Shown piece after piece: positions 1-45,723 of a DNA stretch of 45,723 nt (the stretch's first letter is position 1; the number at the start of each line of letters is the position of its first letter). The notes below the pieces were generated by a model. That model saw nothing but the letters and a program-made list of their open reading frames with translations. It made no database searches and had not been told where the DNA came from. Source of the DNA: Elusimicrobiota bacterium (GTDB lineage: Bacteria > Elusimicrobiota > Elusimicrobia > UBA1565 > UBA9628); the NCBI GenBank assembly GCA_016207605.1, contig JACQPJ010000015.1, positions 1-45,723 on the forward strand, read 5' to 3'. A program made the translations under genes and the position numbers.

Positions 1-27
1 GGCTGCGCCCGCGTCGCTCGTCGCTCA

Positions 28-45
28 CATACCGCTGCGGGTATG
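28..45. repeat. Small inverted repeat in a low-complexity, gene-free left edge
   Basis: CATACC and GGTATG form a 6-bp stem around a 6-base loop, set in a stretch (1-75) made of repeated GCTCG/CTCGCTCC units. No coding frame is evident in 1-116. It could be an intergenic dispersed repeat or the end of an element cut by the window edge; nothing here decides between these. Confidence 0.4.
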
Positions 46-101
46 CTCGCTCCTCGCTCCTTGGCTCGCTCCAAAATCGTCCGTCCAAAACGGTCATATT
101 A

Positions 102-117
102 TTTGATTGCAACCCCT
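102..117. repeat. 16-bp repeat TTTGATTGCAACCCCT, copy 1
   Basis: An exact 16-base match to 17460-17475. Both copies touch the stop codon of a minus-strand gene (stops at 117 and 17474), so in transcript orientation the motif AGGGGTTGCAATCAAA directly follows or overlaps the stop. The second copy also abuts the right end of the insertion element. Confidence 0.6.
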
Positions 118-803
118 TAATCCGCGACACGATAGCGCAGGAGGCAGGCGAGGTAGGACAGCCCGTCGCGCCAGGTGATCTTCTTTCCCTCGGCGTAGGT
201 GCGCCCCGAGTAGGAGATGGGCACCTCGTAGACGCGCAGGCGGCGCTTGCAGACCTTGGCCGTGATCTCCGCCTCGATGCCGAAGCGCTCGCTTTCCAGC
301 GGGATCGTCTTCAGGGCCCCGGTCCGGAAGGCCTTGTAGCAGGTGCCCATGTCGGAGAGGTTGACGTCGTAGAGCACGTTGGTGAGCAGCGTGAAGAGCT
401 TGTTGGCCGCGCTGTGCCAGAAGAGGAGCACGCGGTGGGGCCCGCCCAGGAAGCGCGAGCCGTACACGACGTCGGCGCGGCCGTCAAGGAGCGGCTCCAG
501 CAGCTTGGGCCAGTCCGCGGGGTCGTACTCCAGGTCCGCGTCCTGGATCACGGCGAATTCTCCCGTCGCGCGCGTCAGGGCCGTGCGCACGGCCGCGCCC
601 TTGCCCCGGTTGCGTTCGTGAAGGACGACGTCGGCCCGGCCGCCAAGGCTTTTCAGCATCTCTCGCGTGCCGTCGGTGGAGCCGTCGTCCACGATCACGA
701 TCTGCTTGTCGAGCGGGAGCGCGACGGCCTCGACCCGGCGCAGGAGCTCCAGGAGCGTGGCCTTCTCGTTGTAGACCGGGATGAGGACGGAGAGGGTCGC
801 CAT
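117..803 (-). CDS. Family 2 glycosyltransferase, polyprenyl-phosphate mannose/glucose synthase-like
   Basis: A 228-residue GT2 protein that opens with the family signature LSVLIPVYNE, followed by IVIVDDGSTDGT and an acidic IQDADLEYDP motif that would bind the metal and nucleotide sugar. The length and the later GSRF motif fit the DPM1-like subgroup, which transfers a sugar from a nucleotide donor to a polyprenyl phosphate at the inner membrane face. No C-terminal membrane segments are present. It is the last gene of the leftward glycan run. A TATAAT hexamer lies 8 nt before the ATG at 803, inside the end of the upstream gene, so it may also have its own promoter. The donor sugar cannot be read from sequence. 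Confidence 0.88.
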   Translation of the reverse strand: MATLSVLIPVYNEKATLLELLRRVEAVALPLDKQIVIVDDGSTDGTREMLKSLGGRADVVLHERNRGKGAAVRTALTRATGEFAVIQDADLEYDPADWPKLLEPLLDGRADVVYGSRFLGGPHRVLLFWHSAANKLFTLLTNVLYDVNLSDMGTCYKAFRTGALKTIPLESERFGIEAEITAKVCKRRLRVYEVPISYSGRTYAEGKKITWRDGLSYLACLLRYRVAD

Positions 804-811
804 GGGGCGCT

Positions 812-817
812 ATTATA
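812..817 (-). promoter_or_regulatory. TATAAT -10 element 8 nt upstream of the GT2 start
   Basis: The minus strand reads TATAAT, 8 bases and then ATG. No ribosome-binding site fits in the gap and no convincing TTGACA-like -35 is seen 17 bases upstream. This matches the short-spacing pattern at other operon heads in the window. Confidence 0.5.
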
Positions 818-819
818 GA

Positions 820-1989
820 TTATCCCCGCCGGACGGCCTCGACGGCGGGCAGGAGCGCCAGGATCAGGAAGAGCGTGGCGACCTGCTCGGTCTGGAGGGC
901 GATCTCGGTCAGGTTCATGACGAGGAAGGCCGCGCCGGAGGACAGCGCCCAGAGCGACCAGGCGTCGCGGTGTTCGCGCGCGCGCCGCCAGGCGTCGCGG
1001 CCCAAGACGAGGCAGACCAGGGCGAGGGCGATCAGCCCGACAAGCCCGCGCTCGGCGGCCTGGTGCAGGAACAGGTTGTGGGCCGAGCCCCAGGTCTTCT
1101 CGCCGTCGAGCAGGCCGGAGTGATACGTGGGGTAGAGGAGGCGGTAGTTGCCCGGTCCCGAGCCGAAGAGAGGATGGTCGCGGAATATTCCGCAGGCCAC
1201 GCGCCAGAGGACGAGGCGCGCGTTTTGGGCGCTCGCGGCGCCGCCCGACAGCAGGGCGCGCAGGGAACGCTCGCCGGCCCAAAGCTCCCAGGCGCCGGCG
1301 GCGGCGGCGGCCGTGGCCGCTCCCGCGGCTAGGCGGCGGCGCCATCTCGGGTCGGCCCAGGCCGCGGCGGCCAAGCCCGCGACGATCCCGGCGAGCGCGG
1401 CGCGCGTCTGATTGAGAAGGAGCGCCGTTCCCAGCGCCGCGACCGCGGCGCGCCGCAGAGGCCGCGGCAGGAGGTCGTCGTCCCAGGACAGCAGGCCGAG
1501 GACGATGAGGCCGAGGGACTCGCCGTAGGACACGGGGTGCATGAAGGCGTGGGCGCGCAGGTAGGGCCCGCCCGCCAGCGCCGCGGCCGCGGTCTGCGCG
1601 ATCCCGATCAAGGCGGCCGCGCCGGCCCCGGCGGCCAGCCCGCGCGCGAAGAGCCGCCGCCGCTCGGCGTCGAGCGCGGCGCCGAAGGCGAGGACGACCC
1701 AGAGCTTGTGCAGATCCTTGGGCCAGATGGACAGGCTGTGAACGGGGTCCGCGCCGCTCAACCCCGAGATCAAGGACGCCGCGGCGTAGGCCGCGAGCGC
1801 GGCGAAGAGAGGCGTGCGCGCCGCGTCCCCGAGGCGCGCCAAGGCGGCGCGGCGCGAGACGGCGCCGCAGACGGACAGGAGCAGGCCCGCGCTCAGCAGA
1901 GCCAGACTTGCATTCGAGGCGGCCAGGCTCAGCGGCAAGGCGGCACCAAGCAGCGCGAAGGCGAACGCCAGCAGGCGCTCAGCGGGCAT
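820..1989 (-). CDS. O-antigen ligase-like polytopic membrane protein (Wzy_C/WaaL type)
   Basis: A 389-residue, very hydrophobic protein with about ten membrane spans. A central extracytoplasmic region (GSGPGNYRLLYPTYHSG, then WGSAHNLFLHQAAERGLVGL) carries the H-N-x-x-x-x-x-x-x-E/G-style block typical of O-antigen ligases and polymerases. This family joins a finished polysaccharide to lipid A core or another acceptor at the periplasmic face. ATG at 1989 is chosen because a hydrophobic first span follows at once; a longer frame to 2091 adds only an arginine-rich tail overlapping the previous gene. It overlaps the upstream glycosyltransferase by 11 bases. Ligase and polymerase cannot be distinguished by sequence alone. 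Confidence 0.82.
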   Translation of the reverse strand: MPAERLLAFAFALLGAALPLSLAASNASLALLSAGLLLSVCGAVSRRAALARLGDAARTPLFAALAAYAAASLISGLSGADPVHSLSIWPKDLHKLWVVLAFGAALDAERRRLFARGLAAGAGAAALIGIAQTAAAALAGGPYLRAHAFMHPVSYGESLGLIVLGLLSWDDDLLPRPLRRAAVAALGTALLLNQTRAALAGIVAGLAAAAWADPRWRRRLAAGAATAAAAAGAWELWAGERSLRALLSGGAASAQNARLVLWRVACGIFRDHPLFGSGPGNYRLLYPTYHSGLLDGEKTWGSAHNLFLHQAAERGLVGLIALALVCLVLGRDAWRRAREHRDAWSLWALSSGAAFLVMNLTEIALQTEQVATLFLILALLPAVEAVRRG

Positions 1990-3115
1990 GGAGGGCGTCC
2001 TCCACGGCTTGGCGCAGGCGCGTAAAGCAGGCGTTCTCCGCGTGCGCGCGCGCCAGGCTGACGCGCGCGGCGCGGGCCCGCGCGTCGTCATCGGCCAGCG
2101 CCCGCGCGGCCGCGACCCACTCCTCGGGCGCGCGCGCGAAGGTCAGGACGGCGGCCAGCTCCGGCACGGCCGTCAACGCGGGCAGGGGGCTGGCCAGCAC
2201 GGGCCGCCCCGTGGCCAGGCACTCGTAGGTCTTGGCCGGGATCACGCCGCGATTATACTCGTCGTCGGCATAGGGGAGAAGCAAGGCGTCGGCGCCGGCC
2301 AGGAGCGCGGGCAGCTCGGCGTGCGCGACGGGCCCGCGCAGGCGGGCGGACGGCGGCAGGGGGGGCGCAGCCTCCTTGACCGGGCCGATCAGCTCGACGT
2401 CGAAGCCGGCCTGGGCGAGCGCGCGGATGGGCGCATAGTCGAGCGCGCGCCAGAGCGTGCCGAAGTAGACGAGGCGGCGGGGCGGCCGGGGCGGGGGCGG
2501 AGGCAGGAAGAAGGCCTCGCCCACGCCGTGGTGCAGCTCCAGGACGTTGGGGTGGAGTCGTTTCTTTTCCTGATGCAGCGTCCGAGAGGTCGTCAGAACC
2601 AGCCCCGCGCGCTTGAGCAGGGCTGTCTCGGTTTCCGCCAAGTCCGGGGGCCGCCGCGGGAGCCCGTAAAAATTATCGACGCAGTCGTAGACCGTCAACG
2701 CCGGCTGGAGTTCTTCGAGACAGGACAAGGTCGAGGCCGTGGGCAGGTAGGCGAAGACGACGGGATCGCCGCGCAGCCCGAGCCCGCGCAGGCGCGCGAT
2801 GAGGCGCGGGATGAGCAGAGCGGCGTTGAGGCGGCGGAAAGCCGGGCGCGTGGGCGGCAGGACCAGGGGGCTCACGACGCTCACGCCGTCGGGCGGCGGA
2901 GCCATGCGGCTTAAGGCGGGCGCGGCGAGGCGGCGCAGGCGCCGCGCGACCCGGCCCAGGTCGCGCAGGCCGGGCTCGCGCAGGCCCGCGTTCTCGACGA
3001 AGAAGACGCGGCGGCCCGCCGCGGCCCACTGGGCGGCGAAGGCGTGGTGGCGCTGCCAGGCCGCGTCCCACTCGACGCTGGAGAGGACGACGACGTCGAA
3101 CGGCGTCTGGGTCAT
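1979..3115 (-). CDS. Glycosyltransferase, GT-B fold (GT1/GT4-like)
   Basis: A 378-residue protein with two Rossmann-like halves. The N-terminal half includes VVVLSSVEWDAAWQRHHAFA, the pattern of teichuronic-acid-type glycosyltransferases, and LTVYDCVDNF. The C-terminal half has LVYFGTLW and a donor-site region with LLPYADDEYNRGVIPAKTYE, where the conserved glutamate contacts the sugar nucleotide. The ATG at 3115 overlaps the deacetylase stop by 4 bases. A longer open frame upstream is an antisense-type artefact of GC content. It probably adds a sugar to the glycan made by this operon; donor and linkage are unknown. Confidence 0.85.
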   Translation of the reverse strand: MTQTPFDVVVLSSVEWDAAWQRHHAFAAQWAAAGRRVFFVENAGLREPGLRDLGRVARRLRRLAAPALSRMAPPPDGVSVVSPLVLPPTRPAFRRLNAALLIPRLIARLRGLGLRGDPVVFAYLPTASTLSCLEELQPALTVYDCVDNFYGLPRRPPDLAETETALLKRAGLVLTTSRTLHQEKKRLHPNVLELHHGVGEAFFLPPPPPRPPRRLVYFGTLWRALDYAPIRALAQAGFDVELIGPVKEAAPPLPPSARLRGPVAHAELPALLAGADALLLPYADDEYNRGVIPAKTYECLATGRPVLASPLPALTAVPELAAVLTFARAPEEWVAAARALADDDARARAARVSLARAHAENACFTRLRQAVEDALHAR

Positions 3116-3876
3116 CGCGACGCCGGGTCTCCCTGCCGCAGGGCGAACCAGTCCCAGGCGCCGGAGCATTTCCCGACGAAGTCGCGCTCGCCGTCGAAGC
3201 CGGTGATCTCCACGCGCTGGAGCAGGAGCGGGTCGCGCCCGGGCGCGTTGACGCCGTAGAGCGAGCAGGCCGCGCGCGCGAAGCCCGCGGCCTTGGCCGC
3301 GGCGGCGGCTCGACGGGAGGCCGCGCCGTGCGGCCACGTCATGACCCTCACCGCTCGGCCGAGCGCGTCCTCCAGGCGCTGGCGCGAGCCGGAGAGCTCG
3401 ACGGCGAGCGCCGCGTCGTCCAGCCGGTCGAGCCGCGCGTGCGTGAGCCCGTGCGCGCCGATTTCGCAGCCGTTGATCCTGCCGAGTTCGGACAGCTCGT
3501 CCCACGCGAGATGCGGACGTCCCGCGTCGAGGAGGCCGGGCGTGACGCAGACCGTGAAGGGCAGCCCCAGGCGGACGAGGGTCGGCGCGGCGGTCCGCAA
3601 GACGTCCTGATAGCCGTCGTCGAACGTCACCGCGATCTCCGCGCCGCCGTCGAGCCGCGCGCCGCCGAGCGGGACGGCCCGGCCGAATTGTCCGTAGGCG
3701 ACGAGCTCCATCTGCCGTTCGAAGGCGGCGGGCGCGACGGCCAGCCCGTAGGGGTCCCCCGGGAGCGGCGCGCCGACGCAGTGATAGCCGAGGACGCGCA
3801 GGCCCGGCCGCGCGCGTACGCCCAGGGCCTCCCGCGTCCGCGCCAGCGTCCGCCAGGCCGAGTGCTTCCAGCTCAT
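3112..3876 (-). CDS. Polysaccharide deacetylase (carbohydrate esterase 4, NodB domain)
   Basis: A 254-residue NodB-type protein. Motif 1 is VTFDDGYQD (catalytic and metal-binding Asp pair), motif 2 is IGAHGLTHARL (H-x-x-x-H metal ligands) and a later VMTWPHGA fits the R/W-P-x-G motif. The enzyme removes N-acetyl groups from a sugar polymer or lipid-linked intermediate using a divalent metal. There is no signal peptide, so cytoplasmic action on a lipid-linked precursor is plausible. It overlaps both neighbours by 4 bases. The deacetylase, FemAB-like and GT-B gene order recalls exosortase-associated polysaccharide clusters, but no exosortase is in view. Confidence 0.9.
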   Translation of the reverse strand: MSWKHSAWRTLARTREALGVRARPGLRVLGYHCVGAPLPGDPYGLAVAPAAFERQMELVAYGQFGRAVPLGGARLDGGAEIAVTFDDGYQDVLRTAAPTLVRLGLPFTVCVTPGLLDAGRPHLAWDELSELGRINGCEIGAHGLTHARLDRLDDAALAVELSGSRQRLEDALGRAVRVMTWPHGAASRRAAAAAKAAGFARAACSLYGVNAPGRDPLLLQRVEITGFDGERDFVGKCSGAWDWFALRQGDPASR

Positions 3877-4856
3877 GCCGATTTGCCCATGCTCCAGGTG
3901 ATGAGCGCGCCGATGGGCGCGCGCAGGAGCCCCGGCCGCGCGCAGTCCCATTCGCCGGCCGTCTCGACCAGGCGCGCGCCCACGCCTTTCTTGAAGTCGG
4001 CCACGCCCCGCGCCGCGTCCGGGTCCGCGCCGCCCAGGTCATAGATCCGCGCGCCGCGGCGGCGCGCTTCCAGGATGAGGGCCCACAGCAAAGCATACGA
4101 GGCGTAGGACTTGCGCCCTTCGGGCGTGGCGGCGGCGAGCAGGTCCACGGCGCGGCCCGCGAACACGGCGCAGGCGCGCAGGGCGGCGGTGCGGCCGTCG
4201 ACGATGGCGCGCTTGAGGATCAGCGCCGGCCCCAGCCGCCTCGCCAGCGAGCCCAGCGCGTCGGCGCGGTGCTGGGGCGGCAGGCCCTTATAGGACTCCA
4301 GCGCGCGATAGACCGACTCCATCTCCGCGGGCTCCGGGTCCGTCCAGTCCACGACCACGGCGCGCGCGTTGCCGCGCTTGAGGTTGTGGCGCCAGTTCGC
4401 GGACAGGCCCTCGCGCAGGCGCTCCGGGTCGGGGCCCAGGTCGAGGAGATAGGTCAGACCGCGGTCGAGGGGCCGCCGCGGCCGCGACCAGCCGCCGGCC
4501 GCCAGCGCCGCCGGGATCGGGCCGGCCTCCCGGTAGGAGCAGACGCGCGCGTAGCTCGCCAGGCCGCCGGCCGCGGCGCCCAGCGCCGCGCGCAGGCCCG
4601 CGTCCCAAGACGCCGGCTCGCCGACGGGGCCGCCGCGCGCCCAGAGCAGGCGGACGCCGCCGGGCAGGTTTTTCGCCAGGGCCTGGACCGCGCCGACCGC
4701 CGCGCCGCCGTCTTGCGCGGCGAGGCGGATCGGGCGCCAGCCGAAGTCGGCCTTGTGCCGGGCCCAGGCCGCGGACTGGAAGACGGTCGCGTCCGGCAGC
4801 GCGGCCAGCACGGCGTCCCAGGCCGCGTCGTCCCGGCGGAACTCGGTCCAGTTCAC
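3873..4856 (-). CDS. FemAB/GNAT-like acyltransferase (BioF2-type domain)
   Basis: A 327-residue protein with the FemAB-like arrangement: an N-terminal region with ATVFQSAAWARHK, then LSANWRHNLKRGNARAV, and a C-terminal GNAT half with YASYALLWALILEARRRGARIYDLGG. Proteins of this type transfer an acyl or aminoacyl group to an amino sugar or peptide. A GTG at 4856 forms a GTGA overlap with the stop of the aminotransferase-like gene and gives MNWTEF; the next GTG upstream (4859) is possible. Its place between a sugar aminotransferase-like gene and a deacetylase suggests that it modifies an amino group on the glycan. The acyl donor is unknown. Confidence 0.8.
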   Translation of the reverse strand: MNWTEFRRDDAAWDAVLAALPDATVFQSAAWARHKADFGWRPIRLAAQDGGAAVGAVQALAKNLPGGVRLLWARGGPVGEPASWDAGLRAALGAAAGGLASYARVCSYREAGPIPAALAAGGWSRPRRPLDRGLTYLLDLGPDPERLREGLSANWRHNLKRGNARAVVVDWTDPEPAEMESVYRALESYKGLPPQHRADALGSLARRLGPALILKRAIVDGRTAALRACAVFAGRAVDLLAAATPEGRKSYASYALLWALILEARRRGARIYDLGGADPDAARGVADFKKGVGARLVETAGEWDCARPGLLRAPIGALITWSMGKSA

Positions 4857-5878
4857 CACAGGAAGTGGACGAGGGCGACGTTGCGGTGATGGTCCGGCGC
4901 GGCGGACCGAACCGCGTCCGGCAGGTCCGGCCAGGGCAGGACCCGCAGCCCCTCGGCGGAGAACGGCGCGGCCGCCTCGACCGGGGCGTTGGTCCGGAAG
5001 GCATAGCCGTAAGGCACGACGCCCTCGGGCAGGAAGGCGAAGACGGGCGCAAGCCCGGCGCGGCGCGCGATCCCGCCGCAGAAGGACCACAGCGCGCGGC
5101 GGCGCGAGGCCTCGACGGCGGGATCGGCGCAGGCCAAGGGGCGTCCCAGCTCCGCGCACGGCACGGCGGGAACGGGCAGGACGCGCTCGGAGCCGGGGTC
5201 CAAGGTGTGCGCATCCGTCGCGCCGCGCAGGGCGCGCAGGGCGGAGAGCCCGGCGTGCGCCGCGCGTGCGCCGGCCAGCGCCAGCAAGGGGCGCGCCGCG
5301 CTCTTGAGGGCCGCGCGCCGGCCCGCCGCCGGCGCGAACGGGACTTGGGGGGGCACGCGCGCCGCGAGGCGCGGCTCGCCGACGAGCAGGGCCCCGCCGT
5401 TGGGCAGGGGCAGGCTCTTGCGCGGGCTCAGGATTCCCAGCGGGGCCCGCGTCCCCAGCAGGCGGCCCGCCGCGTCGCGCGAGAACAGGGCGTGCGCCGC
5501 GTCCTCGATCAGCGTCGCGCCGGTCCGGCGGGCGTAGGCTTGGAACGGAGCCAGGTCCTGCGGGAAGCCGAAATAGTCCACGGCCAGGACGGCGGCGGCC
5601 GCGGGCCAGCGCCCCGGGTCCTCGGCGGGCGCCAGATCCGGCCCGACCGCGTAGAAGGCGGGCTCGGCGCCGACGGCCGCGGCGGAGGCGAGCAGGTCGC
5701 GGCAGATGAAGGACGGCAGCAGGACGCGCCCGCCCGGGGCGCCGGCCAGGCGCAGGGCGTCCGCGAGAGCATGGCGGCCGAAGCCGTAGAAACGGGCCGC
5801 GGACGGGGCGTAGAGACTTGCGATCGTCCAGGGAGACTTTGCCCGCGGCGGGGCGTAGACGGTCGCGGTCAGGTCCAT
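4853..5878 (-). CDS. DegT/DnrJ/EryC1-like PLP aminotransferase family protein
   Basis: A 341-residue fold-type I PLP protein. RVLLPSFICRDLL resembles the family's cofactor-binding N-terminal block, LIEDAAHALF (Asp126) holds the PLP pyridine-binding aspartate, and SPRKSLPLPNGGALLV supplies Lys154 as the likely Schiff-base lysine. The SPRK-lp-x-GG variant differs from the canonical S-F-x-x-x-K of sugar aminotransferases such as the second DegT protein in this window (34744-35901). The ATG at 5878 overlaps the GT2 stop by 10 bases. It may aminate a keto sugar before deacetylation or acylation by the next two genes, but the atypical lysine block leaves other PLP chemistry open. Confidence 0.78.
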   Translation of the reverse strand: MDLTATVYAPPRAKSPWTIASLYAPSAARFYGFGRHALADALRLAGAPGGRVLLPSFICRDLLASAAAVGAEPAFYAVGPDLAPAEDPGRWPAAAAVLAVDYFGFPQDLAPFQAYARRTGATLIEDAAHALFSRDAAGRLLGTRAPLGILSPRKSLPLPNGGALLVGEPRLAARVPPQVPFAPAAGRRAALKSAARPLLALAGARAAHAGLSALRALRGATDAHTLDPGSERVLPVPAVPCAELGRPLACADPAVEASRRRALWSFCGGIARRAGLAPVFAFLPEGVVPYGYAFRTNAPVEAAAPFSAEGLRVLPWPDLPDAVRSAAPDHHRNVALVHFLW

Positions 5879-6780
5879 GCCCTGCCGCCCAGTTTTTTTA
5901 CGGCCCACAGCGTCCATGTCGCGGCGTTCCTCCAGTCCCACGGCCAGCCGCTCGCGGCGCGCCGGGCGTAGGGCCCCGCCGCCGCCGCGTCGCCCTGGGC
6001 CAGGAGGCCGCGCGCGGCCGATCGGTTCATGGCGGCCAGCCGGCGGCGCATGAGCGCGCGCGTGCGGGCGTCGGGGTCGGGGAAGCTCCGGAAATGGTCG
6101 CGCAGGAGGCTCTCCAGGTTCGCGTTGTGGTAGGCGATCCGATTGGAGGCCGCGCGCTCGACGAGCTGGTACTCGCCCAGGACGCGGTCGAGGAAGCGCA
6201 TGCGGCAGGTCTTGGCCAGGCGCAGCCAGAGGTCGTAGTCCTCGACCGTGTCGAACTCCGGGTTCTCGCGGAAGAGGCCGGCCTCGATCAGCTTGTCCCG
6301 GCGCACGGTCGTGGCCGATGGGGAGAGCGCGTTGCCCTCGAAGAGCAGCCGCTCGTACATGTTTTCCGCATACGGCCCGCACCGGGAGATCCGGACCAAG
6401 CGGCCGTCGCGAACGACGTTTTCGTGGTGGCCCACCAGATCCGTTTCGGGATGCGCGTCGAACTCGGCCGCGACCTCGGCGAGCTTGGTCGCCAACCAAA
6501 GGTCGTCGTGATCGAGAAAGGCGACCAGTTCGCCGCGCGCCGCGCGGATTCCGGCGTTGCGGGCTCCCGCGATCTTCCTGTTCTCCTGGCGCAGGCAGCG
6601 CCCCTCCAGCCCGGCGCGCTCAAGGAAGCGGTCCGCGGCTTTTTTCGTGCCGTCCCGGGACCCGTCGTCCACCACGATCAGCTCGAAGTCGCGGAAAGTC
6701 TGCGCGGCGACGGTCTCCAAGGTCTTCTCGAGGAAGGCCTCGGCGTTCCAGGCGGGGACGACGACCGAGACCCTCGGCAC
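5869..6780 (-). CDS. Family 2 glycosyltransferase
   Basis: A 303-residue GT-A protein beginning VSVVVPAWNAEAFLEKTL, with LIVVDDGSRDGT, then GARNAGIRAARGELVAFLDHDDLW. The DHDD cluster is the metal-binding D-x-D site. This is the classical bacterial glycan-extending GT2 type acting at the cytoplasmic membrane face. A GTG start at 6780 lies one base after the stop of the RmlD-like gene. The last 60 or so residues are basic and may be peripheral to the membrane. Acceptor and donor are not predictable. Confidence 0.9.
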   Translation of the reverse strand: MPRVSVVVPAWNAEAFLEKTLETVAAQTFRDFELIVVDDGSRDGTKKAADRFLERAGLEGRCLRQENRKIAGARNAGIRAARGELVAFLDHDDLWLATKLAEVAAEFDAHPETDLVGHHENVVRDGRLVRISRCGPYAENMYERLLFEGNALSPSATTVRRDKLIEAGLFRENPEFDTVEDYDLWLRLAKTCRMRFLDRVLGEYQLVERAASNRIAYHNANLESLLRDHFRSFPDPDARTRALMRRRLAAMNRSAARGLLAQGDAAAAGPYARRAASGWPWDWRNAATWTLWAVKKLGGRAWT

Positions 6781-6781
6781 C

Positions 6782-7690
6782 TCAGGCCCCGGCGGAGAGG
6801 TCGGCCTTCATCGCGGCCAGGCCCTCGCGCACGGTCAGGGGCTTGACGCCCAGCTCACGCTCCATGCGCGTCGTGACGAAGGTCGTGTCGGGCGGCCGCG
6901 GCGCCAGCCCCGGGAAAGACCGGGCGGCCGCCGGCTTGATCAGCGACGCGTCCAGGCCGAAGACCTCGGCCAGGGTCAGCCCGAAGCGGTGCCGGCTGAC
7001 GCGGTCGCGGCCCGCGAGGTGGAAAATCCCTCCCGGAGCCTTGCGTACGACGGCCCAGAGCGCGCGGCCGCACTGGTGGCTGTAGAGCGGGTTCTCCCAC
7101 TGGTCGTCCGCCAGAGAAACGGGCTCCCCCCGCCGGAGCTTCTCGTAGATCCACGTCGCCGGGTTCTGCCGGGTCTCGGCGTGGTTCCAGCCGTACATCA
7201 GGATGGGCCGCGCGATCGTCCACTTTTGGAGGGTCTCGCGCACCAGCCGCTCGCACTCGACCTTGAGCCGGCCGTACTTGTTGACGGGCGCGACGGGATC
7301 GTCCTCGCGGTAGGGCGCCTTGCGGCCGTCGAAGACGGCGTTGGTCGAGATGTAGACCAGGGGCGCGTCCGCGCGCCGGCAGGCGGAGGTCACGTTGAGC
7401 GTGCCGACGATGTTGGACTCGAGGCTCTCCGCATAGTGCGTCTCCACGTAGTCCACGCTGGCGATGCCCGCCGCGTGCACCACCGCGTCGAACCGGCGCC
7501 GCGCGAAGAGGCGGTCCACCGCGCGCTTGTCGCGGATGTCGAGAACGAGGTGGCGGGCCGGGGAGCCCTTGACCGCGTAGTCGCGCTGGTGGACGCTGAC
7601 GACGCGCCAGCCCGCCGGCAGGGTCTCCTCGAGCCCTTTGCCGAGAAGCCCGGTGCCGCCGGTGACCAGGAGGATTTTTTGGCCGCTCAT
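6782..7690 (-). CDS. RmlD-like NAD(P)-dependent sugar reductase/epimerase (extended SDR)
   Basis: A 302-residue Rossmann protein with LLVTGGTGLLGKGL at the N-terminus, VVHAAGIASVDYVE, the active-site strand VYISTNAVFDG and the Y-x-x-x-K pair in KYGRLKVECE. The STNAVFDG...Y-P/G order matches dTDP-4-dehydrorhamnose reductase-like enzymes, which reduce a 4-keto sugar nucleotide. The other rhamnose genes (RmlA, B, C) are not nearby, so the substrate may differ. Its ATG overlaps the GT4 stop by 4 bases. Confidence 0.85.
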   Translation of the reverse strand: MSGQKILLVTGGTGLLGKGLEETLPAGWRVVSVHQRDYAVKGSPARHLVLDIRDKRAVDRLFARRRFDAVVHAAGIASVDYVETHYAESLESNIVGTLNVTSACRRADAPLVYISTNAVFDGRKAPYREDDPVAPVNKYGRLKVECERLVRETLQKWTIARPILMYGWNHAETRQNPATWIYEKLRRGEPVSLADDQWENPLYSHQCGRALWAVVRKAPGGIFHLAGRDRVSRHRFGLTLAEVFGLDASLIKPAAARSFPGLAPRPPDTTFVTTRMERELGVKPLTVREGLAAMKADLSAGA

Positions 7691-8808
7691 CGCCGCGATG
7701 TTATCATTTGGCCGCCCAGCAGGACCTCGCGGTACTCCGCGGCCATGCGTTCGGCCGAAAAGCGCGCCGCGGCCCGGCGGCGCCCCGCCTCGCCCAGCCG
7801 CCGGGCCTTGGCGGGATCGGCGAGGAGCTCCTCCAGGGCGCGGGCCAGCGCGGCGGCGTCGCCGGGCGGCGCGAGCAGGCCCGTCTCGCCGTCGGCGACC
7901 ACCTCCGGGAGCCCGCCCACGCGGCTGGCGACCACGGGCCGTCCCGCCCGCATCGCGTCCAGCGCCACCAGCCCGAAGCTCTCGCTGCGCAGGGACGGGA
8001 CGACGCAGACGTCGAAGGCCGCCGCGAAGCGCCGGGCGCGCGGCTTGTAGCCGACCAGCGTCGCGCGGCCCGCGACGGCCGGGTCGGCGGCCAGCGCCCT
8101 CAGCGCGGCGTCCTCTTCAGGCTCGATCGGCGCGCCGATCACGGCAAGCCGCGCGTCCGGCCGGCGCGGCGCCAGGAGCCGGAAGGCCTCCAGCAGGACG
8201 CGGAAGCCCTTGCGCGCCTCCAGGTGGCCGATCGCGCCGATCAAGGGGACGCCGGCCGGGACACCCAGCTCCCGGCGCAGGGCGGCCGGGTCCGCGTCCT
8301 GGAGAGGTCCGGCGCCGTTGAGGATCGCGCGCACCGGGCGCCCGCAGGCCGCCGCGACCTTGCCCGCGCAGTCGCGCGACACCGAGATCACGGCGTCGGC
8401 GAGCCGGGCCGCCAGCCGCCCTCGGGCGCCGCGCCAGAGCGCGCGTGGGCCCGCGCCGGGATTGGGATCGTTGTGGACCGCCAGGACCAGCCGCGGCGCG
8501 CCGGCCAGGCGCGCCGCGATCAAGGCCGCGACGGTCGGCGCGATGGGGGGAAAGCCGCCGGAACTGACCAGCACGGCGTCCGGGCAGGCCGCGGCGAACG
8601 TCTTGCGCAGGCCGAGCGTCGAGCGCGCGGCGGGGAGAAGCTCGGCGCGGCCCGCCAGGGCCTCTTGGTAGACGGCCCAGCCGGCATGGTTCCGGTTGAC
8701 GACCACGATCCAGCGGTCGCCGGCCGGCCAGGCGCGGATCAGCTCGAGCAGGACCGCGTCGTCGCCGCCGAAACGCGGGCTCCGCGTGAAGGCGAGGAGT
8801 CTAGCCAT
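7687..8808 (-). CDS. Glycosyltransferase family 4 protein
   Basis: A 373-residue GT-B protein. The N-terminal domain includes GGDDAVLLELIRAW. The C-terminal domain shows LIGAIGHLEARKGFRVLLEAF, a nucleotide-sugar loop, and the E-x7-E block VVPSLRSESFGLVALDAMRAG followed by VVASRVGGLPEVVADGETG. This is a textbook GT4 retaining transferase. It overlaps its upstream methyltransferase neighbour by 8 bases, consistent with one transcript. Confidence 0.92.
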   Translation of the reverse strand: MARLLAFTRSPRFGGDDAVLLELIRAWPAGDRWIVVVNRNHAGWAVYQEALAGRAELLPAARSTLGLRKTFAAACPDAVLVSSGGFPPIAPTVAALIAARLAGAPRLVLAVHNDPNPGAGPRALWRGARGRLAARLADAVISVSRDCAGKVAAACGRPVRAILNGAGPLQDADPAALRRELGVPAGVPLIGAIGHLEARKGFRVLLEAFRLLAPRRPDARLAVIGAPIEPEEDAALRALAADPAVAGRATLVGYKPRARRFAAAFDVCVVPSLRSESFGLVALDAMRAGRPVVASRVGGLPEVVADGETGLLAPPGDAAALARALEELLADPAKARRLGEAGRRRAAARFSAERMAAEYREVLLGGQMITSRR

Positions 8809-9784
8809 TTTTTTGCGCCAGGGTGTAGAGGCAATGCCCCGGGTCGAGGCGCGCGGCCCGGTACCAGGCGCCCAGTCCCGCGGCGACGGGCCAGAGCGCG
8901 GTTTTCGCCGCGGCCGAATAGACGGCGAACAGCGCCGCGCGCGCTCCCGACCGCGCGCGGGCCGCGTCTCTTGAGAGGGGAGGCGGGGCTTGCGCCGGCT
9001 CGGATGCCGCGCGGGGGCGGGAGTCGCCGCGCAGGCGCCGGGCCAGGCGAGCGGCGGGCTCGAAGGCGAGCTTGGCGGCCAGCACGTCCCGGAGGTAGAA
9101 ACTCTCGCGCATCGCCGCGTCCTGGCGCAGGACGCGGAAGCCTTCCCGCTCCAGGAAGGACTTCATGGCGCTGCGCGTCCAGCGCGTGAAATGGTGCGGG
9201 GGATAGTCGTAGGCCTCGCGGCCGAGCGGGAGGGGGCGGGACTCGTTGGGGACGGTGATCGCCAGCAGGCCGCCGGGCTCCAGCAGGCGGCGCAGGCCGC
9301 CGATCAGCGCGGCGGGCTCCGGGGCGTGCTCCAGCACGTCGAAGAGGCAGGCGGCGCCGAACTCCCCGTCCCGCCGGGAGGCGAGGAAGGCCTCCCAGTC
9401 CCGGGTGCAGGCGTCCAGCCCTGCGGCGCGCGCGCGGGCCGTCCGGCGCTCGTCCCAGTCGAAGCCGACGCCCGGGCAGCCGCGCTCGCGGGCCAGGCGC
9501 AGGAACTGCCCCTCTCCGCAGCCGACGTCCAGGACGCGCGTTCCCGCGGGCGCGTCGGCGAGGAACGCGCGGAAGCGCCAGTCGCGCTCGGGGGGCAGCG
9601 GCGTCTCGTCGGGCACCGCGGCGGCGTACCAGGCCGCGCCGACCGAGACGCGGGGCTGGGCGAAGACCAGCCCGCAGGCCGCGCAGCGGCGCAGCGCGTA
9701 GTCCGTCGCGGAAACCGGGTCGCGGTGCCGCTCGACCTCCTTCCCGGCCCGGCCGCGGCAGGCCGGGCAGGCGTTCTCAGGCAT
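8801..9784 (-). CDS. SAM-dependent methyltransferase with N-terminal zinc ribbon
   Basis: A 327-residue protein. The first 40 residues carry two C-x-x-C pairs (CPAC and CAAC) that would bind zinc. Motif I VLDVGCGEGQFL follows, then CLFDVLEHAPEPAALI and the post-motif LLEPGGLLAITVPN. This zinc-ribbon/class I methyltransferase form is common in glycan clusters, where it may methylate a sugar or a sugar carboxyl. A C-terminal part of about 90 residues is specific to this protein. It overlaps the next methyltransferase by 8 bases. Confidence 0.86.
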   Translation of the reverse strand: MPENACPACRGRAGKEVERHRDPVSATDYALRRCAACGLVFAQPRVSVGAAWYAAAVPDETPLPPERDWRFRAFLADAPAGTRVLDVGCGEGQFLRLARERGCPGVGFDWDERRTARARAAGLDACTRDWEAFLASRRDGEFGAACLFDVLEHAPEPAALIGGLRRLLEPGGLLAITVPNESRPLPLGREAYDYPPHHFTRWTRSAMKSFLEREGFRVLRQDAAMRESFYLRDVLAAKLAFEPAARLARRLRGDSRPRAASEPAQAPPPLSRDAARARSGARAALFAVYSAAAKTALWPVAAGLGAWYRAARLDPGHCLYTLAQKNG

Positions 9785-10493
9785 CCGAGAAGAGCATGTA
9801 CGTTCCGTTGTCGCGGCGCGGGTAGGTCGGCTCGACGGAGCGCGGCATCGAGTCCACGAGGCGCGAGGGCTTCATCCACTCCGCGAAAGTCTCCACGGGC
9901 CGCCCGTGGTCCATGAATTTCGCCGCGTCGGAGGGGTCGCCGAGCGCCTCGCCGCGGTCGGTGCGCTCCACGACCAGGACCCAGCCGCCCTTGGCCTTGG
10001 CTTTGGCCGCGTCGAGGACCCGGCGCGCGTCGGCGTCGGTCATGTGCATCAGCACCGTGAAGATCATCGCGAAGTCCGCCGTCCCCGGCACGCCCGACAG
10101 GTCGTCGAGGCAGGCGGGGTTGCTCCAGCGGATGGAGGGGGCCAGCTCGCGGGCGATCTCCAGGAGTCCCGGCTCGCGCTCCACGCCCCAGACCTCCGGG
10201 AAGAACTCCTCCAGGACCACGATCAGGCGCCCGTAGCCGCAGCCGATCTCCACGGCGCGCCGGCGCCGCTCGGCCGGGATATGGGCGAGCATGCGGCGGA
10301 TGTCGCGATGCTCGAGGTAGGAGCGCAGGGAAAGCTCCGGGCCGTCGGCGTCGATGACGTCGGCGGGGGTCCAGACCTGCCGGCCGCGGTCGGGCCCGCC
10401 GACCAGCCGGCGGCGCACCCGCCGCAGCAGCTCGCGGGCCAGGTCGCCGCCCGGCGCGCGCTTTTCCAGCACGTCGAGGTAGTAGGGCTTCAT
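9777..10493 (-). CDS. Class I SAM-dependent methyltransferase
   Basis: A 238-residue protein with motif I AVEIGCGYGRLIVVLEEFF, an acidic residue ending strand two (GVERE) and FAMIFTVLMHMTDADA. It lacks the zinc ribbon of its downstream neighbour. It starts 4 bases after the KdsD stop and is probably co-transcribed. Its target, most likely a sugar hydroxyl in the glycan, is inferred only from the neighbourhood. Confidence 0.85.
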   Translation of the reverse strand: MKPYYLDVLEKRAPGGDLARELLRRVRRRLVGGPDRGRQVWTPADVIDADGPELSLRSYLEHRDIRRMLAHIPAERRRRAVEIGCGYGRLIVVLEEFFPEVWGVEREPGLLEIARELAPSIRWSNPACLDDLSGVPGTADFAMIFTVLMHMTDADARRVLDAAKAKAKGGWVLVVERTDRGEALGDPSDAAKFMDHGRPVETFAEWMKPSRLVDSMPRSVEPTYPRRDNGTYMLFSDA

Positions 10494-10497
10494 CCTC

Positions 10498-11493
10498 TCA
10501 CAGTCCCCGGGCCCGAAGGTCGTGGACCTGCACCAGGCCGACGGCCCGCCCGCGCCGGTCCACCACGGGCAGGACGTTGAAGGGATTGCGGCGGTTCTCC
10601 ATCACCGCCACGGCCTTGGCCGCGGACTCCTCGGGCCGGATCACGGTCGGCCGCGGGTTCATCACCGCGCGGATGGACAGGGCGAGGGGGTCGCGCCCGC
10701 GCTCCAGCGCGCGCCGGAGGTCATAGTCGGTGACCAGCCCCAGGAAGCGCCCCCGTCCGTCCACGACGGAGGCGGCGCCGGCCTGACGGCGCGTGATCTC
10801 CACCAGCAGGCGGCGGACCCCGGCGTCCGCCCGCACCACGGGGTTGTCCTCGCCGGAGCGCATCACGTCGGCCACGGTCAAGTTCAGGCGGCGCCCGAGG
10901 CGCCCGCCGGGATGGTTGGCCGCGAAGTCGCCCGCGCCAAAGCCGCGGCGCTTCATGAGCGCCACGGCCAGGGCGTCGCCGACCGCGAGCGCGACGGTGG
11001 TGCTGCTTGTCGGCGCGAGGTTGAGCGGGCAGGCCTCCTCGGCGACCGGCGTGTGCAGGACCACGTCGGCGCGCCGCGCCAGGGTGGACTTTGGGTTGGC
11101 GGTCAGCGCGATGAGCTTGGCGCCGCGCGCGCGCAGGTGCGGCAGGAGGGCGTTGAGCTCGTCGGACTCCCCGGACTTGCCCAGCGCCAGCACCACGTCC
11201 CGGGGCTGGACCAGGCCCACGCCGCCGTGCAGGGCCTCGGTCGGGTCCAGGCACACGGCCGGCGTGCCGGTGGACGTGAGCGTCGCCGCGATCTTCTGCG
11301 CGATCGCGCCGGACTTGCCCACCCCGGTCAGGATCACCGTGCCCCGGCAGGCGGCCAGGATTTCCACCGCCGCCGCGTAGGAGCCGTCCACCGCGCGCCG
11401 GGCGCGGCGCAGAGCCGCCGCCTCGCAGTCGAGGACGCGGCGGATCTCGACGAGCGCGCCGGGGCGCGGCCTTTTTTTGCCCGTGGCCGACAT
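10498..11493 (-). CDS. kdsD: D-arabinose 5-phosphate isomerase (KdsD/KpsF/GutQ family)
   Basis: A 331-residue protein with an N-terminal SIS domain ([32 protein letters not shown]) and two C-terminal CBS domains from about residue 205. The family converts ribulose 5-phosphate to arabinose 5-phosphate, the first step to Kdo for LPS or K-antigen capsules. The block [20 protein letters not shown] is diagnostic. It heads the leftward operon and is divergent from the SulP gene with only 17 bases between them. No other Kdo genes (KdsA, B, C) are in view. Confidence 0.93.
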
Positions 11494-11510
11494 CGTATCA
11501 TCTTATCATT
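11494..11510. promoter_or_regulatory. 17-bp divergent start region with -10-like boxes for both directions
   Basis: Only 17 bases separate two divergent ATG codons. Leftward, TGATAAGAT (extended -10) is followed by 6 nt and the kdsD ATG. Rightward, TATCAT (11496-11501) is followed by 9 nt and the SulP ATG, with a second TATCAT at 11504-11509. Ribosome-binding sites do not fit, so leaderless mRNAs on both sides are the simplest reading, and the two polymerases would compete for the same DNA. Confidence 0.5.
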
Positions 11511-13148
11511 ATGATCCTGGTTCCCAAACTCCTGACGACGCTCAAGGACTACGACCGATCCCAGTTTGCCGCCGACGCGATGGCCGGCGTCGTGGTCGGC
11601 GTCGTGGCCGTGCCCTTGGCGCTGGCCTTCGCCATCGCCTCGGGCGTCTCCCCCGACCGGGGCCTCTACACCGCGGCCGTGGCGGGGTTCCTCATCTCCG
11701 CGCTGGGGGGAAGCCGCGTCCAGATCGGCGGACCCACGGGAGCCTTCGTGGTCATCGTCTACGGCATCGTCCAGCAGTTCGGCCTGGACGGCTTGGCCTT
11801 GTGCACGATCCTGGCGGGTGGGATGCTCGTCGTCATGGGGCTGGCGCGCATGGGGACTTTGCTCAAGTTCATCCCCTACCCCGTGACCACGGGGTTCACC
11901 AGCGGCATCGCCCTGATCATCCTGTCATCCCAGGTCAAGGACCTCCTCGGCCTGAGCATGGGGAGCGTCCCGGTGGAGTTTTTGGCCAAGTGGCAGGCCT
12001 ACCTGGGGGCAATCGGCACCTCCTCGGCGCCGGCGGCCGCCCTCTCCGCTTTCACCCTCGCCGTCCTGTGGCTCTGGCCCAAGCTGGACAGGCGCCTGCC
12101 CTCGCCCGTCGTGGCGCTGGTCCTGGCCACGTGGCTCGCCCACGCCCTGGGGCTTTCGGTGGAGACCATCGGCGCGCGGTTCGGCCACATGCCTCACGGC
12201 CTGCCCGCGCCCTCCCTGCCGGCCTGGCACGCGGGGGACCTGGCGCGCCTGTGGCGGCCGGCCCTGACCGTGGCGCTCCTGGCTGCCATCGAGTCGCTGC
12301 TCTCCGCGGTGGTGGCCGACGGCATGATCGGCAGCCGGCACCGCTCCAGCATGGAGCTTGTCGCCCAGGGGGTCGCCAACCTCGCCTCCCCGCTCTTCGG
12401 CGGCATCCCGGCGACCGGGGCCATCGCGCGCACCGCCACCAACGTCAAGAGCGGAGGGCGCACGCCCGTGGCGGGCATGATCCACGCCGCCGTGGTCCTG
12501 CTGACTTTGCTCTACGCCGCCCCCTTGGTGGAGGCCGTGCCCCTCTGCGTCCTGGCCGCGATCCTGGTCATCGTCGCCTACCACATGAGCGAGTGGCGGT
12601 CCTTCTGCGGCCTGCTTCGGGGCCCGCGCAGCGACGCCGCCGTCCTGCTGGCGACCTTCCTGCTCACCGTGCTCGTGGACCTGACCGTCGCGGTGGAGGT
12701 CGGCATGATCCTGGCGGCGTTCCTGTTCATGCGCCGCATGGCGGAGATGACCGAGGTCGACCCCGCCGCGCTCGAGCGCGCGGGAGACGAGGGGGCGGAC
12801 TCCCCGGTCCGCGCCGCCCTGGAGGGCGTCGAGGTCTACGACCTCAACGGCCCCTTCTTCTTCGGCGCGGCCGGCAAGCTGCGCGAGGTCCTCGACGAGA
12901 TCCACCGCACCCCCCGCGCCTTCGTCCTGCAGATGGCCAACGTCCCCTTCATGGATGCCAGCGGCCTGCGCGCCTTGGAGGAGTTCCAGGCGCGCTGCCG
13001 CAAGCGCCGGACCGCGCTGATCCTGACCGGGGTCGGCCCCCAGCCCTTGCGCGTCCTGGAGAGGACCGGCGCCCGGGCCCGCCTCGATCACGTCCTGACG
13101 GGCGCGGACCTGGCCGAGGCGCTCCAGCGGGTCCCGCCCGCGCGATGA
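11511..13148 (+). CDS. SulP-family (SLC26-type) anion transporter with STAS domain
   Basis: A 545-residue protein. About residues 20-410 form the multi-span SulP core, with the substrate-site stretch [16 protein letters not shown] and [21 protein letters not shown] cytoplasmic STAS domain (about 440-540) contains [21 protein letters not shown], where DASG is the usual phosphorylatable region. The family carries sulfate, bicarbonate, dicarboxylates or similar anions. The PAPS-making genes at 25186-26843 make sulfate attractive here, but bicarbonate is equally possible from sequence. It overlaps the next gene by an ATGA. Confidence 0.92.
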
Positions 13149-13546
13149 GCCGCGCGGCTCCCCCGGCGCTGGAGGTCCGACTGGCCGCGCTCGGAGTGAG
13201 GCGGGAGGACCTCGTCGAGCGGTTCCATCGCGCGGGCGGCAGCGGCGGCCAGAACGTCAACAAGGTGGAGACGGCCGTGACGCTTGCGCATCGCCCGAAC
13301 GGGATCGTCGTGCGCTGCGCGGACCAGCGCTCCCAGGGCGCCAACCGGCGCCTGGCCCTTCTGCGCCTCATCGAGCGGCTCGAGGCGCTCAACCGCGAGC
13401 AGGCCGCCCGGCGCCGCTGGCAGATCGAACGGGCCGCGCGTCAGCGCCGAGGCCTGTCGCCCGCCGCCCGAGCCCGCCGCCTGCGCGACAAGCGCCGCTG
13501 CGCCGAGGTCAAGAGCCGCCGCGGCCGCGCCGGCGCGGACGCCTAG
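13145..13546 (+). CDS. Release-factor-like protein with GGQ domain (ArfB/PrfH-like, short)
   Basis: A 133-residue protein consisting of a single class I release-factor domain 3. [17 protein letters not shown] has the catalytic GGQ at 34-36, followed by [20 protein letters not shown] strongly basic C-terminal tail follows ([17 protein letters not shown]), as in ArfB/YaeJ-type rescue factors that hydrolyse peptidyl-tRNA on stalled ribosomes. There are no codon-recognition domains. The overlap with the SulP stop indicates co-transcription. ArfB, a PrfH relative and an uncharacterised short homologue cannot be separated by eye. Confidence 0.82.
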
Positions 13547-13584
13547 GTCTTTTGGCCCATGGAACGCTGGGCCCAAAGACCCTA
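13544..13584. repeat. Long imperfect hairpin between two genes (TAGGTCTTTTGGCCCA / TGGGCCCAAAGACCCTA)
   Basis: The arms at 13544-13559 and 13568-13584 pair over 15 of 16 positions, with one mismatch and one bulge, around an 8-base loop. The left arm begins at the stop codon of the release-factor-like gene. No T-run follows on either strand, so it is not a plain intrinsic terminator. Related motifs lie at 18425-18441 and 18474-18489. Confidence 0.7.
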
Positions 13585-13605
13585 GCGAAGGCCAAGCGCA
13601 GACAC

Positions 13606-13611
13606 TATACT
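13606..13611 (+). promoter_or_regulatory. TATACT -10 element, 6 nt before the secreted HEASH protein
   Basis: TATACT is followed by six bases and then ATG at 13618, so transcription would start at or next to the start codon. No consensus -35 is seen 17 bases upstream; the conserved hairpin ends 21 bases before the hexamer and may be the control site. Confidence 0.55.
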
Positions 13612-13617
13612 GCTGCC

Positions 13618-14802
13618 ATGAAAACAAAGGCTCTGCTTTTTGTTTCCCTGCTGTCTTGCCAGTTTATTGGCGTGCCCTCGCCCCGCGCGGAGATGTTTGA
13701 GGAACCGTTCGGCGAGAAGGCCAACACAAGGCATGAGAAGGAAATTCGCCGGATGAGCGCTCTTTCGGGCATGCAGGGCCTTCGGCAGACGGTTGGCGGA
13801 GGGACTCAGGCCTTCGAAAAAGGCAACGCACCTCCAAGTGCGGCGGTCTTGGCCTCGCCCGCGCCGACGCCTCCTCCTTCCAGACCCGCGCCTTATGCGA
13901 AACCAGGCTGGACCGGCATGGAGGTGACCAATTCGGGCGCGCGCCATTTGCCTGAAGCTTGGAGGGAGCGGCTGGCGGCCTTTGATTCCTCTAAGGAGCT
14001 CGCGTCATTCCTGGGCACGCGCTCGGTGCCTGTCTTCGTGGTGCCTGCCGGCTATAATGCAAGGCTCGGATGGTACGAGAATGGGAGGATTTTCATCAAT
14101 AGGGATTGGCTGAATTCGCGCCTGGAACGGTGCCGGCGCCGCAGCGCGACGTACGCCGACGCCTATGATTTGCTGGTGACCGTGACCCTCCCCGTTTTCG
14201 CGCACGAGGCGAGCCATGCCCTCAACGACGCTGAAGTCACCAGAGTGACGGGCCTTCAGAAATTGGGTTCTTGGCTCGAGGATGAAACCTTAAGCTATGC
14301 CAAGGAGGCGCAGCTGCAGGCCGAAATCATCGCGCGCTTGCCGGAAACCAAGTGGATCATGCACCAAGGACCTGACGACAATCCGCTCGCCAAAGCGTGG
14401 GGGGAAGGCCTGGCGGGAATCGAAAACTACGCGCGGTCTTTCAACCCCAGGAAACGCTCGATCCTCCATTTGACGAACGCGGACATCCTCAAAACGCACG
14501 ACGAGTTCGCCGCGCGCCTGCGCCGCTGGTGCGATGACGTGCAGTGCCTCGCGCGCAAGACGCACGACGCCGAACGCGGCGTAAGGCGAGAGGCGGAAAA
14601 AGTCATGAATTTGCTTGCCGAGCATGGCATTTCCGAGGCAAGCGCCAAGCAGGAGTTGGCCGAGCTTGAGGAGCTGCAGCGTCTCTTGGAGCACGGACGC
14701 CTGGATAAGCTGCGGAGCTACTACCGGGAGCGCTACGTCGCGCTTCAAAAAGAATGGGAAGCTTCGCGCAAAATCCAGGCCGATTCCCAACGGCCCCATT
14801 AG
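13618..14802 (+). CDS. Putative secreted zinc metallopeptidase with HEASH motif, family unknown
   Basis: A 394-residue protein. The first 25 residues are a signal peptide (KTKALLFVSLLSCQFIG, then an S-P-R-A-E cleavage region). A low-complexity Pro/Ala stretch follows (PAPTPPPSRPAP). A helix with VFAHEASHALND provides H196-E197-x-x-H200, the zincin motif; E221 or E223 in SWLEDET lies 21-23 residues on and would fit a gluzincin third ligand. The C-terminal third is helical and charged, with LEELQRLLEHGRLDKL. I do not recognise a named family. The start is set by the signal peptide and the -10 box 6 nt upstream; a longer frame to 13552 runs through the hairpin. Its GC content is lower than that of its neighbours. 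Confidence 0.75.
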   Translation: MKTKALLFVSLLSCQFIGVPSPRAEMFEEPFGEKANTRHEKEIRRMSALSGMQGLRQTVGGGTQAFEKGNAPPSAAVLASPAPTPPPSRPAPYAKPGWTGMEVTNSGARHLPEAWRERLAAFDSSKELASFLGTRSVPVFVVPAGYNARLGWYENGRIFINRDWLNSRLERCRRRSATYADAYDLLVTVTLPVFAHEASHALNDAEVTRVTGLQKLGSWLEDETLSYAKEAQLQAEIIARLPETKWIMHQGPDDNPLAKAWGEGLAGIENYARSFNPRKRSILHLTNADILKTHDEFAARLRRWCDDVQCLARKTHDAERGVRREAEKVMNLLAEHGISEASAKQELAELEELQRLLEHGRLDKLRSYYRERYVALQKEWEASRKIQADSQRPH

Positions 14803-14898
14803 TTCCCAAACCCGCCGCCATCCCGCGGCGAAGGCGCGGCTGACGTAAAGCGCGTCGGTAAGGCGGCCGGGCCTCCGCGCTGACGCCCGCAGGCGATT

Positions 14899-14907
14899 TG
14901 ATATCAT
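14899..14907 (+). promoter_or_regulatory. Extended -10 (TGATATCAT) upstream of the CysQ-like gene
   Basis: TG-A-TATCAT is followed by 10 nt and the ATG at 14918. It lies in the 115-base gap after the metallopeptidase gene, whose remaining sequence is GC-rich and shows no T-run terminator. Confidence 0.45.
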
Positions 14908-14917
14908 CCTCCCGTCG

Positions 14918-15718
14918 ATGGATTCGTCCTCCCTCCTGACGGACATTCAGGACATCGCCCTTGCCGCGGGAGAAGCCGTGTTGCGCCATTACGCCGGCGG
15001 GTCGTCGGCCTCCTCGGCCAAGGCGGACGGCTCGCCGCTGACGGCGGCGGACCTGGAGGCGGATCGGATCATCGGGGCGGGCCTGCGCGCGCTGGACCCG
15101 GCGATCCCGCTCATCTCCGAGGAAGGCGGGGTTCCCGAGTACGAGCGCAGGCGCGGCTGGACTCGCTTTTGGCTCGTGGACCCGCTGGACGGGACCAAGG
15201 AGTTCCTCAAGCGGACCGACGACTTTACGGTCAACATCGCGCTCATCGAGGGCTCCGAACCGGTCCTGGGCGTGGTCTGCGCCCCGGCCCGAGGCCTCTT
15301 GTACGGCGCGCAGAAGGGCCGCGGGGCGTGGCGGACCGAGAGAGGCGGCGAGCAGGTCCGCCTGCGCTCCCGCCCGGCCTCGGGCGCGGACGGCTGGATC
15401 GTGGCGGAGAGCCGCTCGCATCCCTCCCCGGAGCTGGAAAGCTTCCTGGCGGGGCTCAAGGTCAAGGCGCGGCTGCGCATCGGCAGCTCGCTCAAGTTCT
15501 GTCGGGTCGCCGACGGCGCCGCGGACCTTTACCCCCGCTTCGGGCCGACCATGGAGTGGGACACGGCCGCGGGAGACGCGGTGTTCCGCTGGTCGGGCGA
15601 GGGGGCGCCGCGCGTCAGTCCCCTCGCCTACAACAAGCCGTCCCTCAAGAACGGAGGCTTCGTTCTCGGCGGCGAGCGTCTAGGCCGCGATCCTTCGGAC
15701 GCGGCACAGGTGTGCTGA
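14918..15718 (+). CDS. cysQ: 3'(2'),5'-bisphosphate nucleotidase, CysQ family
   Basis: A 266-residue member of the inositol-monophosphatase superfamily. The metal sites are visible: LISEEGG, then WLVDPLDGTKEFLKR (D-P-L-D-G-T-K-E-F is the CysQ form), and EWDTAAGDAVF near the C-terminus. CysQ hydrolyses PAP, the by-product of sulfotransferases and PAPS reductase, to AMP. This fits the sulfotransferase and PAPS genes about 8 kb away. The last dozen residues (LGRDPSDAAQVC) are encoded by the 29-bp dispersed repeat and look like a repeat-derived tail. It is not in an operon with the sulfation genes; it has its own -10 box. Confidence 0.9.
   Translation: MDSSSLLTDIQDIALAAGEAVLRHYAGGSSASSAKADGSPLTAADLEADRIIGAGLRALDPAIPLISEEGGVPEYERRRGWTRFWLVDPLDGTKEFLKRTDDFTVNIALIEGSEPVLGVVCAPARGLLYGAQKGRGAWRTERGGEQVRLRSRPASGADGWIVAESRSHPSPELESFLAGLKVKARLRIGSSLKFCRVADGAADLYPRFGPTMEWDTAAGDAVFRWSGEGAPRVSPLAYNKPSLKNGGFVLGGERLGRDPSDAAQVC
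15682..15710. repeat. 29-bp dispersed repeat, copy 1 (3' end of CysQ gene)
   Basis: Exact 29-base identity with 20553-20581; similarity continues for about 12 bases on the right to a shared GAGGAA. The core CCGCGATCCTTCGGACGCGG folds into a stem with one bulged base and a small TTC loop. It supplies the C-terminal codons and then the stop region of the gene. The insertion element begins about 30 bases downstream. Confidence 0.75.
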
Positions 15719-15740
15719 GGAATGGTTCATAACACCTAGT

Positions 15741-15774
15741 GTAGTGTCCTCTAAATAACTAGCCATTATCCCTT
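15741..15774 (+). repeat. Left terminal inverted repeat of the IS element
   Basis: GTAGTGTCC at 15741-15749 and TAGCCATTATCCCTT at 15760-15774 match the right end read on the opposite strand, with a 3-base length difference in the middle. Its inner edge runs into the transposase -35 box (TTGACA, 15773-15778). Confidence 0.7.
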
Positions 15775-15801
15775 GACAACAAGTAATCAATCTGTTACGC
15801 T
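15773..15801 (+). promoter_or_regulatory. Transposase promoter: TTGACA, 17-bp spacer, TACGCT
   Basis: A perfect -35 (15773-15778) and a -10-like TACGCT (15796-15801) at the optimal 17-base spacing. Six bases separate the -10 from the transposase ATG at 15808, so the mRNA should be leaderless or nearly so. The -35 overlaps the end of the terminal repeat. Confidence 0.75.
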
Positions 15802-15807
15802 CTAGAT

Positions 15808-16647
15808 ATGAGATATACGATCAAAGACTTTAAGAAGGACTTCCCGGACGATAAGGCTTGCCTCACGCACATCTTCAAGAACAGGTACCCAAAAGGCCTG
15901 GAATGCCCTAAGTGCCACAAGGAGGACTTTTACCCCGTAGAGCATCGCCGCGCCTATGCCTGCTCCTGCGGCCATCATATCTACCCTACCGAAGGCACTA
16001 TCTTTCACAAGAGCCCAACTTCCCTTGTTTCCTGGTTTCATGCCATCTTTCTCATAAGCCAGTCCAAGAATGGGGTTTCGGCTAAGGAAATCGAGCGGCA
16101 GCTCGGCGTTACTTATAAATGCGCGTGGAGAATCGCTAAACAAATCCGTTCCCTCATGAAGCAGGGGAACGATCCGCTTAGCGGCACAGTAGAAGCCGAC
16201 GAAACCTATATCGGCGGTAAGGCTGGATACGGGCGCGAGAATAAGACCGCCGTATTCGGGGCTGTTGAACGTCAAGGCCGCATTAAAGTTAAAGCTGTCA
16301 AAGACGTTAAAACTGACACTCTTTTGCCCGAAATGAAGGGGATGATTAAAGAGGGCTCTACGGTCATTACTGACGGGATGCTGAGCTATCAGAAAGTCCC
16401 GCAACTTGGCTTTGAGCATAAGACCATTAATCACTCAAAGGGCGTGTATGTCATTGGTAATATCCACACGAATTCCATTGACGCTTTTTGGGGCCATTTT
16501 AAACGTTCCGTGGCCGGGACTTATTGCTCGGTTTCACCGAAGCACCTACAGAAGTACCTTGATGAGTTCGCTTTCCGCTACGATCATCGGGACGATTTGA
16601 CGCCTTTGCCCGTGACGATGTTTTCACGGGTTGGGATGCGCGCTTAA
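15808..16647 (+). CDS. IS1595-family (ISXO2-like) transposase
   Basis: A 279-residue protein. The N-terminal zinc ribbon has C33-P-K-C36 and C52-S-C54. A helix-turn-helix-like segment follows (SAKEIERQLGVTYKCAWRIAK). The catalytic domain has D131 in EADETYIGG, D189 in VITDGMLSY, and the N222-x-x-D225 block HTNSIDAFWGHFKR, where family members usually have N-x-x-E. The frame is full length for the family and intact, so the element may still be active. Composition is far more AT-rich than the host genes on either side. Confidence 0.93.
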   Translation: MRYTIKDFKKDFPDDKACLTHIFKNRYPKGLECPKCHKEDFYPVEHRRAYACSCGHHIYPTEGTIFHKSPTSLVSWFHAIFLISQSKNGVSAKEIERQLGVTYKCAWRIAKQIRSLMKQGNDPLSGTVEADETYIGGKAGYGRENKTAVFGAVERQGRIKVKAVKDVKTDTLLPEMKGMIKEGSTVITDGMLSYQKVPQLGFEHKTINHSKGVYVIGNIHTNSIDAFWGHFKRSVAGTYCSVSPKHLQKYLDEFAFRYDHRDDLTPLPVTMFSRVGMRA

Positions 16648-16683
16648 GCAAATCAAAAAAGTTTTTACGCCCAGTGATATCCA

Positions 16684-16968
16684 TTAGGTTGCAGGCTTAT
16701 GTGCCTTATTCTGGATCAAGTACCAACTATCTGCAGTAATCCATCCCTGCCGATTTTCTCCTATCTCAACAATAATGAATTTCCCAGTTCCATTTTGGGC
16801 GTGTATTTTTTCAAAAAGCGTTTCCGCAGAAGATTCCGAAACAATATAGAAAGCATTCGTCATGTCATATCGCCAATGCTTAATTTCAGGAATAGCATTA
16901 AGATATTTTTTTACAGATTCCATTGTTCCCAAACCGTCACTAAATGATAAGAGGTAAATTTTTTTCAT
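16684..16968 (-). CDS. Passenger gene: 94-residue protein, possible Cas2/SinR-like ferredoxin fold
   Basis: A small protein starting MKKIYLLSFSDGLGT, with HWRYDMTNAFYIVSESSAE, a helix, then KFIIVEIGENRQGW and ITADSWYLIQNK. The beta-alpha-beta-beta-alpha-beta order, the short N-terminal strand with YLLSFS and the W-x-x-D-x-x-x-x-FYIVS segment resemble small Cas2-like or SinR-annotated proteins with a ferredoxin fold. This is a by-eye similarity, not a demonstrated match. It overlaps the stop of the membrane-protein gene by 4 bases, so the two form a pair translated together inside the IS element. AT-rich like the rest of the element. Confidence 0.65.
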   Translation of the reverse strand: MKKIYLLSFSDGLGTMESVKKYLNAIPEIKHWRYDMTNAFYIVSESSAETLFEKIHAQNGTGKFIIVEIGENRQGWITADSWYLIQNKAHKPAT

Positions 16969-17414
16969 ACCGGTGGTGGATCATTTGGTGGCGGCAAAAT
17001 TGGTTGGATTCGATCAGAAATAGAAGGCATCGAATTAGGCGTTATAAGTGTTGGCCCATTCCCACCACTATTTTCAGCCAATTCCATTCTAAGTTTATTT
17101 TCAATGTGCTTTTCTGATCTACAAAAATCAGGGTCTTGCAGACTTTTTATAAAAAAATGGATTACAAATACGCCCATTAAGATATAAAGAGAATTAAGTG
17201 CAAATCCAATTGCGCCCGGAATGTCGCGGAAGAACATGAGAATCAGAAAAGCCAAAACAACATAAATCAGTACAAAAATAAGGTATGGACGGTATCCGCT
17301 GGATCGCTCCGTTTTTGTAAACCAGTTTTGTGTGTATTGAATCCAATCCATTGGGTTTAATGGGTTGCCCATCAAGAAAAATATAACATTAATCAAAGAG
17401 TGGATTTTGCTCAT
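16965..17414 (-). CDS. Passenger gene: small two-span membrane protein of unknown function
   Basis: A 149-residue protein. The N-terminal 45 residues include a hydrophobic stretch (LINVIFFLMG) and a polar loop. Two clear membrane spans follow (LIFVLIYVVLAFLILMFF and FALNSLYILMGVFVIHFF), then a polar tail ending in a Pro-rich run (PILPPPNDPPP). I do not recognise a family. It is the first gene of the minus-strand passenger pair and its start lies 13 bases inside the right terminal repeat. AAGGAT lies directly before the ATG. Confidence 0.65.
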   Translation of the reverse strand: MSKIHSLINVIFFLMGNPLNPMDWIQYTQNWFTKTERSSGYRPYLIFVLIYVVLAFLILMFFRDIPGAIGFALNSLYILMGVFVIHFFIKSLQDPDFCRSEKHIENKLRMELAENSGGNGPTLITPNSMPSISDRIQPILPPPNDPPPV

Positions 17415-17426
17415 ATCCTTGTCTCT

Positions 17427-17458
17427 AAGGGATAGTGGCTAAATAACTGGACAACTAC
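17427..17458 (-). repeat. Right terminal inverted repeat of the IS element
   Basis: Read inward it is GTAGTTGTCC, seven bases, then TAGCCACTATCCCTT, matching the left end apart from the middle spacer and one base. The 16-bp TTTGATTGCAACCCCT repeat begins immediately outside. Confidence 0.7.
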
Positions 17459-17459
17459 T

Positions 17460-17475
17460 TTTGATTGCAACCCCT
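17460..17475. repeat. 16-bp repeat TTTGATTGCAACCCCT, copy 2
   Basis: An exact match to 102-117. It lies between the IS right end and the stop codon (17474) of the minus-strand secreted-protein gene, so it belongs to the 3' end of that gene, as copy 1 does for the GT2 gene. Confidence 0.6.
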
Positions 17476-18373
17476 AAGGCAGTAGTCCACTTTTCAGCGC
17501 GCCGCGAAGCAGGGCCTCTACGGCCGCGGCCCGGGCGAGGGATCGTTCGAACCACCTTTGCAGTTCCCCATCTTGGAGAAGGGGCGCGTACTGCCTGCGG
17601 AACTCCGCCGTTCTGGCTGCGTCCTTCTCCAGTTTTGTCAGAGCGTTGATCAGCGACTCTTTGCTGCCATCTGCCGCCCAATCAAACACCCGCCGCTCGT
17701 CCCGAGACTTTTTTCCCAAGACCCACAGGACCTTCGTCTCTGGCGCGTCTTGGGCGTCCGGCGCGTATCGTTCGGCGGCATGGAGGGTCCTATCGATCTG
17801 CTGGTCGAGAGCATCGATCTCCATTTCGGCGTCCCCTCGGGCTGCTTCGATCTGCTCGGCGCTCGACGCCGGCTCGGGTCGGGCTGGGGCGTCCGTCAAG
17901 AAGCCGGCGATGTTGCGGGTCCTGCGCCGGCGCGCCGGGGCGAGCGCCCGATGGGCGGTCCCGAGCGCCCAATCCATCCCCGCGCTTTGCGCGGACGGGA
18001 GATGGAGCCCCGCGGCGGGTTTCAGCGCGTAGCGCAGCTCCCGCAGTTTTGTGGAGACCAAGGCCGGAGGCAGGCGCGACAGCGCCTCGTAGGACGCCGG
18101 CCGGGCCCAGGCGGCGGGGGCCGCCTCCAGCGTCCGCGCAGGCGTGGCCAGAAGCGTCGCGCGCAAGCGGCGGGGGCTCGCCTCCGCTGTTGTGAGGAAA
18201 TCGGAGACGGGTTCCCACCACTCGCCTGGAACCAGGAGAAAAGCCCCGTTGAAGCTCCGCTCGAACAAGCCGGGCTGGAACTCGACGCGGGGAATCTCCG
18301 CGGCCCGCGGCGCGGGCGCCGCGGCTAGGCAGAGGCAGGCGAGGAGCCCAGCCTTCGATTGCTTTCGTTTCAT
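17474..18373 (-). CDS. Secreted protein of unknown function
   Basis: A 299-residue protein with a signal peptide (KRKQSKAGLLACLCLAAA, then APAPRAAE as a likely cleavage region). The mature part is Ala/Arg-rich and mostly helical; a middle stretch SSAEQIEAARGDAEMEIDALDQQIDR looks like a coiled coil. No catalytic motif or known domain is recognisable. It shares with the secreted HEASH protein a TAGG(T)CTTTTGG-CCCA motif upstream, which hints at common control. The IS element sits directly downstream of its stop. Confidence 0.7.
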   Translation of the reverse strand: MKRKQSKAGLLACLCLAAAPAPRAAEIPRVEFQPGLFERSFNGAFLLVPGEWWEPVSDFLTTAEASPRRLRATLLATPARTLEAAPAAWARPASYEALSRLPPALVSTKLRELRYALKPAAGLHLPSAQSAGMDWALGTAHRALAPARRRRTRNIAGFLTDAPARPEPASSAEQIEAARGDAEMEIDALDQQIDRTLHAAERYAPDAQDAPETKVLWVLGKKSRDERRVFDWAADGSKESLINALTKLEKDAARTAEFRRQYAPLLQDGELQRWFERSLARAAAVEALLRGALKSGLLP

Positions 18374-18390
18374 GTCGGGCCGACGCGTAC

Positions 18391-18406
18391 GGCTAAGATT
18401 GTAGCC
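18391..18406 (-). promoter_or_regulatory. -10 element (TACAAT) inside a small palindrome
   Basis: The minus strand reads GGCTACAATCTTAGCC: a TACAAT hexamer (18398-18403) within GGCTA...TAGCC arms. It lies 24 nt before the ATG at 18373. The arms could be an operator or chance. No consensus -35 is seen. Confidence 0.45.
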
Positions 18407-18424
18407 GAAGAGCGATTGTCCGCC

Positions 18425-18502
18425 CTGGGTCCAAAAGCCTAGACGCGCGCCGGCAAAGGCCCCACCAGTTTATGGGTCGAAAGACCCTATTCGCTGGGCC
18501 TT
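18425..18502. repeat. Conserved motif pair and hairpin upstream of the secreted-protein gene
   Basis: The plus strand has a nested structure: outer arms AAGGCCC (18456-18462) and GGGCCTT (18496-18502), and an inner perfect hairpin GGGTC-GAAA-GACCC (18474-18487) with a GNRA-type loop. Reading minus, the inner part is TAGGGTCTTTCGACCCA and a second copy at 18425-18441 is TAGGCTTTTGGACCCA. These match the arms of the hairpin at 13544-13584. The outer arm touches the stop of the minus gene ending at 18501. It could be an operator array, a structured RNA or a bidirectional terminator. Confidence 0.6.
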
Positions 18503-19661
18503 AAATCTTAGGACAGCAGCCCAGGCGGCGCAGCTCGCGCAAGACGATGTCCCGGGTCGTCGCGCGCTCGGACTCCCGAGACGTCAGGAAGCCGTACTTG
18601 AAGGCGTCGTAGCGCTCCGGGCTCACAGGCGGCAGGACGATCTCGTCGGGAGAGCGGACATGGTCCAGGGCGATTGTCGCCATGCCCAGGTAGTCCGAGA
18701 GGTCGCGCATCGCGTCGACGCACTCGGGCATCGCGCGCGCCATCTCGTCGGTGTAGACGTAGAGGATGGGCTTGCGCGCCAGCACGGCGCAGCTCATCGA
18801 CGTGCTGAGGTGGCAGAGGACGAACTCCGCGTCCCGGACGAGCGCGGCCGTGGCGTCCTTGAGCGCCGCGCGGCCCTCGAAGGCCTCCGGGCCGTAGGAG
18901 GACTTGGGGTGGAGGGCGACCGCGACGGAGACGCCCAGTTTTTTCTCCAGGAGGCCGAAGAAGCGGTTGAGGGCGCCGAAGTAGCGCGGCGGGTCGATGG
19001 GCGCGAGCCCGATGAAGGCCCGGTCCGGGTTCATGGCGTGGTTGCTGTCGAGGAAGACGCCGTAGCGCCCCGGGATCAGCCGGCGCGGGCCGGCCGCGGC
19101 CGCCTGGAAGAGGTCGTAGTCGCAGAGATTGATCGGCACGATTCGTTTGGCATTTGGGTGAGTCCGGACCGCCGCCTCTCCCGCCGCGAACACCAGGTCG
19201 AAGGGCTTCACCAATCTCAGTTGACGGCTGACGGTCGTCGTCACCTTGGCGCCCATGGCGGTCGCCAGCGCGCGGGGGTCGCGGACCAGGCGCAGGAGCT
19301 TGACGAGCTTGTTCGGCGGCCGGATCGGCATGTGGCCCCATTCGAAGATCGCGAGGGCGCGCCGCCGCCGGCTCAGGAGGCGGTAGAGAGGCTGGAACCG
19401 GGCCTCGTAGTTCATCAGCAGGATGAAGAGGGCGTCCTCGTTCTCCGGCAGGTCCACCCGGCGGCGGAGCTCGTCGAGCGCGGCGACCGGCGCGTCCACG
19501 TCGCCGCGGCTGGTCTCGCGCGCCGCCGGCCGGTAGTCCCAGAGCGCGCTGGTATCCCAGTACTCGACCCGCGCGCCGGCGCCGCGCAGCTCTTCGATGA
19601 GCCAATCGCGCCGGATCTTGTCCGTGAGCGGGACTTGGGAGACGAAGACGACTTTCCTCAG
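18501..19661 (-). CDS. Probable surface-glycan glycosyltransferase (GT-B-like), unclassified; CTG start
   Basis: A 386-residue protein. The open frame continues upstream of the first GTG (19499) with clearly coding sequence (RKVVFVSQVPLTDKIRRDWL), but no ATG, GTG or TTG follows the in-frame stop near 19722. The best start is CTG at 19661, which forms a CTGA overlap with a stop. The N-terminal half looks Rossmann-like; the C-terminal half has VAVALHPKSSYGPEAF and FVLCHLSTSMSCAVLARKPI, the His and Ser-rich donor-side pattern of polysaccharide-forming GT-B enzymes such as some sialyl- or glycerolphospho-transferases. As last gene of the NeuA operon it is a candidate nonulosonic-acid transferase; this is inference. 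Confidence 0.7.
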   Translation of the reverse strand: MRKVVFVSQVPLTDKIRRDWLIEELRGAGARVEYWDTSALWDYRPAARETSRGDVDAPVAALDELRRRVDLPENEDALFILLMNYEARFQPLYRLLSRRRRALAIFEWGHMPIRPPNKLVKLLRLVRDPRALATAMGAKVTTTVSRQLRLVKPFDLVFAAGEAAVRTHPNAKRIVPINLCDYDLFQAAAAGPRRLIPGRYGVFLDSNHAMNPDRAFIGLAPIDPPRYFGALNRFFGLLEKKLGVSVAVALHPKSSYGPEAFEGRAALKDATAALVRDAEFVLCHLSTSMSCAVLARKPILYVYTDEMARAMPECVDAMRDLSDYLGMATIALDHVRSPDEIVLPPVSPERYDAFKYGFLTSRESERATTRDIVLRELRRLGCCPKI

Positions 19662-19717
19662 CGGTAGCCCCAGCGGGCGTTGAGGTCCTTGAACCTCTGG
19701 AGTTCCCGCCTCTCCAC
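19658..19717 (-). CDS. Possible 19-codon micro-ORF or gene remnant
   Basis: A GTG at 19717, 4 bases after the SDR stop, opens a frame reading ERRELQRFKDLNARWGYR before a TGA that overlaps the next start. The amino-acid mix looks coding-like, but 19 codons is too short for a firm claim. It could be a translational coupling peptide, a frame-shifted tail of a neighbour, or chance. Confidence 0.25.
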   Translation of the reverse strand: MERRELQRFKDLNARWGYR

Positions 19718-19721
19718 TAGG

Positions 19722-20534
19722 CTACCAGGCGGTCCAGCCGCCGTCCACCATCAGGTCGTGGCCGGTGACGTAGGCGGACAGGTCGCTGGCGAGGTAGGCG
19801 ACCGCGCCCTTGAAGTCCTCCTCGCGCGCCATGCGGCCCAGGGGCGTTCTTTTCTCGTAGCGCTTGACGAAGACCGCGGGCTGCCCGCGCCAGACGCCGC
19901 CCGGGCAGAGCGCGTTGACGCGCACGCGCGGGGCCAGTGCGGAGGCCAGGTGCCGGGCCAGCATGAGGACGCCGCCCTTGGAGGCCGCGTAGCCGGCCGG
20001 CACGGTCATGGGGGTGCCCTCGTAGAGGCTGAAGTCCGGCGCCGTGACGCCGTAGGTCGAGCCGACGAGGATGACGGAGCCGCGCCCGGTCCGCGCCAAG
20101 GCTTCCCGCGCCTCGTGGACCAGCGTGAAGGCCGCCGTCAGGTTCACGCGGCAGGCCTTCTCGAAGGCGTCCGTCGTCTGCCGGGGGAAGGGGACCGCCC
20201 AGCCGGGCATGCGCGTCGTGCCGACGTAGGCGGCGGCGTGCACCAGGACGTCGAGGCCGCCCAGGCGCCGGACGGCCTCGCGCGCCGCGGCGCGAGTCGC
20301 GGCCTCGTCGCCCAGGTCGCACGGCACGCTCAGCGCCGAGCGCGCGCGCCGCCGGTTGAGCCTGCGCGCGCGCTGCGCGCAGGCGGCAGGGTCGAGGTCG
20401 AGGACCGCGACGCGCGCGCCCAGCTCGGTCAGCGCCTCCTCGATCGCCAGGCCGATGTGGCCGGCGCCTCCCGTCACCAGGGCCTTGCGGCCGCGCAGGT
20501 CCATCAGCCGCCGCACCGTCCTCATGGTCGTCAT
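19722..20534 (-). CDS. Short-chain dehydrogenase, PtmA-like
   Basis: A 270-residue classical SDR: ALVTGGAGHIGLAI for NAD(P), VLVHAAAYVG, catalytic Ser in SVILVGSTYG, Y-x-x-x-K in GYAASKGGV and the terminal YVTGHDLMVDGGW. The STYGVTAPDFSLYEGTPM segment resembles flagellin-glycan SDRs of the Campylobacter PtmA type, and the gene directly follows NeuA as ptmA follows ptmB there (from memory). Role in nonulosonic-acid supply is inferred. ATG at 20534 overlaps the NeuA stop by 4 bases; a longer frame upstream runs antisense-like through NeuA. Confidence 0.82.
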   Translation of the reverse strand: MTTMRTVRRLMDLRGRKALVTGGAGHIGLAIEEALTELGARVAVLDLDPAACAQRARRLNRRRARSALSVPCDLGDEAATRAAAREAVRRLGGLDVLVHAAAYVGTTRMPGWAVPFPRQTTDAFEKACRVNLTAAFTLVHEAREALARTGRGSVILVGSTYGVTAPDFSLYEGTPMTVPAGYAASKGGVLMLARHLASALAPRVRVNALCPGGVWRGQPAVFVKRYEKRTPLGRMAREEDFKGAVAYLASDLSAYVTGHDLMVDGGWTAW

Positions 20535-21334
20535 GGTTCCTTCCTCGCGCCCAGGCCGCGATCCTTCGGACGCGGCACAGGCGCGTCGGAGGAAAGCCCT
20601 GCAGCGCCTAGCCAGGGGAGCTTGATCGCGCCGCCCCGGATCAGCGCCTCCGTCCGCTCGAACTGCTCCAGGTCGTCGATCGAGACCGCGCGCCCCTCCG
20701 GCAGGACCAGCATCAGGTGCCGGCCGACGCCGCGCCACGCCTCGTGGGTCCGGACGAACCGGGCCCGCCAGAGGTAGAGCAGGCCGTTGATGTGGTAGAC
20801 GTCCGGCACGTCCTGGCGCCGGTCGAAGCGGCCTCCGTCCGGGGCGAAGTCGCTCATCAGCCCGTCCTTCTCGACGACCGTGTGCCAGAGCGGGCTGTAG
20901 TGGGGCTTGGAGACGGCGACGATGCCGTCGGCGTCAGGGCGCTCTCCCAGGCGCCGGCAGGCTTCCCGCACGTCCTCGGGCAGGCGCGTCGGGGAGGTGG
21001 GGTCGAGCAGGAGCAGGTAGCCGTAGCCGCGGTCCTCCCGGGCCTCGACGGCGGCCAGCGCGTGCTTGAGCACCAGCCACATCGGCGTGTCGGGCCTGGC
21101 CAGCTCGGCCGGGCGCAGGAACGGCGCGTCGCCGCCGTGCCGTTGGGCAAGCTCGGCGATCTCCGGCGAGTCGGTCGAGACGACGCAGTGGTCGATCTCC
21201 GGGCACAGCCGCGCCAGCCGCAGAGAGTGGGCGAGAAGCGGCAGGCCGGCCAGAGGCCGGATGTTCTTGCCCGGCAGTCCAGTCGAGCCGCCGCGCGCGG
21301 GGATGACGGCCAGCACACGCTGCGCGCCGATCAT
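20531..21334 (-). CDS. neuA: CMP-nonulosonic acid synthetase (NeuA/LegF/PtmB-type cytidylyltransferase)
   Basis: A 267-residue acylneuraminate cytidylyltransferase. VLAVIPARGGSTGLPGKNIRPLAG is the nucleotide-binding signature; YLLLLDPTSPTRLPEDV and YHINGLLYLW follow at the expected places. It activates a sialic, legionaminic or related acid with CTP for transfer. Which acid cannot be decided from NeuA alone. The last 20 or so residues (SSDAPVPRPKDRGLG...) are encoded by the 29-bp repeat and are probably a non-native tail. It is fully overlapped at both ends by 4-base junctions with its neighbours. Confidence 0.92.
   Translation of the reverse strand: MIGAQRVLAVIPARGGSTGLPGKNIRPLAGLPLLAHSLRLARLCPEIDHCVVSTDSPEIAELAQRHGGDAPFLRPAELARPDTPMWLVLKHALAAVEAREDRGYGYLLLLDPTSPTRLPEDVREACRRLGERPDADGIVAVSKPHYSPLWHTVVEKDGLMSDFAPDGGRFDRRQDVPDVYHINGLLYLWRARFVRTHEAWRGVGRHLMLVLPEGRAVSIDDLEQFERTEALIRGGAIKLPWLGAAGLSSDAPVPRPKDRGLGARKEP
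20553..20581. repeat. 29-bp dispersed repeat, copy 2 (3' end of NeuA gene)
   Basis: Identical to 15682-15710, in the same plus-strand orientation. Relative to its host gene it is reversed: the CysQ gene reads it forward and NeuA reads its complement. In both it encodes the last residues of the protein, so it is tolerated in either direction at C-termini. Confidence 0.75.
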
Positions 21335-22317
21335 GGGGAGGCAACCTCTTGGCTGGCGCCGCTGGCGCTGGCGGCGCGCGCCGCGTCGCAGAGGGCGACC
21401 GCGCGCAGGCCGTCTGCGAGCGTCGCCAGGCGGGGGTCGGGCCGGCCGGACAGGGACTCGATAAAGGCGCGGGCTTGGGCGGCAAAAAGCTCGTCGCGCT
21501 CCGCGGCGCAGTTTTCCGTTTCCGGCGTTTGCCCCGCGGCGGTCCAGGTCGTCGTCTGCGCGACGGCGTCCCAGCGCAGCTCGCCGCGCTCTCCGTGGGC
21601 GACGATGCCGCGCCGCGCCGTGCGCGTCAGGTAATCGAGGCCCACGGTGACGCTCGGGCCGCCCTCGATCTCCCAGGCCAGTTCGGCGCGTTCTTCCGAG
21701 GCGATTCCGAGGCGGCCCATGTTCGCGAGCCGGCCGTAGACCCGCGCCGGCCAGCCGAAGAGCCAGCCGGCATAGTCGATTTCGTGGATCAGGTCGCGCA
21801 GCACGCCGCCGTCCTCGGCTCGCGCGCTGTAGCTGTCGCGGTAGGGCCGCTGCGGGCGCCAGTCGGGCAGATACGAGCGGCATTCCACGCGCACGGCGTG
21901 CAGGGTGCCCGCCTCGGGAAGGCGCGCGCGGAAGCGGCTCAGCGACGGCGAGAAGCGCAGCACGCACGCGACGAACGCCCGTCGCCGCCTCTGTTCGACT
22001 TCGCCGAGAAGCCCGCGCGCCTGCTCGGCGCGGGCCGACAGCGGCTTCTCGATGAGAAGATCCAAGCCGCAGCCGAGCGCCGTCGTCGCGTCCGAGGCGT
22101 GTCGGCCGGTCTCGGTCGCGATCACGCACGCCGCCGCGCCACGCGCCGCCGCGTCCCTCAGGCCGGCCGCGGTTTCGAAGCCGGCGGCCTCCAATTCCGC
22201 CCGCCGGGACGCGCGCAGGGGCACGGCCACGGGGCGCGCCCCGAGCGCGCGCAGCGCGGCGAGATGCCGCATCCCCGCGCTGCCGGTCCCGTAGACGGCC
22301 GTTCGAGGCGCGGTCAT
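21331..22317 (-). CDS. Gfo/Idh/MocA-family oxidoreductase
   Basis: A 328-residue protein with an N-terminal Rossmann fold (AVYGTGSAGMRHLAAL), the EKP motif (LLIEKPLSARAEQA) and the C-terminal catalytic-face block LRDLIHEIDYAGWLFGWP. The family oxidises, reduces or epimerises sugars using NAD(P). The order oxidoreductase, NeuA, PtmA-like SDR resembles what I recall of the Campylobacter ptm locus, so a role in making the amino-sugar precursor is reasonable but unproven. ATG at 22317 follows the sulfotransferase stop by one base. Confidence 0.85.
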   Translation of the reverse strand: MTAPRTAVYGTGSAGMRHLAALRALGARPVAVPLRASRRAELEAAGFETAAGLRDAAARGAAACVIATETGRHASDATTALGCGLDLLIEKPLSARAEQARGLLGEVEQRRRRAFVACVLRFSPSLSRFRARLPEAGTLHAVRVECRSYLPDWRPQRPYRDSYSARAEDGGVLRDLIHEIDYAGWLFGWPARVYGRLANMGRLGIASEERAELAWEIEGGPSVTVGLDYLTRTARRGIVAHGERGELRWDAVAQTTTWTAAGQTPETENCAAERDELFAAQARAFIESLSGRPDPRLATLADGLRAVALCDAARAASASGASQEVASP

Positions 22318-22318
22318 G

Positions 22319-23305
22319 TCAGGATGCCAAGCCGAGCCAATAATCCTTGTAGTCCCGGCGGCAGGCGTCGAGGAGCCCGCGGCCGGCGGCGGAGAGCGGG
22401 GCTTTCGCTTCCTCGGCCAGGGCATCGTTGCGCGCCTCGGAATGCGGCCGCGGCAGCCGCTCCCGATCGAGGATGGCCTGCATCCCCGGATGACGGGTCT
22501 TCCGGGTGAAGGCCTCGATCCGCTTCAGGTCCGGCTCGGGATCGGCCGTGAAGCGCTCGAAGGAGACGAGCAGTATCTGCTTCTTCTGCTCGGGCGCAAG
22601 CGCTTCGAATTCCTCGCGGGCCATCGCCATGATCCGGCCGATGCTGAGGACGATGCGCTCCATCTCGTCGGCTCGGGCGTAGTCCTTGGCGATGTCCACC
22701 GCAAACCACGGCACGGTGCCGTAGGGAGTGTCGAAGGCGAACGGGATCACCTTGGGGTCGTTGCCCCAGCGCTTGCCGTAGCCCTTCTTGTGCCAGGACA
22801 TCACGAGCGCGGCGGGGTCGCGCAGGATATGGATCACCTTGGCCTTCGGAAAGATCCCGAGGATCGTGCGCATGTTGCACATGCCCTCATGGCAGAAGAA
22901 CAGCGGGAGGCGCTTATTCTTGAGGAATTCCTCGACGAGAGCGGACTCGTCCTCGCGCGCCGCGCGGCTGAGCAGCCGTTCCGGGTCCACGGAGTTGTGC
23001 ACGCTGGTGATGTCGGCGCGCCGGGTGTTCAGCGAGCGGCCGATCATCATGTTGTAGGCCGCGTAGTCGACGTCGGTCTGCAGGATGATCCGGCAGGTCT
23101 CGAAATCCAGCTTTCCGAAGCGCACCAAGTAGGGCAGGTTTTCGAGCAGGAAGGGGTACTGGATGAACTCGATGCCTTTGAAGGCGGCCGCCACGTGCGA
23201 CAGCATGAATTTTCCGGAGCGGCTGATCCCGTCGATGAGGACGAGCTCGTCGGCGTAGTTGCGCCGCGTGTAGAACTTCAGGCCGTCGTAGCGTTTCACG
23301 CTCAT
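22319..23305 (-). CDS. Sulfotransferase family protein (PAPS-dependent)
   Basis: A 328-residue protein. The 5'-phosphosulfate loop is IDGISRSGKFML (residues 26-32, P-loop-like), and KVIHILRDPAALVMSWHKKGYG is the 3'-phosphate-binding strand and helix with the conserved Arg and Ser. The remainder is helical, typical of carbohydrate sulfotransferases. It would move sulfate from PAPS to a sugar hydroxyl or amine, leaving PAP. PAPS synthesis genes are two and three genes upstream in the same operon, which strongly supports the call. The acceptor is probably the operon's own glycan. Confidence 0.87.
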   Translation of the reverse strand: MSVKRYDGLKFYTRRNYADELVLIDGISRSGKFMLSHVAAAFKGIEFIQYPFLLENLPYLVRFGKLDFETCRIILQTDVDYAAYNMMIGRSLNTRRADITSVHNSVDPERLLSRAAREDESALVEEFLKNKRLPLFFCHEGMCNMRTILGIFPKAKVIHILRDPAALVMSWHKKGYGKRWGNDPKVIPFAFDTPYGTVPWFAVDIAKDYARADEMERIVLSIGRIMAMAREEFEALAPEQKKQILLVSFERFTADPEPDLKRIEAFTRKTRHPGMQAILDRERLPRPHSEARNDALAEEAKAPLSAAGRGLLDACRRDYKDYWLGLAS

Positions 23306-23306
23306 G

Positions 23307-24224
23307 TCAGCGCCGCGGCGCCAGCTCGCGGATCGCGGGGCCGGCGGAGAAATAGGCCGCGACCGCGGCGCCGTCCTTGAAGCCTTTCAGCCACGTGGAT
23401 TCCGGATGGACGACGCCCGCGTAAGCCTCCCGCACCTTCGCCTGGTCGCGAATTTGGTGGAAGTCGAAGGATATCTTTTTCGCCGAGATTTGGAAGGCCG
23501 CGTACATGTTCGGCCAGCTGTTGATCGAGGGGCAGCCGACGAAATGCAGCCCCGCGATCTCCGCGTGGCGGCGCGTGTGGTTGTGCCCGGAGAGCGCGAG
23601 CTTGACGCAGCGGTGGCCGACGAGGAGCTCCCGGACCTCCGCGTGATTTTCCAGGTAGTAGATGGACAGCTCGGGGACGGATTCCAGGACCGGGTCGAAG
23701 ACGACCGCGGGATGGTGCATCATCACGACGACATAGCGGTCGGCGAATCTCTTCAGCTCGGCCTGGAGCCAGGCGAGCTGCTCGCGGTCCACGCCGCCGC
23801 CGCTGGTGAAGTTGCGCGCCGTATGGAGCCCGAGGAACACGAACGGAGACTCGGGCACCTCGTGCGACCAGTACGGCCGCGAGTCTGTGGGGCCGTGCCC
23901 CGCGAACGCGCGGACGAAGTCCGCGCCGTCGTAGGCGTCCCGGGTCGTCTTGTAGCGGGCGTCGTGATTGCCCATCAGGACGAACCAGGGCGGGCGCGTT
24001 TTTTCGAGAATCCGCCTGGCCAGCGCGAGGTGGGGCAGGCCCCAATGCCGGGCCTCGAACAGGTCGCCGGTGTAGAAGAGGAAGTCGGGGCCGCGCCCCT
24101 CGGCGTCCGCGCGCGCCTCCTCGAAAAGGCGCACGGAGTCCAGCGCCAGCCGCTCGCGGTTGAACTCCGCCGAGTCCGTGAGATGGATGTCCGTCAGGAC
24201 GGCGAAGCGCAGCGAAGCCTTCAT
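23307..24224 (-). CDS. Calcineurin-like metallophosphoesterase
   Basis: A 305-residue protein with all five metal motifs: LTDIHLTDS, FYTGDLFE, VLMGNHDARY, VMMHHPAVV and LALSGHNHTRRH. No signal peptide, so cytoplasmic. This fold hydrolyses phosphomonoesters or diesters, including nucleotides. In a PAPS operon it might clear PAP or dephosphorylate a sugar intermediate; neither can be read from sequence. ATG at 24224 overlaps the pyruvate-kinase-like stop by 4 bases, and a longer upstream frame is discarded. Confidence 0.88.
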   Translation of the reverse strand: MKASLRFAVLTDIHLTDSAEFNRERLALDSVRLFEEARADAEGRGPDFLFYTGDLFEARHWGLPHLALARRILEKTRPPWFVLMGNHDARYKTTRDAYDGADFVRAFAGHGPTDSRPYWSHEVPESPFVFLGLHTARNFTSGGGVDREQLAWLQAELKRFADRYVVVMMHHPAVVFDPVLESVPELSIYYLENHAEVRELLVGHRCVKLALSGHNHTRRHAEIAGLHFVGCPSINSWPNMYAAFQISAKKISFDFHQIRDQAKVREAYAGVVHPESTWLKGFKDGAAVAAYFSAGPAIRELAPRR

Positions 24225-25189
24225 GCGGGCGTCGCGGCCCTCGCCAGGTCGAGCATCCTCATCACGAACTCGACGCACTCTTCCGGATAGCGGCCGATGG
24301 CGGTCTCCTCCGACAGCTGGAGTCCCGACACGCCGAGTTGGAGCGTGTTGTGCAGGTCGATGGCCTCCGCGATCAGAGGCACCGGGTTGTCGGTCATATG
24401 ACGCAGGAACTGGGTGGCGAGGAAGACTTTTTTTCTACGGGCGCAGGCCGCCGCCAGGATGACGCCCTGCAGGCGCGGGAGGAGCAGCATGCCGGACTCG
24501 GCCGAGAGATCTCCGCGGTCGATCAGGAGGCTCTCCAGGCGGTCGAGGATCGAGTCGAGGTTCTTGACGGCGGCCAGCGTCTCGACTTTGCCGATGAGGC
24601 GGATCCGGCCGGCGGGCGCCAGCGCTTGGGCGACCTCGACGTCCGCCGCGGTACGAATGAAGGAGAGCCCCAACGCGTGGATCCGCTCCTGAAGAGCCAC
24701 GGCGATGAGCTCGCGGTCCTTGTCGAAGAGAAACGGCAGATTCAGGTCTTCCCCGTGCAGATGGAAGCCTTTGTTGTTCACCAGCTCCCCGTCCGAATGC
24801 GAGAGGAACTCGATCTGCGCGTGCTCGAGGCGCGCCACCTCGAAGCGGAACAGGCTGTCGTTGGCCAGCACCGTCTGCCCCGGGCGCAGATGGCGGTGGA
24901 AGTCCGGGTAGTTGAACTGGTCGTGGCGCATACGGAACGTCCGGCCGGAGACGAGCGGGACCGGCTGCTGGAGACGAGCGACGCGGATCTTGTTTCCGGG
25001 CAGATCGATGAGTATCTTGGCGTCCGGCAGGGCGCGGCGAACGAAGGCGATCGTGTCGCGCACCGAGGTCATCTCCGCGGCGTGCGCGCCGTTGATCCGG
25101 AACAGGCAGTCGGCCTTGGCCGCGATGCGGCGCAGGCGCTCGATGTCCATGATGGAGGGGCCCAGGGTGACGATCAGTTCAAAACTCAT
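24221..25189 (-). CDS. Pyruvate-kinase-like protein lacking the C-terminal domain
   Basis: A 322-residue protein that aligns by eye with the A and B domains of pyruvate kinase: VTLGPSIMDIERL, LFRINGAHA (Arg and Asn of the active site, with Ala replacing Ser), ILIDLPGNKIR, a short B-domain stretch, LIGKVET (Lys and Glu), LLIDRGDLS (metal-binding Asp), FLATQFLRHMTDNPVP (Thr) and LQLSEETAIGRYPEE. The regulatory C domain of about 130 residues is absent. Housekeeping kinase is unlikely in this setting, between sulfotransferase-side genes and ATP sulfurylase. It may act on PEP or another enol-phosphate for nonulosonic-acid synthesis; that is a hypothesis. Confidence 0.82.
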   Translation of the reverse strand: MSFELIVTLGPSIMDIERLRRIAAKADCLFRINGAHAAEMTSVRDTIAFVRRALPDAKILIDLPGNKIRVARLQQPVPLVSGRTFRMRHDQFNYPDFHRHLRPGQTVLANDSLFRFEVARLEHAQIEFLSHSDGELVNNKGFHLHGEDLNLPFLFDKDRELIAVALQERIHALGLSFIRTAADVEVAQALAPAGRIRLIGKVETLAAVKNLDSILDRLESLLIDRGDLSAESGMLLLPRLQGVILAAACARRKKVFLATQFLRHMTDNPVPLIAEAIDLHNTLQLGVSGLQLSEETAIGRYPEECVEFVMRMLDLARAATPA

Positions 25190-26328
25190 CGCCTTTCCCC
25201 GCAGAACGCCTGCCCGGTCCGGCTGAGCCGGAGGAGGACGTCCGCGATTTCCTTGCGCATGTATTTCTCGGGCGGGCGCCGCCCGCGGTTGAGCATGCCG
25301 CGGACCTGCGTGCCGCTGACCTCCAGCGCGGCGCCCGCCCCATGCGGGCAGGTGCGCTCGGTCACGATCTGCCCGCAGCGGCGGCAGTAGTGGGGTCCGC
25401 TCATCCGGAGGATCTCGATGCCCAGGCCGGAGAAGGACCGGGACAGCTCGTGGGCGGCGTAGCGCCCGTAGAAGCCGCCGACGCCGGCGTGGTCGCGGCC
25501 GATGATGAAATGGGTGCAGCCGTAGTTTTTCCGGATGAGCGCGTGAAACACGGCCTCGCGCGGGCCCGCGTAGCGCATGGCCGTTCTCAGGACGCCGAAG
25601 AGGACGCGCTCCTGCGGGTAGAACCGCCGGATCAGGGTCTCGTAGGACTCGATGACGGCCCGCGGCGTCAGGTCGTCAGCCTTTTTCCAGCCGACCAGGG
25701 GATGGATGAACAGGCTGTCGTGGAGCTCCAGCGCGGTGCGCTGCAGATACTCGTGCGCCCGGTGCGGGGCGTTGCGGGTCTGGAAGCCGACGACGGTGCG
25801 CCAGCCGCTTTTGAAAATCCGCCGGCGGGCGTCGTTGACGGTCAAGTCGGCGCGCCCCGCGCGGGCGCCGCCGCCGGCGAACGCCGTGACGGCGCCGCCG
25901 ATGCGGTAGAGGCTGCGCCGGGACTCCTTGGCGGCGCCGGGGTGACGGAGGTCGCCGGTGCCGTACACGGCCGGGATGTCGCGCGCGGGGCGAACCTTGT
26001 AGATGTCCTCGACCTCCAGGACCGCGAGCGGGACGCCCGTCGCGCTCTCCAGCAGGATTTTCGAGCGCCTGGCCAATTCTCGGCGGCGGCTCTCGGGAAC
26101 GTCCAGCGAGATCGGGATGGTCCAGGGCGCGCCCGAGTCCAGGCGCATGTGGTCCACGACGCGCCGGTAGTCGGTCCCGGACAGGAATCCCTTCAGCGGC
26201 GCGAAGGCGCCCTCGGCGATGTTGCGGATGTCGCCGGCCGCGTCCTCGTCGACGGCGAGCGCGGGAAGCCGCCGCGCGGCGTCTTCGCCGCGGCGCAGGA
26301 ACCGTTCGGGCAGGAGGACGAGGCTCAC
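25186..26328 (-). CDS. sat: Sulfate adenylyltransferase (ATP sulfurylase, Sat type)
   Basis: A 380-residue homo-oligomer-type ATP sulfurylase. A PUA-like N-terminal domain is followed by the catalytic domain with Q183-T-R-N186, H189-x-x-H192 and GRDH (277-280). Cys315, Cys318, Cys327 and His329 (CRRCGQIVTERTCPHG) form the zinc site usual in bacterial Sat. It makes APS from sulfate and ATP. GTG at 26328 gives a GTGA overlap with CysC, so the two PAPS enzymes are translationally coupled. The nearby sulfotransferase indicates PAPS for glycan sulfation rather than assimilation; no PAPS or sulfite reductase is in the window. Confidence 0.93.
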   Translation of the reverse strand: MSLVLLPERFLRRGEDAARRLPALAVDEDAAGDIRNIAEGAFAPLKGFLSGTDYRRVVDHMRLDSGAPWTIPISLDVPESRRRELARRSKILLESATGVPLAVLEVEDIYKVRPARDIPAVYGTGDLRHPGAAKESRRSLYRIGGAVTAFAGGGARAGRADLTVNDARRRIFKSGWRTVVGFQTRNAPHRAHEYLQRTALELHDSLFIHPLVGWKKADDLTPRAVIESYETLIRRFYPQERVLFGVLRTAMRYAGPREAVFHALIRKNYGCTHFIIGRDHAGVGGFYGRYAAHELSRSFSGLGIEILRMSGPHYCRRCGQIVTERTCPHGAGAALEVSGTQVRGMLNRGRRPPEKYMRKEIADVLLRLSRTGQAFCGERR

Positions 26329-26843
26329 AGGAGCCCCTTTTCGCCGAGGAAGCGGAGAATCTCCGCGAAGCTGTCGTCCTCGCTGAGGCGGCCGGTGTCC
26401 ACGGCCAGATCGGGAGACCGCGGCTCCTCGAAGGGCGCGTCGACGCCGATCATGCCGGGGTTCTGCCCTTCGCGAGCCCGGCGGTAGAGGCCTTTGGGGT
26501 CGCGGCGGGCGCAATCCTCCAGCGAGGCCTTGAGATAAATTTCGCAGTAGCGCGGCAGCTTGCGGCGGGCGAAGCGCCGGGTCTCTTCGTAAGGAGAGAT
26601 GTTGGACACGATGGTCAGCACGTCGTTTCTGGAGAGGAGCAGGGCGGCGAAGACGATCCGCTGGATGTTGGAGATCCGGTTTTCCCGGCTGTAGTCCGCG
26701 CGGTCGGCGAAAAAATCCCGCACCAGGTCGCCGTCGATGAGGTCCGCGCGCAGGCCCTTGGCCCGGGCGCTCTCAAGCAGCCTCAGCGCCAGCGTGGTCT
26801 TGCCCGTCCCCGACAGCCCTAAAAGCCAGACGACAGGGCTCAT
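26325..26843 (-). CDS. cysC: Adenylylsulfate kinase (APS kinase)
   Basis: A 172-residue P-loop kinase. Walker A is GLSGTGKTT at 9-17, IDGDLVRDFF binds APS, IVSNISPYEETRRFARRK is the family's central motif, and DPKGLYRRAREGQNPGMIG is the lid region. It phosphorylates APS on the 3'-OH to give PAPS. It is the first gene of the leftward operon. ATG at 26843 is chosen because Walker A then starts 9 residues in; an upstream in-frame ATG at 26921 would add a Pro-rich tail and place the -10 box inside the gene. Confidence 0.93.
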   Translation of the reverse strand: MSPVVWLLGLSGTGKTTLALRLLESARAKGLRADLIDGDLVRDFFADRADYSRENRISNIQRIVFAALLLSRNDVLTIVSNISPYEETRRFARRKLPRYCEIYLKASLEDCARRDPKGLYRRAREGQNPGMIGVDAPFEEPRSPDLAVDTGRLSEDDSFAEILRFLGEKGLL

Positions 26844-26967
26844 CGGGCGCGGCGGAGCGGGATTCTGCGGGTGGGGGGCATCGTTGGACGGCAACAGTAT
26901 ATAAAGTATCGGGCCTCGCATTAGCGGGCCATCTGCGGAAGCCGAGATGGTACAATTAAAAATCGAA
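26844..26967. promoter_or_regulatory. Divergent promoter region between the sulfation and nonulosonic-acid operons
   Basis: Leftward, TATACT (26896-26901, minus) sits about 52 nt before the CysC ATG and overlaps an AT-rich TTTATATACT. Rightward, an extended -10 TG-G-TACAAT (TACAAT at 26951-26956) lies 11 nt before the ATG at 26968. No strong -35 is seen for either. This is the only sizeable non-coding gap between 18501 and 34747, so both operons probably read from here and could be co-regulated. Confidence 0.55.
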
Positions 26968-27681
26968 ATGGCAGCCCTGGCCGGCGTCGTCGCGCTCTGC
27001 GCGCTTGTTCAAAGCGTTTTTGGCGTCGGGCTGCTGATATTCGGCACTCCCGCCCTGCTGTTTCTAGGCCTCTCGTTTCCAGAGGCCCTGTTTCATCTGC
27101 TGCCCTGCTCCATTCTGGTCAGCGCGCTGCAGCTTCGGGACGACTCCGCGCTGGCGCGGGGCCAAGTGAAGAATTATCTGGCGTTCCTGGCCCCCGCCGC
27201 CGCTCTGGGAGCCGTCATCGTGTTCGCAGGCGATCGCCATTTCGACATACGCCCGGCGGTCGGCCTCATGCTCCTGGCGAGCGCCTCTCTGCGAATTTTC
27301 AAACGCGCGCGGGCGAGCGCGGCGCGGTGGCTGGCCCATCATCTGAATGCCGGCTTGGCGGTGGTTGGATTTGTGCACGGCCTGACGAATATGGGGGGCG
27401 GTCTTTTGACCGCGCTCGTCAACGCGGTCGTCGCGGAGAAAGCGGTGGTGAGAGCCAATATCGCTCTAGGGTACTTGATCATGGCGGTTCTTCAGTTCGC
27501 TTTGCTGTTGGGCCTGAAGGGGCCGCAGGGCTCCTTGCGCAGCGTCGCGATTCTGCTGGCCGTCACGCTGGGAATCTACGCGAGTTTGGGGCGCAAGGCC
27601 TTCGCCCTCTCCTCTCAGCTTGTTTATCAGCATTGCATGACCGCGCTGATGGTCGCGTGCGGCGCCCTGCTTCTCCGGTGA
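26968..27681 (+). CDS. TauE/SafE-family membrane permease
   Basis: A 237-residue hydrophobic protein with about seven or eight spans. The N-terminal repeat (VQSVFGVGLLIFGTPALLFLGL) and the central VHGLTNMGGGLLTALV are the two family repeats with the conserved G-T/N-G-G. TauE/SafE proteins export sulfite, sulfoacetate or other small anions. Its place heading the nonulosonic-acid operon opposite the PAPS genes makes a sulfur-anion or organic-anion link attractive, not proven. ATG at 26968 is preferred because TACAAT lies 11 nt upstream; ATG at 26947 overlaps that box and would add 7 residues. Its stop overlaps a GTG of the NeuB frame. Confidence 0.8.
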   Translation: MAALAGVVALCALVQSVFGVGLLIFGTPALLFLGLSFPEALFHLLPCSILVSALQLRDDSALARGQVKNYLAFLAPAAALGAVIVFAGDRHFDIRPAVGLMLLASASLRIFKRARASAARWLAHHLNAGLAVVGFVHGLTNMGGGLLTALVNAVVAEKAVVRANIALGYLIMAVLQFALLLGLKGPQGSLRSVAILLAVTLGIYASLGRKAFALSSQLVYQHCMTALMVACGALLLR

Positions 27682-27719
27682 CCAGCCCCTTCAAAAGTCG
27701 CCCTGCTTTCCGGACGGGC

Positions 27720-28805
27720 ATGGCCGGTTCAAGGGACAAGGTCTTCGTCGTCGCCGAAGCGGGCGTCAATCATAACGGGTCCGTCGCTCGGGCCCTGGAG
27801 CTGATCGACCGCGCGGCCGCGGCGGGCGCGGACGCCGTCAAGTTCCAGACTTTCAAGGCGGAGCGGATCGCCAGCCGGTTCGCGGGCAAGGCGGTCTACC
27901 AAAAGCGGACGACCTCCGCGTCCGAGAGCCAGCTCGACATGCTCCGGCGCCTCGAGCTGGGAGAGGCGGCGCACCGCCGCCTGGCCGCGCGCTGCCGCGC
28001 GCGCCGGATCGTTTTCCTCTCCACGCCGTTTGACCGCGGCAGCCTGCGGTTCCTGACCGCCGGCTTGAAGGTGCCCCTGCTCAAGCTGCCTTCGGGAGAG
28101 CTGACCAACGGGCCGTTTCTTCTGGATGCGGCGCGCGCGCGGACTCCCGTCGTCTTGTCCACTGGGATGGCCGATCTTCGCGAGATCGAGGAGGCGCTCG
28201 GCGTCCTGGCCTACGGCTATCTGAATTCCCGCGTCGCGCCGGCGTCGCGCGCGGCGTTTCGCGCCGCTTACGCCGACCCGCGCGGGCGCGCCGCGCTGCG
28301 CGGCAGGGTCACGCTGCTGCACTGCACGACCGAGTACCCCGCGCCGCTGGCCGACGTCCATCTTCGGGCGATGGGAGTCCTGGCCGCGGCGTTCGGGCTG
28401 CCCGTGGGCTACTCGGACCATACCGAGGGCATCGCCGTGTCGATCGCGGCGGCGGCGCTGGGCGCGGTCTATATCGAGAAACATTTCACGCTGGACCGTC
28501 GCCTGCCCGGCCCGGATCATAAGGCGTCGCTTGAGCCCGATGAGCTGGCCGCGCTGGTGCGCGGCGTGCGCGCGGCGAGCGCGGCCCTCGGCCGGCCGCG
28601 CAAGGAGCCGGCGCCGAGCGAGCGCAAGAACATCCGGGTCGCCCGCAAGAGCCTGGTCGCGGCCCGCGCCATCCGTCGCGGCGAGCGTTTCACCGAGGGA
28701 AATCTTGCAGTCAAGCGCCCGGGCGGCGGTCTCTCGCCGATGCTGTATTGGGACCGTCTGGGGCGGCCGGTGGGCCGCGATTACGCCGCCGACGAGCCGA
28801 TCTGA
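27720..28805 (+). CDS. neuB: Nonulosonic acid synthase (NeuB/LegI-type)
   Basis: A 361-residue PEP-condensing enzyme. The barrel domain starts VFVVAEAGVNHNGSV, continues with ADAVKFQTFKAERIAS and LLKLPSGELTNGPFL, and contains PVGYSDHTEGIAVSIAAAALGAVYIEKHFTLD with the metal and sugar ligands. A C-terminal antifreeze-like SAF domain follows (RKSLVAARAIRRGERFTEGNLAVKRPG). It condenses PEP with ManNAc or a 2,4-diamino-6-deoxy analogue. Start at ATG 27720; a GTG at 27678 would give a 4-base overlap with the transporter and 14 more residues, and is a real alternative. Neighbouring HisH/HisF/WbpG suggest a legionaminic-type product rather than plain sialic acid. Confidence 0.93.
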   Translation: MAGSRDKVFVVAEAGVNHNGSVARALELIDRAAAAGADAVKFQTFKAERIASRFAGKAVYQKRTTSASESQLDMLRRLELGEAAHRRLAARCRARRIVFLSTPFDRGSLRFLTAGLKVPLLKLPSGELTNGPFLLDAARARTPVVLSTGMADLREIEEALGVLAYGYLNSRVAPASRAAFRAAYADPRGRAALRGRVTLLHCTTEYPAPLADVHLRAMGVLAAAFGLPVGYSDHTEGIAVSIAAAALGAVYIEKHFTLDRRLPGPDHKASLEPDELAALVRGVRAASAALGRPRKEPAPSERKNIRVARKSLVAARAIRRGERFTEGNLAVKRPGGGLSPMLYWDRLGRPVGRDYAADEPI

Positions 28806-28811
28806 TAAAAT
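28803..28811 (+). promoter_or_regulatory. Extended -10 TGATAAAAT, 6 nt before HisF2
   Basis: TG-A-TAAAAT overlaps the NeuB stop (TGA at 28803-28805) and is followed by six bases and the HisF2 ATG. This suggests an internal, leaderless promoter inside the operon. No clear -35 is present 17 bases upstream. Confidence 0.45.
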
Positions 28812-28817
28812 GCCCTC

Positions 28818-29726
28818 ATGACGAGCATGATCCGCGTCATCGCGCGCTTGGACATCAAGGGCCCCAACCTCATCAAGGGGCTGCAGTTCGACGGCCACCG
28901 CGTGCTGGGGACGGCGGAGGAGTTCGCCGAGATCTATTACCGCGAGGGCGCCGACGAGCTCATCTATCAGGACGCCGTCGCCAGCCTTTACCGGCGCAAC
29001 AGCCTCCTCGACATCGTCCGCCGCACGGCCGAGAAGATCTTCATTCCCCTGACCGTCGCCGGCGGCATCCGTTCCGTAGAGGACGTCCGGCGGCTCCTGC
29101 GGGCCGGCGCCGACAAGGTCGCCATCAACACGGCGGCCGTCGAGAACCCGCGCCTGCTGACCGACGCGGCCCGGATTTTCGGTTCGCAGTGCATCGTCAG
29201 CTCGATCGAGGCCTACCGCCGAGACGACGGGGCCTGCCGGGTCTGGGTGGACTACGGCCGCGAGGCGACGGACCTGGACGCCGTCGAGTGGGCCAAGCGC
29301 GTCGAGCAGGCCGGCGTCGGGGAGATCCTGCTGACCTCGATCCGCGAGGACGGCATGGGCCGCGGCTACGACCTGGAGCTGACGCGGGCGGTCTCCTCGG
29401 CGGTGTCGATCCCGGTGATCGCCTGCGGCGGGGCGGGGCGGGCCGCGGATTTTCCGGCGCCCGTCGCGGCCGGCGCCGCGGCCGTGGCCGCCGCCTCGGT
29501 CTTCCATTACCGCTACGCCCGGCCGAAGGCGGGGCTGGCCACGATGCAGTTCGCCGGCAAGGCGCTGCGCATGGGGGTCCACATCGACGCCGGCAACATC
29601 GACTTCCTCAACGAGGGCTACGGCGGCATGAAGTTCCTGATGGTGGAGCCCTGCTCGATCTCCGCCGCCAAGGCGGAGCTGCGCCGCAAGGGGCTGGGCG
29701 TGAGGGGGCCGCATGGCAACCCCTAA
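28818..29726 (+). CDS. HisF-like cyclase/synthase subunit of a glycan amidotransferase set (HisF2)
   Basis: A 302-residue (beta-alpha)8-barrel HisF homologue, about 50 residues longer than true His[15 protein letters not shown] keeps the first catalytic aspartate (Asp12). The second, Asp130 of HisF in the V-x-x-I-D-A motif, is glutamate here ([11 protein letters not shown], Glu131). LTVAGGIRS and VIACGGAGR hold the phosphate sites. In nonulosonic-acid and O-antigen loci, HisF2/HisH2 produce ammonia for WbpG-type enzymes rather than imidazole rings. The C-terminal extension with [16 protein letters not shown] is not in histidine enzymes. Its 3' end overlaps HisH2 by 14 bases. Confidence 0.87.
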
Positions 29727-30366
29727 GATCGCGATCCTGGACTACGGCGTCGGCAATCTCTTCAACGTCCGGCGCGCGCTCGACCACGTCGGCGCGGCCT
29801 CCGCGATCCTCCGCGATCCCAAGGCGATCCTGCGCGCCGACAAGCTGGTCCTGCCCGGCGTCGGCGCCTTCGAGGCGGGCATCGCCCGCCTGCGCCGGGA
29901 CGGCCTCGACCGCGTCGTCCGCGATTTCCGCAAGACCGGCCGGCCGATCCTGGGCATCTGCCTGGGCATGCAGCTCCTGATGACCGAGTCCGAGGAGAAC
30001 GGCCTCCACGCCGGGCTGGGCATCGTCCCCGGCCGCGTGGTCCGCTTCCGGCCGCCGCTCCCGGGACGGGCTCCGTTCAAGATCCCCCAGATCGGCTGGA
30101 ACTCCCTGGAACCCGCCCGCCGCGCAAAGGGCGACCCCTGGCGCGGGACCGTCCTGGAGGGCCTCCCGGCAGGCGTCTCCATGTACTTCGTCCATTCCTA
30201 CCGCGTCCAGGTCGCCGACGGGGCTGACAGCCTCGCCGTGACGGCGTTCGGCCGGGACCGCTTCACGTCCGTCCTGCGGCGCGGCAACGTCTCCGGCTGC
30301 CAATTCCATCCCGAGCGCAGCGGGGACGCGGGCCTGGCCTTGCTGAGGAACTTTGTCCAAAACTAA
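29713..30366 (+). CDS. HisH-like glutamine amidotransferase subunit (HisH2)
   Basis: A 217-residue class I glutamine amidotransferase. The nucleophile is Cys83 in LGICLGMQLLM, and the His-Glu pair is H199-P-E201 in GCQFHPERS. IAILDYGVGNLFNV is the HisH N-terminus. It hydrolyses glutamine and passes ammonia through HisF2. Complete triad, so probably active. Overlaps with both neighbours point to a coupled HisF2-HisH2-WbpG complex. Confidence 0.9.
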   Translation: MATPKIAILDYGVGNLFNVRRALDHVGAASAILRDPKAILRADKLVLPGVGAFEAGIARLRRDGLDRVVRDFRKTGRPILGICLGMQLLMTESEENGLHAGLGIVPGRVVRFRPPLPGRAPFKIPQIGWNSLEPARRAKGDPWRGTVLEGLPAGVSMYFVHSYRVQVADGADSLAVTAFGRDRFTSVLRRGNVSGCQFHPERSGDAGLALLRNFVQN

Positions 30367-31609
30367 GCCCGTCTCCCGCCTCGACCTGCTGACCCTGGAC
30401 CGTCAGATTCAGGACCTGCCCAAGGAGATCGTCTTCTGCCGCAACTGCGTCGTCTCCAACCAGCGTCCTCGCACGCGCTTCAACGCGCAGGGGGTCTGCT
30501 CCGCCTGCGAGTGGGCCTGGGAGAAGGATCACGCCGTGGACTGGGCCTCCCGCGACAAGGAGCTGCGCGAGCTGTGCGACCGCTGCCGCAGCCGCGACGG
30601 GAGCTACGACGTCATCGTTCCCGGCAGCGGGGGCAAGGACAGCGCCTTCGTGGCGCACCAGCTCAAGCACCGCTTCGGCATGACGCCGCTGTCGGTGACC
30701 TGGGCGCCGTTCTCCTGGACGGGCATCGGCTGGCGCAACCTCCAGGCCTTCATCCGCGTCGGCTTCTTCACCATCGTCGGCCAGCCCAACGGCGACCTTC
30801 ACCGCAAGCTTTCGCGCGTCGCCTTCGAGCTGAAGGGGGACGCCTGGGAGCCGTTCACGTTCGGGCAGAAGGCCTGGGCCTACCACATGGCGGAGCAGAC
30901 CGGGATCAAGCTCATCGTCTACGGCGAGAACGGGGAGCTGGAGTACGGCGGCTCGACCAAGTACAAGAACATCCCCAAGGAGAGCCCGGAGGATTGGGAG
31001 AAGGACCATTTCAAGGGCGGCGGCGTCGACGAGCTGGTCCGCGCGGGCGTCGAGCGCGGCATCTTGAAGAAGGGCGAGGCCCGCGCGGCCGACCTGCGCT
31101 GGTACCGGGCGCCGCCGGCCGAGCGCATCCAGGAGCTCGGGCTGGAGATGCATTGGTACTCCTACTACCAGAAGTGGACGCCGCAGGAGAACTTCTACTA
31201 CGCGGCCAAGTACGCCGGCTTCGAGACCAACGACGAGGGCCGCACCGAGAGCACGTACACGAAGTACGCCAGCCTCGACGACAAGATGGACGGCCTCCAT
31301 TTCTATCTGGCTTACATGAAGTTCGGCCTGGGCCGCGCCTCCCGGGACGCGATGCAGGACATCCGCCGGCATCACATCACGCGCGACGAGGGCGTGGCGC
31401 TCGTGCGCCGCTACGACCACGAGTTCCCCAAGAAGCACTTCCCCTGGATGCTCGACTATCTCCAGATCGACGAGGACTTCTTCTGGCAGGTCATGGACTA
31501 CTACCGCGGCCGGTCGAACGCCTGGGTCCTCAAGAACGGGCGCTGGACGCTCAAGCGCGTCGTGGCGCCGCTGCGGGCGAACGCCCCGATGCCGCGCGGG
31601 GGGGCCTGA
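30353..31609 (+). CDS. N-acetyl sugar amidotransferase (WbpG/PseA type)
   Basis: A 418-residue PP-loop ATP pyrophosphatase. An N-terminal zinc ribbon uses C29-x-x-C32 and C49-x-x-C52; the PP-loop is S92-G-G-K-D-S97 in VPGSGGKDSAFVAHQL. The family adenylates an N-acetyl carbonyl and replaces oxygen with ammonia, giving acetamidino groups on sugars such as legionaminic or pseudaminic acid or ManNAc3N-uronate. A TTG start at 30353 overlaps HisH2 by 14 bases. The presence next to NeuB and NeuC favours an amidinated nonulosonic acid. Confidence 0.9.
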   Translation: MSKTKPVSRLDLLTLDRQIQDLPKEIVFCRNCVVSNQRPRTRFNAQGVCSACEWAWEKDHAVDWASRDKELRELCDRCRSRDGSYDVIVPGSGGKDSAFVAHQLKHRFGMTPLSVTWAPFSWTGIGWRNLQAFIRVGFFTIVGQPNGDLHRKLSRVAFELKGDAWEPFTFGQKAWAYHMAEQTGIKLIVYGENGELEYGGSTKYKNIPKESPEDWEKDHFKGGGVDELVRAGVERGILKKGEARAADLRWYRAPPAERIQELGLEMHWYSYYQKWTPQENFYYAAKYAGFETNDEGRTESTYTKYASLDDKMDGLHFYLAYMKFGLGRASRDAMQDIRRHHITRDEGVALVRRYDHEFPKKHFPWMLDYLQIDEDFFWQVMDYYRGRSNAWVLKNGRWTLKRVVAPLRANAPMPRGGA

Positions 31610-31611
31610 GC

Positions 31612-32778
31612 GTGGCGCCGATCCGCCGGATCGCGGTCCTGACGACGTCGCGGGCCGACTACGGGCTTCTGTTCTGTCTCCTCAAGGAGTTCAAGCGCCG
31701 TCGCGGCCTGCGCCTTCAGCTTGTGGCCTGCGGCGCGCACTTGTCCGATGATTTCGGCCGAACCGAGCGGGAGATCGCGCGCGACGGCTTCCGTCTCGCG
31801 GCTCGGGTCGAGACCTTGCCTCGCAAAGACACCCCCTTCGGCGTGGCCTGCGCGATCGGAGACGGCGCCAAGGGCTTCGCGCGCGCTTTTCAGCGTTTGA
31901 GGCCGGATCTTCTCGTCGTGCTGGGGGACCGCTTCGAGCTCCTCGCGGCCTGCTCCGCCGCCGCGGCCATGCGCATTCCGATCGCGCACATCCACGGCGG
32001 GGAGTCGACCGAGGGAGTCATGGACGAGCAGACCCGCCACGCGGTCACCAAGCTGAGCCATCTGCACTTCACCGCCGCCGCGCCCTACCGCCGCCGCGTG
32101 ATCGCGATGGGCGAGCATCCCTCCCGAGTGTTCAACGTCGGGGCTCCGGGTCTGGAATACCTGCGCCGGCTGCGGCCGGCGGGGCTCGCGGAGCTGGAGC
32201 GCCTGGCGGGGCCCGTCGCGCGCGGTCGCTTCGCCGTCGTGACCTACCATCCAACCTCCGCTTCTCCGGAGCGGGACGCGCGGACGGTCGAGATTCTTCT
32301 GCGCGAGCTCAAGCGCCGCGGACTGCGCGTCGCGGCGACCTTCGCCAACGCGGACGCCGGGGGGCGGGCGATCAACGCGCGCCTGCGGCGGCTGGCCCGG
32401 CGCGATCCATCCTGGGTGGCGGCTGTTCCCTCCCTCGGCCAGCGCGGTTATCTGAGCCTGTTTCGGCGCGCGGCGCTCGTCGCCGGCAATTCCTCCAGCG
32501 GCATCATCGAGGTCCCCAGCCTCGGCGTGCCCACGGTGAACGTCGGCGACCGTCAGCAGGGGCGCCTGCGCTCGCCCTCGGTCGTGGACTGCGGGACCTC
32601 CGCAAAGGCCATGCAAAAAGCCTTGGACTTGGCGCTGTCTCCGCGGTTTTGGAGAACCCGCCGCAAGGGCGTCAATGTCTACGGCCGCGGCCGCTCGGCG
32701 GCGCGCATCGCCTCGATCCTCGGCGCGTTCCCGCGGGAGCGGCTGCTGCGTAAATCGTTCTATGACAACCCGAGATAA
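31612..32778 (+). CDS. neuC: UDP/GDP-sugar 2-epimerase, hydrolysing (NeuC/LegG/NnaA type)
   Basis: A 388-residue GT-B-fold epimerase. The N-terminus reads IAVLTTSRADYGLL, a signature of the hydrolysing branch, and IAHIHGGESTEGVMDEQTRHAVTKLSH is split by the active-site region. VAGNSSSGIIEVPSLGVPTVNVGDRQQGR closes the nucleotide site. This enzyme releases ManNAc or a diamino-6-deoxymannose analogue from the sugar nucleotide and feeds NeuB. GTG at 31612 lies two bases after the previous stop. NeuC (UDP-GlcNAc) and LegG (UDP- or GDP-diacetyl sugar) cannot be told apart by eye. Confidence 0.9.
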   Translation: MAPIRRIAVLTTSRADYGLLFCLLKEFKRRRGLRLQLVACGAHLSDDFGRTEREIARDGFRLAARVETLPRKDTPFGVACAIGDGAKGFARAFQRLRPDLLVVLGDRFELLAACSAAAAMRIPIAHIHGGESTEGVMDEQTRHAVTKLSHLHFTAAAPYRRRVIAMGEHPSRVFNVGAPGLEYLRRLRPAGLAELERLAGPVARGRFAVVTYHPTSASPERDARTVEILLRELKRRGLRVAATFANADAGGRAINARLRRLARRDPSWVAAVPSLGQRGYLSLFRRAALVAGNSSSGIIEVPSLGVPTVNVGDRQQGRLRSPSVVDCGTSAKAMQKALDLALSPRFWRTRRKGVNVYGRGRSAARIASILGAFPRERLLRKSFYDNPR

Positions 32779-33388
32779 ACGCCGCATCGTGCTCGTGGGC
32801 GCCGGCGGCCACGCCAAGGTCGTGATCGAGGCCCTGCGCTCGTCGGGAGAGGAGCCGGCCGCGTGCCTCGACGCGGATTCCTCGCTCTGGGGCGCCTCCC
32901 TCGACGGCGTCCGGATCGAGGGAGGCGACGACCTGCTGTCCCGGTACGCGCCCGCGCTCTACGGGCTCGTCCTCGGCGTGGGCCTGCCGCGTCCCGGTCC
33001 CGGGCGCCGCGCCCTCTTCGAGTCCCTGCGGGCCAAGGGCTACTCCTTCCCGCCGGTCCTGGCCGCCAGCGCGGCCGTTTCCCGCGCCGCATCGGTTAGC
33101 GAGGGCGCCCAGATCCTGACCCGCGCCGTGGTCCATCCCGGCGCCGTCGTCGGCGCCGGCGCCATCGTCAACACTGCGGCGGTCGTGGAGCACGACGTCC
33201 GCGTGGGCGACCACGTCCATGTCGCCCCCGGCGCGGTCCTCTGCGGCGGCGTGGAGCTCGGCCCGGACGCCTTCGTCGGCGCGGGCGCCGTCGTCCTGCC
33301 GGGCGTCAAGATCGGCGCGGGCGCTCTGGTCGCGGCGGGCGTGACGGTCCGCGCCGACGTCCCGCCCGGCGGGCGCGTCTCGCCATAG
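32762..33388 (+). CDS. NeuD/PglD-type sugar O- or N-acyltransferase
   Basis: A 208-residue protein: an N-terminal nucleotide-binding-like fold (RRIVLVGAGGHAKVVIEAL) and a C-terminal left-handed beta-helix with hexapeptide repeats (ILTRAVVHPGAVVGAGAIVN, VVEHDVRVGDHVHVAPGAVL). His in VEHDVRVGDHVH is the probable catalytic base. Members acetylate the 4-amino group (PglD, LegH) or sialic-acid hydroxyls (NeuD). With LegC at 34744 an LegH role is appealing. The ATG overlaps NeuC by 17 bases. Confidence 0.87.
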   Translation: MTTRDKRRIVLVGAGGHAKVVIEALRSSGEEPAACLDADSSLWGASLDGVRIEGGDDLLSRYAPALYGLVLGVGLPRPGPGRRALFESLRAKGYSFPPVLAASAAVSRAASVSEGAQILTRAVVHPGAVVGAGAIVNTAAVVEHDVRVGDHVHVAPGAVLCGGVELGPDAFVGAGAVVLPGVKIGAGALVAAGVTVRADVPPGGRVSP

Positions 33389-33391
33389 CCG

Positions 33392-34747
33392 ATGGGCCAA
33401 GCGATTTCCTGGTTCCGGGAGACGGCGCTCGACGAGCTGCGGGCGATCCCCTTCAAGCCGGTTGACCGCGAGATCGTCCGGCATTCGATCGAGCGCCGCG
33501 GCTTCGTTTCCGTGCCCCTGGATTATTCCCGGCCCGAGGGCCCGAAGGCCGATATTTTCTACCGTCTCATCCCCGCCGCGGGGACATCCGTCGCGGAGGC
33601 CTCCCGGCCGACGGTCGTCGTCGTCAACGGCGGGCCCGGCATGCCGTCCTCGCTTTACCGGCCGTATGATTTCGACTATTCGGGCGAGCGGCCCGCCAAG
33701 GTGGATTATCTAGGCGAGTTGGGCAAGCATTTTCGCGTGCTGATCCTGGACCAGCGCGGCACCGACGGGAACTCCTGTCCCCTGGATTTGGACGACCCCC
33801 GGTCGCGGCCCGAGATCATCGCCCGCTACTTCGACTCGCGGCACGTCGCGCTCGATCACCAGGAAATCATCAACCGCGTCCTTCCCGGAGAGCCGTTCTT
33901 CATGATCGCCCAAAGCTACGGGGGGATGGTGGGCATGCACTACATGAGCCTCCCGGAGATCCGCCGGCTCCCGCAGGGCATCTGTTTTTCATCGGCGGCG
34001 ATGCCTCATGGAGACTTCCTGAGTCATTCCCATCAGCGCCGCGCGAAGCAAAAAGAGCTGAACCTTCAGTTGTGGAAAAGCCGCCCAGACCTGATCCCCA
34101 AGATTTTGGAGCTGCGCGGACACTTCAGAGATCGGGGGCTGGCTCCCGACTCCATCCATTATTTATGGAACTATCTTGGGCAGGGCGAGGACGGCCATTG
34201 GGAAAGCAAGCTCGGGGCGAAGCTCGACTCTCTGCTCGCCTCCGACGGCAAGGGACTTAAGGATTTCGTCGCGGAGGAAGACGGCTGCAATTTTCTCAAC
34301 TATATTTTGTCCGGGCCGATGATGACGCCCGGCCACACTGACGCGATCTTGGCGAGGGCCGCGGCCGAGGCGCTGCCTTACGACGAGCCCTGGATGCTCG
34401 ACGAATGCCGGATTCTCCAGGCGATCGGGCGCGACGGCACCTGGCGGCAGGCTGCGATCGAGGCGATGGACGCGAATCCTCACCCCGGCCTGCCCTACCC
34501 TTCGCCCAAGGAGATCCAGCGCGGTTTCTCCAGGTCTCGGGTCCTCTTCAGCCTGGCGCTTGGCGACATTTATCTGCCCTTGGAGGGAGTGCGCGAGAAC
34601 GCCCGCCGCTTCTCCGTGCCGGGCGTGACCAGCGAGATCGTCCTCCCGGGCGGGCACAAGGCGATCTTCCTGCCCAAGGGCGTGAAGGCGTTTCTCGATT
34701 GGACACGCTCCTCGACCCTTCGGGCTCGACGCAGACGCGTCGTCTAG
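33392..34747 (+). CDS. Alpha/beta hydrolase, prolyl-aminopeptidase-like (S33 type)
   Basis: A 451-residue cytoplasmic protein with no signal peptide. VVVVNGGPGMPSSLYRP is the oxyanion H/N-G-G-P-G motif, LILDQRGTDGNS follows, the nucleophile elbow is MIAQSYGGMVGMHYM, and GGHKAIFLPKG supplies the late histidine. The N-G-G-P-G and D-Q-R-G pair is typical of proline iminopeptidase relatives. Its place as last gene of the nonulosonic-acid operon (3-base gap after NeuD) may mean a glycan O-acyl esterase; no evidence decides. Its stop overlaps the stop of the convergent LegC gene by three bases in CTAG. Confidence 0.83.
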   Translation: MGQAISWFRETALDELRAIPFKPVDREIVRHSIERRGFVSVPLDYSRPEGPKADIFYRLIPAAGTSVAEASRPTVVVVNGGPGMPSSLYRPYDFDYSGERPAKVDYLGELGKHFRVLILDQRGTDGNSCPLDLDDPRSRPEIIARYFDSRHVALDHQEIINRVLPGEPFFMIAQSYGGMVGMHYMSLPEIRRLPQGICFSSAAMPHGDFLSHSHQRRAKQKELNLQLWKSRPDLIPKILELRGHFRDRGLAPDSIHYLWNYLGQGEDGHWESKLGAKLDSLLASDGKGLKDFVAEEDGCNFLNYILSGPMMTPGHTDAILARAAAEALPYDEPWMLDECRILQAIGRDGTWRQAAIEAMDANPHPGLPYPSPKEIQRGFSRSRVLFSLALGDIYLPLEGVRENARRFSVPGVTSEIVLPGGHKAIFLPKGVKAFLDWTRSSTLRARRRRVV

Positions 34748-35901
34748 GAGCGCAGCGCGGTGACGATGCGGTCCTGCTGCGCGTCGGACAGCGCCACGGA
34801 GCTGGGCAGGCTTAACGCCTCGCGGTAAAGGAGTTCCGCGCTCTCGCAACGGTAGGATTGGGCTCCTTTGTGAGCTTTGCTCAGGTGCAGGGGCTGCCAG
34901 ATCGGGCGGGTCATGATGCCGCGCCGCGCCAGCCGGCGCAGCAGGGTCCGAGCGTCCAGCCCGTAGCGCTTCTCGTCCACGCGGATGGTGTACATCCAAT
35001 AAGTGCCGCGGGCCCAGGGGGCCTCGCGCATCGGCGTCAGCCCTTGGATCCCGCGCAGGGCCTTGGCGTAGCGCGCCGCCGCGCGGCGCTTGCGCGTCAC
35101 GAAGCCGTCGAGCTGCTCGAGCTGGGCCAGGCCCAGGGCGGCGAGCACGTTGGTCAGGCGGTAGTTGTAGCCCACCTCGTCGTGGATGTATTCAATGGGG
35201 TCGGTCTTGGCCTGCGTGGTGAGGTGCCGGGCTTTGGCGGCCCAAGCCGCGTCGTCGGTGAGGAGCATGCCGCCCCCGCCGGTCGTGACCAGCTTGTTGC
35301 CGTTGAAGCTGAGGCAGGCGATATCGGCGCCGCGCCCGGTCGGGCCGCCGCGGTAGCGCGAGCCCAGGCTCTCCGAGGCGTCCTGGAGCAGGAGAAGGCC
35401 GTATTTTTTGGCCGCTTCCCTCAGGGGCCGGACGTCGGCCGGATGTCCGAGCACGTCCACGGGCATCAGCGCGCGGACCCGCCGCCCGGAGGACTTGTTG
35501 CGCAAGGCGCCCCGCGACCAGCGGCACTCTTTCTTCAGGAAGTCGAGGGTTTTCTCGACGTCGATCTGGAAGTAATCCGGCTCGGCGTCCATCAACACGG
35601 GATGGGCGCCGACGTAGCGGACCGCGTTGGCGGGGGCGATGAAGGTCACGGAAGGGAGGATGACCTCGTCGCCCGGCCCGACCCCGGAGACGAGCAGGGC
35701 CGCATGGAGCGCGGAGGTGCCGTTGACCGCGGCGACGGCGTGCTGGAAGCCCAGGCGGCGCGCCGTCTCCTCCTCGAAGCGCCGGACGTAGGCCCCGACC
35801 GAGGAGACCCAGCCGGTGTCGAGGCAGTCCTTGACGTAGCGCCACTCGTTGCCCCGCAGGCGGGGCTCGAAGAGGGGGATGGGAGCCGGAGACGGGCTCA
35901 C
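34744..35901 (-). CDS. DegT/DnrJ/EryC1 sugar aminotransferase, LegC-like
   Basis: A 385-residue PLP enzyme. NGTSALHAALL and VILPSVTFIAPANAV (L-P-S-x-x-F), LLQDASESLGSRY (Asp174) and LSFNGNKLVTTGGGGML (Lys203) are all present. The S-F-N-G-N-K-x-x-T-T-G-G-G-G block is the form I associate with the LegC (LLPSF) group, which aminates the C4 keto group of a 6-deoxy-4-keto amino sugar in legionaminic-acid synthesis. A GTG at 35901 overlaps the SDR stop by 4 bases. It ends the leftward PtmE operon and meets the alpha/beta hydrolase stop to stop. Confidence 0.88.
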   Translation of the reverse strand: MSPSPAPIPLFEPRLRGNEWRYVKDCLDTGWVSSVGAYVRRFEEETARRLGFQHAVAAVNGTSALHAALLVSGVGPGDEVILPSVTFIAPANAVRYVGAHPVLMDAEPDYFQIDVEKTLDFLKKECRWSRGALRNKSSGRRVRALMPVDVLGHPADVRPLREAAKKYGLLLLQDASESLGSRYRGGPTGRGADIACLSFNGNKLVTTGGGGMLLTDDAAWAAKARHLTTQAKTDPIEYIHDEVGYNYRLTNVLAALGLAQLEQLDGFVTRKRRAAARYAKALRGIQGLTPMREAPWARGTYWMYTIRVDEKRYGLDARTLLRRLARRGIMTRPIWQPLHLSKAHKGAQSYRCESAELLYREALSLPSSVALSDAQQDRIVTALRS

Positions 35902-36878
35902 GGGGCGGCGGCGTTGGAGAACTGCGCGGCGTCGGCGTCGGCCAGGACGCCGTCGCGCACGAGCTGGGCGACCTCGCGGATGCCGTCGGGGACGCGCCGC
36001 TCGACCGTAAAGCCCAGGGCGCGGATCTTGGCGAAGCTCACGCGGTAGTCCCTGGGGTCCTCGGTCTTGGCGACGCGTTCGACGCGCGCGCCCGGCGCCG
36101 CGGACTCCATGAGCCGGAGCAGGTCCTGCTTGCGGAAGTTCTGGTCGTCGGCGCCCACGTTGAAGACATCGTGGTCCACGGCGGCCCGCGGCTGGGCCAG
36201 GACCAGGGCGAAGGCCCGCGCCGCGTCGCGCACATGCACGTAGGGCCGCCAGAACTGCTCGCCGTAGACGGTCAGGCGCCCGCGCAGGACGAGCTCGCGC
36301 ACGAACTCGTTGACCGTCAGGTCGAAGCGCATCCGGGGGGAGACGCCGAAGAGCGTGGACAGCCGAAGGGCCGTCGTGCAGAGACCGGGCAGGAGCCGCT
36401 TGTCCAGAAGCGCCCTTTCCACGGCGACCTTGGTCTCGGCGTACAGGGACACGGGCCGCAGCTCCGACGTCTCGTCGACCCGGCCGTCCGGGTCGGCCAT
36501 CTTGCCGTAGTTGCTGCACGTGGAGGCGAAGACGAAGCGCGAGACGCCGGCCGCGCCGGCGGCCTCCAGGAGGGCCAGCGACGCGTCGCGGTTGATCGCG
36601 CGGGCGTCCTCCGGCCTCCGCGCGCAGGCCGGGTCGCCCACGACGGCGGCCAAGTGGACGACGGCGTCGGCGCCCTTGAGGAGGGCGGACATGGCGCCGC
36701 GGTCGCGGACATCGGAACGTTGAAAACGGAAGTTCGGATGCGACCAGCAGCCCAGCAGGGAGGCCCCGCCTTGCTCCAACGAGTCCATGGCCCGCACGCG
36801 CCAGCCCTTTTCTAAAAGGAGCGGAGCGAGCGTGGAGCCGAGGTAGCCGGCCGCGCCGGTGACGAGGACGGTCTGCAC
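35898..36878 (-). CDS. NAD-dependent sugar epimerase/dehydratase (extended SDR)
   Basis: A 326-residue extended SDR with VLVTGAAGYLGSTLAPLL, VVHLAAVVGDPAC, RFVFASTCSNYGKM and the Y-x-x-x-K pair in LYAETKVAVE. A 4,6-dehydratase would have S-T-D-E; this has S-T-C-S-N-Y-G, which fits epimerases and reductases better. It could still be part of the amino-sugar route with LegC, so LegB is not assigned. A GTG at 36878 is the start, 4 bases after the acyltransferase stop. Confidence 0.83.
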   Translation of the reverse strand: MQTVLVTGAAGYLGSTLAPLLLEKGWRVRAMDSLEQGGASLLGCWSHPNFRFQRSDVRDRGAMSALLKGADAVVHLAAVVGDPACARRPEDARAINRDASLALLEAAGAAGVSRFVFASTCSNYGKMADPDGRVDETSELRPVSLYAETKVAVERALLDKRLLPGLCTTALRLSTLFGVSPRMRFDLTVNEFVRELVLRGRLTVYGEQFWRPYVHVRDAARAFALVLAQPRAAVDHDVFNVGADDQNFRKQDLLRLMESAAPGARVERVAKTEDPRDYRVSFAKIRALGFTVERRVPDGIREVAQLVRDGVLADADAAQFSNAAAP

Positions 36879-36882
36879 GGGG

Positions 36883-37422
36883 CTATTTTATGGGTTTGGC
36901 CGGGTTGCCCGCAACCACGGTTCCGTCGGGAACGTCGCGGGTGACGATGCTGCCGGCTCCCACCACGGCGTTTTCCCCGACGGTCACGCCCGGGAGGACG
37001 ATCGCGTTGGCGCCCAGCCAGCAGCCCTTTTTCAAGACGACCGGCCGGTCCGGGGCGTGGCCCTGCTCCCGCACGGAGCGGACCGGGTCGTCGAAGCGGT
37101 GGTTGTTGGTGTAGAGGTGGACCCCCTGGCCGAGCAGGACGTCGTCCTCGATCGTGATGTCCCCGCCGGGGGCCGCGTTGGCCATCAGGACGCAGCCCGG
37201 CCGGATCACGACGCCGCGGCCGATGCTGATCCGGGAGCAGGCGATGGCGTAGACGCCGGGGCGTAGCTCGGAGCCAGCGCCGAAAGCCTTGAATTTTTTC
37301 CGGCAGAGCCGGCGCATGCTGGATTTGAAGTGGAGCCGGAGGTGGGTCGAGGGGATGTCCGGCCCGAGCCGGTCGGCGCGCTCCCAGAAGGAGAGCCGGC
37401 GAAAAAATTCGAGGAGGATCAT
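36883..37422 (-). CDS. Hexapeptide-repeat acyltransferase (left-handed beta-helix)
   Basis: A 179-residue protein. After about 60 residues of helix and loop it enters hexapeptide repeats (ISIGRGVVIRPGCVLMANAA, ITIEDDVLLGQGVHLYTNNH) ending in the WLGANAIVLPGVTVGENAVVGAGSIVTRDVP loop with GNPAKPI, the acetyl-CoA-binding finish of WbbJ/NodL-type O-acetyltransferases. His in YTNNHRF is the likely catalytic base. Probable role: acetylation of the glycan or its precursor. ATG at 37422 is used because the remaining upstream frame is antisense-like. Confidence 0.86.
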   Translation of the reverse strand: MILLEFFRRLSFWERADRLGPDIPSTHLRLHFKSSMRRLCRKKFKAFGAGSELRPGVYAIACSRISIGRGVVIRPGCVLMANAAPGGDITIEDDVLLGQGVHLYTNNHRFDDPVRSVREQGHAPDRPVVLKKGCWLGANAIVLPGVTVGENAVVGAGSIVTRDVPDGTVVAGNPAKPIK

Positions 37423-37429
37423 GGCGGCG

Positions 37430-38512
37430 TCAGCCCAGGAACAGGCGGCGGTAGTCCGCGGCGGCCCGCTGATAGGCTTGGGCCTCGCCGATGTCGATCC
37501 AGTATTCCTGGATCGGGAAGCAGGCGACGCGCTTTCGGCGCCGCCGAGCGGCGGCGATGAGGTCGGGCATGTCGCAGCGCCGGCCGGAGGGAATCCAGCG
37601 CAGGGCGCGGGGCTCGAGGACATAGATGCCGGCGTTGACGTAGGTGCGGTGGACCGGCTTCTCGACGAAGCTCTCCAACTGGCCGCCGTCGATCTCCACG
37701 ACGCCGTAGGGGATGTTGACCTCGTGGCTCTTGACGCAGAGGGTGGCCGTCGCCTTTTCCGCCTTGTGGAAGTCGAGCAGGGCCGAGAAATTGACCTTGG
37801 TCAGGATGTCGCCGTTGGCGACGATCACCGGTGCCTCGATCGGCGCGCGCAGCAGACTAAGGGCTCCGACCGTGCCAAGCGGCTTGCGCTCGCGCAGGTA
37901 GCCGATGTCCACGCCCCAGCGGCTCCCGTCGCCGAAGTGCCCGACCACCTGCTCGGCGAGGTGGTTGACGGCGAACAGGAACTTCTGGAACCCCGAGAGC
38001 TTGAACTGCTCGAGCAGGAGCTCCAGGATGGGCTTGTCCCCGACGGGCAGCATCGGCTTCGGGGTCCCGTCGGTCAGCGGCCCGAGGCGCTTGCCCAGCC
38101 CGCCGGCCATGATCACGACCAGGTTCTCGTGCCGCCGCGCGCCGATGATCTCGTAGTCGGCCCGGTCCGCGATGCCGACGAGCCGGCGCTTGGCGTCCAC
38201 GATCGGCATGTGCGATTTCGGGTGCTCGCGAAACGCCGCGGCCACCCGCGCGGCCGGAAGATCGGCGTCCACGGTGAAAGGCTTGGAATTCATCTCCTTG
38301 GAGACCGGCCCGTCCAGGACGGCGCCGCGCAGGAGCGCCTTGCGCACGTCCGCGTCGTTGAAGACCCCGAGCAGGCGCCGCCGCTTGTCCACGACCACCG
38401 CGAAGCCGACGCGGGACCGCGTCATCGCCTCCAGGGCCTCGCGCAAGGTGTCGTCGGGGCGCAGGACCAGCTCGGGGTGCTTTTCCAGAAGGCCGGACCC
38501 CGGAGCCTTCAT
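37430..38512 (-). CDS. Sugar-1-phosphate nucleotidyltransferase with CBS pair, PtmE-like
   Basis: A 360-residue two-part protein: a CBS pair (about 10-125) and a nucleotidyltransferase domain from residue 131 (VVIMAGGLGKRLGPLTDGTPKPMLPVG, then PVIVANGDILTKV). This CBS plus nucleotidyltransferase layout is that of PtmE, which I recall as a GlcN-1-phosphate guanylyltransferase in Campylobacter legionaminic-acid synthesis. The CBS part may sense an adenine nucleotide. It overlaps the sulfur-oxygenase gene stop by 4 bases. Confidence 0.85.
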   Translation of the reverse strand: MKAPGSGLLEKHPELVLRPDDTLREALEAMTRSRVGFAVVVDKRRRLLGVFNDADVRKALLRGAVLDGPVSKEMNSKPFTVDADLPAARVAAAFREHPKSHMPIVDAKRRLVGIADRADYEIIGARRHENLVVIMAGGLGKRLGPLTDGTPKPMLPVGDKPILELLLEQFKLSGFQKFLFAVNHLAEQVVGHFGDGSRWGVDIGYLRERKPLGTVGALSLLRAPIEAPVIVANGDILTKVNFSALLDFHKAEKATATLCVKSHEVNIPYGVVEIDGGQLESFVEKPVHRTYVNAGIYVLEPRALRWIPSGRRCDMPDLIAAARRRRKRVACFPIQEYWIDIGEAQAYQRAAADYRRLFLG

Positions 38513-39576
38513 CGCTCGACGGGCAGCCGCGCCTCGTTCCAGGCGAGCATTCCGCCCGCCAGCGAATGCACGTCCGTCCAGCCGGCTCGGATCAGCTCGG
38601 CCGCGCCGCGCGAGGAGCGCTTGCCGGAGCGGCAGACCGTGACCACGGGGCCCTTGGGGACTTCTCCAAGACGCTGAGCCAGCTCGCCAAGAGGGATCAG
38701 CCGGCTTCCCGCGACGTGCCCCAGCTCAGCGCGGTATTCCTCCGGCTGGCGCACGTCGATCACGGCGAGGCTCCCCGCGGCCAGGCGCTTGGCCAGCTCG
38801 GCCGGCGTCCATTCCGGGACCACGGCGGCCGCCGTGGAGCAGGCGCCGGCGCCCGCCTCGCAGGAGTGGCCGCCCGCGGAGACGACGGCGGCGTTGGGGT
38901 CCGTGGTTCCCGCGGCGTTGGCCTTGAGGACGCTGTGCATCCAATCGGCGGGCCCAAGCTTAAGGCCGCTCCACCAGCGCAGGTACTCCTCGCGCGAGCG
39001 CGGGCGCAGGACCGGGTTGGCGGCGCGTTCCGCGGCCAAAGTCGAGGAGGCCTGGCCGCGATAGTCGTGGCCGGGAAAGAGCGCGGTCCCATCGGGCAGG
39101 GCGTCGAGCTTGCGCAGGCTCTCGTAGTGAGCGGCGGCGTCGCCGCCGGGCAGGTCCAGGCGCCCCGCGCCGCCCTGTCCGATGAAAAGGAAGTCGCCGC
39201 TGAGCAGGCGGTCCGGCAGGAGCAGCATCAGGCTGTCGCGCGTGTGCCCGGGGACGTGGGAGAATTTCAGCGCGAGCTCGCCCAGGCCGAGGCTCTCTCC
39301 GTCCTCGACGCGCTTGGAGGCGGAGCGGACCGCGCTGTCCCGGTGCATCACGTACTCCGCGTCCGTCTTCTTCCGGAGCGCCGTCGCGCCGGAGAGATGG
39401 TCGGCATGGGTATGCGTGTCGATGACCCAGCGCAAAGTCAGTCCGCGCTCACGCAGGGTCTTTAAGAGCGGCTCGACCTCAGCCAGGACCGGGTCCACCA
39501 GCGCGGCTTCCCGGGTCCGCTCCGAGGCGATCAAATAGGCGCGGCAAGGCCCGGAGCCGAGGGGCTCGAACACCAT
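38509..39576 (-). CDS. Persulfide-dioxygenase-like metallo-beta-lactamase fold fused to rhodanese
   Basis: A 355-residue fusion. The metallo-beta-lactamase part has THTHADHLSGATAL (H-x-H-x-D-H), later VPGHTRDS, LLSGDFLFIG and LFPGHDYRGQ, as in ETHE1-type glutathione persulfide dioxygenases. A linker with two cysteines (HSCEAGAGACST) leads to a rhodanese domain whose active loop is VTVCRSGKRSSRG with the catalytic cysteine. The fusion probably oxidises persulfides to sulfite and handles sulfur transfer. Why it heads a nonulosonic-acid gene run is unclear. It has its own TATCAT box 6 nt before the ATG. Confidence 0.87.
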   Translation of the reverse strand: MVFEPLGSGPCRAYLIASERTREAALVDPVLAEVEPLLKTLRERGLTLRWVIDTHTHADHLSGATALRKKTDAEYVMHRDSAVRSASKRVEDGESLGLGELALKFSHVPGHTRDSLMLLLPDRLLSGDFLFIGQGGAGRLDLPGGDAAAHYESLRKLDALPDGTALFPGHDYRGQASSTLAAERAANPVLRPRSREEYLRWWSGLKLGPADWMHSVLKANAAGTTDPNAAVVSAGGHSCEAGAGACSTAAAVVPEWTPAELAKRLAAGSLAVIDVRQPEEYRAELGHVAGSRLIPLGELAQRLGEVPKGPVVTVCRSGKRSSRGAAELIRAGWTDVHSLAGGMLAWNEARLPVER

Positions 39577-39582
39577 CAGGCC

Positions 39583-39588
39583 ATGATA
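39583..39588 (-). promoter_or_regulatory. TATCAT -10 element, 6 nt before the persulfide-dioxygenase-like gene
   Basis: The minus strand has TG-C-TATCAT, six bases and then ATG at 39576. This is the fifth operon head in the window with the same short spacing. The 97-base gap between this gene and the mini zinc-ribbon gene (39577-39673) holds nothing else recognisable. Confidence 0.55.
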
Positions 39589-39673
39589 GCATTTGGGCGC
39601 GGCAGCCTCCTCCGACGGCGCTCTGCTCGACGAAAAAGGCGTGCCGTCGCGCGTGCTCTTCGCCCTCGGTCCC

Positions 39674-39841
39674 CTAAGGCGCCGGAACGAGCGTGCCGCC
39701 CACGCAGTTGGCGCAGCGGTCGGAGACGGGAGCGCACTTGGGGCACCAGAGCATTCCGCATTTGCCGCATCGGCGCCAGCCCTCGGGCTTCTGGTCCGCC
39801 TGATAGTTGCAGCGGCTGCAAGCCAACGCGTTGTCTTCCAT
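39674..39841 (-). CDS. 55-residue zinc-ribbon mini-protein with four CxxC motifs
   Basis: A short frame starting ATG at 39841 encodes C8-x-x-C11, C25-x-x-C28, C33-x-x-C36 and C43-x-x-C46, including CGKCGMLWCPKC. Eight cysteines in 55 residues is enough for two zinc sites. A purine-rich GGGAGGACCC lies directly upstream as ribosome-binding site. It starts 9 bases after the DsrE-like stop, so the two genes are almost certainly one transcript. Family not recognised; a chaperone, anti-sigma-like or metal-sensing role would all be guesses. Confidence 0.72.
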   Translation of the reverse strand: MEDNALACSRCNYQADQKPEGWRRCGKCGMLWCPKCAPVSDRCANCVGGTLVPAP

Positions 39842-39850
39842 GGGTCCTCC

Positions 39851-40213
39851 CTACAGCACCAGCAGTTGGTAGCCTTCCGATACGTACTTCGCGATGGACG
39901 GGTGGCCGTGGAACTCCCCCCGCATGGGGATCGAGCTTTTCTGAGCCAGGTCTTTCACGCCGAACGCGCCGGCGCAGGAATCGCAGATCGCGTCTATCGA
40001 CCCCGTGGCCTGTATCTCCTTGAACAGCGGATGGAGCTTGTGCTCGGGCTTCATCAGCTCCGCTACCCATTCGGTCCCCGCTCCATCGAAGACCAGCTTG
40101 GCCCCGTGCCCTTTCTTCAAGAAGTCCTTGCAGTAGAGCAGGGCGTGATAGGCGCGGGCCAGCCCTTCGTGGCTCTCCTTTCCCGCGTGCAGAACGATTA
40201 GATACTGGCTCAT
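39851..40213 (-). CDS. DsrE-like small protein
   Basis: A 120-residue protein with MSQYLIVLHAGKESHEGLAR and a later DAICDSCAGAFGVKDLA, the DsrE/YchN-type layout with the cysteine pair in the second half (C-x-x-C). DsrE proteins often accept sulfane sulfur at a cysteine, but many relatives lack that chemistry. The overlapping patatin gene (4 bases) and the zinc-ribbon gene just downstream make a three-gene unit. Start at 40213 chosen because the upstream frame reads against the patatin gene. Confidence 0.8.
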   Translation of the reverse strand: MSQYLIVLHAGKESHEGLARAYHALLYCKDFLKKGHGAKLVFDGAGTEWVAELMKPEHKLHPLFKEIQATGSIDAICDSCAGAFGVKDLAQKSSIPMRGEFHGHPSIAKYVSEGYQLLVL

Positions 40214-41139
40214 CGTGTCGTCCTCCCTTTGGTGGTCGACGGGCGTCGGGGCGCGGCGCACTCCTGAGGGTCGGCAGGCTCGGATGAGTGGCCGTGCGGC
40301 GAAAGCTCCGCGGGGATGCCGCGTCGCGACAGGCCGCCACGGCGCAGCCAAAGCCTTGTGGAGGCCTCGGCGCGGCGGATAAGCTCGGCGGTGCTGGAGA
40401 AATCGAAGGGGGTCGCTTCCACGGGGCAAAGCGGAGGGACGACGGCGATCTCGATGTCGCCGGCGGTTTCCTCAAGGTCCCGAACAAGGCGGCGATTGAT
40501 GAGGAGGTTCAAGGCGTGGAGCGCCGTTGCCACGGCCCCGCGCGGAGGCTCCGAGCGCGCGCACGAGAATCCGGTCGAAAGCGCGATCACTTTCGTCGCG
40601 CCCAGGGAGACGGCGGTCGAAACTGGCTCATTATTGGATAAGCCGCCGTCGACGAGGAAGCGCCCCTCGTGCAGCACCGGCGGGTACACGGCCGGGATCG
40701 CCGCGCTGGCGAGCAAAAGGTCCATCGCGGGCCCCTCGCGGTAGACGCGCTCCGTTCCGTCGATCAGGTCGGTCGCGACGACCGCGCAGGGCAGGGCGCA
40801 CTTCTCGAGCCTGTCGAAAGGGAGCTGCGGCTCCAGGACCCTGCGGAACCGGGACGGGTCCGAGACGTGGGAGGAGCGCCCGGCGAGGCCGAGGAGGGCC
40901 TGCGCGAGGGGGAAAGGGAACACGTCGCGGCGGGACAAGCCGAGCCAGATGCGCTCGATGCGCTCGACGCCCGCGGGCGTCGGGTCGCCCGCGTAGAACA
41001 CGCCGTTGATCGCGCCGACCGAGGCCCCGACGACCAAGTCCGGGACGACCCCGGCCCGCGCCAGCGCCTTGAGCATCCCCACCTGGACGGCGCCGAGGCT
41101 TCCCCCGCCCGCCAAGACGAAGGCGGTGAGCGGTTTCAT
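40210..41139 (-). CDS. Patatin-like phospholipase
   Basis: A 309-residue patatin: oxyanion loop VLAGGGSLGAVQVG, nucleophile elbow VVGASVGAINGV with Ser, and the second catalytic residue in FLVDGGLSNNEPV (Asp). LLASAAIPAVYPPV is the family's conserved linker. It would hydrolyse acyl esters of phospholipids, from the cytoplasmic side as no signal peptide is seen. The last 40 residues are charged and Pro-rich. Confidence 0.9.
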   Translation of the reverse strand: MKPLTAFVLAGGGSLGAVQVGMLKALARAGVVPDLVVGASVGAINGVFYAGDPTPAGVERIERIWLGLSRRDVFPFPLAQALLGLAGRSSHVSDPSRFRRVLEPQLPFDRLEKCALPCAVVATDLIDGTERVYREGPAMDLLLASAAIPAVYPPVLHEGRFLVDGGLSNNEPVSTAVSLGATKVIALSTGFSCARSEPPRGAVATALHALNLLINRRLVRDLEETAGDIEIAVVPPLCPVEATPFDFSSTAELIRRAEASTRLWLRRGGLSRRGIPAELSPHGHSSEPADPQECAAPRRPSTTKGRTTR

Positions 41140-41188
41140 AACCGCGCCCTCAGCGGCCAGAGAGTTCTCCACAGCCAGATTGGGAGTT

Positions 41189-41632
41189 TCATAGCTCGAG
41201 CCCGAGACGCTGGTAGTACCGCCGCAGCATGCAGTCGTTGGAGACGACGTCGAGCCCCGCCGCGCGCGCCAATGCCTCTCCCTCCGGGTGCGTGATCCCG
41301 TCCTGCAGCCACAACGCCTTGGCCTTGATGCGCATCGCGTCCTCGATGATCGCAAGGACCTCGGAGCTGCGGCGGAACACGTCGACCACGTCAACCGCCC
41401 CAGGGATCGCCGAGAGGGTCGGGAAGCACTTTTCTCCCAGGATCGCCCTATGGCCTGGATTGACCGGGATGACGCGATAGCCATGCTCCTTGAGGAAGGC
41501 GGCGACATAGTGGCTCGGCCGTTCAGGTCTCGGTGAACAGCCGACGACGGCAACGGTCCTAAGGGCGAAGATTCGGCCGAAGACATCTCCGTCGCTTCCA
41601 TCCGGCGGCAGGCGGCGGCTTATCGGTTCCAT
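41189..41632 (-). CDS. CoA-binding domain protein (YccU type)
   Basis: A 147-residue Rossmann-like protein: TVAVVGCSPRPERPSHYVAAFLKEHGYRVIPVNPG, then VDVVDVFRRSSEVLAIIEDA, and KALWLQDGITHPEGEALARAAGLDVVSNDCMLRRY. The block V-x-x-G-x-S/C-x-x-P and the late N-D-C-M are typical of CoA_binding_2 proteins, whose role is poorly known. A 13-base overlap with the flavoprotein gene suggests translational coupling. Confidence 0.86.
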   Translation of the reverse strand: MEPISRRLPPDGSDGDVFGRIFALRTVAVVGCSPRPERPSHYVAAFLKEHGYRVIPVNPGHRAILGEKCFPTLSAIPGAVDVVDVFRRSSEVLAIIEDAMRIKAKALWLQDGITHPEGEALARAAGLDVVSNDCMLRRYYQRLGLEL

Positions 41633-43128
41633 CGAAGCCACCTTTCGAGCACGTCCTTGACGAAAGGCGTCAGGCGCGTCCGGCTGTAGGCGTCTGCGAC
41701 CTTCTTGATGCACTCGGCCTGCGTGGGATAGGGATGGATGATCTGGGCGATGGCTTTCAGCCCCACGCCCGCCGTCATAGCCAATGTGATTTCGCTGATC
41801 ATCTCTCCGGCGTGCCGGGCCACGATGGTCGCGCCGAGGATATGGTCCGTTCCCTTGCGCACATGCACTTTGACGAACCCCTCGCTCTCTCCGTCCAGGA
41901 CGGCGCGGTCCACGTCCCGGAACTCCTGGACGAAGGTCTCGACCGGGATTCCCTTGTCCTTGGCGTCCTTCTCGTAGAGGCCCACGTGCGCGATCTCGGG
42001 ATCGGTGTAGGTGCACCAGGGAATGGTCAGCGCGCCGGCCCGCTTGCGCCCCAGAAACAGCGCGTTCTGGATGGCGATGCGCGCCATGGCGTCGGCCGCG
42101 TGCGTGAACTTGTAGGCGGAGCAGATGTCGCCCGCCGCGTAAATCTTAGGATTCGAGGTCCGCAGGCGCTCGTCGACCTTGACCCCGGCCTTGTCGTAGT
42201 CGACCCCCGCGGCCTCGAGCCCGAGGCCTTCGACGTTGGGCGAGCGCCCCACGCCGACGAGCACGGCGTCGAAGACCGCCTCGTCCGAGGGACCGTGCTT
42301 GGACTTGAACCGCACCACCCTCTCGCCGTCGCGACGGTCAACGCGCTCGATCTCGACGCAGCACAGGAATTCGACCTTGTCCCGGCCCAAAGCCTTACGG
42401 ATCAGCTCGGAGGCGTCGGCGTCCTCGCGGGGCAAGACCCCGTGCATCGCCTCGAACAGGGTCACGCGCGAGCCGAACCGCGCGAAAGCCTGCGCCAGCT
42501 CCACGCCGATGGGACCCGCGCCGATCACGAGGAGGCGCTTCGGGAGCTCGGTCAGGCCGAACACCGTCTCGTTGGTCAGCGCCTGGGCCTCCCAAAGCCC
42601 CGGGATCGGCAGCCTCGCGGCGCGCGCTCCCGCGGCGATCACGGCCTTCGAGAAGCTCATGCGCTCGCCGTCGACTTCAAGCGAGTCCGGCGACACGAAC
42701 TTCCCCTGCCCCAGGAAGACATCGACGCCGAGGTCCTTGAACCTCTGGACCGAATCGTTGCGGCTTAATGCCGCGCGCAAGCGCCGCATCCTCTCCATGA
42801 CCTTCGGGAAATCTACCGTCGTCCCGGGCGGGACGCGCACCCCATACTCTCCGGCGTCCCGCGCGTCGGCGCAGGCTCGCGCGGCCCGGATGAGGGCTTT
42901 GGACGGGACGCAGCCCACGTTCAAGCAATCGCCGCCCAGCAAGTGCTTCTCGACCAGGGCCACCTTCGCGCCCAGCCCCGCGGCGCCGGCGGCCGTCACG
43001 AGCCCGGCCGTGCCCGCGCCGATGACGACGAGGTTGTAGCGGTCCGCCGGCCGCGGGTTGACCCAGGCCGGCGGATGTACGTTCGCGACGACCGTGCGGT
43101 TGTGTTCGTCAAAGGGCTCGATGATCAT
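41620..43128 (-). CDS. MerA-like FAD-dependent pyridine nucleotide-disulfide oxidoreductase
   Basis: A 502-residue flavoprotein. FAD site VVIGAGTAGLVTAAGAAGLGA; redox pair GGDCLNVGCVPSKALI (two Cys separated by four); NAD site LLVIGAGPIGVELAQAF; IYAAGDIC near the second FAD site; and a dimer-face HPYPTQAE, where MerA/lipoamide relatives have HPHPTLSE. The N-terminal 30 residues are extra. No MerA C-terminal cysteine pair follows, so mercuric reduction is unlikely; it belongs to the uncharacterised branch often found with TVP38 proteins. Confidence 0.88.
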   Translation of the reverse strand: MIIEPFDEHNRTVVANVHPPAWVNPRPADRYNLVVIGAGTAGLVTAAGAAGLGAKVALVEKHLLGGDCLNVGCVPSKALIRAARACADARDAGEYGVRVPPGTTVDFPKVMERMRRLRAALSRNDSVQRFKDLGVDVFLGQGKFVSPDSLEVDGERMSFSKAVIAAGARAARLPIPGLWEAQALTNETVFGLTELPKRLLVIGAGPIGVELAQAFARFGSRVTLFEAMHGVLPREDADASELIRKALGRDKVEFLCCVEIERVDRRDGERVVRFKSKHGPSDEAVFDAVLVGVGRSPNVEGLGLEAAGVDYDKAGVKVDERLRTSNPKIYAAGDICSAYKFTHAADAMARIAIQNALFLGRKRAGALTIPWCTYTDPEIAHVGLYEKDAKDKGIPVETFVQEFRDVDRAVLDGESEGFVKVHVRKGTDHILGATIVARHAGEMISEITLAMTAGVGLKAIAQIIHPYPTQAECIKKVADAYSRTRLTPFVKDVLERWLRWNR

Positions 43129-43814
43129 AGCGGGGCGCGGGTGTGCTGTTCTAGAGCGGAACGCGCGACGCGCGTGATAAGCACGCTCACGGCTACGGTG
43201 GCGGCGAGGCCGACGGCGTAGAGAGCCCATTCCATCGGCGTCCGGGCCCGGCCGCCCGAGCCCAGCCCGGCGAGGCTGCCGGCCAGCGAGCCGATGTAGA
43301 CGTACATGACGGTCCCCGGCAGCATGCCGATCCACGAAGCCAGGACATAGTCCCGCAGCCGGACTTCCGTGATCCCGAAGGCATAGTTCAGGAGATTGAA
43401 CGGGAACACGGGAGAGAGCCTTGTCAGCCCGACGATTTTCCAGCCCTCCCTCGCGACCGCCGCGCTCACGGCGGCGAATCTCGGGTTGGTTTCCAGCTTT
43501 CGCGCGACCCATTCCCCGGCCAAGTAGCGCCCGATCAGAAAGGACGCCGTCGCGCCCGCCACCGAGGCGATGGAGACATACACCGTCCCCATCACCAATC
43601 CGAAAAGCGCCCCCGCTCCAAGCGTGAGGAGGGCTCCGGGGATGAACAAGACGCAGGCCGCGACGTAGGCGGCCATGAAAGCGGCGGGCGCCCAGGGGCC
43701 GAGGCCATGCACGCGGATGAGAAATCCTTCGAGCAACGCTCGGACATCATACTGTTGTAAAAGGACGAATAACCCCGCGGCCGGCAACGCGAGAGCCAAA
43801 TATCGGGGTTTCAT
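43125..43814 (-). CDS. TVP38/TMEM64-family membrane protein
   Basis: A 229-residue protein with a signal-anchor N-terminus and several spans. The SNARE-associated core is FIPGALLTLGAGALFGLVMGTVYV, then GATASFLIGRYLAGEWVARK, and LTRLSPVFPFNLLNYAFGIT with WIGMLPGTVMYVYIG. These are the standard VTT-domain motifs of lipid scramblase-like proteins. Overlaps with both neighbours by 4 bases show it belongs to the flavoprotein operon. Confidence 0.9.
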   Translation of the reverse strand: MKPRYLALALPAAGLFVLLQQYDVRALLEGFLIRVHGLGPWAPAAFMAAYVAACVLFIPGALLTLGAGALFGLVMGTVYVSIASVAGATASFLIGRYLAGEWVARKLETNPRFAAVSAAVAREGWKIVGLTRLSPVFPFNLLNYAFGITEVRLRDYVLASWIGMLPGTVMYVYIGSLAGSLAGLGSGGRARTPMEWALYAVGLAATVAVSVLITRVARSALEQHTRAPL

Positions 43815-44653
43815 GGCCGAGGCCTCTCATTGAGGGACCAGTCATAATCGAGGTACCGGACCTTGAAGCCGCCGTTCGCCAGGAAGGCGCGGTCGTCCTC
43901 GCCCAAGGAGCGGCTGATGAAGTTCAGCGCGGCTCCTTCCTCCGCGCCGCGACCGCCGAATCCCAAGGAGGGCGCGTAGGCCTGCATGAAGTCGCCGCCG
44001 AACCATTGGAAGATCGGCGACAGGTAGACGACTCCCGCGTCCCGGTCGATACGGAACTTGTCCTTGGACCTAAGAAACCGTCCGGCTTGGTCGTCGAGCT
44101 GAGCGTCGAGCTTGGTCCCGGTGAACGCCTCGCCGCGCAAGGGAGGGCAGCCGATGGAGGCGCACACCAAGGCCATATGGACGCGCGGTTCCTTGAACCT
44201 CGCGCGCAGCGTCCCGTGCTCGATCTCATCAAGCGTGACCTCGCGTTCCATGACGCGGAATCTCAGCTTGTCCCATACGCCGGGAATCTGCCGGATGCTG
44301 TTCTTCGGATAGCGGACCCAACCCTGCCAGGAGGGCTTGATCGGGTAATGGTCGAGAACGGCCTTGACGGTCAAGGCGTTGTAGGCGTTGATCCAGAAGG
44401 CGAGCTGCGCCTCGCGGGACCAGGAATCGTACTCCGCCGGGCGGAGCGCGGCCAGGGAGTCCAGATAGCGGTCAAGCGCTTCCGGATGGGACCGGAGTCC
44501 CTTGTAATCGACGCGCCCATCGCGAACATGGGCCTGGAGAACCTGTTCCCAGGCAAAGTGGGCTGGATCGAAGGCGGCCGAGGCCGGCGTGCCCAAGGCC
44601 AGCCCCGCGACCAATAGCGGCGCGAGTCGGCGGACATTACGCGGCGGCGTCAT
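43811..44653 (-). CDS. DUF547-domain secreted protein
   Basis: A 280-residue protein with a signal peptide (APLLVAGLALGTPASA) followed by the DUF547 core: QLAFWINAYNALTVKAVLDHYP, MALVCASIGCPPLRGEAF and YLSPIFQWFGGDF. The C-A-S-I-G-C-P-P stretch is the family's best conserved part and includes two cysteines. Function unknown. Genes of this type often lie beside TVP38 and TIGR04282-type proteins, as here. Confidence 0.9.
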   Translation of the reverse strand: MTPPRNVRRLAPLLVAGLALGTPASAAFDPAHFAWEQVLQAHVRDGRVDYKGLRSHPEALDRYLDSLAALRPAEYDSWSREAQLAFWINAYNALTVKAVLDHYPIKPSWQGWVRYPKNSIRQIPGVWDKLRFRVMEREVTLDEIEHGTLRARFKEPRVHMALVCASIGCPPLRGEAFTGTKLDAQLDDQAGRFLRSKDKFRIDRDAGVVYLSPIFQWFGGDFMQAYAPSLGFGGRGAEEGAALNFISRSLGEDDRAFLANGGFKVRYLDYDWSLNERPRP

Positions 44654-45323
44654 GGAGCAGCTCCCTCCCGGACAATGCCGCGAGCGCCTGTCTCGTGAAT
44701 GGCGCCCTGCCCGGCTGGTTGCGCAGCGCGTCAGCGAGGCGTTTCAAGTCCGCGAAGGTGTCGATGTCGTTCAACTCGGGGAGGCATTCCAAGGAAACGC
44801 CTTCCAGCCGCGCGCGGGCAACCGTTTCCGCGAAGACCTTGTCGCTTGACCAGGGTATCCGCGCGAACAGGCATGGGCGCGTTTTGCGCAGGCCGATCAG
44901 GTAGTAGCCTCCGTCTCTCGCGGGACCTAGGACGGCCTCCTTGCGGTCCAAGGCCGAGAACGCCTTCGCCACGATGGCGGGATCGAGCTGGGGCGTATCT
45001 GACCCGATGATCGCGACCTTGTCCGCGCCGTCGCGGAAAGCCTTGGCGAAGGCGTTTTCAAGCCGCCGGCCGAGGTCCGCGCCTTGTTGGAGGAATAAAC
45101 CGGGGCGGGTCCGCGGCTCGATCCAGTCCAAGCTCGCGTGATCGTCGAAAGGGGCATAGGCGACTTCGACCCGCGTCTGCGGAACCACGGCCGCGGACGC
45201 CAGGGTGTCTTTGACGAAGGCGCGGTAGAGTTCCGCGGCCTGGGCGAAAGACAGCGGAGGGCAGAGCCTGGTCTTGACTCGGCCCGCCACCGGGGCTTTG
45301 ACGAAGACGATGAGCGTGTTCAT
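44637..45323 (-). CDS. TIGR04282/DUF2064-type glycosyltransferase-like protein
   Basis: A 228-residue GT-A-like protein: IVFVKAPVAGRVKTRLCPPL, then KVAIIGSDTPQLDPAIV, ARDGGYYLIGLRK and LELPELNDIDTF-type ending (LECLPELNDIDTFADLKR). These are the hallmarks of the DUF2064 group, also annotated as arsenosugar-linked. It overlaps both neighbours (17 and 4 bases). A link to arsenic is an annotation habit, not shown here. Confidence 0.88.
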   Translation of the reverse strand: MNTLIVFVKAPVAGRVKTRLCPPLSFAQAAELYRAFVKDTLASAAVVPQTRVEVAYAPFDDHASLDWIEPRTRPGLFLQQGADLGRRLENAFAKAFRDGADKVAIIGSDTPQLDPAIVAKAFSALDRKEAVLGPARDGGYYLIGLRKTRPCLFARIPWSSDKVFAETVARARLEGVSLECLPELNDIDTFADLKRLADALRNQPGRAPFTRQALAALSGRELLHDAAA

Positions 45324-45723
45324 TGGTACAACCTCGCCAGGGAGCGCGGAGGCACCCCCAGATAATACAGAACGATGATGCCCGCGCTGCGCAGGGCGTT
45401 GAAGAGCCTGCCGTTTCTCTCGTAGCGCCGGGCGGACGTCGCCACCGAGCCCGGCAGCATCATGACCCGGCCCAACGGCTTGAGCTTCTTGAAGAGTTCG
45501 TATTCTTCCATCAGAGGGACCGGCGGGAAGCCTCCGATCCTGAGGAAGGTATCCCGACGCAACGCGATGCCTTGGTCTCCATGCGGGACGCGGGTCAGGT
45601 TGGTCCTGAGGCTCGCCAGCCGGGAGACGAAGCGGTAGTAGGGGTCTGGACTCCCGAACCCCAGCCGGAAGGCCGTGGCGACCGGCGCATCGGCCGACGA
45701 CCAGGCTTGCGTCAACTCATCGA
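45320..45723 (-). CDS. TIGR04283-type family 2 glycosyltransferase (5' end beyond the window)
   Basis: The C-terminal 133 or so residues of a GT2: GFGSPDPYYRFVSRLASLR, then HGDQGIALRRDTFLRIGGFPPVPLMEEYELFKKLKPLG, the G-D-Q-G/E-E-Y pattern of the TIGR04283 group. The N-terminal catalytic part is outside the window; the reading frame is open through the edge (DEL before TTG at 45715), so no start is assigned. Stop overlaps the next gene by 4 bases. Confidence 0.87.
   Translation of the reverse strand, partial: DELTQAWSSADAPVATAFRLGFGSPDPYYRFVSRLASLRTNLTRVPHGDQGIALRRDTFLRIGGFPPVPLMEEYELFKKLKPLGRVMMLPGSVATSARRYERNGRLFNALRSAGIIVLYYLGVPPRSLARLYQ

Follow-up and report, generated by a model that had tools for sequence, protein, structure and literature searches.

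An intact IS1595-family element of an Elusimicrobiota genome carries a recurring pair of small genes for a membrane protein and a predicted ferredoxin-like protein

A short block of low GC content in the contig of an Elusimicrobiota bacterium raises the question of whether it is a self-contained mobile unit, where this unit begins and ends, and what the two small genes that accompany its transposase might do for it. The window, that is the whole stretch of 45,723 nucleotides that was analysed, contains one intact IS1595-family element of 1,680 bp at 15761-17440 on the plus strand, with terminal inverted repeats (TIRs) and a perfect 8-bp target-site duplication (TSD). Its ends were set by a joint search for inverted termini together with flanking 8-bp duplications, which returned a single answer: the left TIR AGCCATTATCCCTTGACA at 15761-15778 on the plus strand, the right TIR AGCCACTATCCCTTAGAG (minus-strand reading) at 17423-17440, and the duplication AAATAACT at 15753-15760 and again at 17441-17448. 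The inverted termini AGCCAYTATCCCTT match at 18 of 24 terminal positions, and TIRs and a TSD as good as the real ones never arose when the same search was run on 300 shuffled versions of the flanks. Terminal inverted repeats and an 8-bp direct target duplication are features of the IS1595 family; indeed, the same joint search also recovered perfect 8-bp duplications around IS1595 relatives, both plasmid-borne ones and ones from further genomes of the phylum, and the inner terminal motif TATCCC(C)TTGA is common to the window element and several IS1595 relatives. An earlier, sequence-only reading of this DNA had described an intact transposase and terminal repeats that enclose two genes between 15741 and 17458. 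The enclosure stands and these ends do not, being ruled out by the 8-bp duplication around 15761-17440.

What had appeared as outer repeats at 15741 and 17458 belongs to the target rather than to the element, because the flanks, once the element is removed in silico, join as CCTAGTGTAGTGTCCTCTAAATAACTGGACA, which is identical at 29 of 31 positions to the terminal sequence of a repeat family of G112, a genome from the same class. The left part of this target, running from CCTAGTGTAGTGTCC to TAAATAACT, occupies 15735-15760 on the plus strand, and the target sequence resumes to the right of the element at 17449-17453 (GGACA). The terminal sequence CCTAGTGTAGTGTCCCGTAAATAACTGGACA lies at 20 sites in G112, where in several places two inverted copies stand about 200 bp apart in a MITE-like arrangement; in the genome of the window it occurs only once, split by the IS1595 insertion (15735-15760 and 17441-17453). 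Base composition likewise supports an insertion, since the transposase (50% GC) and the cargo genes (36-38%) both depart from the flanks (68-70%), the whole block having 44% GC in a contig of 69%. The element is present as a single copy in its genome, of which the assembly is 75% complete at 1.4 Mb. The empty site could not be read, as the flanking 299-aa gene on the minus strand (17474-18373), which has no Pfam match, is without a relative in the remaining 18 genomes of the genus. The structure of the element and its cargo as described here can nevertheless be regarded as virtually certain.

The transposase gene (15808-16647, plus strand) is a full open reading frame of 279 aa, so that its description as an intact IS1595-type transposase was borne out. 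Its product matches the Pfam domains DDE_Tnp_IS1595 (PF12762, 1.2e-40) and zinc ribbon (PF12760, 7.6e-9), both above cut-off, as well as the NCBIfam model transpos_IS1595 (NF033547, 1.1e-58) with 198.6 bits against a cut-off of 75. It is about 45% identical to its nearest plasmid relatives, and in the phylogeny it groups with transposases from Sulfitobacter and Geminicoccaceae plasmids (support 97/99). The hexamer TTGACA within the left TIR (15773-15778), picked by eye and not listed by the promoter scan, may serve as the -35 box of the transposase promoter.

The two remaining genes lie on the minus strand, convergent to the transposase: gene 1 at 16965-17414, for a protein of 149 aa, and gene 2 at 16684-16968, for a protein of 94 aa. 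They share 4 bp, in agreement with their earlier description as co-translated, and the ATG of gene 1 is 26 bp inside the right element end. A two-gene operon between IS1595-type termini that are themselves flanked by an 8-bp duplication places the operon inside the mobile unit, and the presence of non-transposase genes between the ends is the mark of a transporter IS. The IS1595 family, as reportedly set out by Siguier, Gagnevin and Chandler in a 2009 paper that PMC12888890 cites, includes such "transporter IS" with passenger genes. Like the members of this family, the window element has the characteristic transposase domains, the 8-bp duplication, short imperfect inverted ends and passengers between them; it differs in its passenger pair, which is not described in any library searched.

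Given that the GC content of the cargo is so different from that of the transposase, the two probably have different histories. This difference, along with the single copy in the genome, would also fit a pair of host genes trapped by chance between two independent IS1595 ends and functionless within the element. We consider such trapping highly improbable, because both reading frames are intact, the same pair in the same orientation lies in a second element (in genome G292), and the genomes of the phylum that were scanned are without the pair outside the loci described here, one of them (G262) having a lone small gene.

Indeed, the same pair in the same gene order was found in six loci, namely the window, G292, G306, a plasmid of Acinetobacter, a contig of IMG/VR and a genome of Winogradskyella. 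The genes overlap by 4 bp in five of the six and abut in the sixth, and two small, co-directional and overlapping genes are a layout of the toxin-antitoxin type. In G292, the pair (144 and 93 aa) is located inside an IS1595 element with a perfect 8-bp TSD, TTTTTATT, and 27-bp inverted repeats (85%), and its arrangement is that of the window: the transposase, then the convergent genes for 93 and 144 aa with a 4-bp overlap. In G306, the pair (147 and 95 aa) follows an IS1595 transposase on the same strand; the TIR/TSD search found neither termini nor a duplication in this AT-rich sequence, and hence the pair is called adjacent to the transposase and not enclosed. Looking for the same pair in other IS1595 elements, as had been proposed from the sequence, was therefore fruitful in one element with its own TIRs and 8-bp TSD and beside one further transposase.

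The pair was likewise to be sought in defence islands, and the contexts of the other three loci are mobile or defence ones. On plasmid pXBB1-6 of Acinetobacter johnsonii, the genes for 133 and 96 aa, with a 4-bp overlap, come just after an Abi_2 gene (Pfam 4e-10; PADLOC PD-T4-5 1e-14). On the provirus-like IMG/VR contig, a tyrosine integrase immediately precedes the genes for 124 and 95 aa, and the Winogradskyella vincentii genes for 128 and 91 aa stand right in front of two further genes, one for a DpnII-like restriction enzyme and one for a cytosine DNA methylase. These neighbours speak for an anti-phage system of the abortive-infection kind, in which the small protein, with its Cas2 fold, would sense a phage nucleic acid or nucleotide and the membrane protein would depolarise the cell. 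Taken in this specific form the proposal appears rather unlikely, for the free-standing loci are just three, each neighbourhood is known from one genome, and in PADLOC the pair matches no family and no known anti-phage system beyond noise.

The small protein of the window is 45-47% identical to those of Acinetobacter and Winogradskyella and 21-23% identical to those of G292 and G306. A profile search recovered the small gene in 4 of 338 genomes of the phylum, and in three of these four it stands beside an IS1595 transposase, whereas IS1595 transposases at this depth are present in 24 of 340 genomes. As the window had been selected beforehand, the independent associations amount to two of the remaining three small-gene genomes; by our own estimate, the chance that a randomly placed small gene lies no more than 2 kb from one lone IS1595 copy in a 2-Mb genome is about 0.2%. 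The transposase of G292 groups with transposases other than that of the window (support 100/100), and a tree with the transposases of the window, G292 and G306 in a single clade is rejected (p-AU 1e-58, with long branches elsewhere in the tree). Since these three transposases form no clade, the module was captured, or the cargo exchanged, more than once. That the two genes form a conserved two-gene module is as good as certain, and mobile elements of several unrelated kinds carry the pair, which is tied to IS1595 more than once. The module is rare, being present in a single genome among 399 of the family to which the Winogradskyella genome belongs, and no relatives were found in E. coli genomes and phages; few members were reached with one genome scan and small collections. 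A second virus contig (L057), picked up by a pattern, was a chance match in a phage structural region. In G262, the lone relative of the small protein (88 aa; L063, 3251-3517) adjoins an ORF of 87 aa that is HTH-like, and neither a membrane partner nor an IS1595 transposase was detected there.

The recurrent tie to IS1595 transposases of different clades might also be explained if the pair aided transposition itself, for example in the choice of target or in the control of the transposase; the Cas2-domain cargo of another IS1595 element would be in keeping with this. It is a very unlikely explanation, however, given that many IS1595 elements with perfect TSDs are without cargo and that the pair is without any transposase in three loci.

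The 94-aa protein had been suspected, from its strand pattern, to adopt a ferredoxin-like fold and to be Cas2- or SinR-like, and structure prediction supports the former. The AF2 model (pLDDT 80.5, pTM 0.71) has a ferredoxin-like fold; at a threshold of E <= 0.001, Foldseek matched this model to no PDB entry, and at E 0.004-0.05 it listed many ferredoxin-like folds with a probability near 1. In the top list, the best mutual TM-scores were those of BPSL1038 (7vxr; 0.64/0.69) and of Atx1-type domains (0.56/0.70), and many other ferredoxin-fold families score like the Cas2-type structures. BPSL1038 is described as a Cas2/VapD-like DNase with the motif D11(X20)SST, a nuclease whose physiological role is undetermined (PMC10491678). 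The 94-aa protein resembles it in predicted fold, in size and in an aspartate at residue 11, in the column of the putatively catalytic Asp at the end of strand 1. It differs in that strands 2 and 3 are not joined by an SST turn, M-T/P-N standing there instead, in that it has no sequence match to BPSL1038, and in that a gene for a membrane protein accompanies it at the observed loci. In an alignment of 10 relatives, the Asp column holds D in six (the small proteins of the window, Acinetobacter, the virus contig, G292, Citrobacter and Serratia), the remaining four having N (two), E and G (one each), and among these sequences only the SinR-like plasmid proteins have the ST turn. With the Asp kept in 6 of 10 and the SST turn absent, a nuclease does not follow from the resemblance in fold. 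Sequence profiles of the small protein had no match among solved Cas2 structures, 7vxr included, and the best profile match, AfTRAX at E 0.009, was judged to be due to chance.

Sequence comparison points toward plasmid proteins and phage families. The small protein of G292 finds unannotated small proteins on plasmids of Citrobacter and Serratia, which show the pattern YDLN...STW, and also matches an annotated hypothetical protein of a Vibrio plasmid (E 2e-5 to 7e-3), all of which we take to be "SinR-like". In PHROG, the 94-aa protein matches phrog_32103 (3.2e-17) and phrog_1090 (8e-4), the former being matched also by the small proteins of Acinetobacter and the virus contig. We consider it likely that, among ferredoxin-like proteins, the 94-aa protein is of the Cas2/SinR-like kind and not of some other; at the level of the predicted model the fold resemblance stands, and membership in the BPSL1038 subfamily is not claimed.

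The membrane protein shows the two hydrophobic spans that had been read from the sequence, at residues 44-62 and 71-89 by hydropathy. Its match to phrog_27377 is at E 0.002, and other partner proteins match this family at 1e-20 to 1e-7, the Winogradskyella partner not having been scanned. A membrane segment SALNPILWLC followed by DRDKLQSExYQ is strongly conserved in the partners of Acinetobacter, IMG/VR and Winogradskyella; the corresponding segment reads DPDRLQTEKYQ in G306 and DPDFCRSEKH in the window. Its predicted model is poor (pLDDT 57), and a fold search with it was uninformative. The PHROG families 27377 and 32103, to which no function is assigned, and 1090 are thus matched by the cargo proteins, and the library assigns no pairing. 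Neither Pfam nor PADLOC, for the pair members scanned, nor NCBIfam, for the pair of the window, has a convincing model for either protein. Hence the module is without a name and new to these three collections at that coverage, passengers of IS1595 as such being already known.

Two-gene systems of the SLOG-SLATT and CBASS types combine a small cytoplasmic sensor with a two-span membrane effector. The pair shares with them the general layout alone; no sequence relation was found, and none of the searches identified the 94-aa protein as a SLOG protein or a nucleotidyltransferase. VapD-like toxins are considered the likely ancestors of Cas2. To our knowledge, the travel and the roles of Cas2-like small proteins outside CRISPR are poorly known.

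Other IS1595 elements carry cargo of comparable kinds. A Geminicoccaceae element (CP122394.1; L046, 2378-4904; perfect 8-bp TSD GCACGCAA) encodes a Cas2-domain, VapD-like protein of 107 aa (PADLOC Cas2, 8e-11) and one of 198 aa; a profile comparison of our small protein with this Cas2-domain cargo gave no alignment, so that close kinship of the two Cas2-fold cargos is not claimed. A Roseomonas element (NZ_CP061092.1; L048, 2900-5503; perfect 8-bp TSD TATCTTTA) encodes a 266-aa, a PIN-domain and a 61-aa protein. Elements of Sulfitobacter (NZ_CP083567.1; L045, 2402-4071) and Megaera (AP017966.1; L055, 2890-4554), each with a perfect 8-bp TSD, encode proteins of 196 and 213 aa, respectively, with a hydrophobic span. 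In G295 (L075, 746-3895), the transposase, which is sister to that of G292, has a gene for a 747-aa N6 DNA methylase-like protein immediately behind its stop codon, and weak terminal repeats with no clear duplication surround the two genes. Further IS1595 elements with duplications are about 1.0 kb long and consist of the transposase only. No open-access paper was found that describes these cargos.

Such cargo bears on a further reading, that of a toxin-antitoxin addiction module which keeps the element in its host, either as a membrane toxin with a Cas2-fold partner or with a Cas2/VapD-like RNase as the toxin. The Cas2/VapD-type gene in an IS1595 element of the same transposase clade and the PIN-domain cargo argue for it, as does a pair that is small, bicistronic, overlapping, mobile and low in GC. 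Nevertheless, the order and sizes of the partners are unlike any named system and the putative catalytic Asp of Cas2/VapD is not kept in all relatives, and we hold addiction in this narrow sense to be possible and on the doubtful side, much as we do the anti-phage system.

The neighbours of the free-standing loci and the other IS1595 cargo make toxin-antitoxin or abortive defence the most probable role of the pair, one we put forward tentatively as a serious candidate. We favour, with some reserve, an overall explanation in which an intact IS1595 transporter IS carries a paired module that works in a toxin-antitoxin or abortive-infection manner. The transposase would move the whole 1.68-kb unit via its termini, and the two cargo proteins would work together, a joint function being likely from their co-translation and near-fixed order in six loci. 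The small Cas2/SinR-like protein, as a dimer, may act on nucleic acid by binding or cleavage, or it may sense a nucleotide; the membrane protein may be the effector or the anchor through its conserved, putatively cytoplasmic segment D-x-D-x-L-Q-S-E-x-Y-Q; acting in either manner, the module would benefit its carrier. Much more speculative, and in our opinion rather doubtful, is the broader proposal that IS1595-family elements serve generally as carriers of minimal conflict modules with a Cas2-fold protein at their core. The present pair would then have been acquired by different IS1595 lineages as well as by plasmids and prophages, and would be a membrane-acting defence or addiction system triggered by a Cas2-fold sensor.

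A 1.7-kb IS with a Cas2-like gene and a dedicated membrane partner, to which come another element built in the same way and homologues of the pair on plasmids and on a virus contig, is a minimal and testable system. Moreover, the ends of IS1595 elements delimit small passenger modules, with Cas2-domain, PIN and probably DNA-methylase genes, so that scanning between such ends offers a cheap route to candidate defence or toxin-antitoxin modules. As to how the cargo of the window is expressed, an automatic scan listed no promoter ahead of the cargo genes, and the first ATG has no more than 26 bp of element sequence ahead of it, so that their transcription probably depends in part on read-through from the neighbouring gene of the same strand at 17474-18373. 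In G292 it is thrS that runs in the same direction as the cargo, like this neighbour in the window.
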